A stretch of DNA of 64,000 bases from Cymbomonas tetramitiformis (taxonomy: Eukaryota > Chlorophyta > Pyramimonadophyceae > Pyramimonadales > Pyramimonadaceae): positions 1 through 64,000 of the forward strand of contig LGRX02035486.1 in the NCBI GenBank assembly GCA_001247695.2, given 5' to 3'. The position numbers were made by a program, and so were the translations under genes. A model generated the notes under the pieces. It had not been told where the DNA came from. It saw nothing but the letters and a program-made list of their open reading frames with translations, and searched no databases. This document shows positions 1-64,000 of this stretch, one piece after another (within the stretch, counting starts at the first letter, position 1; each line of letters begins with the position of its first letter).

Positions 1-243
1 CTCCGTTCCAGGGCCCGGCGCTCCTCAAACTCTCGCTACAAGCTCCCAGCTTCCTTGCAACTCCGTTTCAGGGCCCGCGCTCCTCAAACTCTCGCTACAA
101 GCTCCCAGCTTCCTTGCAACTCCGTTTCAGGGCCCGGCGCTCCTCAAACTCTCGCTACAGGCTCCAGCGTCCTTGCAGCTCCGTTTCAGGGCCCGGCGCT
201 CCTCAAACTCTCGCTACAGGCTCCCAGCGTCCTTGCAGCTCCG
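1..243. repeat. Tandem minisatellite, about 60-bp unit, four copies
   Basis: Four consecutive copies of a roughly 60-bp unit (key words CTCCGTTTCAGGGCCC, CTCAAACTCTCGCTACA, CTTGCA) run from the left edge to about 243, differing by a few bases. The array probably continues left of the window. Overlapping open frames here exist only because the unit length is near a multiple of three. Confidence 0.85.
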
Positions 244-394
244 GCAGATGTTCCCTGAAAGCAGATGGACTTAAACCTGCAGAGACCCCTTTCGACACAC
301 GACGCACACACACGGCGTTTGCCTCTTGCCACCACTTCGCAGCCGTGACATGTGGGCTACTGCCTTCCTGATCACGCAAGGGTGGGGGACGCAC

Positions 395-1453
395 CCAGCC
401 CATCGGTGCCACACGCTGCAGAGCACGGTACACCGGGTTGCCTCTCCGTTCGTACTTCTTCTTGCCTTCCTCATCCTCACCTCCGAGCTCCTCGTCGAGC
501 TGAACCGCCACCCGGGACGCAAGGCGCCAAGGCTCAGGCCGCAGCCTTACTGGAGACACAGATGTGAGCGTGGTGAGGGGGGCTCCGGCGCCGACATGGG
601 GATCCGTGAGGGGCATGGGAAGGAGGAGGGGCTCGCCTGCAGGTCCCGGGTATTCTCTGAGGTGCTGCTTGAATGCCCGCGCCCAGCGAACCGCGATGTC
701 GTGTTGACCACGCCTGCGTTTCGGGCAGGTCGCCAGTGCTCAGCAGATCACCCGAAAAAGCCCTCTATCGGCAGGGGTCCACAGGCGCGAGGCCTTGGGT
801 AAGCCCCCGTTGCGCCAGCGGACGCCGTGGCAATCGCCCTGGACCTCGGCGGCATCGGCTCGCGTAGTGTGCCCGCACAGAGGGCCAGAAAGAAGGCTCA
901 GCAGGACCGCATCAGGCACAGCACCGGACCGGCTGAAGAAGTGTGGAGGGCCCTCCTCCCGGCGGCGACCGCAAGAGCAAACTCTTGAGGTCGCAGACGC
1001 AGACTCCGAGAGACGGTGGGGTATGAGGAAAGAAGCGGTCGCCACTCCAGAGCTGAGATGGCCGAACAGCAGCGCGGTGTGCACCACAGACTCCACCGCA
1101 CGCGTATTCGCGAGCATGTGCCGGTCGGTGTCACACACGAAAGCAGCTGAAAGTTGGTCTGAGATACGAAAGCAGCGGTGGGTCTCTTGCGGGATGAGGG
1201 CTCCGCACACGTAGAGTCGGCCTCCGCGAGGCCGATCCCTGCGCTCACCTGGTCGTCCGGCGGCGGTCGCGCTTGAGCCGGCCTCTGCGACGGCAAGGTT
1301 CTCAACGACGACTAAATCGTCGATGTCTTGAAGCTCGCTGAGGTCTTGGACAGGAATGTTCGTCTGCATCGTCCCAACAGAGCAGCGCGTGAGTGCGGAG
1401 TGGGAGGGGGTCTCGAACAGCGATCGTACACACGAGGCCAAAAGATTGATCAC
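395..1453 (-). CDS. Possible exons of an unrecognised minus-strand gene
   Basis: On the minus strand a 155-base segment (549 down to 395) has an acceptor ending CTCCAG, a donor GG|GTGCGT and a charged product containing DEELGGEDEEGKKKYERRG, which looks like real coding sequence. Upstream, 1453-740 is open for 237 codons, but I recognise no domain in it and could not join it in phase to the first segment. I infer a multi-exon gene of unknown function that may continue leftward. It could equally be chance open frame in GC-rich DNA. Confidence 0.22.
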
Positions 1454-1499
1454 AGTTCCGAGTGGGGGGAAGTGCCCGTGACACTCGAGACGGAATAGA

Positions 1500-4070
1500 G
1501 CGGCACGGCTTACTCCTTGAGTCTTCCTTTCAGATGAGCGTGCGAATGTGACATCGGGTTAAGTGAGGACCATCGCACGAAGACAAGACATAGCGTAGCG
1601 CGGGCTGCAGGAGTGGCGTGCTGTGAGTATATTGGTGGCAAGCACTTAACTCTGATTTGGTTAAGATCGGAATTTTACAAAGACCGGTGGATAAGTTAAG
1701 GCGGAGAAAGAAGCGGAGCAGGCAGTAGAGCATGTGGTGGCATAAGGGATGGTTCACCTCCGCGTGATAGATGCCGGATATCCCCGCCAAGTTGAGCTTC
1801 TTGCGAACCTGAGGAGGGATCACAGTGTCAGACTACAGCGAGAGTGCGGCCATCGAATGGCAAGGGCAAGCAAGGATAGCAATCCACGGCAAGCGGTACG
1901 CCCGAGTGCGGAAGACGAAGAAAGATGTGCCCGCACAACGGAACGTTGCTGAAGCCAGTGTTGTGGAGTGTTGGCCTCTGGTTTTATGCAGTGTCAGAGA
2001 GGGTTGCTAGAACGGGCGAGCAGTACGAGAGAGCCCTCTGCTTAAGTCGAAGTTCGATCAAGGTGAGAGTATGGTCACTTCAGACAGAATGAGTATGCTA
2101 GTCATAACGGTATTCTAAAGACAAAGTGGCATGGGATCCACGTCGAAAGTAGAGACCGCGTGAGAGGCTACGGCAAAAAGCGGGAGGAGACGGGTTACCC
2201 GCTCGGAGAACACGTCATAGTCATTGCCTGGGGGAAGAGCAATCGCTACCTTCCTGCAAAGCGAGAAAAGAAATCCGGGATGTGAATCGATGAGGGACTT
2301 CTCAGTAAGATGCGCCGACCAAAAAAAAGTAACACTGAAACACGCAAGCGACACCTGAGATCGTCATATGATTCGAGCCGGTGCGTGACAATAAAGTAGG
2401 TGCACGCAAGTCAAAAAAGGCAAAAGGAGGGACACCCCATCAACTTCAACGAACTTCAAATCACTACGGTACAAGTAAGGAAAGAAAGTTGCGGCACTAG
2501 CGATCGCAGTTTCAGCTTGCGTCACGCAGCTTGGCGAGGGACGGGATTGTAAGACGGCGATAAGGCAAAGCAAAGACAAGCGAAGAAGCGCAGCTTTAGG
2601 AAAGGACGACAAAAGAAGGGGGGAGCTAGCAGCAGTCCGATCGTCGTCTTTGAACGCATTAGAACGCTAAATGAAAAGCACAGGTATGTGCAAAAGGCGA
2701 GGTCTAAGTTTTAACCTCGTGGCTATTCTGGCTTGACCAGTGGAAAAGGAATAAACAAGGGTGCTTTTCAGGATCGCAAATAGACGAGTAAAGTGGAAGA
2801 CAAACAGAGTGGTTCAACCTGCGAGGTTTTGAACCGCCACGTACAGACACCAACACCACGCGCTCGTGACATTCTTCGTTAACTTGAGTACTCATCCTCC
2901 CACTATTTAGAGAAGCTGTCAAAACGATGTTGGAAAATTCAGGATTAAGTGTGATCAAACTGATGCGTGGTGATGTCCTTTCAAGTGATAGTACCAAATA
3001 CGGACCCTTGTATACTCACCTCTTTACAGGCGTGGTAAGCACAAAACTCTTGGGGGCTATATGCTATCACTGCGGATCTACACTAGCACGTCAGTTATCA
3101 GAAGCAAAGGCATGCATATCGGTGCTAGTATATCCACGCAGGCCTATTCTTCTGAAGATCTGTCTGCCTTGGCGGGAAGGTCACACACTATTGGGATCTG
3201 ATGGTTCAAGAAAAACACCCACGCGTCCAAGTGCCTAATTAGCGCGAGCGGGCACATCAAAAGTTTGTTTTTCTCCCTCATCTCGCTCTTGACACTTGTG
3301 TGCTGACCGATCGGATGACCGCGACCGTTGCGTGACCATCCGATCGCTTGCCCATCCAGAATGCTCCAGACCACAGACGAGATTCCGGAACTCCCGTCCG
3401 GAACTCCGGATGCGAATCTCCGATCCGGAATCGCCGGTTCCGAGATCTGGAATCGCCGGTTCCGAGATCTGGAATCGCCGATCTCGGGAGTCCAGAACAT
3501 AACGTAAAAGGTCTGATCGGGCGGTCACAGAGACGGTCGGGTGAACCGGTAAAAAAAACAATGGTGGACACATACAAGAAATGGAAATTTTCTGCTGGCG
3601 CGTCAGGGCACGGGCAGCTCACATGTTTCCATCTTGCAAGATGGATATTATTTCAGCTATTGTTGTTTAAATATATATATATTCGATGTTGACCTCACTC
3701 TTTCCATCTCGTTCTCAACGCCTGAGTCAAGGACGCCTCGTGATTTTCGCTCGATCTCCTCGTGAGTTCATTGCTGCACGGTCCCGCTCACTCTTCCACC
3801 AAGGTCCACCATCTTTCCACCGATGGTCGGCCATCTTTCCACCAATGTTCGACCATCTTTCCGATTCCGTGAAAATTCTATAATATGCTGCATGTCCGTG
3901 TTCCTCGGTACGACTGCGCTTTCCCTGCCCCTAATTCTTGACTCGGTATTGTGCGTTGCGGCAGGGCACGCTGGGGGACTCGAAGCGACTGAAGCCGACG
4001 CGTAAGGTGGTATATGTGCACGCACACTTACATATTCGTGTACACTTGAGTCACCTGGACGTGAAGGACA
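1500..4070. other. Stretch without a recognisable gene
   Basis: Only short open frames without family resemblance or convincing splice signals are visible. A small stem (GTGGTTCAA with TTGAACCGCCAC) lies near 2811-2842. 3390-3490 holds a short tandem repeat of a palindrome-rich unit (GAATCGCCGGTTCCGAGATC, about two and a half copies). An AT run lies at 3669-3683. Confidence 0.6.
3390..3490. repeat. Short tandem repeat of a palindromic unit
   Basis: The word GAATCGCCGGTTCCGAGATC recurs about every 23 bases, two and a half times. Each unit contains near-palindromic halves (CCGGAATCGCCGGTTCCG), so the tract can fold. No gene is associated with it. Confidence 0.7.
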
Positions 4071-7000
4071 ATGGGTCTGGAGAGAGATGAGAAAGCTATT
4101 CTCACCGGAGCAGCTTTAATTGCTGTTTTCTCCCTCGGCGTGGGTGCACTCTGCCTTCACTTGGGAGATGCTTGGGGCAAGAAGGCGAGCTCAGGAACAC
4201 GACGCAATTTTTGGAGTGGCCCGATTTCTCTGCTCTTCGGGGGTACGTCAACCGCGGAGATGGCGCATGGCTGGGTAAAATGGAGCTTGCCGATCCTCGT
4301 CGCTGGGTGCGTTGCGACTTTCATCAAAGGCCAGGTGCTCATGTCATGGGGCTTTAAATATAAGGTTGAAATGACCGGCTTCGAATACAAAGAGTCGTTC
4401 GAATACAACATCGACACGTCGGTTTCGGCGCTCTGGCTGTACGACAATGAAGTCTTCGCGGTGTTGCTGGCGGCGCTGTCACTGTTGTGGCCCCACATCA
4501 AGGTGAGCCAGCGCCACATGGAAGCGCTCTGCTCCTGCTCTAACTTCCAGATCTAAGCTTACTGCTTTGTTTACTGACCGAGCTGTAAGGGCGCGTGGCG
4601 TGCAGCTGCTCTACGCTTTGGTTTTGTACTACCTACCCCTCAACGTCACCTACAAATCGTACGCGCTTATTCCCAACATACCTACGCCTCGCAGCCCCAT
4701 CCAGCGTCCTATCAGGAAGCGCACCTCAGCCCTCGTTAAGCTCCGGAAGCTTAGTATATGTCGCAGCCGCACCACCTTACTTTTGCCTCATCATTCGCCT
4801 TTATTATACACACTGTACCGTCACATGTAAACATGTATATGTTATAGTGTAGGTGCGCGGCGCACATATGTGCGCCAATTTCAGTACAGGTGCGCTAACA
4901 GTGGTAAATCGTACGCTGTAAAACCATATAAACCAACGATGATATCAATTAACGCATCGTGAAACACATCTTGTTTGAGATATTCAATATCATGGGCGTT
5001 TTGTGTGGTTTTACAGTGGTTTTACACGTATATGTATATATATATCCTCAACCTTACTCCTTATACTTGACCTTAAACGGGCGATTCGCTCGAGAGAGCT
5101 GCTGTCCTTCATTTTCGGGCAAGGCTAAGTCCACACGCAGCCGGAGGACCTCATCCACCTCGTCTGACTTGTCTGGGCTCGCAACTCACAATCTTCCGTG
5201 TGCTAACTTTTTTGAACCTTGCCTGACGAGCCTGTGCATACGTGCACCTCGCGCTCAATACTGAACCGCTTTCTTTGGCCTTTGTGGTGTTCCGGCACAC
5301 GAGTGTAGTTTCCAGCAGAGCTCTTATCAATCCTTTCAGGCCCTTGTGGGAAATCCTGGAACCCTAACGATAATCCGTCTCGGTCCTAGTGGCCCACATC
5401 ATCTTATTCAGCCCTTCGAAGCGCCTGTATGTACCTGGACAAGGCTCGGCATGTTGGTGATTTTTTAGGCTCGTGGGCCCTGTATGCAGCACGTAGCCCT
5501 CTGACTGCCTCTCGCTCTGACCTTTGCCGATCACTCTGCGCCAAGCAACTCGGGTCAGGCATGATACAGTAGGCTGGTTGCCGGAGATATGAGCTGCATT
5601 GTAAACGGCTTCAGCTCCCGGGCCTAAGGGTGCCTACTTTGCAACATGGCGCTCGATGCTGAGCCAGCAGTCTCATAATTCTTTTCGTCGCTGTCATCCA
5701 GAATGTCGTACAGCTCCTCCCCGCCACCTGCAGGATAAATTTCGGGTGTTTTGTACACAACTGTGGCCTCCTTCTTGAAGGTTATGCGAGGATCGGGTCA
5801 CGGTGGCAGGCGTGTGTCACTATACCTGTGGCTCGACACCTTGGGCCGCTGGAATCACCTGGATATCATTGTTGTCAATTTTATGCTGTCGACCGTTGAC
5901 CTGAATTCCGGTTTCTTCGAAGCATACGCCTACACGCTGGACGGTGTGTGGAGTCCCATTCTTCATTATGCTGAAGATTTGCTGACCACAAGTGAACGCG
6001 GTTTTCTATTATTGCATCGAGAGCGTGCCAGTGGGTTCTGAAGGCACAAGCTATGTTTCTAGTAGTATGTGGGCCGTGATCTGCATCGATCCCAGATTTC
6101 CCCTTGCACTGTGCACTGTTTCGAGGCGCGCTGTGTTGATGTGCCTGCAATAGTTGGTTGACACCGCTCGTCCAATGGGCCCTTTGCTTTTTCTGCAAGC
6201 ACGTTTTCCTCGCTTTTCCGCGACAATGGACCGTTTGCTTGTTCGGTCATGACATACCCAAATCGCAAGAATGAACTCTTGCCTTTGCTAGTGCCGCAAG
6301 CAGGGGCCTTGCGTCCTTTCCATAGTTATCCTTCGTTTGTGAGGCAACTTTATTGGAACTGAAAAAACTTGAGGGCCCAAGGGAGGGCCACGCTCGTAGA
6401 CAGGATGACAGGGTGAGTGAGTTATCATCCCTCACATCATATTGAAACGCATAGAAGAAGTGCAAGAGAGGGAGGGGAATGGGCGGGACGCAGGGTCATA
6501 TGTGTACTGTATGGCAGTAATCATGTCGCAGGGAATCGGGCACCTGGTCATCGAGGAGACCCGTGTAGCAATGAGAAATGCCGAAGCCCAGGTGGGGCCT
6601 TGGTGAGGTCTCCGTTGGCATCTTTGGTGAGTATTTTGTTGAGAGAGGTGGGGATGGCAGTGAGGGCACTGGTGAGACTGCTGGTGAGGATGCTGGTGAG
6701 ACAGCCGGTGAGGGCACTGCTGAGAGTGGCCTAGGGTGCAGGTGAGCATGCGATATGGAAGGAGTTTCCCTGGCCTGTGTCTCTCGCATGTGATGCGCGT
6801 TACTTTCATCCGTGCTTCCCCTTCCTGAAGCGATGACCTTTTCCAGTGTCAAACACTGAAGCACTGGACACCTGTATGCGCCACGTGTAGGCACGTCTCT
6901 GCCACCTGGTGTTACACACTGGAAACCTGTATGCGCCACGTGTAGGCACGTCTCTGCCACCTTGTGTTACACACTGGAAACCTGTATTCGCCACGTGTAG

Positions 7001-10000
7001 GCACGTCTCTGCCACCTAGTGTTACACATTGGAAACCTGTATGCGCCACATGTAGGAACGTCTCTGCCACCTAGTGTTACACATTGGAAACCTGTATGCG
7101 CCACGTGTAGGCGCAGCTCTGCCACCTTGTGTGCTACGTTTGTGGATAGTGCTGGCGGCGTCCTTGAGAAACCGCAAAGGGTGGGAAGGGCATTCGGCCC
7201 AGGAAGAGGGGGCACTGGAGGATGATGAGAAGGTTGCCTTTCTCCGAGACAAGGAGGGTACTGTCGGCCACACGCCGTACGGCTCAGTACGTCTCTGCAA
7301 CGTTCTCAGCACCCTACATCAAAGTGGTGCTTAATGTTGACAATCCGTTCCTCAGGCTTGCCTGCCTCAATGAGGATGTGTTTGGCTATCTTTCATTGTA
7401 CAATAGCGTGATACTTCCTCTGCGAGCATACGTGCCGTGATTCTCCTCTCAGTGTGCCAATCGAGCTAAGCTTATGGCATTGGCTGGATGTACTGTGCGT
7501 GGAGGGAGAGCCAGGGGGCTCAGAGACACGTCCTCGTGCAATTTTGTGTGGCTGCAAGGCCAAGTTTGGAGCGGAGCTTTCTGTGGGCGTGCGGTGATAC
7601 CTGCAATAGAGTGCAGGTGAAGGCCGTGCTGGGAGCAGAGTGGAGCCCCGGCTGTGCTGGGAGCAGAGTGGAGCCCGGCTGTGCTGGGAGCAGAGTGGAG
7701 CCCCGGCCGTGCTGGGAGCAGAGTGGAGCCCCGGCTGTGCTGGGAGCAGAGTGGAGCCCCGGCTGTGCTGGGAGCAGAGTGGAGCCCCAGCTGTGCTGGG
7801 AGCAGAGTGGAGCCCCGGCTGTGCTGGGAGCAGAGTGGAGCCCCGGCTGTGCTCGGAGCAGAGTAGGGCTTCCGGGGCTGCCGGGCTGTGTCGGGACTGG
7901 GGTTGCGGCCTCCGAGGCTGTCTGGTCCAATGCAGGGCGGCTTCTTCGCATGGGTACGGAGGGGGTTCCCGTTTCCCCCAGTTTTCCTGATCGTTGCTTG
8001 CCCCTTGCAAGCTAGATGAAGGCCGTATGCCGGAGGAGCTTCAGGTGCCGGCCGTGCCAAAGAAGTCCATCCAAGATGCGCCTGAAGATGACAGGAGCTG
8101 GGCGCTGTGCGAGGTGAGTCGTCACTTCCTCAACACCGAAATCCGTGCAGCTCCAGTTTCCAGGTTGATCTTCATTTTCCTCACTCGTCCGCTCTCTTTC
8201 CTTCCATTCCACTCCCGCCACCCTCGCCATCCACTCCACTCCTTCCCAGCTCCCCTCCTCGGCCTCCCTCCTCCACCGCATCTCCCGCTTCACCATTTGC
8301 TGGGGCCCTCCCAGCTCTCATCTTTATTCAATTCCCGTTCAGCTTTGCTCTCCCCCATTATCCCGCTATCCACACACTAACCGGGCTTGCCCGAACCCTA
8401 TGGCAACACATCCTTGTTTCACTTCAAGGTGTGTGAATATTGCCATCCTCCTCACCGCCCTCGCCCGCACTCCCATCCCCAACCTCCACTCTTGTCCCCA
8501 CTCTTCAATCGGTCCGCAGCCTGCTCCTCAAATGCTGCCTTCTCCGCCAGAAGGTGAGCTGGACCTGAAGGTGGAAAACGTGGGACGTGGAGTCATGAAT
8601 GCGTGCCATCGCAGACTTAGAGATGTCCATGGGTCATGAATGCGTGCCATTGCAGTCTTAGGGATGTCCATGGGTCATGAATGCGTGCCATCGCAGACTT
8701 AGGGATGTCCATGGGTCATGAATGCGTGCCATTGCAGTCTTAGGGATGTCCATGGGTCATGAATGCGTGCCATCGCAGACTTAGGGATGTCCATGGGTCA
8801 TGAATGCGTGCCATCGCAGTCTTAGGGATGTTCATGGGTCATGAATGCGTGCCATCACAGGCTTAGGCATCTCAATCGACGGGAGTCCAACCCGGCACCG
8901 ACGGAGAGCGAGCCTCCACACGACATAGCAGCGCCAACTTTCGGGGAAGAGGGGGTTCCCTGCAGGCCCCCCCAGGCTGGCAGACTTTTCTCGAATCCAC
9001 GAGCATATCAGACGAGCTATCCATCGACTAACATAATTTGGACCGGTTGTGCTTGTTTGCCTTAGTCACGCCATCACCACGCGCGCACATAGAGCTTGCC
9101 ATGCAAGGGGCAAACTGCCCACCTACGGGCGCCGCATGACTACCACAGAAGCAGGCTTGACACCATCGCAGCAGTGGTCAACCTGTACCTCTAGTTGGGG
9201 GTCCCAATCCCGACAGTGTGGGAGAAATGTGCGCTTGATACCTGCGGGGGTGCGGTGGACACGAGCGCCATTGCATGGGGCACCCCCAGCGGGACATGCT
9301 CGTATATCGCTGCCAATTGGCGTTCGCGAGATGGATTTCTGCAAGGCACTTTGTTGCAATCATCTCCGGACAAGGATTGGGGTCTGGTGATCGGGGCTTC
9401 CTTGGCCTTCACTGAGAGGGGCTGCCGTGTTGAGTGTTGATTCACACCCAGCCGTGAGCAAGCTGCCTGGACGGCTTCTAGGGCCAGCTTCGAAGGGCGG
9501 ATTGGGGGAGGGTGCCCTGCAGGTGGCGCCGACGATTTTCCCACGGGCGGCGTTGTATGTCCCAGCGATGCAGCTGATCTCGTTCACACTCTACATCACA
9601 GCCTTGGCTCTCACCAGCTACATCACATTCTACACCGTACACACTCCCACCCCATTTCCCGTGTAATAGTCACGATGTATTGCGCCGATTGCATATCTCT
9701 GTAGTTAAGGTAGCACCCCGGGCTGAGCTTTTGGACACACCTTGTATCGAGGTGTTATGCCCACGCGTCTCGAGCCGTGCCTCCATGCCGCCCTGTCACA
9801 CGGGAGTTGCAATAGGTGCTGGGGGAGGCGCATGCGTGAGTGTGGGATGCTGGATAACCCCCATCTCTATCTCCCTAGTCCCGAACAGCTTGCGTTTGGG
9901 CTCATTGCAAACCATGGCAGCTTCCATATTTCAGAATTGGAAACCTTTCGTTTTTATCAGAATGTGGGCATCTGCCCATTTTGTGGATCACAAAAGTCGC

Positions 10001-11517
10001 ATTTTACAAATTGGTTGACTGTGTGACTTGACTGGGATGAGCCATTGCAGCCCTCCACTTTTGCCATGCTGTTCTGTGCTGCAGCTACCGCTTGACCTCG
10101 AGTACGATGATCTGGCGCTTACTATCAGTGAGACATCCACCAAGTGAGCCCCGACCTTAGCTCAGCGCCCCTTAACTCAGGGGCATAAGCGGATTGGACA
10201 ATGATTTGCCATATAAATTTGCCATATTCAAATGTACGAAACTATCACGGTATTGCACTTCATGCCATTACTCTCGCAGCATCGAGAGTATTGAGGGAGA
10301 TCAGTGGCAATCTCGCGTTTAAGGAGGTCTGATACGTTTGTTGTGCCTGTATCTGCGCCAAGCACACACACACCAAACGCCGTTTTCAGTGGACCCGGTG
10401 ACTTGTCACTTTTGAGCAGCTGTTCGATGCAGATCATATTTGTCGAGCACACAAAAGTATCAGAGCATTTGCCAATCAACCATCAAAGAGGACATGACTC
10501 CATATCAAAGATGTATATGATGAGTTGTCCTTCCCGGATGAGCATAAGCCAAACTGATGCTCTGGGTATGTGGCGCTGCGGCGCGCATGTTGGCCAGCCA
10601 TGATAGCGCCATCCATTCAGTGTTCCGGGTACAGCATGCCACAACCACGCCCTCTTCTGAATGTATGCATTCATCCTTTAGTGTGATGGTCGGATCGGTT
10701 TTAGCGTGTCTGATGCTGTTTGATATGTGTGGCACCTGCACAGGTGCATGAATTCCCACGCTGATAAATGGTATGACCGGGTGGGTGTCATCTTCATCGG
10801 CTTGCTGGTGTGTTTCCTATTGCAACCTACCCGCCCACTCACCCCATCCACCCAGCCGCGAGGAGCTGGCCCGTTTTGCTATCCCGGGACTGACCTGTGT
10901 GGACCAATGACAGCTGGGGATAATTGCACGGGCCGCTCATGTGGACTGAGGCGCGGCACTTGGATGTGGCGATGCAGGTCCTTTGCTTCACCACCATCGT
11001 CCCAGCCGTGCGCATGCTATGCCAAGCATGGCAATGGTTTGGCCGCCTGAGCCCCAAGCAACGCTGCACTTTGGACCATGTTGTTGAGGTATCCACCTTC
11101 TCCGCAACAACCATTCCGCACTTGCTCCTTGATGGCTGACATCCAAACCACGAGGCTTGATTAGGCATTGAATTCCGGGTGCTTTGTTGAAGGTTGTGGG
11201 GGGAGGGGAATTCGCCAAGAAAGTACACCAAGTTGAAGAGGGGCTCGATTTTTGTATTCGGTGTGGCGGCTTACCGGGAGGTTGGCATGAACCTGCAGGT
11301 GGCAACTTTATGGTCCGCCTTGGATGTCTCCCTGTTTGCAGGGTTCCTCGTTGCCCTAGGTGTCAAGGATCTAACCAAGGACATTATCGAATGCCCTTGG
11401 ACTGAGGACCCCTGCTTTTATATTGAAATGGACTTGGAGAATGGCTTCATGGTCGGCCTAGCCGCTGTTCTCATGGGTTATATTGTCAATATAACCATGG
11501 CACATATCGACAAAACG
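4071..11517 (+). CDS. Multi-pass membrane protein resembling PqiA (paraquat-inducible protein A), partial exon model
   Basis: Supported exons are 4071-4502 (starts ATG), 4606-4658, 5810-5943, 8012-8113, 9574-9636, 10744-10807, 10978-11088 and 11299-11517. The first three join in phase, as do the last three; at least two connecting exons and the 3' end are unresolved. Exon 1 gives a hydrophobic N-terminus and ends AALSLLWPHIK; exon 2 continues LLYALVLYYLPLN; exon 3 reads YLWLDTLGRWNHLDIIVVNF. The C-terminal exons read IVPAVRML and then VATLWSALDVSLFAGFLVAL. The paired 'W-x-x-LD-V/I' segments at the start of membrane helices are what I associate with PqiA, which carries the module twice. Bacterial PqiA acts in membrane lipid transport; a role here is inference. 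Introns carry three minisatellites (6.86-7.13, 7.63-7.87, 8.59-8.87 kb). Confidence 0.55.
4960..5809. other. Presumed intron, no element recognised
   Basis: The stretch between the second and third supported exons of the membrane-protein gene shows a TATATA run near 5034-5044 but no repeat array and no convincing exon. A small missed exon cannot be excluded. Confidence 0.4.
6856..7131. repeat. 55-bp minisatellite, five copies, intronic
   Basis: Five copies of a 55-bp unit with the key words ACACTGGAAACCTGTATGCG and CCACGTGTAGGCACGTC. The core CACGTGTAGG is changed to CACATGTAGG in one copy. It lies in a presumed intron of the PqiA-like gene. Confidence 0.9.
7625..7866. repeat. 28-bp minisatellite, about 8.5 copies, intronic
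   Basis: Unit GTGCTGGGAGCAGAGTGGAG followed by CCCCGGCT, repeated with near-perfect identity; one copy lacks a C and one has GGCC in place of GGCT. Three-frame openness of both strands produces spurious long frames here. Confidence 0.92.
8585..8870. repeat. 41-bp minisatellite, about 6.5 copies, with alternating variants
   Basis: The unit starts TCATGAATGCGTGCCATYGC and continues AGWCTTAGGGATGTCCATGGG. Copies alternate between CGCAGACTTA and TGCAGTCTTA for several units, so the real period in that part is an 82-bp dimer. Confidence 0.9.
10221..10472 (-). repeat. Dispersed repeat, copy A (inverted relative to copy B)
   Basis: Read on the minus strand, this segment matches 11766-12088 on the plus strand over most of its length. 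Shared words include CTGCTCAAAAGTGACAA, GGGTCCACTGA, GCAGATACAGGCACAA and TAATGGCATGAAGTG. It probably represents a decayed mobile sequence present twice in opposite orientation. Confidence 0.8.
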
Positions 11518-11765
11518 GTAAGTGTGCGTATTCTCTCCAACCTGTGAGGTCAGAAGTGTCAATGATAAGCATCGGCCAGATTATATGTGACCATTAGGCG
11601 ATATGCAGTATGTAGTGGATATGCAGTTTATTGGTTGGGATGGGGAATACTCCCCTATCTTCCTCTGACTGTCTTCGTTGTGGATTGGCGTTATGCGATA
11701 TTATTATCTAGGAAGGGAAAATGGACCATGCAAATGTGTTTTATATGTGGCCGCGTCTTCTTTGA

Positions 11766-12088
11766 TTTGCAAATCCTCTGATACTTTTGTGGGTTTAACA
11801 ACTATTATTTGCATCTGGTGCATATTGAAAACATATCCGCGCTTGCTCTTCCACTTCTATCCCTTAATTATGCAACAGCTGCTCAAAAGTGACAACTAAC
11901 CGGGTCCACTGATAACAGCGTTTGGTATGTTTGTGCTCTTCGCAGATACAGGCACAAAAAACGTATCAAATCTCCTTAAACGAGAAATCGCCACTGATCT
12001 CACTCAATGATCTCAATGCTGTTGGAGTAATGGCATGAAGTGAAATGCTGTTTTTGTCTACCGTAGATTCCTACATTTGAATATACTA
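11766..12088 (+). repeat. Dispersed repeat, copy B (inverted relative to copy A)
   Basis: Partner of 10221-10472, in opposite orientation, with an extra stretch of about 60-70 bases near 11818-11877. The pair brackets the last recognised exons of the PqiA-like gene. No open frame survives in this copy. Confidence 0.8.
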
Positions 12089-12296
12089 TAGATCCAGCAA
12101 ATGACACAGCCCGAAAGTGATCGTGCACATTCAAATATTACCGGTAAATGCCATTTACACTATAGCCCCAGTAAGCCGCGACTTGCACATTTGGTGACAA
12201 TCGAAAGAGCAGTATGTGATTTGTGTCACTTACATTACACTGGAATTCTGGTCACAACTGCTACTGCTTCTGATTCTCCTTCTACTATTATGATTG

Positions 12297-13750
12297 CTAA
12301 TAATGCAAGGGTTTAGTTGATTCAGATATCAAACGAACTAGGGTTCCCAGATTCTTCTGACCGCTTTTGGTGACCACCAATTGATGCACATCGCCGTAAG
12401 TCGCGTATTCCATCTGAGTTTGTGCATGCTCCCCCGCGGGGAGGACATCACCGGCATTCCCGTCGCACAAATTGAAGAGGCGACATCCAAGCCCGCTTTC
12501 ATTCAAAGTGCCGCGCATGAGCTGCATGTTCGTATCTTGCGTGAAATCACACTGCTCAAGCCCAACATTGTGATCCACCAACCTAAAATCATTGATGGAA
12601 GGTATCTGCACTCAATTGATGCCACTGGTGAGGAAGGTATGGTTTGCAGCAGGCGGCTAAACCCGAGCCAACTAACGCTTTTACAGAGCAGAATGCAGGC
12701 TTCACCCACAGCGATTCACCCAAACAAGCAAGGCGCCCCGGTGTCCCGGAAAATCTTCCCCAACATTTTAGGGATTTCCGGGAGTGTGAGATCCCACCTA
12801 CCCATCCTCCCACTCCACTCTCATCTCCGGGAGCCCCGGGATTTCCTAAAATGTCACTGTGTGTATTCATACAAGGTTTTGATCCCTCGTAGGCCTACCT
12901 GGATAAAGAGATCTGCCCTAAATACGGACGGATCATGCTCGCATGCCCGGCGGTATGCCTGCAGAGAGCTGCACTGCCACACCTCCATCTCTGGGAAGAA
13001 GCTCACAAGTTGCTGCAACGCCTCCTGCATCGCCTCCAACCAGCACGCACATGGATGCACTTATACATGCAATGTTCAACAGTGGGCGAGGCAGTGTATT
13101 TAAGGGGGCTTGCGCATTTGCTTGCGCGCGCTTGATTGGTCGGAACTGGGGGCGCGGCAAAGCTGCCTGCATGCTTATCGCACCTTGTGCATTTGCACGC
13201 CGACATCGTAGTCCTGGCCTACACCATCGAAATTGCGGTGGGCCGCATCCGGCACGGAAGGCGCACTCCGCGTGGCAGCGGTGCCTGGGGGCTCTTCATA
13301 AAGCTTATCGATGAGCACCACGCGCCCCACTTCAAGTTTCTGCTGTTGCAGGCGCGCCAAAAGAAGAACATCCATGTATAATAAGCCTGCAAGTCCACGT
13401 CGTGGCCCAGCACAAATCAAGAACGGACCTTCCACGTAGATGGGGAAGAATTACATAGATGATACCGTGACATAGGGGATCTTAAGCAGTTGCTATCAAC
13501 GCTTATCAACGGATAGAGGAATATTCTCCAGGGGATTCGAGCTCCCTACCCTGGTTGAAACATGCTACACGCGCCGCAAGCGGGTCAAGCTACCTGCACC
13601 GGCTGACACATAGCAGATACGCTGGGTTTTGGAGGACTTCAGCCTGAAGACGGATTTCGTAGCCGCCAAAATCATGTGCTGGAAACCACGTCGGGCTTCC
13701 GGATTGACAAGGCGGTTGGTGCCACATGCTTGGTCGCCACATTCCGCCAC
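12297..13750 (-). CDS. Unrecognised protein with a Rossmann-like motif, last four exons
   Basis: Four minus-strand exons join in phase: about 13750-13594 (5' end unresolved), 13386-13184, 13024-12899 and 12605-12297, ending in TAG. Donors are CAG|GTAGCT, AAG|GTGCGA and CAG|GTAGGC; acceptors end TTGCAG, ATGCAG and GTGCAG. The first junction reads RICYVSAGAGLLYMDVLLL and is soon followed by VGRVVLIDKLYEE. A hydrophobic strand, a GAG turn, then a strand ending in Asp suggests a nucleotide- or SAM-binding Rossmann fold, but this is a motif-level guess. The C-terminal exon is about 103 codons with no recognised domain. The start of the gene is not resolved. It is transcribed towards the PqiA-like gene. 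Confidence 0.5.
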
Positions 13751-13754
13751 GGAG

Positions 13755-16370
13755 CTCAGGGGGTGTTCCTATCGCCTCCCAAGCAACCCTTTCAGCTGCA
13801 GGCCCAGAGGGTGGGCAACTGGAGCGTCCAAGGGGGAGCGTGGAAGTGGGGCAACTAGGAGTGCAGTTAGTGGTCTAAGTGGCATGGGAGTGAGGAATCT
13901 AAGCTCGTGGGTGGGAACAAGGCATCTAAGTGGGACGGTGGGAAAGGAGCCCTGAGTGGGCAGAGGGGGAGTGACAAATAATTTCCTTGCGTGAGAGTGG
14001 GAGAGTGGGAGTGGACCACGACCTGAGATTTGTGTCCGGACAATCTGCCAAACCCTGCAAAGAAACGACCAAAAACTGTTGGAAAAATGTCCGAGAGCGA
14101 TATGAACCCATCGCATCCCTGAGTGTGGTCACCAATTTGTATCCCTGGCTATCCTCTGGTAGTTGCGAACTATGTCCAGATCTATTTCATATATGTGGTG
14201 CATTTATATTAATACATAGCATGCATATTCCAAATATCATACATATCATACATGTCCCCAAGAAAAAATAGATAGATAACATCGTCATAATGTACGTTGT
14301 ATCATATTACACTGTAAATACAAGGCTGGCGCATGCAGGTCGGTATGCATAAACATGCTTGTGCGTGTGTGTGTGTAACACTGCAACTTGAGGTTCTGCG
14401 GAGGCGTAGAAGGCCGTAAACCACAAATTGCAGACCCCAACTGCGAAGGCAGCCGGAGTTATACATGAAAGCAAGAGTGGGTTGGGGCGATCGAACGGAG
14501 TCTTTTCAAGGCCAAGGGGCTCGGAAACTTTTCAAACTGTTTCTCCCCGTTCGCTTTCTGAGATGCCCAGACGAGCGACGAAGTTCCTCAAAGTGCGCAC
14601 CGAGAAAGGCGGAACACCGCGAGTTTCTGGTCGGCGCAACGTCTCCCAGAATGCTTTGGAGCACCTGCAACGTACTTTCATGACGGGTCCATGCGAGCAC
14701 TCAGTCGCATTTGCATACAAGTATAAACACAATACTAATAAGAGAAACAATGTGGCTGGAAACCAAAACGCGCGGGCACAGCGAACCTCGATGCGAATAT
14801 TTAGTGGGACTGGTTCCACGTGGCATTGTACACGCTGAATATAAGCTGATTCGGACGCGGTGCACTCGTTATAACTCGTCAATGCTGCATCCATTTCAGC
14901 ATAAATTAGAATATTTCGTCTTAGCTTGTAAGTGTTGCGGCACTTGCAAATGACTTATTCGAATTATGCCGATCAAGGCCCAGCGCTCAGTACTGTACGT
15001 CAACGGCGGGATGATTTGAGTGTATTGGGAGCTGGGCAGCGCAAGCCACAGGTCTGTGCTGCACGTAGGGGAAGGAGCGGAAGTGCCACAGCGATGCTGA
15101 CACCATCATAAGCTAACGTCTTCTCACCATTGACAGCTTGGGCATATTGCCAGCGCCTCGCGCCCCTAGGTGCGGTCTCAAAGATCCATGAGCTCAGCGA
15201 AGAGGCGCTCGTGCTTGCTTCCGATTCCTGTGTTCAACAGCAAGATCCTCTCCAACTATTCGCTGTCAATACTACACATTCCGCCCAAGAAAGGCTCGAC
15301 CTGCACACTACGCGATGCAACACAGACTTGCAGGCATCCCAGACAGAAACTGAAATCAGAGCTGATTTCGCGAAAGCCATGATCTCCAGAGAGCACGAAA
15401 AGAAGCAATTTTCATGAGGCGTAGGAAAATGCCGAGTCGTGGTATTCGGCTCGGTGATTTGGTCACTCGATTTGTCCACGATGAGGTGGAAACCCTACCT
15501 CAGTGTGTTTGTTCTCTCTTTCACGTGGCGCGGTCGCCGATGTTGCAGCGACACTTTCCGACGAAAAAGAAGTGTTATGGTCTGTCCGTACTACGCTCAG
15601 TATATTTCCAAGATTCACTTTATGTGCACACATCTTTGCAGTCTCACTGCTAAACTGCAGACGGTCGCAGGAATGCTTGCGGACAGTCGAGTGACACTGT
15701 AACGCTTAGGCTATCCACCTGACCCGTTCTCTCACGTCAGAAATTGAGTGTTGACAACTCGAATTTCGATTCCTCTTAATAATTAATTCTAGCAGGTTTG
15801 AGGTTAGAGGTGTCGGGTTGGGGCCCTCGTGCTGTCGATCGGATGTCGCTGTCGCTGTCGTGCGGAGCTGTCCGCCGCGCCGCGCCGCGTGTCCGATGTC
15901 TGACGTTGCGTTGGGCTTGGCCCAGGGCGAGGGGCTTGGCCTTGGGGTTTGTCTGTCGATGTCGACGTGTCGTGTGTCCGTGTCCTCAACGTCAAGTCCT
16001 GTCTCCTGTGACATGACAATGACATGACGATGACGTATGACATTGACGTCGCGCGTCGCGTCGCGTCGCGTCGTGACATGATATGACATGACATGACATG
16101 ACAATGACAATGACAATGACAATGACAGTGACAATGACAATGACAATGACATGACATGACATGACATGACATGACATGACATGACATTACACGTATCTGA
16201 AAGTTTCCCCAACTGCACGTTTCTGAACGCCAAGGGGTTTAAAAAGTCCCTAACACGGAAACCAGAGCAAAGCTAACCTTTGGTCCCAAACGTCCCTACG
16301 TCCCTACCATTCACCAAAGCCAGACAATCACACATCAGTTGCAGTCCAGCCTCGAGGTTCTCCTAGAAGA
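13755..16370. other. Stretch without a supported gene
   Basis: 13,840-14,000 is rich in GGGAGTG-like words. Short open frames at 14428-14838 and 15130-15417 have no recognisable domain. 16067-16190 is a TGACA microsatellite. The promoter of the GT77 gene should lie at the right end, but I see no confident core element. Confidence 0.5.
16067..16190. repeat. TGACA / TGACAA microsatellite
   Basis: Uninterrupted mixture of the 5-mer TGACA and the 6-mer TGACAA, preceded by a GTCGCGTCGCG tract. The long frames on the opposite strand (His/Cys or Ser/Leu repeats) are products of this array and are not genes. Confidence 0.95.
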
Positions 16371-19300
16371 ATGCTTTTCCGATGGCACACCTACATTCTA
16401 CTGATGTTATGCTTGATATCCTTATGGCTTATGCTTCAGGTGGGCTTCCTGACCTTCGAAGCAACATGCACGGGCACCGCCAAACCTGCATCCCGTAGAG
16501 AGTGCAAGTGTGCGGGCTGTGGAAACCGAGTATCTCTCGCCTCTGGATCCTGATACGGAAACCGCAGACTTTGAAACTTGTGGTTGCATGCCACGTGGCA
16601 GGGACTCGCGAGGACCCACAGTATGAAGGTGCACACCACCCATCCCTCGGAGAGTTTACAACGGCTCAACGGTGATATCGACAGATACAATATTGTACCT
16701 GTCGATGTCACCAAGCCCGACAGCCCAGCACGAGTGAAACGGCACAGCTATCGGCGCTCAAGAACTTTTTCGCGCCCTGATGATAAACCCATTAAAGAGA
16801 GGTACTTCTGCTGCAACTCCTATGCCAGTGTTCCTCCCCGGGGCCTCACTCTATGGCTCACCGCATGGCCGCAGTGACACCTAATATGGCGCTCGTGACG
16901 ACCATGCCGTGACCTGAGAGGCAATTTTCGTCACACGTGTCTTTGGCAGGCAGGAACCCGAGTTTCTGCCTGCGGATGAATACTTGCTCACAGATGAGCT
17001 GGTCCTGCGCGCGGCTATGGATCGCACCCTTGCGGTGATCTTCGTGGACGCGGTGACTCTCGACTGGGCATTTAATTGGGTGGCTCACTCCAAGCGAGCA
17101 GGAATGACCAAGTGAGCTCCCGCCAAGCGCTGCCCTCTGGGGATTGTCTTTAACCCAAGCCTCGTTGCAAGCGGGAAGGGATGAATAAGCGAGCTCCCGC
17201 CACGTGGAACCCTCTCGCGAGGATCTCCTCCTCCCGCAAGTGGGCTGGGATGAACAAATGAGTTCCCGCTGTGTGGAACCCGCGTGAAGGTATTGACTTG
17301 CGGCGTGATTTGAATTGGAACTCTGCACTCGAGTCGCAGCTTGGTCGGCTTGTCCGCAAAACTAAGCCGGGTTAGGATAGGGTCTGATCGGCAGACCGGC
17401 GCGGGCAAGGGGTCGCGGGCAACGTGTGGGGGGTTAGGGTTAGCTCCTACAAGCCAACCGTAGGGAGTCGCAGGCACCTGGCAGACCAGATGTGGGTCCG
17501 GCAGCCCCACTGGGAGGGTGGGGGGCGTCAGTCGGGGTGATGAGGGGTCTGATAGGCCTATCCGGGGAGGGTTGCAGGCACCTGGTGGGGGCGAGGGACG
17601 GCTACAGTCTATACAAGCTGGTCAAGGCCGGTGTGCCGGCATTCGCTGCCGTAACTGAGGGTACCAGTGTCGAAAGCTGGAAGGTTGCGCACCTTGATTA
17701 CCCCCCCGCGCGTTTGCTGCTGTGGGTACCTTTTCGTAATGCTCGCCACATTCAATCCTCCCCAGGGTGCACCCCGCCACCTTTTTAAGCTCGCATCTTC
17801 GCTGCTTGGGATGCTCACAGTCGCACGAATCGACCACCCCACCTCGCAAAACGCGAGAAAGGATAAGGCCGGGGGACCTACTTCCCGAGCCCTGGGGCTC
17901 CGGTGTGAGGAAGGGGAGGTCAGCTTGAGGCTCATCTGAAATGCCACCGGAAGGATGATCTGAAGGGACATTTTGAGCATCACCCAGAGGGCGAGGAGCT
18001 GGCCTGCGGTGTGCCCCCTGCAGAGTCCCCCTAGTAACGACTTTGAGAGCCAGTCGGCGGACGAAATCGCCAGAGAAAGGATCCAAGTACTCGACACAGC
18101 GCTGAAGGCCGGCGTCGACGTCCTCATATCCGGTGTGTATGTGCACTTGCTGCCTCGGGAGGGCGTGCCACCTTCGACAGCCGGGCTGGCTTCCATTAGA
18201 GTGTCTTTGCGCAAGTGGTTGGGTGCTGCCATAGGCAAGCGGGCCTGAGTCCTGGAGTACACGGCTGCCCATGCCCATTAACTCACGAGCCGTTCATATG
18301 ACCCCAAGGGCATCCCCTCCCCATTCATATGCCGCTAGCGGTGAGCTGCGGGGCAACAACCCGAGGCGAAGCCTCTGCTGTAACCCGTGGCAGCCAGGCT
18401 CTGCTTTTACCAGTGCGAGAGGCGGCGGGCTGCACATCTTTGTGAAGCATTTCGGCTTGGACCGAGACTTTATCAATCCGGAGAACTCCTTGCCCTTCAT
18501 GCTGTGCATGCGGCGGGGTGACTCAGCCTCGGCGGAGGGATGGGCCGGCTTCCGGGTGACAGACAGTGACACAGTGTGGCTGAAGAACCCGCTGCGGTAC
18601 TTTGCCAACCACGTCAGCGCAGATTTGTTGGTGTCCTCGGTGCGAGCGCCGCGCGTGCTCATGGCGGCTCGCGGGAGGCCCGATGGCGGCTCGCGGGAGG
18701 CCCGATGGCGGCTCGCAGGAGGCCCGATGGCGGCATCATGCCAGGGATTTTCTAGTGCTCCCAGCCACTTGGAGGGTCTGGGAGGGGAGAGTCGGGTGTG
18801 TGAGCGAGCGCAGCGCTGGACACGAGGCCAGGTCTGCGCTCATGGCGCGCTCGAGGGACCAATCGCTTGATGTGAGGCCGAAGCCCGAGATGCGAGCGCC
18901 CCCTCGTGTCTTCCGCGGACCTCCGTGGATGCCACCTGGGCCTTGCCTCGTATCTGGCCCCCAAAAGCGGCTGCGAGTCTGCTCTCGAGACATGGCTCCA
19001 AATCCGCCCTCGAGGCCGCCTTTTGTGACACGCTGAGTTTTGGAGGTCTTCAGCCTGAAGACGGAGGTCGTAGCTATTTTCATGTCTCCTGTCTTCATAC
19101 ACCACATGCGCGGGGTTGTGACACTAAATCTTCTGTGAAGTGAAGTCCCGATGCCTATAAATGAGCCCCTTGAGCTGGGGAACGGAGTCACCAAGGGATT
19201 GAAGCTCCGGGATGCTGGGGGCTGACAGGCCGCACACGCACCAACGACCAATGACACGGGCCTGGAGCTCCCAGAGGCGGTACCCCCCTGCCCCCAAAGT

Positions 19301-22300
19301 CCGCGCCATGCATCAGCTATCCCTCCGGTGCAGTGCGGCGGCCGGGCTCGTGCCTGCTGCGGCATCCATGACCCTGTTCACGGCACTGTGCGCGCCCCTC
19401 TCACCATGCCGGGCGCTCCGTCATGTCTGTGGAGCGGCGCCGCGCCAGGGCTTTGCCTTCCGCAGCTACAGCGGAGTCCTAACGTGGGCTTTGACGGCGA
19501 TGACCTGGCAGGTGCACTACCCTGTGGACCTTGGCGTGTTGTACGTGCGAGCCACACCCGCGTCCAGGTGAGTGCGCTCCGTCCGCCTGGAGCAGGAAGC
19601 TCGCCGTTTGGGAGGATCTTTCAGAACCCCTCGAGTGGTGGCGGTCGTCTCCGCCCGGTTCACAGGGACGCACAGCGGGAGGTGACGCAGGAAGCTGGTG
19701 ACTCAATGGAAAGCTAACGCGAAAGCGCATCCAGACCGAACCGCACACACAGGTGAGTGCCTGACCCCACCGGGGCCGCTCCGTGTTGCTGTGAGCGCAG
19801 GCTTCGTGCTTGGAGCCACTCGCCCAGAAGCACGCGCTTGGAGCCACTCGCCCAGAAGCACGCGCTTGGAGCCACTCGCCCAGAAGCACGTGCTTGGAGC
19901 CACTCGCCCAGAAGCACGTGCTTGGAGCCACTTGCCCAGAAGCGCGTGCTTGGAGCCACTCGCTCAGAAGCACGTGCTTGGAGCCACTCGCCCAGAAGCA
20001 CGTGCGCGCCCACCTCCGAGGGCATCGTTCAAGCTTTGCGCACAATGCTTACGGAGCGCTTTCGCTGAGAGTGGCTCCTCGGCTGCTGGGGGGAGATTAG
20101 CTTGCGGAGAGCTGGGGAGATTAGCTTGCGGAGAGAACTTTGCATCGAGGGCAGAGTTTGGCGGCTCCGAGAGCCACATCCGTCTCGCCCGCTGTATATC
20201 CGTCTCGCCCGCTGTATATCCGTCTCGCCCGCTGTATATCCGTCTGTCCGCTGTATATCCGTCTCGCCCGCTGTATATCCGTCTCGCCCGCTGTATATCC
20301 GTCTCGCCCGCTGTATATCCGTCTTCGCCCGCTGTATCCGTGCCCCGCTGTATATCCGTCTCGCCCGCTGTATATCCATCTCGCCCGCTGTATATCCGTC
20401 TCGCCCGCTATATCCGTCTCGCCTGTATACCTGTCTCGCCCGCTGTATATCCGTCTCGCCCGCTGTATATCTGTCTCGCCCGCTGTATATCTGTCTCGCC
20501 CGCTGTATATCCGTCTCGCCCGCTGTAGATCTGCTCGTCCATCACAGCTATGTCCACGTGGCAGGTGCGGTCGCCCCATACGAGCGCTTCACTTGGTGCG
20601 CGTTGGGCGTCTGAAGGTGCATGCCACGTGGCGGTCATTGCATGGCTTTCGGGGGAACAGGTGCATGCCACGTGGCGGTAATTGCATGGCTTTTGGGGGG
20701 AACATACCACGTGGCGGTCATTGCATGGCTTTTGGGGGAACAGGTTTCACGGAGCTCTTGCACCCGAACCTGGACTCCCCCCGCGAAGAGTGCGCGCGCC
20801 CTTTCGCCGCGCCCCCGCATACCCCGACAGCCCCTCAGACGCAGCGCCACTTGAGCGCCGCGTGTGCGGTGTGCTCAGGAGCCGCCTTCCCTCTTGCCTC
20901 TCCCTTCGGACCGCGATGTGTCCCGCCCTGTGACGTCCCTGAGGCACGCCCCCCTGGGCTGGACACTCAGAGAGTCTCTCCATCTGCCAGGGAAGTAAAT
21001 CCTCACCGCTCACCACGTTCCCAGCTCGGCGCAGTCTTTGTGACCGGGCGGCCGTAAAGAGGGCGCACTTGTAACACCGTCGCTATTCCCCCAACTCTCG
21101 ATGTGGCATCACGGTTTTCAATCACACCGGCCGGCACCGGCACCTCGGTATAGTTGTAGTCGGAGGCTTCCCGTGCGACCGCACCTTCGTGGCCCGGGCT
21201 GCGGAGGGCCCAGCCCAGAGAGCTGCTGCAGAGGCGTGTAGGAAGAAGCCTTCGTATGGGAGCCTCCAGCTTCCCAAGCTGGCATCCTTTGCAGATTGAC
21301 AGGGGAGACGCTCAGAGCCCGAGGAAGCCTCAGATTGCCGGCGAGGAACTGCCACGTCACTGACAGCCTCCGACTCTGACAAAGCAAGGGCAACACGGAC
21401 GAACTGATTGGATGAGACAAATGCAACAGCCGGATGTCGGACTGTTTGAACGGGCGAGGGTAAGCTGAAAAACGGAGAGCGTGGCTCATTCATATTGGAA
21501 TCGTCAGTGGAAGCGAGGGAGATGAAAAGATGTCGGACTGCTTGCCGGCCGGCGGCAGTGACCGTTGTCCATGGCATGGCGAGTGCGAGGCCATTGAGGG
21601 CATCCACGTGGGGAATGTGTCTGTGAACTCGGGGATGGGAAGGGGAGGGGGCGGTGTGCATCCAGCCGTCTATTTGGTATATTCGAGGACGTCGCTTTGC
21701 TGGGCCTGCTGCCTGTCACCTTATTTTGTGCGCATCTCCTCGGATTTCCTCAGCTCTCCGCTCTCCTGGGCTCTCCGCTCTGCTCTCCACTCTTGGCTTT
21801 GGGCTCTTGATTTGGGGCTTTGGGCTCTCGGCTCCCGGCTCCCGGCTCTTGGTCAACGAGTTTTAGGAGTTTTAGGGTTTGGGTTTCTCAGCTCTTGACG
21901 CTTGGCTCTTGAACTCAACTTTTTCGATTTCTACATTGCGTTTGGTGTGAGCCAAAATGCTTCTTAATGATGACGCATTTTCTCCAAGGCTCTCGTTACC
22001 TCAAGCCGAGGGGGCACGGGCGAGGCAGGCAAGGCTGAAGGCATCTGATCGGATGCGCGCCCACTGGCCTCGCCGATGGTGCACGCTCGGAGGAGGGGCT
22101 CAAGGGTGTGTAGGGGATTGACCAGGGTGATGGTACAGATGGGGCTCATGGGCCTGAAGGGGCTTGAGGCATGGGCGTATACAGGTGGGGGGCTTGAGGC
22201 ATGGGCGTATACAGGTAGGGGGCTTGAGGCATGGGCGTATGCAGGTGGGAGGCTTGAGGCATGGGCGTATACAGGTGGGGGGGCTTGAGGCATGGGCGTA

Positions 22301-25300
22301 TACAGGGGGGCTTGAGGCATGGGCTTATACAGGTGGGGGCTTGAGGCATGGGCGTATACAGGGGGGCTTGAGGCATGGGCTTATACAGGTGGGGGGCTTG
22401 AGGCATGGGCTTATACAGGTGGGGGCCATCACTACTTTGTGACAAAATTGCCGCAGCAGCGTCAGCTTGAGCCCTTCGTGGTGCACACTTCCTTCACTTT
22501 CGGGGGTCTACAGGTTTTTCCCGGCGCCACCTTGAGCTGCTGGGCAGAGTCGAGCTCGTTGCGCAGGGAGTGGTGAGCTCTGCTGTGAACACGCCGCCTA
22601 GCGTTGATGCCAAGCTCCACGATCACCGCGGTTCTGGCTAGGCAAGCTTGGATTCGCCAGAGCTGCCCGCTGCCCGCATGACCGTCGATCTATTCCACAC
22701 TGACTACCTCCCCGCCGTGTCGTTCTGTAGAGGGCCGGCGATTGCCTGGGTTTCCGCCTCGCGCAAAGTGCTGCACTTTGATACTTGGTTCAGACTCGAT
22801 TGGAGTCCGCCTCCTGGCGTGGAGCTGTCGACTTGCTTCTGACTCGACCGGAGTCCGCCTCCTGGCGTGGAGCTGTCGACTTGCAGCTTCCGCGCCCTCG
22901 GGCAGTCAGATCAAGGAATGTTGCAATCCCTCCGGACCTGCCAAGCCGAGTGCAATTCACGCGCACAAGTGAGACTGCCCTCCCAGGTGCCATGCAAAGA
23001 TGTACGTAGGTGTCCAAGGTCATTAGTGGTATTCAGATGGATCGGTCAAGGCGGAAGCAACTCATAAAGGGCTTTTCAGGCATACCTTTGCTTCCGATGG
23101 CGTTTTGCAATCCTCGTCTTCAAGCAGACCTTCGCTCGAGGATTGCAAAACGCGATCGGAAGCAAAGGTACAGCAAAGGCTTGAAAAGCCTTTTATGAGC
23201 TGCTTCAGCCTTGCTCGGAAGTAGGAAGAATGCACCCGCTTGCGACGTGACACGCGCAGCTGTCATGTGTTGGCGTGTCGGGTGCAGGGGCGGCGCCATC
23301 GCCTGCGGGAGGCGACCCTGTGGGAGGACCCCCCCGAGTATTACAACAATCCGATGGGGTACCTCACCTTCGAGATGGACCTGCCGCCCGAGCTGCTGCT
23401 TCCCTTTGAGGTCGCTCCCCACGCGCCTGCACGCCCCGGCCTCCGAAGCAACGCCAGCGCGCTTGTGCTGCCACGTGTGCGCTTGTGCCGCCACGTGTGC
23501 GATTGTGCTGCCACGTGTGCGCGTGTGCTGCCACGTGTGCACTTGTGCTGCCACGTGTACGATTTTGCTGCCACGTGTACGATTGTGCTGCCACGTGTGC
23601 GCTTGTGCTGCCACGTGTGCACTTGTGCTGCCATGTGTGCGCTTGTGCTGCCACGCCTTAGCTAGCCTTCCCTCGCCACCCCTGCCACCCTAGCATGTGA
23701 GGCGCAGCTCGTAGCTCGGTGAGTGTTCATCCTCACGGGTCCACGTGTACCGCAATGTTGAACCCGCAATGGCACTCAGAAGCTCCGATGCCGCGCCTCC
23801 AAGGTCCGACCTCCGATGCTGCGACTCGGAGGACCTCCGATGCCACGCCTCCGACTTTTAAGATGCCTCTGGGGGCTGTTTAATCACCAATGGCATGTCC
23901 CCTGGCAGCTGCTGCAGAGCTCCGCCCGCCGGTGGCTCGCCTGCTGCAGAGCTCCGCCCGCCGGAGGCTCGCCTGCTGCGCGCGCGCTTCTTCTTCCGTC
24001 CCCCACTTCGCTGGGTGTGGTGCGGGGCAGAACTACTACCCGGACGAGAGGGCGAGCCGGCCTTTGACAAATGCGGCGAGCGAAGAGGGCGGCTCGACTG
24101 ATGATGTGGCGCTTGTGCGCGCGCACATGGACCTTGTGTGGCATCAGGTGATGCTCCCCTTGGGACTGTGCCACGTGGCAAAGCTCCTGCAAAGCTGCGA
24201 CTGGCTTGCCCTTAGCGTTAGGGCGGGAAGCGTGTTGATCTCCCAGCTGCTCCATGCTCACACCGTAGAGCACACAAGAAAGCGCGGCTGCCATCACCTC
24301 TGGCCTTTGAGTGACCTCCCCTTGGAACAAGGAGGTGCCCTCTTGGTCCGAGGGCTATCCCGCCGGCGATGCACGAGGGCCTAGGCGGTGCTTGGCCACG
24401 GTCGCTCACCTCGGAAGGTGGGGCTTGGTGTGCAGGTGAAGCAAATCCGGCGAGCCGCCCAACTGGCCTACGGCTTGGGGCGGGTGCTCATTCTGCCGCC
24501 GTTGATGTGCGGCCTAGACCGCTGGTGCGGGCCCAGGCCACCTGTCGGAAAACAGGATGTTCTGAAGCAAATACTCGTCAGCCGGCGTCACTTGCGCCGA
24601 CACACGCTCTCACCACCGAGCCAAGCCTCAGCCCCTCGAAGCCGCCGGCGCCGTCCAGCACCCGAGCATCCGCCCCGGCCACCACCGCCAGCGCGCCAGG
24701 CTGCGCCAGGTCCGCGGACTGCAATGATCGGGAAGGGTGCGGCGCAGGTGGTTCCCCCACGCGGGCGCCTTGCCCGAGTCGCATCTGAGGCTGCCCTTCA
24801 GCTGTCCGCTGGACCACGGTGACCACACCTCCCCTCGCCTCTGCCCGCCGCGTCCTCCCGTCTCCGGTGTGCCCGACATGTGCCCTGCGTTCCACTGCGG
24901 AGGTGCCAAGAGGCGTGGAAGGACCCGGGGGGGGGGGGGGCTGCCTGGAATGCCATCGCGTGATCCCTGGTGCCCATGCTCCAGCGTCGTCCTCAGAGGC
25001 GGTGCGCAGCAGATTGGTGTGTTCAATCGGAGCCTGGAGTGGTGTGATGCAAATCGTGCATCCTTGAGCTGACTCCCGCGCCGCGCACGACAAGGCCAGG
25101 CCCTCTTAGTCAGCGTTGGCGACGGGACAGTTGTTAATGTGCAATTCTGGGAAGAGGAGCCACGTGTGCGCTTCCGCGAGCACTCCTTCCTAGCCAACCC
25201 CCGCACTCCAGCTCGCGTACGTGCCCCCCTCCCCCCCACTCCGCTGTCCTGCCGCACACGCCGCTTGCCCCACCGACCTGGCGGGTGCTTCCCCGAGACT

Positions 25301-26365
25301 CCACTTCAGTCCGCGTGGCATCCCCGGCTGCGTGGCACACGGCGGCTGATGGTTGCTTGGGCTGCGTGTCACACGGTGGCTGATGATTGCTTGGGCTGCT
25401 TAGCAAGCGGTGTGTGACACAGCCAGCTGCTTGAGATTCCAACCTTTGAGGGAGTGCGTGAGGCGGCAAATGCGTGGAACAAGGCGCCACGTGGATGAGC
25501 GAGGGACTGGTACTGAGCAGGTGCTGGAGTCGTTCGGCACGGTGCACGTGAAGCCGAGGCCGGCGGCGCCAGAACCGGAGGGGCCGAAGGATGTTGCAGT
25601 TATGAACCGTCGCCATATTGACAACGTCTTGGAGATGCCGAGCTCGGTTGAGAATGCGCACCGCCAGCTCCGGGAGAGCCAGGCCATCAAGGTGCTGCGC
25701 CTTCTGCCCAATCGCGTCACGGGCAGAGCCAAATGTCGGGGAGACAGAGCGCTACACGAGTTGGTGCCGCTTGACCTCCGAGTGGAACCTGCATTTGCTG
25801 AGCATGGAGGAAGCATGAAGGCTCGGTGACAATACATTTTGCATCTTCCTCAACCCCCCACGTCCCCCCTCACCAGAGGTAAAAGCCATTTGGAGAGATG
25901 CCGCAAGAAGGGTGCCAATGAGGGTGTCATTGTGGGGCGCCTCGTTGGAACTTTTAGGTGTTGCGCTTCAAGGAGCTGGGGCAAGCCTCCGAGGACTTTG
26001 CATGGTATGCGCTGCCCGCCGAGCCCGCTCAGTCCCGTGCGCCCCACCCGCTTGCATCCAGTGCATCTCCTCGTCCGAATGACGAGTGTGTTGGCATGTT
26101 GTGTGACGATATCATGGTGAAGATGAAATGGGTTCTGTGGGGTTCATCTGAGAACTGCAGGGAAACGAATGAGGAAGACGTCGGCAAAGATCCGTTTAAC
26201 CGATGGTTTGAGAGACTGGGAAGTACTTGGTGCTGCATCAAGCCGGGGTTGAGGGGGCAGTTAGGGCATGTGCATTATGATTTTTTGCGGGATCGTATTG
26301 GAACAAATCATTCTCAGTGGAAGATTTTCCGACAAGATCCTTGGGATTTGCATTTTGGTGATTAG
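16371..26365 (+). CDS. GT77 family glycosyltransferase, XEG113/arabinosyltransferase-like, at least 17 exons
   Basis: In-phase exons: 16371-16439, 16602-16801, 16950-17111, 17578-17650, 18024-18132 and 18563-18639; 19512-19567, 19691-19752 and 20744-(end unclear); 22457-22513, 23288-23410, 24031-24147, 24436-24524, 24748-24818 and 25131-25216; the last exon is 26161-26365 (TAG). Parts of 25427-25720 are probably coding. Exon 1 (MLFRWHTYILLMLCLISLWL) is a signal anchor, fitting a type II Golgi enzyme. The DxD site is VLISDSDTVWLKNP, made across an intron. Other hallmarks: VDLGVLYVRAT, GRRHRLREA, LVWHQVKQIRRA, LPPLMCGLDRWWFPH, LPFSCPLDH, VRFREHSFLANPRTP, STWCC and GHVHYDF. XEG113 adds arabinose to extensin hydroxyproline arabinans; the exact acceptor here is inference. 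Length is estimated at about 680 residues, as expected. Introns hold many minisatellites. Confidence 0.88.
17100..17285. repeat. Imperfect tandem repeat of about 70 bp in GT77 intron
   Basis: Three imperfect copies share GGATGAAYAARYGAGYTCCC and a following CACGTGGAACCC or a variant. It begins at the donor site of exon 3 (17111|17112) and so overlaps the splice junction. Confidence 0.65.
18664..18731. repeat. 22-bp minisatellite, three copies
   Basis: Three copies of GGCGGCTCGCGGGAGGCCCG plus AT; the third has GCAGG. It lies just after the DxD exon of the GT77 gene. Confidence 0.9.
19803..20008. repeat. 28-bp minisatellite, about seven copies
   Basis: Unit GGAGCCACTCGCCCAGAAGC followed by ACGYGCTT. 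It starts about 50 bases after the exon ending at 19752 and lies in an intron of the GT77 gene. Both strands stay open, giving spurious frames. Confidence 0.93.
20175..20535. repeat. 20-bp minisatellite, about 18 copies
   Basis: Unit CGTCTCGCCCGCTGTATATC with occasional shortened copies. It lies in a GT77 intron. The unit contains the palindrome TATA, and both strands stay open for long distances. Confidence 0.95.
20611..20745. repeat. 44-bp minisatellite carrying CCACGTGGC, three copies
   Basis: Three copies containing CCACGTGGCGGTCATTGCAT (one has GTAATT) followed by GGCTTTYGGGGGAACA. The array ends at the acceptor CAG of the exon beginning at 20744, so the last repeat copy supplies a splice acceptor. 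Confidence 0.85.
22156..22430. repeat. 30-bp minisatellite, about nine copies
   Basis: Unit GGGGGCTTGAGGCATGGGCG plus TATACAGGTG with small indels (26-30 bp). It ends about 25 bases before the GT77 exon at 22457. Confidence 0.93.
22793..22887. repeat. 48-bp direct duplication
   Basis: Two adjacent copies share GGAGTCCGCCTCCTGGCGTG and GAGCTGTCGACTTGC. The tract is intronic in the GT77 gene. Confidence 0.85.
23046..23216. repeat. Long foldback (inverted repeat) in GT77 intron
   Basis: Arms of about 75-80 bases face each other around a short spacer near 23122-23140. Matching words are AACTCATAAAGGGCTTTTCA with its complement, ACCTTTGCTTCCGAT with ATCGGAAGCAAAGGT, and GCGTTTTGCAATCCTCG with CGAGGATTGCAAAACGC. 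It could be a foldback MITE or a hairpin RNA source. Confidence 0.85.
23461..23655. repeat. 20-bp minisatellite with CCACGTGTGCG core, about ten copies
   Basis: Unit CTTGTGCTGCCACGTGTGCG with small variants. It begins about 50 bases after the donor of the GT77 exon ending at 23410. Confidence 0.94.
23908..23973. repeat. 32-bp direct duplication
   Basis: Two copies of TGCTGCAGAGCTCCGCCCGC followed by CGGNGGCTCGCC. It lies in a GT77 intron just before the exon at 24031. Confidence 0.85.
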
Positions 26366-27976
26366 ACTGGAGCACACTCTTGGACACATTTTCTGGATGG
26401 ACTAATGCAAATGTTGCATCGTATGTTGTTATATAGAGGGAAAGGGAGTGCCGCGTGAGTGGTTCGAGCCAGGGAAGAATTTTCCCGATGGTAGATACGC
26501 AGACTCTTCAGAGATACCATTGTTGCAACATCAATGCTAAGTATGCATATTATAATATGTGTTCGGCGTGGTTTAAAGTTTAGATCTAGTATAGTCTATG
26601 TGCAGGCGTTACCCCGCATTCAAGCAGCAAGTTCCCTCATTGCACCATCGTATCCCAGTGTACTACATTTGAAATTGCAGTATTCAGAGAGGCATGTAAA
26701 AAGCTTTGTTTCCGCGGTTGTTGAGTGATATGGCATGTCAACGTAGCTGTAGCGCAATGACAAAGTTGCAGGTGTTCGTCATCCGTTCGATAGAACATTG
26801 GTATCCAACAATAGTCGAACATTGGGGGTTACTCAGCCCTAATCGCAACCGATCACCACTTAGAATTGCTCAAAACACAAGAGAAATGCCAAAATTTTGG
26901 AGATCCTACAATTTCATTGTGAGAGTTCAACATCCGTCAACGTCATGCTTCAGCCAAGCACCCTTCAAAGTTCATCTAGTGATGCATGGCGGTATCCACG
27001 CGTGGGGCACTCCCGCTCCCCCGCGCGTGATGGCGATTTCGTCTTATTATTCCATCAGCACGACCTACATGACCGATTTAAAATTGTATGCTGGGTAAAA
27101 TTGCTTCGAGAAATGACCTGCCATGTCGGGTTAAGCGCCGTGTTTGTGACGGTCCGGGCAATTCTAGATTTGTTTACAAGATGCCTCTAATGTATAGTGG
27201 CATGTTCGTATATTTTAATGGAATTTGATAATGTATCCATTCAGTATCGGATGCCTCTGTCGCTTGGTGCATGCCAGTGCTTTGTAGTAAGCCATTTATT
27301 TAAAAGGTGTTTTTAGTGAATATGCATGTTTGTACTCATACCAATATGAATCGGGTCCCCTATATGCAGTAGTGACATCATTAAACATTAGTTATATCAT
27401 TTGCATATGTATATAGAGGTATGAGCAACTTTATTGTAAGGTTCACATCTCACAATTGAAATGGCAAACTCAACAAACTCGTTCAGCGCGGCTCGAGATG
27501 GGGGCATCAGCGCGGCTCAAGGTGGCCGGGCTTCAGTGCGGCTCGAGATGGGGGCATGAAATGCCAAAACAACGCATATATGATATATATAATACCATAT
27601 TGATGCGATGCACATGTTGCTGCCCTACTTATTGTTGTTGTATTATTATCGATGATCAACTCGGTTTTACCACATCAGCGCATACACCGCGTGTACTGTG
27701 GGTTACTGTACGAGTTTCATTATGCATCATCATTATCATCATGAGACATCTTGCGCACCGATGAAAGTGCTTTGTTTAAGCATCATCATTTTCTCGCTGA
27801 ATATACTTATTTTGGCATGGTCGTGGATCAAATTGATAATGAAGCGACTGGATATTGCGCCATCCCACAATATGTGCTTGTATGCGCCAGCGTGTGTGCC
27901 AAGCCCTTAAGCAGCTAATTATTCGTATTTGGATGTCATTATGCACCGTGTACAGCAGCAGCAGAGCTCTATACAT
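26366..27976. other. Intergenic stretch between convergent genes
   Basis: The GT77 gene (+) and the giant SecA-like gene (-) converge here, so both 3' ends and poly(A) signals should lie within it. The DNA is AT-richer than either gene. 27482-27558 holds two to three copies of GCGGCTCGAGATGGGGGCAT. No coding signal was found. Confidence 0.6.
27482..27558. repeat. Short tandem repeat
   Basis: Imperfect copies of TCAGYGCGGCTCRAGATGGG followed by GGCAT, in the intergenic region. Confidence 0.75.
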
Positions 27977-30900
27977 CTACCAGCCCTGTTGGCATCTCTC
28001 TTTGTACTCCGCAACCAGCTCACTTCCACCAATGTCATCAAGCGCATTTTGGCATACAATATCCATGAGGCTGGCAGAGCTGTCGAGTGGTTGCGCTATG
28101 CCTGAGGTGGTATTTGCTATGTGACGGAAGGTGCTTTGCACTGCTGCTTCTCCACCTATATAAAACGCGTAGACTGGAATCCCAAGAATGGCAAGCTGAT
28201 TTGCCTCTCTCCGATAATCAGTGGCCATGATGTGCTTGTGATATCTTAGTCTTTCGCCTTTCTTCTCTCTGTGCGGTGGTGCATCTCCAATAAGCAGAAC
28301 CCGAGTCACTGCCTTCTGCTGATGTTCGCATGATACCTCGGCGAGTGCATGCTCCACAGCCTCCTCCTTATCTCTTCCCCCACCTGGGAGCGGCATCGAA
28401 GCTGTGTGAGTTGTACAGCCGTGACTCGCATGTATCGATCAGTGATGGTTTTATCACTGACCGTCTGATGCACAGGACACTCTTAGAACTTACCACAGCT
28501 CTGGATCACACAATGTATATCATAAAGGCACACACATTACCTCAATGCGCGTGCCTAATCTGGCCAACCCAGCTGATATCTGATATATTTCTAAATGGCT
28601 TGTATTGAATTTCATCGTATTCATTTGTCATTGCCTCATCAAGTTCGCTTCAAATTAATCAAATATATTGAACACTGCACATGTCAATGGCTATTGAAGC
28701 TTTGTTGTTTACTAAAGTAGTGTCATTAATGTGTTGCGCAAAACTGTGATTTATCGTAAGGGAAAAGTATATATATTGTGTAACATCCCTCTGTAATACT
28801 GCTGTCAACAGGTGGGTGCGCCTCATTGTGCATTTTGCCATGCTTACATTTTTTAACTTATAGTACTATAAACACATGTTCTTCTCGGCGCAATACAACA
28901 CACACACACACACACATGCTATGATGGCCAACGGTTCAAATGTGAGTGTGGGGCATCAGTGATCATTGTACGTGAGTGTAGTAGTACAGTTCATCCGTGA
29001 ATTGTGATTGCAGCCTTGTATGCCCCGCCCGCGCCAGGAAAAGCGCGTTGCATGTGCGTGCGCATGTGTGTATGCGCTTGTGTGCGTGTGGCATGCTAGT
29101 CGTACACAATCACGCGCGGTTTGTTGCTGGGTACATATGCAAGTGCTTTGTGGTGGACCAGAGCTGACATTTATAATTTTATCAAACCTGTATATCATGC
29201 AAGTATCTGTCTAATGTAACGCTGAAATCCGATTGTAATGATTCGCGTGATTAGATATCACTCATCAATATGTGTGGTGCAGCGTGTGTAACAGACAATT
29301 GATTGCAAACCACAACTGCCTGTAATATCTCGGTGTTTCTGACTTGATGAATATCATGTACCAACTGTAGGCAAGCTTTTGGAGTGAAAGTGCTCACCAC
29401 TCTTTAGTTCATTTTTACACTCGATAGTTTGAACGAAGTTGTCCAGCTCGTTGGCATCCCTAGACCAAGGGGATTTCCGAAGCAGATGTATATCACTATA
29501 ATCACGATATGCAACCCACATCAGCTCCAGATTGTCTCCGCCAATCTCTGCGATCCGACGCAGCATCTCTCGGATGTGTTCCTTGGTTGAGTCCCATATG
29601 GGCCCCATTGAACCGGTCGCATCAGACAGACACATCATTCGGCACTTCTTCAGGCTGCTATCATCGTGCATGTGCGCCGCCTTGTACATCACCTTGAAAG
29701 CCTCCCGCGCCTATTGCACTTATTGCACTTAGTTGTTAAATATCTATACATAAATTTGACTCAATTGTTAAATATCTATACATAAATTTGAGGTTAAGAT
29801 GGTCAGCTGAAGCTTAGGTTGCAAGCACTACTTCCTGCCGCCAAATGCATTCGTTGAAATAGAAGAAGTCGTGTGTACGATACCATGCTGTGGGATCAGG
29901 CTTGGCTCTGCTGCGCTTCAGCTATGAGGCAGCGCGCAGTGCCGCACTGTTTCTATGTCCCAACGGCTGCAGTGAATCCATGCACGTATGTAGTCATCTA
30001 TATTGTAGAATCGATGATATCATAGCATCAGCCGGTGAAGTAGACACCAGGAGTGGGTGTGCAAGAAGGAACGCCTGCAGACTACGTAGCATATGCCCAG
30101 CGCCTCTAGCACTGCCGGCTCGTTGCGCGTGTGGAGGCATCAACCTCCGCAGCAAGCTTGAGATACCTGCTCCCTGAAGTGCTGAACACTCGATAACAAA
30201 GAGGGTGTGTGGGCTGCAGAGGGGGGGTGGGCTGCGAGCCCTGCGGGTCTTACACTCATTCCCGACATAGAGTACTTCCGCAAAACAGACACAGGCTATC
30301 GGATAGCAGTGTGCCACAGAGGCAAAACGAGGCATGGGTGTAGTACGCATCTTGTGCGAGGATGTATCGTGACATTCGTAGCAGAGTGGACGCCCACTCT
30401 TCACCTACACATGTCACGTGTTTGTCTTAGCAAGCTATGCATACCTGGTTCATGTTTTTTGCCAGGAGGGAATCGAAGTAGGCATGTGTGAGGCGATCCT
30501 TGTGCATCGCCTCTTGCAGCTTCTCGCTCATCTCTGCAAACACCCCTGCACGCTGCTTTTCTCGGGCTTCGTCGATGATGGTGTACAGCTCCCGGGGATG
30601 GTGTTGTTTTGCCTCTCCACGTTCTATCGCCAAGTTTTCCTTCAGGTCGTCCTCCAGTAGCACCATGGCATACGTGCCTTGCTTACCCTGCAGGAGGCGC
30701 ACTCCCACAACAGCACCGCAACAGCATTGTGGCGTATGAGCCTAGCTTACCCTGCAGGAGGTGCACTCCCACAACCCTTTGGGTGCAGCATATGAATGAA
30801 GGATTTGTCAATTACCTGTCTGGCGGTGCGGCCCTGAATCTGCACCTCCTCGCTCTTCTCCATGGAAACAAAGGTTTGTATCACATGCATCCCCCCTGCA

Positions 30901-33900
30901 TTTCATCCACGACACCCCTGCTCCTGGTAGTGACGTACTGCAGTTGACCATGCCCGTCGTGGTATGTGTTTGGCCACAACAGCCGCCATGCCACCCTGAT
31001 ACGGCTTATTTGAGGATGGCCAAGATTTGCCGAATACTATCAGCAACCCTCATATTCCGCCAGGCAAATGCAACCAATGTAGACCACGCCCCCCGCCTTC
31101 GAGAACTCGACCACCGCAGTGACAGGGTCACGATCTTGCCTTTGGGGTGGGCATTTCCATAACAGATCACTTGCAATTATTATCCGAGTGAGGCGCGTCT
31201 ACGGTCAAATGAAGATGGAAACAGTAGAGCTGCAACTGGGAATCAGGTGCTGAAAGACCCACCTGCCTCTTGCAGCTTACGGTCCACGCAAAAGAAGTCA
31301 GTGCCTCGGCCAAACACCTGGCCATGCACAACAGGGCTCTTTCAGCAGCCTCTTGAGGCAGATTGCTTGTGTCATACTGTTGGGCATCTTCGGTCTTCAG
31401 CCCTCGGCAGAACCTGGAGCAGCAGCCCGTGAATGGCCTTTTGCACAATCTGAATACTCTCACAGAACGCACTGCGCAAACCAATAGCCAGCCCCGGCCT
31501 CACACCACGGCATCACAGGCCGCAAGGCTCACCCTTACTACGCTGGGTGCGTCAATGAGCCGTCCCTGGGCTCATCTCTCCACCAGGGTGTATGTGCTAT
31601 CCGTCGGGACAAGGGGCGCAGATAGATTTCTGCAGGTACTACATACCGCGGTGCAGAATGTGGCCTGGCCGACGGTGGCCGCCTTTTTTATGATGTACTC
31701 CTTCTCCTCTCGGCTCTGGCTCTCCTTCAGGACATTCTTGGTTGCCACCCGCCTGGAGTAATTGGACTGCATGAACTCTTCGAGCCACAAGGCATCCTTG
31801 AAGAGAGTGATGACAGCTCGCCCACCCGCCACTACCTTCCTTACCTGTAGGGAAGGGGGTTGGCAGCAGGGCTACATCCCCTGAATATGAACTACAAACT
31901 TCCTGTATCTGAGTGCGTGGCAGGTCAGAGGGAAACGCCTCATTGGAAAAGGTTAGTATTTAGCGAACAGCACACAGCGGAGGGTACTCACATGTATAAG
32001 CCCAGTGACCATCAATTGACTTGCTTTGCCTCCATGGTGTGTACAAGAAAATAAATGGTGAAACTGATTAGGAGATTGGGAGAGCGGATCAACGCGCCTC
32101 CTCGATGATAGCTTGGAAGAAGGCGTCTTTGGAGGCCTCGACGATGATGGGATTTGTTTGGGACTGATCGAGGAATCTAAAATTGCTCTGGCCATAAACC
32201 GAAGGCATGCGGGTATAAATGTGGATGGCGTATTGGTTTAGAATCTGCCACTCGTGCACCCCGAGGGCCTCCACAGTGCCTGACACCCCGAGGATCAACG
32301 CAGGTGTTACGCTTGCGTAAGAGAACTGACCGCAGGGCACTCTGAGCTGGAGCGCCTTCGCCAGTGTGGTCTCCGGGTTCCGAAGGGTGCCCTTAGAGGC
32401 TTCGCTGAGATAGGCAAAGGCAGTGCGGTAGCCCCACACGACATCATAGTTGATCCCGTCCATCTCCTGGAGAAAAGGAAACAATGAGCACCCCTCTTCA
32501 AAATAGGGGGTGAATATATGCCTCAATACATACATGCTATTGCATCCAACAAAATGTTCCGCACGCGGAAGCGGAGGCAAACTGCCCTCTTTTGTAGAAA
32601 TGGAATTGGAGGCCTGTTGATTCGGACATCCTCTGCCAAGAATTATATTGTTGCGCTCCGCAGTGTGCTGTGACCATGATCTTAGGAGCTCTCTCTGCTT
32701 TATCCGAGCATAATACAGTTTTGAGGCCTTCCGAGTATGTCAGGCCTCAGACTACCGTCCTCTAAACCGTTGAGGGGTCCGGGAAATCTTAGTAGAACTA
32801 CCACGCATAGCGTTATTTGATGTAATTTATTCTTGTACGAGATGTTTGCAAACAGGCGCACAGAAAAAACTGTCAAAATCGGGGACTCCAAATCGAAGCA
32901 AAAGCAACGATGAGGGGTGATCAATTAAGTCCCACCTTGTACCCAATGCGGTTGTGGGTGGTGTCGAAGTGATATGCCGGGGTGCTGAACTGCTTCAAGT
33001 CGCTGCACATGCATGCGAGCTCCTTTTCAAGCAGGAAGTGCCACTGCGGGAACTGTCTCAGCAGCGCAAGGTACGCTGGCAGCTTTTGCGCAGCTCGCAG
33101 CACCTCCCTGGGCCTCCCGGCCTGGCCGCGCAGCTCCCAGATCGCGCGCAGAATGGCCGACACCTTTGGCTCTTCGAGACATGCAACCTGGTTGTGGCAC
33201 TTTCCGTAGAAGTTCTGTCCGAAGAACACGTCAACCTCGTCCACGAGAAGGACCTCCTCCCCTTGGCCAGGGCTTGGAGGCGCCACGTCGGTCTTCACGG
33301 TTCGTGCGAGGCAATGCGACCCCCCCGCGGAGGAGTTCTCAGCTTTAACCGGGTCGCGGGTCAGAGGCTGAATGGAAGCGTTGCATGCGCTGGAGGGGAT
33401 TTGACGTCGACCAGCCGGGTTGTCACAGGTACGTGCACAGCCACCTTCGCTGTCATTGGTGGAAGAGGTGGCAGTAGGTGTGTGCATAAGCTCGAGGGTC
33501 ATGTTGCGCAGGTTACCCTTGGCAGCAACGGCGTCCTCGCTGTAGGCCGTGATCTTGCTGTACGTGACATAGCCAGTTACCCCGAATGCATAGAAGAGGT
33601 CCTGGAAGAGGTCTCGGTCTCGGTCGCTGAGGTACTCTGAGTAGCACACGCACCGGACGCGCAGCCCGAGCAGCCCGAGCAGCAGCGCGCATACACCCAG
33701 GATGATGGACTTGCCCTCACCCGTACGAATCTGCATCAGCTGATTCACCAGGGCTGGGTCATCCGTGCCCAAGCCCATCAGCTGCAGGATGGTGAGGACC
33801 TGGATGTTGTGTGGCTTCAGAAGCACGCTGCTATGGCTTCTTGGAGCTTCGTCACCGCTGCGGTCGCTACAACTCTGCAGCGCGAGAGGGCCGCCAGCCA

Positions 33901-36900
33901 GCGCGGCATCTGAGAGGCGCGTGAAGCTGTCACCTGATTTGGAGATGGTGAAGTAGGCGAAGACGCCACCAAGGAGCCCTGGCACCGCAGCCTTGACCTC
34001 TCGGGACCACTGGCGGACGCAGCATGGACGAAGCTTCGAAGCCTTATCCACCACTTTCTGCGCAATCTCGTCCAGTTGCAGCTTCCCGACGCGCCACATG
34101 CTGAAGCACTCATCATACTCTGCTTCATAGGTCTCAAAGCCAGACCGCAGCCTCGCCTGTCCGATAGTAATGTCTTGGGCAGAGTCTGGAGATGTTTTCC
34201 CCACCATCAGCTTGCTGGTCACCTCTGCCAAGGTGGCATCAACCGATTTTTGCGTCACTTCTTCGTTCCACTGCAGAGTCACCACGTCCTTAAAGTGCCT
34301 AAAGGTGTTCACAAGCACGTGCCCGATGCGCTGGTCTTCGGATGACACTGCCTCCCCGCTCGGGTCCCTCGCCCCAAATATCCCCCGCTCCAGCCCCATG
34401 CCGAGCTGGAACAAGTAGTGGAAGCCCCACGGGAGAGCCTGGCAAGCATCCAGCACGTTCTCAAGGTTCAGCATGGCCATGTCCTTGAACCGCGGAAGAT
34501 CGTCCACGATGTATCCCAGGTGAATCAGCTGCATTGCCACATTGGTTATGTTTTCCTCCGCGTGTGCCTGGCTCCTGAGGAAGCCCCGGGTCTTCCCCGC
34601 CAGCGCCACGATCTCCTTCTCCACGCTCTCGGCAACTTGTGCAATGCGCTGGCGCCACCCGTCCGACCAGAGGTCATCGAAGGCGCTCAGCTGCAGTTCC
34701 ATCTGTGCAAGCGCCCCGAAGGCCTCATGCACCTTCTTCAGCTCGCGCCGCTCCCAGCTGACTCTCACACTGGCTCCGATTCCGCGAGCATGTTCCTTCA
34801 CAGCCTCGTGGACTGCTTGCCTTACGCGATCCACGTCAAATGGGGATGTCACCAATTCGCACAGCCGGTGTAAGTCCGCCAGCCCAGAGAGCAGTGCCTT
34901 GATGCGGTCATATGCCTGATCATCAAGAAGCTGGGCCGCGCGGTCCTTCAGCATCCGTGGAACTTGGCTGATCCGTGAGGTGAACAGCCGTGCCAGCTCA
35001 TCCGGGTACCGGGAGCGAATATCTCCACTCAGCAACGCCTCCTTGGCGCGCTCCACCTGCTGTTGCTTCGCAGTAGATCCTCCAGGACGGTCAGGGTGGT
35101 ATACCATACACTTGCAATGGTACGCCTTCTTGCACCCCGCCTCGTGGGTGCAGGGAGGCACCTCGAGCACCGCGAAGTGGATTCCCAGCTCGGCCAGCCT
35201 CTCCCCACCAAAGTGCGCATTCCGGAGCGCAATGACGCGCTGGAACTCGCGGTCGTCTGTCAAATCGGCTCCGATATCTTCACAGTAGACCGCGAGCTCG
35301 CTGGAAAGAAACTGTCCGACGCCGCGCAAAGTGCTCACTGACGCCGAGGCGGCTTCGAAGTCGAACTCGTCCTGTAACTGTGACTCTAGCCGCTTCACCC
35401 GGGCCTCGAGGGCGCAGCACATCTCCCCGTGCAGGTGAGCACAGCGCTGCTTCACCCCGGGATGGCTGAGGGTCAGCCCAAGCACCAGGCTGTGGAACCG
35501 TGAGAAGAGCACCCGTGTCTCATCAATGCGGTTGCGGCCAAGCTCCAGCACGAGGTCAGCAGCAAGCTGGGACAACCGCTGAGCAATCTGCGTGCACACC
35601 ATCTCGGCGTCGGCATCATCATGTAGGTGGCTGCCAAGTTGCTGCAGAATGCATTTCAGGGCGCGCCCCAGCGCCCCTGTTGGGCCGTAATTATGTTTTG
35701 CCATATGACAACGCGCCTCCTCGACCATCCCAGAGACCCGCTTCTGAAGCTTCTCCCGCAGACGATCGTATTCCGATGTGTAGAATGGCAGTTTGTGTAG
35801 AAGGGCGCTCACGGGCCTGGAGCTTTCGGACCTCAGTGCATTCAGCTGCCGGACCCAGCGTGCAAGCTGCTCGTGATGCATAAGATACTTGCCGTACTCC
35901 TTCATCACCTTCGCGTCACTTGCCCGGAGCTCTTTCAGTTCTTGCAGGAGGTCTACGCCTCCCAGCTGTGGCACATGCTCCTTCAGGCCCTTGTCCCACT
36001 CCCGCTTCCAGTGCTCGAACACCTCGACTGCTAAGGTAAAGATCTCACGCTCCTTCGCCACGTCGCGTATCTGGATCAATACTTTGCTCAGCTGATCTCT
36101 AAGACGGGCCCTGACCTCGTGGTAGTGCTCCTTCACCACCTGCTGGGCGGGACCGTGCGCCGCCGCCTTCAGACTGCGCAGCGCAGTAAAGAGCCGTGGG
36201 GATGCAGAGCGGTCTTGCAACTCTGAGGTGCTGTAATCAACATACTCTTTCAGCTCACGGTCTAGCTGCTTCAAGCTGCACTCAGCACGAGATATGACTG
36301 CACTCGCACGCTGCTTGTCGTGGGAGTTGAGCAAGCCCGCGACATCCGCGTGGTACCCCTTCGCGCTGGAGAGTTTGACAAAAAGGACTGGATAGCTCGA
36401 TGCCACTTCTGGATAGCTCCCTGCCAACTCGAGATTCGAAAGCAGCCCCTGAAAATGCTCGGCCACGCAGGCCTCGAGCATCTGCACTTGGTCTGCGAGG
36501 GCCACTGATGGCGTGTGCTGCTTCAGCGTCTCGCCAAGCTTGCCGAGCTCGTCCCTTGCCTTCTTCAACAGTGCAATCGCTGTCACTATCTCTGCGCCAG
36601 ACGCTATCTGCGCATGAGCTGCGGAGATCTTCGCCTGCACGCTCGATGCGAGCAACCCCATGATGCGGGTAAAGCGCTGCCTGCTCAGGTTATCCTGTGA
36701 CTCCGCAAGAGGCTCGAGGAGCTCCCTGATCCCCGCAAACTCGAACGCTTCTATGTTCTTCTGGACCTCCTCGTCCACCCGCGCCCGTTTGATTTCCAGC
36801 ATGCTAGTTAGATAGTCCAAGTCCCTGCTGGCCTGATGCTTGAGGTGCGCATCGAGCACGCGTGCCATGGCAAATTTCTCCAGGCGTGCCTCCACTTCCT

Positions 36901-39900
36901 CCCAGTTGTCCGTGTCACCAAGTTGCTTGCGGATTGCATCTGCCTCTTGCGACAGCTCCGTCTGCAAGGCGCCGCACAGTTCATTGTAACTGGGAAGCCC
37001 TTTCACCAGACTGAAGAGCGAGCGCTGTTGCTCCCACTTCCAAATCGCGTCCAGCACCGTTTGCTTTGTGCTGTAACTCCCTTGGGCACGCGCAAGCTCC
37101 AGGACCGCGGTGCGGTAGCGCTGCATAATTCCATGCAGCTTGCCACACAGTGCCTGCACATCGGCTGCCCTCGGCTGGACTTGCGTCAGCCCCTCGCAGG
37201 TGGCCAGGGCCGCATCCACGACTGCTGCCTGTGCATCGCTTAGCTCGGAGAGATCTTCCGGAGCCGTCTCAAGCCACAGCTGCTGCCGCGCACACCACTG
37301 CATGATGAATTGCTCCACACCGTTGTTGAAGGCTACCCACGCCTCGGGAAGGCAGAAGCGTGGCAGGTGCTCAAGCTCGGATAGCTTGGGCTTCAGAGCC
37401 TCAAGCTCGGCGGCACACACTGCGGGGTTCTCTAGAAACCTCGTCAACCCCTGCAGCAGCTCGATCCCGGTCGCCAGGAAGTATTCGAAGTAGCGCGCGG
37501 CGAATGCACGGAGGCCCTCGGCAACAAAGCCGCGGCCTGGCGGGAGGAAGCCATCCAACCAGGCGAACCTTGCAAGGGTGATCAGTAGGGGCAGATGCCT
37601 CTCGGGGGAACCTAGCCCACCCCCTGCCATCATCTCGCGGTGAAGCAAATCGAGCTGCGAGACTCGTTCCTGAACCGTCTTCATCAGCAAATCGCAGGCA
37701 TCCGTGAAGATGTTCTGGCCCATCGGATCCCTCTGCTGTCGGTCAGTCCGCGCATCGAGCCATCCCCGGAGCCTCTGCATGCGCATCTCCAGGGATGCCT
37801 CCAGGCCCCCCTCTAGGATTGCGGCCTTCACTGGATTCGCCTCCCGGAGCAGCTCGCTATTTGCCTCCATGAGCACCATGTGCCAGCTGTCACGCGCCAG
37901 CACTGCGAGGTGGGTAGGCACCATGGCACCATCCAGCGCATCAAGAAATGCCTCAAGTCTCTTTACGCAGGCCACGAAGACGCGAATGCGCACGGCAAGT
38001 TTGGCGAGGTCAAGACTCAGTGCTGCTCCCCGCTCCCCATGGAGCACCGTCTCCTGCATCTCAGACCTGTGGATGGCCAGAGTTGCCCGAGGTCCGGTCC
38101 AGTCTACGTCCTCAAAGTTGACCTCCCCTTGCAACGCGGCTCGAGCAGTCTCGACATCTGTTTTCATGACATGCTCCACCTGGGACAACGGGATCCTTTT
38201 GAATCTCAGCACCATGAACAGTCCTTGCTCATCTTCGGAGTGTGGAGCGAAGAGCGCCCGAAGGATCTGCCACCACGTCAGGCAACTCACAACACGAGCT
38301 TGCTTAGTGTCCAATCACGGGACAATGACACAAAATCCAAACATTTCGGCATTTGAGGGACATGCCTACAACATTTAATCGTCACGGCTCCACCAACTGC
38401 CTGTCATCCAAAAATCAGAAGATCGGAGGCGGCTTTGGGCGTGGTACGCCCCCTTCACATTTCCCACAAGGGACCTGGCGCCGCTTAACTCGGGGCACAC
38501 ACAACAAGGCGAGTTGGTGCACATGCCAGCTTGGCCATACACTGTATGAAAGCGTATCTTCATGACTTGACTGGCAAAGCACCGGATCAGGCACGCCGAG
38601 CATCAGCAATGCTCTCGGGAAGAAATCTACGACTTCGTGAAATGCTGCAGTGGCAGTGCATTCCATCCGGCATGCTCACCTGTGCTGCCACCCCTTCCCA
38701 GGCCGCCTCCACGCCATTGGTGGTGATCCCAACCTCGCGCAGTTGAGGCAGCACGTTATGCACCTCTTGTACACACTCCATGGCGTCCACCATCACCGCC
38801 GCATCGCAAGGGCATCCCACTGTCGACCTGGCGACGACCCCTGCAACATACTGGTCAAGTGCCACAGCGGCGGAGGCGGCAAGATGCTGCCAGCTACACT
38901 CAACTGCACCCCAGGCGAGCAGCTTCGAGAGCACACGGAGGTGGGCCTGCAGGTCGGGCCTCTCGGTGCCTCCCTTCAGAGCTCCTTGCAGCGCTTTCGA
39001 CATCTGAGCTAGGCGTTGGTACACATGCGCGAGCATCTCATCCGGCGCAGCTCTCTCCCCGTCAACAGCGCTGCCAAGCCCAAGCCCCTCGAGCACCCGC
39101 ACCGAATGGAGCAGGTGCAGTACAATGCGTGCGCTGGCCTCTCCGAACTCCCCAGCGTCGGGCACCGTCCCGATGTTGATTAGGCGGGAGGCGTCCTCCC
39201 GGGCCTGCCAAGCGGCCTCATTCACGAGCTCGGTGGCCTCGGAGTGCGCCTCCCGCACAGAATCCAGCTCGAGGTGCCGGCGTAGGTACCCAAGCGCCTG
39301 CGCCAGCTCGCCAATCTGCTCTGGATGCCCTGCTTGCAGCGCCATCCTCAGTGCGCTCAGCATCCGCCGGAGTTCGATGGCAACGGCGCTAGCATTTGCG
39401 GCTGTTATCCCGCAGCGCACCACGTCCCGCGCAGCCGCGCCCACGGTTGCCCCTATTGCAGCCGCGGAGCCGTCAGGCAAGGGAGCGAACAGCTCCAAGT
39501 TATCTCTGATGAGCCTCGAAACATCGGTGAGCTCCGGGTGAAACACATCGACGAATGGGAAGCCTTTCTTCAAACAGTGCTCCAACCACTTCAGGATCCC
39601 GCCCGCAATCCGGTCGCGCTTGTCGGTGCCGTTCAGGGTGTCCACCACTAACCCGTGCAGCGTTTTTCGGGCGTGCTGTAACTCGGCGGAGGGGCCCCAC
39701 GGCACTGCCGCGCCGTCAGAGGCATCTGCATCGCTACTCACCAGATTCCTGAGGATGCCCGGGTGTGAGAACAGGAACGTGAATGCGAGCTGGTGCTGTT
39801 TGAACTGCTCTGGCTGATGAGCGCCCACAAGCGTGGACACCAGCTTCACCAGATTACGGATTGCACCGCCCTTACACTCGAGGAATGAAGCACAGCTGAC

Positions 39901-40413
39901 AAGCACCACGAAGCGGAGACTGCGGCACACGGCGGCTACCTGCTGGATCGAGATTGAGGTGGCTATATCCACTTCCATCCCTGCTGTGTCCTCGTACCCC
40001 GCTGAATCGAGATAGACCACCGCTTCCTCGTCCTCAGGGTCGTTGCTACCCCCAGAAGTACGCAGATAGTGACTGATATGCTTGGTCTGCGATTGCTGAT
40101 CATGTCCAATGCAGAACCCTTCCAGTGGTTCGATGGCTTCGAATACCTCTTTGACTGCACCGTTGTATACTGACTGGTACGAGCGACGCTGCAGCTTCCG
40201 CCCTGCAATGGCCTGCACCAGAGTTGACTTGCCAGAGCCAGTCTTACCAAGCAAGATCACGACGCGCTTCCCCACGGCATGCTGCAATGCCGGCTCCGCA
40301 GCTGCAACCAGCGTTCCCAGCAGCTTGAGATCCAAAAGTGGTGTCCATGAGGTGACAGATGAGAGATCATTGTCGGCATTGGTGTCGTCGTCGTCGTCAG
40401 ATATGTCGTACAT
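27977..40413 (-). CDS. Giant GTPase / J-like / SecA-type motor / vWA fusion protein
   Basis: Minus-strand model in phase: 40413-38680, 38302-32936 (acceptor could be 38266), 32466-32094, 31831-31647, 31317-31263, 30895-30816, 30687-30445, 29710-29398, 28383-27977 (TAG). About 2,918 residues. Exon 1 has Walker A GKTGSGKST (56-64) and a DSAG switch (136-139), typical of dynamin/GIMAP-like GTPases, with no clear NKxD. A helical stretch of over 1,500 residues follows, with HPDRPGG near residue 1645 recalling a J-domain. The SecA motor has RTGEGKS (about 2105), LLVDEVDVFF (about 2263), SVTPALILGVSGT, TAVFGRGTDF, GGMHVIQTF and QIQGRTARQG. The last two exons form a vWA domain with MIDAS DATGS and later LLIGDAPPH. 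I know SecA-like giants of this kind from ciliates and foraminifera, usually misannotated as 'SecA'. A cytosolic motor or scaffold role is inference; I see no signal peptide. Confidence 0.85.
30681..30776 (-). repeat. Tandem duplication of an exon start and its splice acceptor
   Basis: Two copies of a segment that on the minus strand reads GGGAGTGCRCCTCCTGCAGG then GTAAGC. The downstream copy provides the acceptor and first codons of the exon starting at 30687 (GKQGTYAMV). The upstream copy (exon-like start GKLGSYATM) runs into a stop soon after. Confidence 0.8.
38303..38679. other. Intron joining the GTPase exon to the helical/SecA exon
   Basis: The donor is CAG|GTGAGC on the minus strand at 38680/38679, after codons A-A-Q. 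Acceptor candidates are CTAAG| (exon starts 38302) and TGGCAG| (exon starts 38266); both keep phase 0. An in-frame stop directly upstream of the second exon means that exon cannot start its own protein with an ATG. This is the main reason I treat the two long frames as one gene. Confidence 0.7.
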
Positions 40414-41320
40414 CCCACCTATTCAGCCCCATCCACCGAACCACATCACAGCACAATGAGAGCCTAAAAGAAGAGGGGTGGGAAACAAGTGTTGGAACTG
40501 AGAAACTTTATTGGGAGCCAAATGCAGGCTAAGCATAATCCCTTACATCATAGGATTGCATCGGAAGTTTTAAGGAAGATAACGGTTTTGAAATGGATAT
40601 TCATTTGAAACACGGGAGCTGTCCGTGTGCAAACAACGCAGTAGCCTGGAGGAAGCTTCTCGATGCGAGTGAATGACTTGCAATTTTAGAGCAGGCTAAA
40701 TTATAAAGGAAGCTGACAAAGGATGGGCAATATTCTAACGGAGGATCTAAATTTTGCACATGGATGCATCCATCATGGATGCAACTGTTTTTCTCGTCAA
40801 TGCTGAAACGATTATGATGCAGTTCAATACCTGTGATGATACGCCCGCTGAGCATGCCGGCCACCTCTGTCTCAGCCTGCGCGGGACTTGTCACATCTCG
40901 ACCGCACGCTCTGATGAGATCATCGAAAGCCTTTTCGGGTTGTACATGCTCTCTCTCGTCATCTTCTTGTGCGCGTTTCGGCCCCTGTACCAACATTGCT
41001 TGTTGAGCAAAGAAATCTGTCGAAACTGCGTCCAGATCGGGAAGAAACCACATGTAGAACAGCTCACCTCGCCAGTGGCACGTTTCAGGACAAACTAAAC
41101 TTCCGGCCTCAGGCACACATACCGCAATTGGGCCTGAATGGCATAGGGCACTCTGGCAGAAAATTGCTCAAAACTTTTGGGTTGGGATCAGAGGTGATTT
41201 CATAGGAGTGGCGCCGTCCAACAGCTAGGTGTGCACAAAGGAACCTCCAATATGTTACCAAGCTCGTGATTCTCAAAGAAATACGTATTTCAGAAAACAC
41301 AAATAAAACACGAAGCGATA

Positions 41321-42699
41321 TCACATATGCCGCTCAACTTGTCGTACGAAAGCAGGAAAGCTTCTCAACACGTACGCACAGCATATTCGCTTGAGGCATA
41401 CCATTGAATCGCTGGCATCAGAACGGATTGCGTGCCCAACAAAATCGACCTTTTGCTCCATGCCCACGAATCCCGATTCCACTTGAGACTGGAGTTCGCC
41501 CACCCGTTCAGATCCCACTGGTGTCGGGTGCGATTGGAACATATCCCTTGTGGCACTCGTCACTAGGCCAGCTGGCGCCTCCAAGTTCATCAATTTCTCA
41601 TCCGCCTCAACCATTAGGGATTCGTCCTCCACAAGCATATCTGCCTCCACTTTATTCGTGTGTTGCTCGTCTACTTCCACCTTGAAAACGCCGCCGCTGA
41701 TACTGGGGCTATACGGGAGCACTTGTTGCACGTGTCCTGCCTGTCGTACTTCCAAGTGTAAGGACGTTGGCAGCGCTGTCTCCATGTGGTGAGCTTTGTC
41801 TCTCGTGAGTTGCCGCTTCACCGTAGCTTGCGATTGTTCATCGGTCCAAGTTTCTTCTAGAAAACTGTCACTCGCCTCGGCAATTCCGTTGCCCGCTTTG
41901 CCAAATGCTTGGAGCAGTTCGTGATATGTGTTTCTGTCTGGAAATGCGTTCCTGAATGCTTCGCAGGCCACGTCAAGGTCGGACCGTGTTTCTCCCGAGC
42001 TTCTCGGTTCTGGAACACTGCGCGTAGAAGGAGCTGCCTCGGCCTCTTCCGGGCTCGGCGGCGCTGAAGATGCCTCGTGAAGCATCGCGCCTACACATGA
42101 TGAGCGCACTCCTGACTGACAGGTCATTCTTAAAGGCGACTTGCATGGGGCACACCATCAATAACAGAAGGCAATGCTGTCTGAAATCAAGCAGCTTTCC
42201 GAGTCCCGGGCCCTTTAGTTATGGTACTGTCACCAGCTGACGAAAACTGGCAAAAAGTGTAGAATGGAGCACGGATCCCTTCAGTTATGATCCACAGTGG
42301 ACTGGAGCACGGCATCCTTCGGCTTCCAGAGTGTGAAACTCAGGGACCATATTCTGCAGCAGCATCCAGGCTGTAGTCCATTGACAGTGCTTTGTTAACT
42401 GGCTCCTCAGTAGGCATGCCGTTCATGAAGCTTCGAATCGATTATATGTGCAGGTGCATTTACACCACACAGCCACCTGAAGCTGGCCATGGTCTGCCGC
42501 TGGCGTTGCAAAGATCTGAATGGGCTCCGGTGGCTCAGCGGGAAGCAAGAGTTGCACATCTCAGTGGCTCGGATATTCAAATGCAGTGTTGAGTGTGTGC
42601 TGGATCAACTTTGATTCCGCACATAGTGCAGCCGGTCTTCTACTGGCAGCTGGTGCCAAAGGAGTCGGTACACGGATACGCACACACACACACACACAC

Positions 42700-42734
<35 letters not shown>

Positions 42735-43134
42735 CATACAATCCCGCTCCCTCCCTCCTCATCGGCGCAAAGATGCAAATCGAGTTGAGCACAATATAGA
42801 ATGACTTGCAGATAGCGTAAAGATCTGAAGTTCATGATAACAGTGTAAGTTAAGCGTATGTCATGGATAAACAAAATGGATGAGACCTCGATCGAATATC
42901 GAGAAGTGACGACCGTGAAATCAGAGGGGAAACAGCATAAACACCTGTGAAGTGCGGCTGCTGTGCTTCTATTTGGCCTCTCTTCTGCGGAACAGTCTCT
43001 CGCAGGCTCTCCAGTCTTGCGCCTTCTGGCCCTCCTGCGCTTTCTTCAAACGCACTGGATACATGGCGGTTCGGAGCAACTTTCTTCTTACCTTTCTGCT
43101 TTATAGCACGTTTCTTTTTTTTAAGGGTGCCCAT
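41321..43134 (-). CDS. Two-exon protein of unknown function with a basic N-terminus
   Basis: Minus-strand exons 43134-42945 (ATG start) and 42090-41321 (stop) join in phase 1: donor TTCACAG|GTGTTT, acceptor GTGTAG|GCGCG. The product is 319 residues. It starts MGTLKKKKRAIKQKGKKK, a strong candidate nuclear or nucleolar localisation signal, then is acidic and Ser/Pro-rich with several Glu-rich valine-repeat segments. I recognise no catalytic domain. An alternative donor (ATG|GTATGC, 41402) could splice onward to 41.1-40.6 kb, but I found no acceptor in phase. It lies head-to-tail upstream of the giant SecA-like gene on the same strand. Confidence 0.5.
42681..42735. repeat. AC then AGAC microsatellite
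   Basis: About ten CA dinucleotides pass directly into about eight CAGA tetranucleotides. The tract lies in the intron of the two-exon gene. Confidence 0.95.
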
Positions 43135-43834
43135 TATCTCGTCAAACTTGAAATGCGACGGGCCCTACTTACGTTACTACGCCTTCATATATCACAACTC
43201 AGTGGGATGTTGGGCTTGGATGCAACTCGATAGAATAGAGCTCTAGAGGGGCGACGGTTTGTATCATCCGATAAATCCGATGAATTATGTGTTGGTCGGA
43301 TGGTCACCTGCTCACCTCCCCCCGGACCCCCTCCGGCTCGCCTGCGCTAAGCTAAACCTAAAGCTTCTAGCTTGACTTGAGACTTCCCGCAGACGCGGAT
43401 ATCGCATATCCGGATACAACATACATTTGCATGCGATGGACATGTCCACCGCACGCGGCACTCGCACTGTGCGGCACCCGGCACGCCTTGCTCATAACGA
43501 AAACCTACGCTACTCTATGACGGTCCAGTTTTTTCAGAAAATCGATACAGTACCATTTTTTACTGTCTCGTACTGTAGACCTCGCGAGTGCCAGCCACGG
43601 GCTGTCATCCCACTATTCCCCCACCCCTCCACCATCCACTCCTCAGGGGACTTATAGGCATGCCTTGTGGAGTATCCGAGTAGCTCGCACGCCCTTAGCT
43701 ACCGTATCAAGGGAATCACTCGACAACCCACCTTCAGTTCACCCACCCACCACACTGATTACCCCCTCCGGACTTCTATGACTAACCCCCAGAAATTCTG
43801 CAAACTTTTTGCAGGTTTTTCTCGCCCCCCTTAG
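43135..43834. other. Intergenic stretch upstream of the two-exon gene
   Basis: It should contain the promoter of the minus-strand gene starting at 43134. I see no confident TATA element. Short open frames lack family resemblance. It ends at the target-site duplication of the hAT element. Confidence 0.5.
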
Positions 43835-43842
43835 CCCCACGA

Positions 43843-43863
43843 CAAGGTATGGTATCAGTTGTG
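43843..43863 (+). repeat. hAT left terminal inverted repeat
   Basis: Pairs with 54020-54040 at 20 of 21 positions. It is preceded by the 8-bp flank CCCCACGA. Confidence 0.85.
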
Positions 43864-43906
43864 CTGATATTCTGATTTATTGATATACCGGAAAAAAAGT
43901 ATCAAT

Positions 43907-44592
43907 TGTGCCAGGGGCACGACGACAGATGCTCGGAGATATGTTTTTGATTGAACGTGCAAAGGTACACAATTCGGATTTTTATAATATACTGGATCAG
44001 GGCCAGATTGAGGTACAAACGATAATTCGGTTCCGAGTTCTGAAGGCTAAACACTTCTCAAGTGCTCTACTTATTCACTCGTCACTCAGGTTGCAGGGTC
44101 AACCACTCGAGAGCCGATGTCACACTTCGGCTCAACGTTCAGTTCCCGATCCGATCTCATTTCTAATTCCGATTCGTCATTCTCGATTCAGATGTTATGC
44201 CAACAGGCTGACACGATGACTGCCCCACAGTACTGTCATACTACTGTACTGTCATACTGTCATAGCGTCATACTGTCATACTGTCATAACCTTAATATCT
44301 GATATTCGATTTCATTGTCTTTTCAACCCCGATGCGAATCTGACCATTCTTCGAGGGTCTGACTGAGTTCCACGATGACACCCCCCACAGTACTGTCATA
44401 CTACTATAGTGTCATACTGTCATACTGTCATAGTGTCATAGTGTCATACTGTCATACCCCGGACATCTGGTATTCATTCTCATCGTGATTTCAAGCCCAA
44501 TCTCACTGTCATCGTGCCAATCCCAGATTACCCCCGATGACACACATACGGACGCATAGACATATCGGCTCACGCTGTGCCTCCGGGCACAA
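43907..44592 (-). repeat. Gypsy 3' LTR
   Basis: 686 bp, bounded by TGTGCC and GGCACA on the plus strand. It contains a TGTCATAC microsatellite (about 44225-44290 and 44395-44455) that varies in copy number against the other LTR. Confidence 0.92.
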
Positions 44593-44610
44593 CTCTCCCC
44601 CCCTTAGGAG
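44593..44610 (-). promoter_or_regulatory. Polypurine tract of the gypsy element
   Basis: Minus strand reads CCTAAGGGGGGGAGAGT directly before the 3' LTR, the expected primer site for plus-strand DNA synthesis. Confidence 0.75.
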
Positions 44611-44649
44611 TGGTCTACCTCCTGGGATCACTCCGCTAAGGTACCCATC

Positions 44650-44713
44650 TAAGTTCCAGTTCTTAGGTTCTCTGGTTCCTTGCTGTTTCCAGTTCTTAGG
44701 TTCTCTGGTTCCT
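44650..44713. repeat. Direct duplication in gypsy 3' untranslated region
   Basis: Two copies of TCCAGTTCTTAGGTTCTCTG followed by GTTCCT, between the polyprotein stop and the 3' LTR. Confidence 0.85.
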
Positions 44714-44779
44714 CTTCGAGCATAGTTCGCCTGCCGCTACCAGGGCACCACTTTCAAGAAGAAGGGTGCCACTTGGAAT

Positions 44780-47700
44780 CTAAAGCGGGTCTTCAGTGTC
44801 GCGGAGGCGTAAATGTCGGAAAAGTTGTCGTAGCAGTAGTGCTGGTACGGGGTATACACTCGCAGATTGACCTGCTCCAGTCTGCTGCGGGTGAGGTCCA
44901 AGCTGAGCAGTCTCTGGGTGAGCACCGGTTGCCCATCTGCACGCACACGGTGTCGAAGTAGTACAGCGTAGCAGGGGCGAGGGTGGTGCTGAGTTCGTCC
45001 ATATGCAGGTGGGTTTCATGTACTGCGTACCATACATGCAGTAGGTACACACCAGCGGTGGGGGAAGCTGGCGCATCATAGGGCGAAGCCGTAGCGCGTT
45101 AGGAAAGCGACCTCTGGGGTTTTCCATGAACCAATGTTTTGGCTCTAGGTAGTCAATGATCTGCAATGCTCGTCGTACGATTTTGTCAGCCTGGGGAAGG
45201 TCAGGGGGTCCACCAGTGGTGCGCGCTTGACTGTACTGCCTGCAGGGGGGACTTGCCCAAATAACATCGAAGAATCCAGGCGGGTATTGCCTGTAGTCCC
45301 ATTGTAGGATGTCACACACATGAGTGGGTTGCCAGATATGCCCGGAGTCGAGGGTCACCACTGAGGCGGAGGGGAAGCAATTTAGGAATTCCCTCTCTAC
45401 TGAGCCAGTACCGCTGAAAAGTACGAGAATCCTGGGCGTGCGGGTTGTTTTTGCCTGTATTGCCAGCAGCTCTGTCACCAGTGCCAACGACCCATCTTCC
45501 ACGCGCTCCTGGCGTTCCCACGGCAGGGGGATATCATCTTCCATCTGTTCGAGCTGGTCCAGTTCATCGCAGGGATTGGTGATGAGGTGGGCCAGTGTCA
45601 TTCCGGCTTGAGCGGAGTGGCGGCCACGCTGCTCGCGTCGCCGAGTGGCTTCGTCGCGGACTTGCGCTTCCATGTGCAGTCTCGCTTGCTCGAATTCACG
45701 AAGTTGTTGAAGTGGACTTCCGCGTTCAAGTTTGTCACGCGTTCTCCATTGGTCGTGAGCTTTGGAGTAGCCAGTCCAGCGAACCTTCCACTCTTCCACC
45801 TCCTTTCCTCGAACAGACCGCACTCGACGTGCAAGGATACGCTCAACGTGTGCTTCCTTCTGACCGTCCACTACCACCTCTTCAGGTACTGCTAGGTGAT
45901 CGCGTGCGGCAAAAGCATCTTGACCGTTGGTGTACGGTTTGAGGCGATGTTGAGCGAACACGTCGTGAATCCGCCAGTGAGGAGGGAGGCGTAGGCGGTA
46001 GGCTACTGGAGCTCCTCTGTCGGCTTCGGGCATGGTCATCTGTATATCGCTGAAGAAGCGTTCGGTCACAGGAACTGGTCCATGCCAGCGCTTGGTCAGT
46101 TTCCTACAGATGGAGCGATCCATCACCTTCTCCGTAAGGTGCTTCGCCTCTATCCAGACCAGATCTCCAACAGCATACTCCCGCTGCCCGTGTCTGCGAT
46201 CAAACTGTTCGCGCTGTCGCTGTTGAGCCAGCTCCAACCGCTGTCTGGCGTCCCGCAGCTGCGACGAAAATTTCACGGCCACTTCGTGTGCGGTGCCTAC
46301 TCCCCCTGTTCGTCGTCCAGCGGTGGACTGTGCGGCCTCCAGGAAAAGGTCCAACTGCGACAGCGGCGAGAACCCGAACACCAGTTCAAACGGCGTGAAG
46401 CCAGTAGATTCACTCCTGGAGTCATTGATCGCGAACTCCACGTTAGTGGTGAACAGATCCCAGTCCTCCACATTGGCGTCAACAAAGGACCTGAGCATGT
46501 CCTCAATAACCCTGTTGCTGTGTTCCGCCTGGCCGTCAGACCGAGGGTTGTACGGCGTGGTGCGAGCCACTTTCACACCCATCAGTCTCATGAGTTCCTG
46601 CCAGAAAGCATCTTGAAACCGCGGGTCACGATCAGAGACAATCTTCATAGGCGCGCCATGTAAGCGCCACACCGAGTCAAAGTAGATTCTGGCCACCACA
46701 GCTGCAGAGCTGTCGCCGAAGTTCATTGGCACAACGTGGACCATCTTCGTCAGCTTGCAGGTGAAGGCCACGAAAGCATCATTGCCCCTCTCCGATACCG
46801 GCAGGCCGGTGACGAAGTCCACCGCGACATCCTGCCATGGCCTGTTCGGGATGCTGTGAGGGTTTAGCAACCCATCCGGGTAAGTTCCCCGCGGTCTCAC
46901 TGATTGGCACACTGCGCAGGATGCAACCCAGGTGCCCACATCTTCCGCGGCACCACGCCAATAGAAGCGTCGCAGCACCCTCTCCAGAGTCTTGTCTCGC
47001 CCAGTATGGCCCGAGGACAATGACTCATGAGCATGGCGAATCACTACCTCTCGAAGTGGAGAGTCCTCCCCCAGCACCAACTGATATCTCCCAGCTGCGG
47101 TCCTCCAAACCACTTCACCCACCAGTCTGAAGTCCTGTAGGCATTGGTGTGGTGCCGCCTTCACTTTCTCCCGCAGCGAACGAAGTGTCCCCTCTCGGGT
47201 GTACTCCGCCTTCAACGCACGCAGGAACTTTGAGTCCGACTGCTGGGAGGATGCGTCTCTGAAGGCTGCTGCCTCACCTGTCCTTATCACAGCGGGGGCC
47301 GTTCGCGGGTGCCTCACGCGTGCCGGCTGTGGTTTGGCGGGAGGGGCGTGTACTATCAGAACAGGCCAACGAAGGTCGAAGGCCTTCCCATCTGGGTTCT
47401 CGAAGAACTGATTGGGCTCGCCCTTATCATCGTGAGTAGGGATGACCTCCACGATCTGCATATTGGCCTTTCTGAAAAGTTTGCGCCACGCGGGGAGTTT
47501 GGACTGGTGATCTGGTAGGACGAAGACTGCTGAGGTGTTTTCTGGGTCTGCCTTCCATTCTGCGATATACTTGTTCAAAATCGCCTCCACCGTAATGTGC
47601 TTGGAGTTATATGGAGGGTTACACCAAACCCGAAGGCCCCTCCATTTCTCTGAAAGGCAGTCTGTCCAGAATCTATCCGCCTGTCTGTTGCGGCCGCCAA

Positions 47701-50700
47701 AGTCACAACAGGCGTCCACATCGAAGGGTCCAAACTTCTCGGCGTACTTCGAGGAGTACTCTGCTCGGACACGCCAATTCTGTGAGTCTTCGGGGGGAGT
47801 TTGCCGTTTTTGCGGGTGAAGGACCGGGGATGGAGCTGACTGCTGGGGCGCCTGCTGCGGGGATGGTGAGCTCACTGGCACCTTCTCAGTGGGCGCCTCC
47901 AATGCATCAGCTCGTGATGGCGTTCGCGTCTTCGGTGACGCCAACTGTGGAGGCGCTGGGGTCGTAGGGGCTCTTCCAGCGCGTGACATGCTCCTCGTTA
48001 TCCTTATCTGAGGTGGAGCTCTGTCAGGGGGTTGGTGTGGAGCTTCTGTCGGCTTCGCGCTATCAGCTTCAGGCCAGTCAGGCATGTCGAAGTCGAGGTG
48101 ATCCTCCTTCATTCCCTTATAGAGCTTCGGATTAACGAGAGCGATGGTCTCCCCCATGTCCATGGCCTGCTCTGCCACGGAGAGGGTTTCCACTGCTGAG
48201 AGCCAACAGTCAATTGTCTGGGCCCAGTGAGGATGAGCCGCGGGTGGTGAGCTGGAGAAGCATTCAGACTCCAGCGTTGCCAGAGGGTCTTTCGGCAGGT
48301 CTGAGGGGGGGTCGATCACTCCTGCCTCCTTCAACCCCTCGCGAACGTCCTTGTCTTTGAAGTCGGGTCTTCTGGACAGGGCGTCTGGTACCAGCAGCAG
48401 CGCTCCCTTGATGTACTCCATTCTCGGGACTCCCACCTCCACCAGATCCATGTACCAGCGTGCCTGTCTGCGGCTAAGCTCTCTGCCAGGTTCCATCAGC
48501 CATTCAAGGGGACGGTGATCACCCTGGATGCGGAAGTTGGTGAAGATGAGGTAATGCCGCCAGGTGACGGTGGTACAGTGGTGTAGAGCACCTAGCTCAC
48601 GCTCGCCGGTGTGGTAATTCTGCTCGGCGGCTGAGAACTGTCGGCTCTCGTATGCTATCACGCGCAGCCCAAGACCATCTCCATTGTCTTGCATAAGTAC
48701 TCCCCCAAGAGCGATGCCGCTAGCATCCGTCTGCACCACGAAAGGCGCCGTGCCGTCTGCGGCACCCTTAATGTTGGGCAAGGCGAGCACTGGCGCTGAT
48801 GTGAGGGCCTTCTTCAGCTCCTCGAAGGCCCACTGCTGCATGGGACCCCACTCCCAGGGTACGTCCGACTTGGTCAACCGGGTGAGGGGCTGAGCGATCT
48901 CGGAGAAGCAGTGGATGAACCTGCGGTAATACCCCGCTAGGCCCAAGAACTGCCTGACGTGGGTAACCGTCTCCAGCTCGGGCCAGTCCCTCACTGCAGC
49001 CACCTTGTCGTGTTGGGGTCTGCAGCCATCTGCGGAGATACAGTGGCCAAGGAACCGCAAGGATTTCTTCAACAGTTGGCACTTGGACCTCTTGAGGAAG
49101 ACGCCCTTCTCCCTGCATGTCAGGAGCAGTTGTTTGACGTGCTCGTAGTGCTCTGCAGCGGTGTTGCTGAAGACGACCACATCATCTATGAAGATCCGGA
49201 CAAATGGAAGATGGCCCAAGGCCCGCTGCATCCGTCGCTGGTACTGAGATGGTGAATTCTGCAGCCCCTGCGGCATGACCAACCACTCATATGACCCCAT
49301 TTGGGTGGTGAAGGCGGTCTTCTCGACATCTCCTGGTGCCATCGGTACTTGCCAGAAGCCATCCACCGCGTCGAACGAAGAGAAGAACTTCGCACCCTGC
49401 ATCTCGTCGAACATCATCTGGATGTCTGGGAGAGGATACTTGTCCTTAACTGTCTGGCGGTTGAGGAGCCGATAATCGATCACCAGTCGCAGCTCCTTGG
49501 GGTTCCCGGGTTTAGGGACCATCAAACAGGGAGCTGCATAAGGACTGGAAGAGGGTCGGATGTAGCCCTTGGACATCAGAGTCTCCACGCGTTCTCGAAG
49601 TTGGTGGAGTTCCTCTGCGGACTTCTTGTAGATGCGCTGGCAGGGAGGTCCCTTCTTGCTCAGCTCAGGGTCCAGGTTAATGTTGGCTTCATCTTGGGGG
49701 TCATGTCTGAGTCCATCGATGTTCGGTAGAGCAGTCGTCATCTCCTTCTTGTACTCCTCTCCCCAGAAGTCCTGAAACTTGAGGGTCCACTCAGGGCTCA
49801 CTTCTGCATCTTCAGTATCCGCAGCGGGTTCGGCGTTCTCAGAGTCGATAGCCGTGGCCGCAAAGGCAGAAGCAGTATCGTCGGGGGACTTCTCGGCCAC
49901 CATGAGCCAGGCGGGCTGTATCTCCGGGTCGTCATTGCCGCGTAGTTTCTGCGTCTCCGCATACACCAGGTACTTCTTCAGCTGGGCAGGGGTCAGGAAC
50001 ACCTCATCCACCAATCCCGCGCAGGCCGTACCCTTCGGAGACCTGTCCCCAGATGCTTTCCCAGGAGAACAGCCTGTGATGGTGACGCGATCCCCAATCT
50101 TGCCACTGCGGGACTTCCTGAGGAAGGAGACGGAGCCATTCCCTTCATAGCCCAAAGTGACAGGAGAGTGACTGCGCAGCCACCTTCCACCGAGGATAAC
50201 ATCCACCTGTATGCCCAGTGGCAGGATCCGGAGGGCAAGGGCGTTCTCCGTATAGGTGCCCGTGGTGGTGTGCGTGTTAAACTTGGCGTACGCGGTGGCG
50301 CCAGTGATCTTCACAGATCCATCCGCCAGGGTGACTCGCATCTCGGAGCCGGCTCGTGTTGTGAGGCCACATCGCTTAGCGCCCTGCTCCGAGATGAAGT
50401 TGTCAGAGGCCCCCGAGTTAATCAGCACCTTGACCGTGTGCCCTCTGAGGGTTGCGTAGAATACCAGCAGTAGCGGTCCTTCTTCGTCATGTGCCGCTGC
50501 AAGGGTACCCTCGATGTCGGTCTTCCACCGAACTCCCCCATCTGTGCGTATGCTTTTGCACTTGAGGTTGGGGAGGAGGTTGTCCGAGGCCTCGCGGCAT
50601 TCTTCCAACGTTTGCCTACACGCGGCGTAGAACTCCTCATCCAGCAAATCAACATCTTCAGGCGGATGACTGACGAGGTTGTCTGCACTCGCCGTCAGCA

Positions 50701-51635
50701 GGGTGCCCGCTGAGGTGCATTCGCTCGAGGTGGGGCTGACATGAGTGGTGTCGCTGGTGGTAGGGCTCACATGGGTGGTGTCACTGGTAGTAGGGCTCAC
50801 ATGTGTAGTGCCACTGGTGGTAGGGCTAACATGGGTAGTGCCGCTTACTGTGGGGCTCACGTGGGTAGTGCCGCTTGTTGTGGGGCTCACATGGGTAGCG
50901 ACACTATTGGTGAGACCGCCATGGGTGAGAGGATCCTCGTCATGCTGAGGGCTGCCAGCAGGGGAGTTGTGGGCGAGCTGGTGGGAGCTCTGGTGGTCAG
51001 TTCTCGTCTGAGGGGTCCCAGCTGCTGCCATCTGCTGGGTGAAGCAGAGCGAGTTGACCGAGGACTCCTCTTCCATCACCTCAGGGTCTTCAGCGATGGG
51101 GTGGCTGTCGAGACAGGGTGGCGCTTCATCCACTTCATGCGTTTTGACGGTGGTCATCTGCTGGGTGAAGCAAAGCGAACTGGGTGCGGAGGTCTCCTCC
51201 GCCTCTGAGCAGTAGGATGAACCTTCGGGGTTTCCTCCCGGAGTGGCCGGCGCGTTATCATGGTGCGAAGATGTAGTCTCTGTTGTGGGCTCGGCCAGCG
51301 AGGATGATGGAGGGGATGCTCCCAAGGGGCTGGGACCCAGCTTCCTCATCTTGTACTGGTGTACTGCGTGCAGACTGCACCAGGCGCCAGGTAAACCCAC
51401 ATCTCCCGCTGTCCCAGGCATCGTGCCCACTTCAGTGTCCAGGGTGCAGAGGGATGTCGAAGACCTCGCTGCTGCCCTTCGTGCGCCCTCCTTTTCCCAC
51501 AGCCTGCTACCTGGGGAAGAGTCTGGACTCGAAGTGGCGATTGCCTTTTGCTGCTCGGCAGGCGACAGCTCTCTCCAAGCCGCGTAGAGGTCGTGGGAGC
51601 TGGTGTTAGAGGATTCGGGGACTTGCTGGCGACCG
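44780..51635 (-). CDS. Gypsy polyprotein: Gag-PR-RT-RH-N6A-MTase-IN-chromodomain-C5-MTase
   Basis: Single open frame of about 2,284 codons up to the gap; the true start codon is in or beyond 51636-51655. Domains by position: Gag-like low-complexity region 51635-50480 with ten-residue repeats and no zinc knuckle; protease around 50430, where the active site reads LINSGAS (Asn for the usual Asp); reverse transcriptase about 49640-49040 with FIDDVVVFS; RNase H about 48830-48400 (QTDASG, GERELGAL, GDHRPL); Dam-like adenine methyltransferase about 47800-47340 (FDVDACCD, NPPYN); integrase about 47060-46330 (HxnH-CxxC finger, VDFVTGLP, SDRDPRF, QAEHSNRVIED); chromodomain about 45860-45690 (WKVRWTGY); cytosine methyltransferase about 45430-44780 (LVLFSGTGS, ASPPCRQYS, MENPRGRF, YPVPALL). 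The frame is intact, so the copy may be active apart from the protease residue. Confidence 0.93.
50730..50930 (-). repeat. 30-bp in-frame repeat inside the gag-like region
   Basis: Six or seven units encode variants of SGTTHVSPTT. It is a coding minisatellite in a Thr/Ser-rich linker before the protease. Confidence 0.9.
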
Positions 51636-51655
51636 NNNNNNNNNNNNNNNNNNNN
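51636..51655. other. Assembly gap (20 N)
   Basis: Run of N at the junction of the gypsy 5' LTR and the internal region. By comparison with the other LTR, about 15 LTR bases are missing, plus the primer-binding site and the gag start. Translation across it is meaningless. Confidence 0.98.
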
Positions 51656-52340
51656 ACGACAGATGCTCGGGAATATGTTTTTGATTGAACGTGCAAAGGT
51701 ACACAATTCGGATTTTATAATATACTGGATCAGGGCCAGATTGAGGTACAAACGATAATTCGGTTCCGAGTTCTGAAGGCTAAACACTTCTCAAGTGCTC
51801 TACTTATTCACTCGTCACTCAGGTTGCAGGGTCAACCACTCGAGAGCCGATGTCACACTTCGGCTCAACGTTCAATTCCCGATCCGATCTCATTTCTAAT
51901 TCCGATTCGTCATTCTCGATTCAGATGTTATGCCAACAGACTGACACGATGACTGCCCCACAGTACTGTCATACTACTGTACTGTCATACTGTCATACTG
52001 TCATAGCGTCATACTGTCATACTGTCATAACCTTAATATCTGATATTCGATTTCATTGTCTTTTCAACCCCGATGCGAATCTGACCATTCTTCGAGGGTC
52101 TGACTGAGTTCCACGATGACACCCCCCACAGTACTGTCATACTACTATAGTGTCATACTGTCATACTGTCATAGTGTCATAGTGTCATAGTGTCATAGTG
52201 TCATACCCCGGACATCTGGTATTCATTCTCATCGTGATTTCAAGCCCAATCTCACTGTCATCGTGCCAATCCCAGATTACCCCCGATGACACACATACGG
52301 ACGCATGGACATATCGGCTCACGCTGTGCCTCCGGGCACA
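51656..52340 (-). repeat. Gypsy 5' LTR (its inner end lies in the gap)
   Basis: Direct repeat of 43922-44592. Visible differences include GAGA/GGAA, one T deletion, two A/G changes and extra TGTCATA units. It ends GGGCACA before the target duplication TCAAT. Confidence 0.92.
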
Positions 52341-52699
52341 TCAATTGATGACCAAACTTTGAATATCAGAATTATTGGTATCGATTGATTGATTAGGACG
52401 ACATATCAATATCATTCGATAGACCCCTCGGAATATCGGTATCAATCGTTTGACAGTGGTAGCATATCAATATCGAATGATTACCATCGTCGATTTGCGA
52501 TATCACTTGTATTTGATATATCAAAATATCAAAAACCGATCCGGGACAATGCAAAATCTGGGGCTTGATAGGCCCATAAAGACGATTACGAGTCCTGGTT
52601 CAGGACCTGTTGCACCCTCGATCGATTGATCGTTGATTATCTAGAAGTAACGAAAATTTAAGCAGGGTATCCGAGGGTATCCGAAGAGAGATCATCATC

Positions 52700-53020
52700 A
52701 TGGGGAAACGTGGGCGTGGCAGCAAACGCCAAAGTGCCTCCGCTGTAACCCTGCGTGCTCAAGGAACCGGGCATGTCAAGAGAACCCAGCAGTCCCCTTT
52801 CGATCCTGCTGGAAGTGATGAGGTAGACTATGTCGTGCGCATAATAAAAGCGGAACGCCTATCTGGTGCAACCCCACAATGGTTGATAGGTTGGGAAGGG
52901 TATAGTGATGCCGCGGATACTTGGGAGCCGATAGAGAACTTAGTCGACCATGAGCAGGAGATTGCCGCTTTCCGTGAAAGGCGTAAGGAGGAGGTCGCGG
53001 AAGAATCGGCTGCTGCCTGA
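52700..53020 (+). CDS. Chromodomain protein encoded by the hAT element
   Basis: 106 codons from ATG. The N-terminus is basic (MGKRGRGSKRQ). Residues about 45-95 form a chromodomain: VDYVVRIIKAERL, PQWLIGWEGYSDAADTWEP and ENLV match the usual order of the hydrophobic strand, the W-x-G-Y segment and the TWEP-NL helix. Chromodomains bind methylated histone tails and can direct transposons to chromatin. It stops 20 bases before the hAT dimerisation remnant begins, so it is probably the surviving N-terminal part of a chromodomain-hAT transposase whose middle was deleted. The product alone has no catalytic domain. Confidence 0.8.
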   Translation: MGKRGRGSKRQSASAVTLRAQGTGHVKRTQQSPFDPAGSDEVDYVVRIIKAERLSGATPQWLIGWEGYSDAADTWEPIENLVDHEQEIAAFRERRKEEVAEESAAA

Positions 53021-53217
53021 AATTCCAGCAGAGCTGAAAGAGGTGACGGAGAAGAGTGAGCTTGAACTGTATTTAGAGTGCCCCTTGACTAAGAAAGATG
53101 TGGAGGTGTGATGGAAACACCGAAATGCTTCCAGTATAATCATATTGTTGATCAGACAATATAATTATATCGGGCAACAACCTCCCGACGAGATCCAGAC
53201 GGGACTTGAACCTGCGC

Positions 53218-53288
53218 GCTCAAGGTGCAGTAGAAGCGTGGTGGGCCCATAACCTCACGTGGAGTGTGATATCGGGTCGGAGGATATA
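53218..53288 (+). pseudogene. Initiator-tRNA-Met-like sequence, degenerate
   Basis: The word GCGTGGTGGGCCCATAACC, with GTGCAGTAGAA just before it, matches the D-arm and anticodon arm of eukaryotic initiator tRNA-Met (anticodon CAT) almost base for base. The 3' half is poorly preserved and I cannot fold a proper T-arm, so it is probably a tRNA-derived SINE piece or pseudogene. Confidence 0.5.
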
Positions 53289-53317
53289 TATATATATAAT
53301 GAATATATATATATATG
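53281..53317. repeat. TA microsatellite
   Basis: Two TA runs separated by ATGA, directly after the tRNA-like sequence, as often seen at SINE tails. Confidence 0.8.
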
Positions 53318-53814
53318 CGGGTCAGACAGGCGCAGGCAGTGAAACTCTCGGAAGTCTAAGATAGATCATAAAACATAATTGAGGTTTTGTGCTATCGGAG
53401 ACGGACGGAGCAGAACGGCAAGTCACGGCAGTGACACATGCACTGCACTCCGAGGGGGGAAAGCAGGAGACAGACCCCCACCTTATGGTGGGGGGTGAAA
53501 TCAGTCTCTCCATGAAGGTGCAAGATTGGTTGAGAGAAAATGGGAACAAGTTCCCTTCAGTCGCTAGAATGGCTAGGCAGTTCTTGGGCGTGCCTGCCTC
53601 CACTGCGGGGGTGGAGCGTGCATTTTCAATAGTAAATGGCATGCACTCAAATTTGAGGAGGAATTTGAAAGAGGGTACAATAGAGCACTCGCTTATGACT
53701 GCATTGAATTAGGTTAGACAAATATAGTTGAACATATCATACCGCTTTGTGTTGTTGTAAGTGTTAACTGCTTAGAGCTCAAACACATTTTGATATATTG
53801 ATAATATTGATATC

Positions 53815-54016
53815 CCGATATATCAGTAAATTTAAAGTGATATCAATATTGATTGATTGGCACCCCTAACATATCAAAATCAATTGATAGAGCCTCTAAA
53901 GTATTTGAATCAATCGATTAGACCGCTAGAAAAATCGAAATCAATTGATATAATCTTGAAATTATTGGAATCATTTGATTATTGGCCCGAAAATATCAGA
54001 ATCAATTGATAAGACC
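53815..54016. repeat. hAT subterminal repeats
   Basis: The palindromic core ATCAATTGAT or close variants recurs about every 32-36 bases (near 53844, 53880, 53914, 53940, 53966 and 54000), interspersed with TAGACC/TAAGACC. Similar cores follow 52341. Such arrays are typical transposase-binding sites in hAT ends. Confidence 0.75.
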
Positions 54017-54019
54017 GCC

Positions 54020-54040
54020 CACAACCGATACCATACCTTG
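54020..54040 (-). repeat. hAT right terminal inverted repeat
   Basis: Inverted partner of 43843-43863. It is followed by CCCCACGG, a 7/8 match to the left flank. Confidence 0.85.
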
Positions 54041-54060
54041 CCCCACGGCGTACAAATAAT

Positions 54061-54255
54061 TGCTGGATGTGACACCCCGTATGTGTCACAGTCCTCTGTC
54101 TGTACTAGTACTCCGTACAGTACGGCTGTCACAGGTTCAGGGTTTCGGGCTTGAGCCGAGCGACACTCAATCTAACTTCACTTCTTATGTTATCTTAAGT
54201 GTAAGCATTCTGTGTTTCAGCACCTCAATATATAGTCAGCACTATATATCCCACA
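54061..54255 (+). repeat. 5' LTR of the gag-only element
   Basis: 195 bp. Starts TGCTGGATGTGACACC and ends TATATCCCACA. Contains TGTCACAG words and CAATATATAG. Confidence 0.93.
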
Positions 54256-54270
54256 GGTTATGGTGCGCCA
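54256..54270 (+). promoter_or_regulatory. Candidate primer-binding site (half-tRNA initiator Met)
   Basis: GGTTATGG is complementary to the CCATAACC of initiator tRNA-Met; pairing breaks down after eight bases, so the call is tentative. Confidence 0.4.
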
Positions 54271-54643
54271 GGCACCTTCCACTACTTTTGATTGCATGTG
54301 TGGCTAAGCCACTCCGCTTGGTGGGGCGTTGGGGGCCCGATTTGATGTCGTGATTTTCGCAGTTGCGGTCGAGAGCTAGTTTACGGGCGGATTGATTTGG
54401 TATCGCTGCAGCGTGCGCCTGCCTGGGATTATTTTGTATTGTCCGCGTTGGATTTCACTCGACTAGAACTTGATCAATTTTTGTCGTGAGTTTCCTTGGC
54501 CGCCGCGTTACGATCTTGCAATTTCACAGTTACGGCTCCTTAATTATCCGTTCTGGCACTGCATTTTACGGCTCTCGACCGTCTTTCTGTATTCTACGAC
54601 ATCGGCCCTCTACCCCGACGCTCCCACCTACTGGATCTTCAAT

Positions 54644-56919
54644 ATGAGTGTGAATTCTCACGGCACGCCTCCCTTGGGGACCAACGACCGCATTAGACTA
54701 GACACGATTTTTTCACGCGACGTCGGCTCTCGTTATAGGCCGACACCGGATTCTCCCGGTGTTGCCCTCACGGCTGCGGACCGGACTCGTGCTACGGCCA
54801 TCCAAAATTCCACTTGGGACGTGGACATCATCAAGAGGATCTCTCGCGACGCCTTGGGCTCCAAGGACGAGACCTTCCGAGGCGATGAGTCCAACCGCAA
54901 CACGCTCTGGACGTCCATTGTGAGGTCCTTGCAGCGCGCGTTCGAGCAGAAAGACCCCACCAACGCCGCTCTTTTTGATCTAGCGGACGCGACGAAGTTC
55001 TGAGGTCAACGCCATCTTCAACGCTATTCTCTTCTCCACTTTGACATCGTTGACCTCTCCACATTCACCCGCGCGGCGTTGGGTTGATGCCTCGGGACGG
55101 GCTTCGCCTCAGGATGGCAAGCGTGCCCTCCTCGAGGTCACCAAGAGGTTGATCCCTCGCGTGGTCCGACCTCTTGGGCACTACGAGGAGCTTTGCTCTA
55201 TCTTCTTCAACTCCGAGAAGGACCCCGATCCACTTATCCAGGACTTTGACGCCTGCCTTACGGCTATTGGCAACGGACCTTCTGGACCTCTCGACGAGAT
55301 GATGGCGAAGAAACAGCTTCTGGCTTCACTCGACACCGAATTCTACGACAAGGTCATCACACCGCTTCGGCTCGACGTTGAGTTGGCCAAGGTGGACCTT
55401 GAGGACATCTACGCCCACGTCCTCGAGATTTGGGACGCCGACGCCGGCAAGCGGAAGCACGTGCCCCTCACGGACAAGAACATCCTGTATTCTGGCCACC
55501 CGTCCGACGTTGACGTGAAGGCCCTGATTCGGGAGTTTCAGTTCCACATCGACGCCGCCAACGAGGTTCTTGCGACGCTCTCCGACGAGGACGCGCACGA
55601 CGAGACGACGACTAGGTGGCCGGCTCCGACTACGGGCAAGCCTACTGGCAAGCCAGGTGTGCATTTTCCACCCTCCTCCTGGCGTGACCGCCAGAACCGT
55701 CGGGTGGATGGGAAGTTTCATGGCCGAAGACGTGATTTGAAGCACCGCTTCGCCGCTTCGCCCCTTCCCAAGGACGGGAATTGGCCGCAAGGCGTCCGAC
55801 GCCACAACGGCGACAAGAAGAGCTACGGCATGCACTCCGTCTCCTTCCACGTCCTCTCCAAGGCCTTCGTTCCGGAGTGTGTTCGATGCCCTCCGGGGTT
55901 TTGGCATGACTCCGCGAATTGCCCCACCGCGGACATCAAGTGCGACGAGTGCGTGATTGAGCAAGCCGACGACGCCGACGGCCTCGTGTCCGCCTTCCAG
56001 ACCGCGTTCGACACTGAAGACGACACCGCCTTTGCTCGACTCTGTGCACAACATGATCAGCCCTTGGTTCGGCAGGACGAGGAGCCCTTCACGTTCTCCG
56101 AGGACATTGACGTGGGCCTCCGAGCACAGTACGCGGGATTGACGCCCGCCCAACCCTCACTCCTTGCTACCCGCGTGCACGAGGCACGCACCGCTCTCCG
56201 CGAGCTCAAGCAGGTGGCTGGTGGTGCTGAGTCCGACAGTCACTCAGCACTTCCCGATGGTCCACTTCGGTTCGGCCACGCCCTCCGTGATCGACGATGC
56301 CGTCGTGGAGCATGAGCCGAAAGTGGCAATCGAGACCGAAGAGGACCCGAGGCAGTTCGCTGACGGTGAGCCGCCCTTCGAGCAGTCCTTTATGGACAAC
56401 ATGTCTGTAAAATTGGGCTTCTTCGAGCCCGAGCCGCAGGTCTCACTTCAATCCTTCAACCCCCTGCCTCCGTACATTCCTTCCACGCATGATTCGGCCA
56501 GCGTGGCTGACACGGAGTCTGACGACGGGGACTTGCATAATGCCGTCCCACCACCCGCTCCACGGGTTGGTGGTGTACGAACACCTTCAATCGGCGCATT
56601 CCTCACGGCAGCAGCTATCCCCGCTGTGTTTCTGTGTGTGAGCAGCGCCATGATCGACACCGTCACCGCCACTGTACTTTGTGATGTGGAGATTGCTCCA
56701 CCGTCGGCGGTGTACGGTGACTGCTCTGGTTATCAGAATGGCACAGTGGGCTACTTCACTGACCCCGACCTTCTGGACACTGGACCGACTGACTTCTACA
56801 ACATCTTCAATCTGGACTCTGACGGCTTCGGCATCTGCGATCTGGGCTTCCGATTTGAGAACTACAACACCTACAATCTTTGTGAACTCTGCTCTGTGGA
56901 CCACTTTAAAGGTGGCTAG
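54644..56919 (+). pseudogene. Gag-like coding region with frame changes
   Basis: Three overlapping plus-strand frames make up one Gag-like protein: 54644-55003 (from MSVNSHGTPP), 55041-56315, and about 56230-56919. A frame change near 55000 and another near 56230-56300 separate them; they may be mutations, an intron or programmed shifts. The middle part has the helical capsid-like character of copia Gag (LIQDFDACLTAIGNGP, KKQLLASLDTEFYDKVI) and a knuckle-like CVRCPPGFWHDSANC, i.e. C-x2-C-x5-H-x4-C, one residue longer than the standard CX2CX4HX4C. The last part has a hydrophobic stretch (FLTAAAIPAVFLCVSSAM). No polymerase domain follows. Confidence 0.7.
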
Positions 56920-57133
56920 AGTTACTGTCAGAAGCCTAGTAGCACGACTAGATCTGTTTCACGGGCACAGCAGCCTTCAGTGTGTAGTGCTAGCTAGAGA
57001 TTTGGGACCGCCCTGGCCAAGAGCACAGGCCCCCACTAGAAATTTGTTTCCACCGCTTGAGATGGTGTGTTTTGTTTCACCTAACACTGCCTGTTCCACC
57101 CTAACTCTTCCTCCGTAATAGTACAGGGTGGTG

Positions 57134-57328
57134 TGCTGGATGTGACACCCCGTATGTGTCACAGTCCTCTGTCTGTACTAGTACTCCGTACAGTACGGCT
57201 GTCACAGGTTCAGGGTTTCGGGCTTGAGCCGAGCGACACTCAATCTAACTTCACTTCTTATGTTATCTTAAGTTTAAGCATTCTGTGTTTCAGCACCTCA
57301 ATATATAGTCAGCACTATATATCCCACA
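57134..57328 (+). repeat. 3' LTR of the gag-only element
   Basis: 195-bp direct repeat of 54061-54255. The only difference I see is TTAAG for GTAAG near 57274. It is preceded by the purine-rich GGGTGGTG. Confidence 0.93.
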
Positions 57329-57550
57329 ATAATCCCAAGGCACCTACTCGACCCCTATGCACCGAAATATGGCTATGGGCCCTAGGCTACAGCTCGCGCG
57401 ATGCAGATGAATCACTGCCCCTGGGGTTCCCTCCGGAAATGGAGGGCAAACCGTCGTAGAGTTAAACGCTACAAGTGAAAAGTAGTTGAGTATGCAAACC
57501 CAAAGACAATACACGCACACGTCTCTCGTCCGCTGAGTGCTGACACACGA

Positions 57551-57660
57551 TGGCATGGCATGGCATGACATAACGATATGGCATGGCATGCCTTGACTTG
57601 TACCCGTAGGTGGGTACCGCTGCCGCCTCGCCGTGATACGTGGCATGACATGACACGCGG
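57551..57660. repeat. TGGCA/TGACA-rich tract
   Basis: Short runs of ATGGC and TGACA words around 57551-57595 and 57643-57660, resembling the TGACA microsatellite at 16 kb. Confidence 0.7.
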
Positions 57661-57692
57661 CAGCGACATGCGCAAGCGCTCGGATATACTCT

Positions 57693-57781
57693 AGAACCGG
57701 AGTCTCTGAGCCGCGATCGAAGCGATCGAGGTTCGATTATTCCCGAGGTTTGTTACATTTTAGAAGCTCAGAGACTCCGGT
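57693..57781. repeat. Small foldback with 16-bp arms
   Basis: ACCGGAGTCTCTGAGC (57693-57708) is the exact reverse complement of GCTCAGAGACTCCGGT (57766-57781), enclosing about 57 bases. It looks like a miniature inverted-repeat element; I could not define a target duplication. Confidence 0.8.
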
Positions 57782-58020
57782 ATTTTATGCCAAAAGCTTT
57801 ATTTTCGCTTTTTTTTTTGCGGGTTCAGGGCGTCAGCCTGGTTCTGAGTTGTCGCAGTTTGCATAATGTCATTGCCTCAAGAAGCTATATCCTTGAATTT
57901 ATTGTCCTAACTGATACTTGAAACCGAAACTTTCTTCGCTTATGCCATATCGTGCAGTAAACGCCGCCGCCCAGGACGAAGAAACCTTTAAACGAGGGCG
58001 GTAGGATGGAAAAACATTTG

Positions 58021-58625
58021 CGGAAAGCGTGAACTCTTTTGGTCTATAGATGCTAGTTAGATTATCGGGGACGGTTGATTATGTGCACGTTTGAAAGGTG
58101 AGAGGCCCTCTCGAAGTCTCGCACACAGTATCGGTTATTTGTTGTGACGTTGTTGGCCGCTTTGACGTCCGGGTTTGGGTTTCGCTACGAAGCGCATGTT
58201 GAAAACGTGAACTTTGCAGGTCTGCAGATTCTATTTGGATGCTCGAGGACGACGGCTGATGATGGGCGCGTTTGAAAGGTGAGAGCGCCCTCTCCAACAT
58301 CCGCACATAATATCGGTGATTTGTCGTGACGTAGTTGTCCCTTTTTTACGTCCAGGTTAGGGTTTCGCTGCGAAGCGCATATATGCTGAAAACATGAACT
58401 CCGCAGGTTCATATATGCTGTTTGGATGCTCGGGGACGACGGCTGATGATGGGCGCGTTTGAAAGGTGAAAGTGCCTTCTCCAACCTCCCCACATAATAT
58501 CGGTGTTGTGCTGTGATGTAGTTGCCCGTTTTTTACATCCAAGTTTGGGTTTTGCCACGAAACGCATGCTGAAAACGTGAACTCCGCAGGTTCATAGATC
58601 CTTGTTCGGACTCCGCGACAGTTAC
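58021..58625. repeat. Satellite of about 185 bp, three copies plus a partial one
   Basis: Units share GAAAACGTGAACT, GCGCGTTTGAAAGGTGAGAG, CCCTCTCCAAC, ATAATATCGGTG and GGGTTTCGCTGCGAAGCGCA. Divergence between neighbours is moderate (roughly 10-20 percent by eye). No coding signal. Confidence 0.85.
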
Positions 58626-58751
58626 AAACCCTAAATCGCAATATCTAAACGTTAACCGATCCGAAGGCTCTGGCCCCCAGAGTGGCTCGGATACAAGCAT
58701 ACACCAATTAGTCCTCGTGTCACATGCCGCAGAAACTAGGGTCGACACAAG

Positions 58752-58890
58752 TAAATAAACAATACATTTACGACGATAACCTCTGTCTTCAACCCGATAC
58801 AAGTAAAATGAACAATTCATTTACGACGATAACCTCTGTCTGCAACCCGATACAAGTAAAATGAACAATTCATTTACGCCGATAACCCTT
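58752..58890. repeat. Tandem repeat of about 53 bp, 2.5 copies
   Basis: Units contain AACAATTCATTTACGACGAT, AACCTCTGTCTNCAACCCG and ATACAAGTAAAATG. Confidence 0.88.
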
Positions 58891-61800
58891 CAAGCCTTCG
58901 AACCGTGATAGAATGCCACTGCCATGATGGGCTCTTGAATGCCCTAGCTATGGGTTCAGCCAGACATAGACAGTCATCACATGCGAAAATGGCCGTAGCG
59001 GCAGCGCTATTTTTCGAGAAACTCGGAGGAGTCGAACGCGCGAAGTCATCGGTGATGATGACATAAGCTCGAAAGCGACCAAAAACTTACATCACGTATA
59101 AGGAGAGGTCGCAGAGTTCACGGGGTTTCGCAGATTTCACGGACTTTGGAAGTGAAAGTTCGTGAAAAGGAGCCACGGAAGAGAAACGGCGTGATGATGT
59201 TGCACAACACTTCTTTGACCACAACGAGACCTTCAACATACTTAGATTATCAGAGTATGTTATAAAACACCCACTTACAATCTTTTGTATCGATACATCT
59301 GCTTGCCATCGGTCAGTGTGTTAGACTCCGGCTACTTCGCATTCCCGGGTGGTGCGTTAGAGTATGTTAGGTATAGCCCAGGCAGCCCTCCCGAGAGTCT
59401 CGGTGTAGGCCCCTGGTACCGTTAGACCCCTAGTCCGTACTGGCTCGAGTACCGCTGCCCGTGTGTGTCACAGCTGTGTCACATGCCGTTAGGTTCCGTT
59501 AGAGTCTTTCTTAGGTTATAGGTTTCAGTAAGCCTTTCTATCTGGTTATCTATCACATATGCTGAATACAGTCAACCTATATCGGCTCACTCCGAATATA
59601 CCGGTTTAGGTATATTCACTAGAGTATAGAGTCCGATTCGATATGCTCTGACTACGGAATCTACTGTCACCGCACCGTGCTTACACCATAGTCCGAAACC
59701 CCGAAACATATGCTAGGGTCCAAACCGTGTGGGACGATACCTCGTACTGACTGATCTCAGAGAGACATTTCCGATCATGGATCATCTTCAAAGATCCAAT
59801 AAGGTAAGCAGACTGCGGCTGTGAAGCGGCAGTGGGCTAGGGTGGGGCGATGTGATGCCATGCCGTGGCACTCGGTGTCACGCGACATGAAGGAACATGT
59901 ATCATCGGTATGAAACTCTCCCCGACCGAACACCCCTCGCACACGGGGGTCTACAAAGAAAAAAACAGTTCACTGCAATTTCACGCAATTATTTCTAATT
60001 TGAAATGATTAATAATGTCATCGCAAAGAGCCATAATATTGGACATGCTGTTAAAATGCTTACGGTCTCGAAAACTCGCACAAAATAATGTAGAAAATTG
60101 ACTTTGGTAGCCCAGGCGAGTTTGAATTTGAAACGTTGTCTAACTGCAGTTGCCGCACACTAATATACCAGGTGCTGCTCAGTGCTGCTCGGATTCGATT
60201 CTGCAGCGGGACATATTAGTATTTAGTACTCGTTATATTACATTAAATATGGCTAAAACATTGTGACACTGGAGATCTCGATAACATAGATGCCACTCTT
60301 GCATCCTCATATCGTTCGATTGCGACAATTGTGCACTGGATGGTCAGCTAGACATTACTGTGACACAGCCTCGTGTGTCGTGTGCAATACTTGCGGGCTC
60401 TACTGCTGACACATGATTTTGATATGAATTAGCATCAGCTGTGTTTCACATTCACTTCCAAATGATTCAATCGCTATATATGTATATCTCGCTACACGAC
60501 GGGTATCACGCAAGTTGTCGTGATATATTCACCCAACTCACGATGATTTATCGATTTCGACAATACGATGGATTCCACTCTATCTGGCATGCACGACTCG
60601 TACATTATCCACAGCACACACACACACACACACACGCACACACACACACGTATGCGATTTGCTTGCTACAACGCCTCGGTATGAAACTCAAAGCCAAAAC
60701 TACCGAAATGATCTTCCCCTGCGTGGGTGCCGTGTGACGTTTCGTGCATGTATCTGACGCAGCAATGTCTTATTCTCGCAACATCATACGGTATATATCA
60801 GGGTTCCTTCCTTGTCTCAGCTGCCAAACACAACAAAATAGTATTGCTGCACACGATACACGCCGTGCAAGTTGCAACCTATATTTCTATTGGTGACGAC
60901 CCTGTCGTCAGACAGATTCCCCGTACGCTGGTTCCTACTAGCACGACTGTGTAGGTTTTTGGGCGATCCGTTATCCCGCAACAATGATTCCAGGTGAGTC
61001 GATGCATCAGCTATACGGGGAGTTTATATTCCGGCAGGTTGTGATGTGCACTGTTGGGGATTTGTACATGTTTCATCAGGATCCAATTTCTTACAATATA
61101 ACCTTTCCTGTGTGTATGGCACGGATACATCCAGGGACCCACACACATATGGGTCTACCAGCAGCTGAAACTTACAGTGATCACAAACTACAGAGAGTCA
61201 TCATTTACTCAACATATTCAACTAACTATAATATCATCGCGTCAAATCAATAATGCGATCACTACTACTGGTCTAAAGACTGATAAAAATTTACGTTTCA
61301 TGGATCAGAGTGATTGTTCAAATACACATGCGAGATAGGTTCTTGTTCCTGTTATTTACAGAGCGATGAAGAATATAATGATACTACTATCATGCTAATG
61401 GTACATATTTATACGTGTACAATATTACTCAAAGACTGTTTGTTCGGTAATCTTTGTTGACTCAAGGATCCCATTTTCCTTGAAAATGCCATGTATGACT
61501 AGATCAGATGAACAAATCGAAGCCACTCGTCTACCAACAAATCCCCTTTCTACTGCGCTGCCACACAAATTACCCCCTTTCCCTTTCCCCAAAATTGGAT
61601 ATCATTCCTTGACTTTCATTCAGTTTTCATTTTCTTTAGCACTGACAACCCCTTTGCAGATTGCATCTTTTCGGCGCTGTACATGTATAACATGTATCCC
61701 TCATAAACTGCGGCCAGCTGTAGCAGATTTCCAACGCATCATTCATTCAACTTCGTGGCAAAATGCTATGGATGCCTACTACTTGACTGAACCCGGCTCA

Positions 61801-61985
61801 TGTTTGTTATCTTGTCGTAATTTTTTTAGCAGTGCCTCAGTATTTGGTAGTTCATAACGCTGGCAGAGACGCGCCTTAACTACAAAAATTAGCTGTGCCA
61901 CCTGCTTTCCACACAGCCACCCACTTTGTCAAAACACATAAAAAGCTAAATAACGAGGAAATGCGATTTCCGGCAGGTGCAGCAC
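58891..61985. other. Gene-poor stretch
   Basis: No supported gene. 59,320-59,800 has the look of an LTR plus leader (TGTTAGACTCCGG near its start; an ATG followed by a donor-like GGTAAGCAG at its end), but I cannot find a partner. 60,617-60,652 is a CA microsatellite. The remaining short frames are AT-rich and unremarkable. Confidence 0.5.
60617..60652. repeat. CA microsatellite
   Basis: About 17 CA dinucleotides interrupted once by CG. Confidence 0.95.
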
Positions 61986-64000
61986 CTTCGCCCTCAAAGG
62001 GCGGGTGGGGACTGCCCCGAGCCCCGCCGATTTGCGCCGAGGAAGCACTTCCATCATCGCAGCCTCCGCCAGCTCAGCGTACTTCAGGATGGCTTCGGGG
62101 GCCTCGTGCCCTTCCACTTTTGCTTGCTGCACAGCGCGCCCACCAAAAGTTCAGTCCGCCACGTCCCAAATGACCCGTCCTCCCAGATGACCCGTCGTTC
62201 CAGATGACCCGTCGTCATGGGTATGAGTTGGAGCTATGCCGCATCTTCCCCCGACACCCAGCACACCCAGCGGACGCGTGGAGTGTTTTGTGAGCCGGCG
62301 GATGTGCGGCATGCATGCTCTCGAGGTAATCACCTCATCCGCTTCTTGCATTTCGAGAGTAGCAAAGTCCCCTTATTGACAAGGCTGATGCGTGGGGGCT
62401 CACCATTTGAGTCTCCAGCATGTCTCGCTTCCGAGTTACATGTGTGGAAGCGAGACAAGCTGGAGACTCAAATGGTGAGCCCCCACCCATCAGCCTTGTC
62501 AAGAAGGGGACATTGCTACCTTCGAAGTGGAAAAAACGGATGAGGTGATTACCTCGAGAGCATGCATGCCACACATCCTCCGACTTACAAAACGCTCCGC
62601 GCATGTACACCACACCGCCATGGTGCCCACCGCCGCCCGGATCCAGGACATTTCAGGCACCGTGTGGCCGGCCTCACCTTGAGTTCCTGAGGTGTGACCG
62701 CGCTCAGTACATCCGCCACGCGGCAGAAGCCTTCCATCCAGTCAACGTACCCTGCACCCGCGCCACTTGGGCCTCTCACTTCGTAGGTTCACCCCGGTGA
62801 AGCATGCTGGCTGCTGGAAGCCTTGCCCCAGCTGCCGCACAGTCATGTGGCGCGGCCCCTGCTCTGTTACCAATGACTGACGCGGCGCCATCGACCTCGC
62901 TTCTGAACACGCCGCCATCGACCTCGCTGCTGAACGCGGCGCCATCGACCTCGCTGCTGAACGCGCCGCCATCGACCCCTGCTGAGCGCGCCGCCATCGA
63001 CCTCGCTGCTGAACGCGCCGCCATCGACCTCGCTGCTGAACGCGCCGCCATCGACCTCGCTGCTGCTGAACGCGCCGCCACCAACCTCGCTGCGCTCGTC
63101 CTCCCTTGTCCAAAGTGCGGTGTGTCCTTGGACGTCCCAGAGCTCTCTTTTCAAGCGCTGCGATGTATGGACCGCCAGGAATCGCACGCAGGAATCTTCA
63201 GTCAAGCGGGGATGCTCAGTGGGGTATCAAGGTGCGCATGCTGGGCAGGTCTAGGCTCGGGCCGCAGTGCCCCTGTGAGACCCTATTGCCGGCTCCCAGA
63301 AAGGGCTGTAGGGGGGCTGTAGAGGCGCCGGCATGACGAGGCCCTGCGGCGGGGCGCACTCACCGAGGCCCTCGTTCTTGTCCTTGTTGTCGTAGGGCTC
63401 CACGACTGTGGTGCGGGACTTGACGAAGCATGTCAGCACCTCCCTCGGGAACACGCTGACCGCCTTCACGTCGCCGCTCACAAGCTGGCACTCTTCAAAC
63501 ATCTGCATGAAGCCAAGCTGCGGCAACACACCCGCGGCCCGCGACCCCACTCTCCGCCGACGTGTCATACCATTCTTTGCAGACGGTGCACTTCATCCTG
63601 ACCCCCAGCCCCCCCTGGAACGAGCGATGCTCTCAGGGAGCCAGCATCATGGGCCTCCTCGAGAGTGCCTCGATGGCAGGCGAAGGCTATTCACAACCTC
63701 GAGCGTGCCTCCCGTGAACACACACACACACACAACCCCACATACCCCACTGCTCAGCAGCAGCAACTCGGGAAAAGCAGCAGACCGCCCCCACTCCCTC
63801 GTGCGCCTCCCTTGCAGCCGATGCCTGGAATACCCACTCCTCGACCCGCGAGCTCTCTGCGGCCATCAGCTCGGGTGGGTCAACAAGAGTTGTCTGGGCG
63901 CCCAATGCGCGGCAGGCGGCACCAGGTCCATCCGCTTCTTTCTCCGCAGCCCCTTGTAGTAGTTGTAGGTCGCCTTGAAGAAGGGCTGCTCCTCCCGCAG
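61986..64000 (-). CDS. Internal exons of an unknown minus-strand gene, cut by the right edge
   Basis: Three exons agree in splice phase: (beyond 64000)-63923, 63517-63364 and 62128-61986. The first ends KGLRRKKRMDL at donor CTG|GTGCCG. The second reads LGFMQMFEECQLVSGDVKAV, then SRTTVVEPYDNKDKNEGLG, with acceptor GCCGCAG| and donor CG|GTGAGT. The third, starting after CAGCAAG|, reads KVEGHEAPEAILKYAELAEA and ends at AAG|GTGCTG. The mixed charged and helical character looks like real protein, but I recognise no family. The gene start is outside the window and its 3' end is unresolved. A minisatellite and a 310-bp hairpin lie in the intron between the second and third exons. Confidence 0.5.
62283..62595. 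repeat. Near-perfect 310-bp hairpin (inverted repeat, about 150-bp arms)
   Basis: Arms 62283-about 62434 and about 62447-62595 are reverse complements with only scattered mismatches, closed by a loop of about 13 bases between GCTTCC and GGAAGC. Shared words include GCATGCATGCTCTCGAGG, TAATCACCTCATCCG and GGCTCACCATTTGAGTCTCC. It lies in an intron of the minus-strand gene. Confidence 0.93.
62880..63095. repeat. 27-bp minisatellite, about eight copies
   Basis: Unit GCCATCGACCTCGCTGCTGA plus ACGCGCC, with one short copy (CCATCGACCCCTGCTGAG) and one carrying an extra CTG. It keeps both strands open and creates Ala/Ser-rich spurious frames. Confidence 0.92.
63718..63732. repeat. Short CA run
   Basis: About seven CA dinucleotides, in the intron between the two rightmost exons. 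Confidence 0.7.

What the first reader, a model, noticed from the sequence alone, without database searches (positions are those of the whole stretch)
44780..51635. Ty3/gypsy polyprotein carrying both an adenine-type and a cytosine-type DNA methyltransferase domain
Seen: in one uninterrupted frame, a Dam-like domain (FDVDACCD, NPPYN) sits between RNase H and integrase, and a C5-methyltransferase-like domain (LFSGTGS, SPPC, MENPRG, then a C-terminal YPVPALL segment) follows the chromodomain. Known: DIRS elements often carry a Dam-like domain, and retrotransposons that captured cytosine methyltransferases have been reported in dinoflagellates and a charophyte. Two methyltransferases of different chemistry in one chromovirus is, to my knowledge, not a standard arrangement. 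Inference: the element may mark its own cDNA or copies, perhaps to mimic host methylation and tune silencing.
Basis: partly seen in the sequence, partly recalled or inferred. Interest (0 to 1): 0.88.

Follow-up and report, generated by a model that had tools for sequence, protein, structure and literature searches.

The report
Retrotransposon carrying two DNA methyltransferases
An abundant jumping gene in a green alga carries two different DNA-marking enzymes, one of the adenine type and one of the cytosine type, inside a single protein, and both look preserved by natural selection, so the element may chemically label its own copies.

The parts
52341..52345 (.). target-site duplication ATTGA, 5' side of the element
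   Evidence: read; same 5 bases as 43902-43906
51656..52340 (-). 5' LTR (TGTGCCCGG...), its last bases lost in the gap
   Evidence: direct repeat with the 3' LTR; sequence read
51636..51655 (.). 20 N (assembly gap) that replace the end of the 5' LTR and the start of the internal region; over 1.5 kb with gag lies here in the two sister copies read
44780..51635 (-). pol frame, uninterrupted, truncated at its start by the gap
50144..50485 (-). aspartic protease domain; the motif reads NSG in this copy
   Evidence: Pfam; coordinates; motif
49001..49564 (-). reverse transcriptase (FIDD at aa 866)
   Evidence: Pfam E 1.7e-31
48452..48850 (-). RNase H
   Evidence: Pfam E 8e-27
47348..47791 (-). Dam-type N6-adenine methyltransferase domain (FDVDACCD, NPPY)
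46388..47056 (-). integrase (H2C2 and core)
   Evidence: PF17921 E 5.8e-17, PF00665 E 6.5e-5 below its cut-off
45689..45850 (-). chromodomain
   Evidence: PF00385 E 1.2e-6
44810..45442 (-). compact C5-cytosine methyltransferase domain (FSGTGS, SPPC, ENPRG, YPVPALL)
44592..44605 (-). polypurine tract before the 3' LTR
   Evidence: read
43907..44591 (-). 3' LTR (TGTGCCCGG...CCTGGCACA)
   Evidence: against the 5' LTR 7 mismatches in 671 aligned bases (one of them in the flank) and 36 gap columns
43902..43906 (.). target-site duplication ATTGA, 3' side of the element
   Evidence: read

Best explanation
The window holds one apparently young copy of a large chromovirus (Ty3/gypsy) lineage whose Pol polyprotein carries two accessory methyltransferases: a Dam domain between RNase H and integrase, nearest to Dams of DIRS-like elements, and a compact C5 domain behind the integrase chromodomain. 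Shown here: the architecture, the folds, the single-clade ancestry of the sampled dual elements, presence in several families and many copies, and purifying selection on both domains in the sister family. Inferred: both are active on the element's own DNA. Dam, tethered to RNase H and integrase, would put N6-methyladenine on new cDNA; C5, tethered to integrase and chromodomain, would put 5-methylcytosine on the cDNA or at a heterochromatic insertion site, as plant chromomethylases join a chromodomain to a C5 enzyme (recalled). The pay-off would be survival and quiet tolerance of new copies, by mimicry of methylated host DNA or protection from modification-sensitive nucleases.
For: Order of domains in one frame. 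Folds. Linked Dam and C5 in 44 of 44 scored matches, in 19 of 20 sister-family loci, and Dam with full or partial C5 in 21 of 29 database relatives. One clade 100/100. Shared variants synonymous:non-synonymous Dam 5:0, C5 11:1. Window against L014: pN/pS Dam 0.35, C5 0.25, against 0.49-0.58 in three linkers. C5 catalytic motifs SPPC and ENP in 15 of 15 aligned dual elements. DNMTs of other algal retrotransposons methylate CG de novo (PMC5890265, abstract).
Against: No excess of C-to-T at CpG. Dam motif changed or lost in P0128, P0132, P0137, P0144, P0150, i.e. kept in 24 of 29 near-complete domains, so adenine activity is dispensable in some subfamilies. Dam data narrowly reject the pol tree (AU 0.047). 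The best fold matches of Dam include RNA enzymes. No expression, methylation or enzyme data were available. The 20 sister-family loci were chosen for long frames.
Confidence: 0.58

Rival explanations
1. Anti-restriction reading: the two chemistries shield the cDNA from modification-sensitive nucleases of the giant viruses, polinton-like viruses and bacterial prey that share this cell, rather than tuning silencing. Algal viruses such as chloroviruses carry both m6A and m5C with matching endonucleases (recalled, from no call).
For: Cymbomonas is a bacterivore with integrated giant and polinton-like viruses (PMC10675990, passages). Two chemistries would cover two kinds of nuclease. Absence of a long-term CpG footprint suits a transient mark. 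A review proposes antiviral roles for retrotransposon methylases (PMC6338049, passages).
Against: No restriction endonuclease was looked for in this genome; GATC is not depleted in the element (23 seen, 25.8 expected), though depletion is not required.
Confidence: 0.2
2. RNA reading: one or both domains act on RNA, for instance m6A on the element's transcript, to escape RNA surveillance or to regulate packaging.
Against: By sequence the domain belongs to PF05869/PHROG 111, families named as DNA methyltransferases; M.TaqI, M.BseCI and E. coli Dam also match; the C5 model matches DNA enzymes.
Confidence: 0.12
3. Structural passenger: one or both domains are kept for DNA binding or polyprotein folding and not for methyl transfer.
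For: P0128 and P0132 keep the Dam domain with SPPC/SPPH in place of NPPY; P0137, P0144 and P0150 lack the motif altogether.
Against: The Dam motif is kept in 24 of 29 domains and SPPC/ENP in 16 of 16 near-complete C5 domains of gypsy elements (the 17th, P0162, is a copia-type protein that lacks the SPPC pattern). Family B: Dam motif 20 of 20, SPPC 16 of 16, ENP 15 of 16.
Confidence: 0.1
4. Chance capture or assembly chimera private to this copy.
For: The window has a 20-N gap inside the element.
Against: The gap lies outside the Dam-C5 stretch; linked Dam and C5 recur on many contigs, in a sister family and in metagenome proteins.
Confidence: 0.01

Closest known systems
KnitGypsy-Dnmt3 of Klebsormidium nitens (de Mendoza 2018, PMC5890265: abstract, section 3 parts 1-2 of 7, search passages)
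   Same: Gypsy-type retrotransposon with a C5 DNA methyltransferase inside the Pol polyprotein, conserved under purifying selection
   Different: Only a cytosine enzyme (Dnmt3-related) is described there, with a DIRS-like repeat structure; no chromodomain is mentioned (0 occurrences). Here also a Dam domain, plain LTRs, and a compact C5 nearest to small standalone and chromodomain-linked proteins
DIRS elements with a Dam domain (Goodwin and Poulter, cited in PMC6338049 and PMC5890265; passages)
   Same: PF05869-type Dam in Pol; DIRS-like frames of the same genome have it behind the RT
   Different: DIRS use a tyrosine recombinase and split repeats (recalled, and PMC5890265); this element has a DDE-type integrase, chromodomain and LTRs, plus a C5 domain
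SymbioLINE-Dnmt and SymbioDIRS-Dnmt3 (PMC5890265)
   Same: Algal retrotransposons with a cytosine methyltransferase, in many copies, under purifying selection
   Different: Other retrotransposon classes, one chemistry each
Chlamyvir-type chromoviruses (mentioned for Cymbomonas in PMC10675990, passages)
   Same: Ty3/gypsy pol with C-terminal chromodomain in the same species
   Different: No methyltransferase is mentioned there (0 occurrences of the word); membership of this element in Chlamyvir was not tested
Chromomethylases of plants (recalled)
   Same: Chromodomain and C5 methyltransferase in one polypeptide: a works-like comparison only
   Different: A host gene with another domain arrangement, not part of a transposon

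Membership tests
Ty3/gypsy chromovirus | Two LTRs starting TG and ending CA, with target-site duplication | tested here: met
   (the CA end of the 5' LTR lies in the gap)
Ty3/gypsy chromovirus | Pol order protease-RT-RNase H-integrase | tested here: met
Ty3/gypsy chromovirus | Chromodomain at the C-terminal side of integrase | tested here: met
   PF00385 E 1.2e-6 at aa 1980-2033
Ty3/gypsy chromovirus | Gag with zinc knuckle, and primer-binding site | tested here: inconclusive
   hidden by the gap in the window; a CCHC motif was read in the upstream frame of two sister copies, no Pfam gag match in P0122 or L015; primer-binding site not examined
C5-cytosine DNA methyltransferase (PF00145) | Motifs I, IV (PPC), VI (ENx) in order and the fold | tested here: met
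   the Pfam score of the window copy is 20.9, cut-off 22; P0122 24.5
C5-cytosine DNA methyltransferase (PF00145) | Measured 5mC transfer to DNA | not testable with these tools
   no enzymology or methylation calls available
Phage-type Dam (PF05869), N6-adenine | Family score over the cut-off, (N/D)PP(Y/F) motif, fold | tested here: met
Phage-type Dam (PF05869), N6-adenine | Measured 6mA transfer to DNA | not testable with these tools
   no enzymology or methylation calls available
DIRS retrotransposon | Tyrosine recombinase in place of a DDE integrase; split repeats | tested here: not met
   integrase and plain LTRs
KnitGypsy-Dnmt3 | C5 domain of Dnmt3 descent | not tested
   the best fold match is DNMT3 but no tree with Dnmt3 sequences was made; the sequence search of PDB found no significant match

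The most novel reading that the evidence does not exclude
A retrotransposon lineage that writes two different DNA marks on its own copies at two steps: 6mA on cDNA by a Dam domain taken from a DIRS-like element, and 5mC at heterochromatin by an integrase-chromodomain-C5 fusion that acts as an element-borne chromomethylase. By its copy number it could be a main source of DNA methylation in its host genome.
Probability: 0.3. Interest if true: 0.92.

Novelty: new variant of a known kind. Interest (0 to 1): 0.76.

Why it matters
Retroelements with one DNA methyltransferase are known, and why they keep it is open. A lineage that keeps two chemistries, in several families and under selection, makes the question testable: which mark is laid, at which step, and what follows in the natural subfamilies that seem to have lost the adenine enzyme. 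It also suggests an accessory enzyme moving between two unrelated retrotransposon classes, and gives a natural integrase-chromodomain-methyltransferase fusion to study.

Tried and rejected
Private insertion or chimera: rejected. CpG self-methylation footprint: looked for as C-to-T singletons in sister-family domains, not found; ACG is highest (10 of 122) but with 16 contexts and small counts I do not read it as a signal. GATC depletion: none. Solved structures by sequence: nothing significant for either domain, so fold comparison was needed; Foldseek alone was weak for Dam (best E 6.3e-4). Phage donor of Dam: the phage and IMG/VR Dams sampled are more distant than the DIRS-like Dams of this genome; no DIRS from other lineages were at hand, so the direction of transfer is inferred. 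Viral donor of C5: the 80 IMG/VR loci kept are 30-39% identical, and the 14 of them in the tree lie beyond a 100-support branch; standalone metagenome proteins are nearer, their carriers unknown. DIRS identity of L001-L006: RT and Dam in one frame by Pfam in L003 and L004, RT and Dam in neighbouring frames in L001; the recombinase is weak (L001 PF00589, E 0.0015, below its cut-off) and not matched by Pfam in the frames of L002, L004, L005 and L006 sent, where I read it by motif; hence 'DIRS-like'. dN/dS between window and sister family is saturated at synonymous sites (which stopped with a script error), so I used pN/pS against linkers and within-family variants. A selection test in the window's own family was not done (one search gave no loci). 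Zinc-knuckle scan of sister family B: no match to my pattern. Rows dropped before counts: sister-family copies with short or odd-length domains (kept: C5 16, IN 18, RH 19, others 20 of 20); C5 tree, partial matches and two of three viral rows before, then near-duplicates (142 to 107 rows); Dam tree, viral rows of 33 bits or less and all gypsy Dams but 14, P0128 among those left out; AU test, 12 rows, without P0128 and P0149; pol tree, 13 of the dual elements, without P0149, which has no RT match.
Full report
WHAT IS THERE. The minus strand has one frame, 44780-51787 (2335 aa). Pfam finds, in order, protease, reverse transcriptase, RNase H, Dam (PF05869, E 2e-7), H2C2 integrase, chromodomain and C5 methylase (PF00145, E 2.7e-4; 20.9 bits, cut-off 22). 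LTRs flank it: TGTGCCCGG...CCTGGCACA, with ATTGA duplicated on both sides and a polypurine tract before the 3' LTR. The LTRs differ by 7 mismatches in 671 aligned bases, one of them in the flank, plus 36 gap columns, so I take the insertion to be young. Twenty N at 51636-51655 replace the end of the 5' LTR and the start of the internal part. Two sister copies show what is hidden: an upstream frame with a CCHC motif (gag, by my reading), a TGA stop, and pol continuing in the same frame. The 2335-aa length is therefore an artefact; 18 of the 44 copies have open frames of 2,515-2,537 aa. This copy reads NSG where P0122 and the two sister copies read DSG in the protease.

HOST. The named best matches are Cymbomonas tetramitiformis proteins (P0123, 98%), a green alga of Pyramimonadales. 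The window's assembly has 851.7 Mb in 25,745 contigs; the published long-read assembly has 914.3 Mb and 84,319 LTR elements (PMC10675990, passages). That the window is from this species is inferred from these matches.

NOT PRIVATE TO THIS COPY. With the Dam-to-C5 stretch as query, 44 matches of 20,796 first-look candidates were scored, the window among them; 44 of 44 span it at 99-100% identity and 43 have no stop (repeated in 113). With C5 alone 150 of 150 scored matches are complete and without stops (8,291 candidates); with Dam alone 147 of 150 have no stop (7,851 candidates). These are best-scoring subsets, hence lower bounds and biased to intact copies. A sister family ('family B'; RT about 84%, Dam 62%, C5 69% identical to the window) has PRO-RT-RH-Dam-IN-CHR in 20 of 20 fetched loci and C5 in 19 of 20: L020 lacks C5, L022 and L023 have a frame break in C5, L012 and L018 one in IN. 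The 20 were chosen from the 150 Dam hits for open frames of 2,380 aa or more. In the protein database all 29 relatives P0122-P0150 carry Dam (P0146 in part); 15 have a near-complete C5, 6 a partial one, 8 none. Of the eight, P0137, P0145, P0147 and P0150 end before or within the chromodomain; P0142, P0143, P0144 and P0146 run 43-306 aa past it or are rearranged. The remaining 25 hits, P0151-P0175, have no Dam match. P0148 and P0149, 37-39% identical and from the source 'ena', have both and, by precomputed Pfam, a PHD finger; in P0148 it lies between Dam and integrase.

DEPTH AND ORIGIN. On RT, RNase H and integrase the 13 sampled dual elements form one clade (100/100) with P0151 next to it (88/78). 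P0151 ends 12 aa after its chromodomain match, so only its lack of Dam is firm. Trees of C5 and pol differ by RF distance 2 and C5 data accept the pol tree (AU 0.43); Dam data reject it narrowly (0.047) but accept the C5 tree (0.28): mostly joint inheritance, perhaps some exchange. The best Dam hits that are not gypsy, L001-L006, lie in DIRS-like sequence: RT and Dam in one frame (L003, L004) or neighbouring frames (L001), with a tyrosine recombinase that is weak by Pfam in L001 (E 0.0015) and otherwise my reading of motifs. Their Dams score 89-96 bits against the gypsy Dam model, viral Dams at most 49. In the tree the gypsy Dams are one clade (99/98), and a 100/98 branch parts gypsy plus DIRS-like from 32 viral Dams. 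A transfer from a DIRS-like element into the chromovirus that kept the place behind RNase H is the simplest reading; the root and so the direction are not shown. The C5 domains of 13 of 15 dual elements, with two Cymbomonas proteins that stand alone in gene models, form a clade (SH-aLRT 96); P0148/P0149 and metagenome chromodomain-C5 proteins lie just outside; 14 IMG/VR proteins lie far away.

SELECTION. Window against one family-B copy (L014): synonymous sites are saturated (pS 0.69-0.84). pN/pS is RT 0.13, RH 0.14, IN 0.19, C5 0.25, CHR 0.26, PRO 0.31, Dam 0.35; between domains 0.58 (RH-Dam), 0.49 (Dam-IN), 0.57 (CHR-C5) and 0.20 (IN-CHR). Within family B, variants shared by two or more copies are synonymous:non-synonymous Dam 5:0, C5 11:1, PRO 7:1, RT 8:4, RH 11:0, IN 15:2, CHR 10:1; singletons Dam 12:5, C5 14:12, RT 13:9, IN 14:8, CHR 9:10, RH 10:7, PRO 8:2; no stops. 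Counts are small and the copies were chosen for long frames, but both methyltransferases are constrained much like the core enzymes. Motifs: SPPC and ENP in 15 of 15 aligned dual elements; family B SPPC 16 of 16, ENP 15 of 16, KxTxIWT 13 of 16, Dam motif 20 of 20; Dam [NS]PP[YF] in 24 of 29 near-complete domains, the window's among them, missing in P0128, P0132, P0137, P0144, P0150.

AGAINST LASTING CpG METHYLATION. If copies carried 5mC at CpG for long, C-to-T changes should pile up there. They do not: 16 of 509 CpG sites and 58 of 1,579 other C sites carry such a singleton. CpG o/e is 0.73 inside the window's element and 0.86 in the rest of the window, a mild depletion that alone decides nothing. 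Either the target is not CpG, or the mark is transient, or the copies are too young, or C5 is not active on integrated DNA.

MECHANISM (inferred). Dam sits between RNase H and integrase, C5 behind the integrase chromodomain. After cleavage Dam would travel with the cDNA-making or the integrating part, C5 with the integrase-chromodomain part. I infer 6mA on cDNA, and 5mC on cDNA or insertion site. De Mendoza 2018 showed that retrotransposon DNMTs of other algae methylate CG de novo (abstract). What the marks are for (silencing tolerance, mimicry, nuclease protection) is open.

LITERATURE. PMC5890265 (abstract, section 3 parts 1-2 of 7, passages) describes cytosine enzymes in LINE, DIRS and gypsy elements and speaks of Dam only in DIRS. 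PMC6338049 (passages) says in general that Dam- and Dcm-encoding gypsy and DIRS elements occur in green algae and charophytes, naming no element with both. PMC5741210 (passages) noted high-coverage Cymbomonas scaffolds with chromodomain, RNase H and a cytosine DNA methyltransferase. PMC12477816 (passages) reports a ParB-methyltransferase protein in a DNA transposon. PMC12695648 and PMC9998398 (passages) have no mention of Cymbomonas in the main text. Searches showed me no description of both chemistries in one retroelement; most subscription journals and all bioRxiv preprints are outside that library, supplements were not read, and Repbase was not searched. The pairing is visible in precomputed Pfam annotation (P0122), so it is in databases without, as far as I saw, having been described.

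VERDICT. Observation confirmed and enlarged. The kind (methyltransferase-bearing retroelement) is known; the two-chemistry chromovirus lineage is a new variant.

Noticed in passing
L189 771-773, L190 778-780 (sister copies of the window's family): Gag and pol lie in the same frame, parted by a single TGA followed by C (TGA CTG), which may be a read-through stop.
   Followed up: partly
P0162 residues 1305-1492: A copia-type polyprotein (RVT_2) from the source 'ena' with a C5-like domain at its C-terminal side; it lacks the SPPC pattern.
   Followed up: partly
P0148, P0149: Distant dual-methyltransferase elements with a PHD finger as well (precomputed Pfam; placed between Dam and integrase in P0148).
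   Followed up: partly
P0173: A gypsy-type polyprotein with a precomputed MT-A70 domain (PF05063), another adenine methyltransferase family.
   Followed up: no
P0128, P0132, P0137, P0144, P0150: Subfamilies whose Dam motif is changed (SPPC, SPPH) or absent while the rest of the domain is kept.
   Followed up: partly
C5 domain, residues 131, 156, 162, 171 of window:44783-45430:-: C131, C156 and C162 invariant and H171 nearly invariant in 41 sequences: perhaps a small metal site in place of a target-recognition domain.
   Followed up: no
P0010, P0012 (and P0011, P0013, P0014): Metagenome proteins near the gypsy C5 clade; P0010 and P0012 join a chromodomain-like stretch to C5 (read). Their short contigs do not show whether a Dam lies upstream.
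   Followed up: no
L001-L006: DIRS-like elements with a Dam in the same genome, the probable source of the chromovirus Dam.
   Followed up: yes
window 32921-38314 and 38587-40413, minus strand: Two long frames beside the element: 1797 aa with a SecA-DEAD match and a weak DnaJ match, and 608 aa with weak P-loop (STAND/NACHT-like) matches.
   Followed up: no
window 43907-44591 and 51656-52340: The LTRs hold short tandem repeats of a unit like TATGACAGTA/TATGACACTA, whose copy number differs between the two LTRs (read; gap columns).
   Followed up: no
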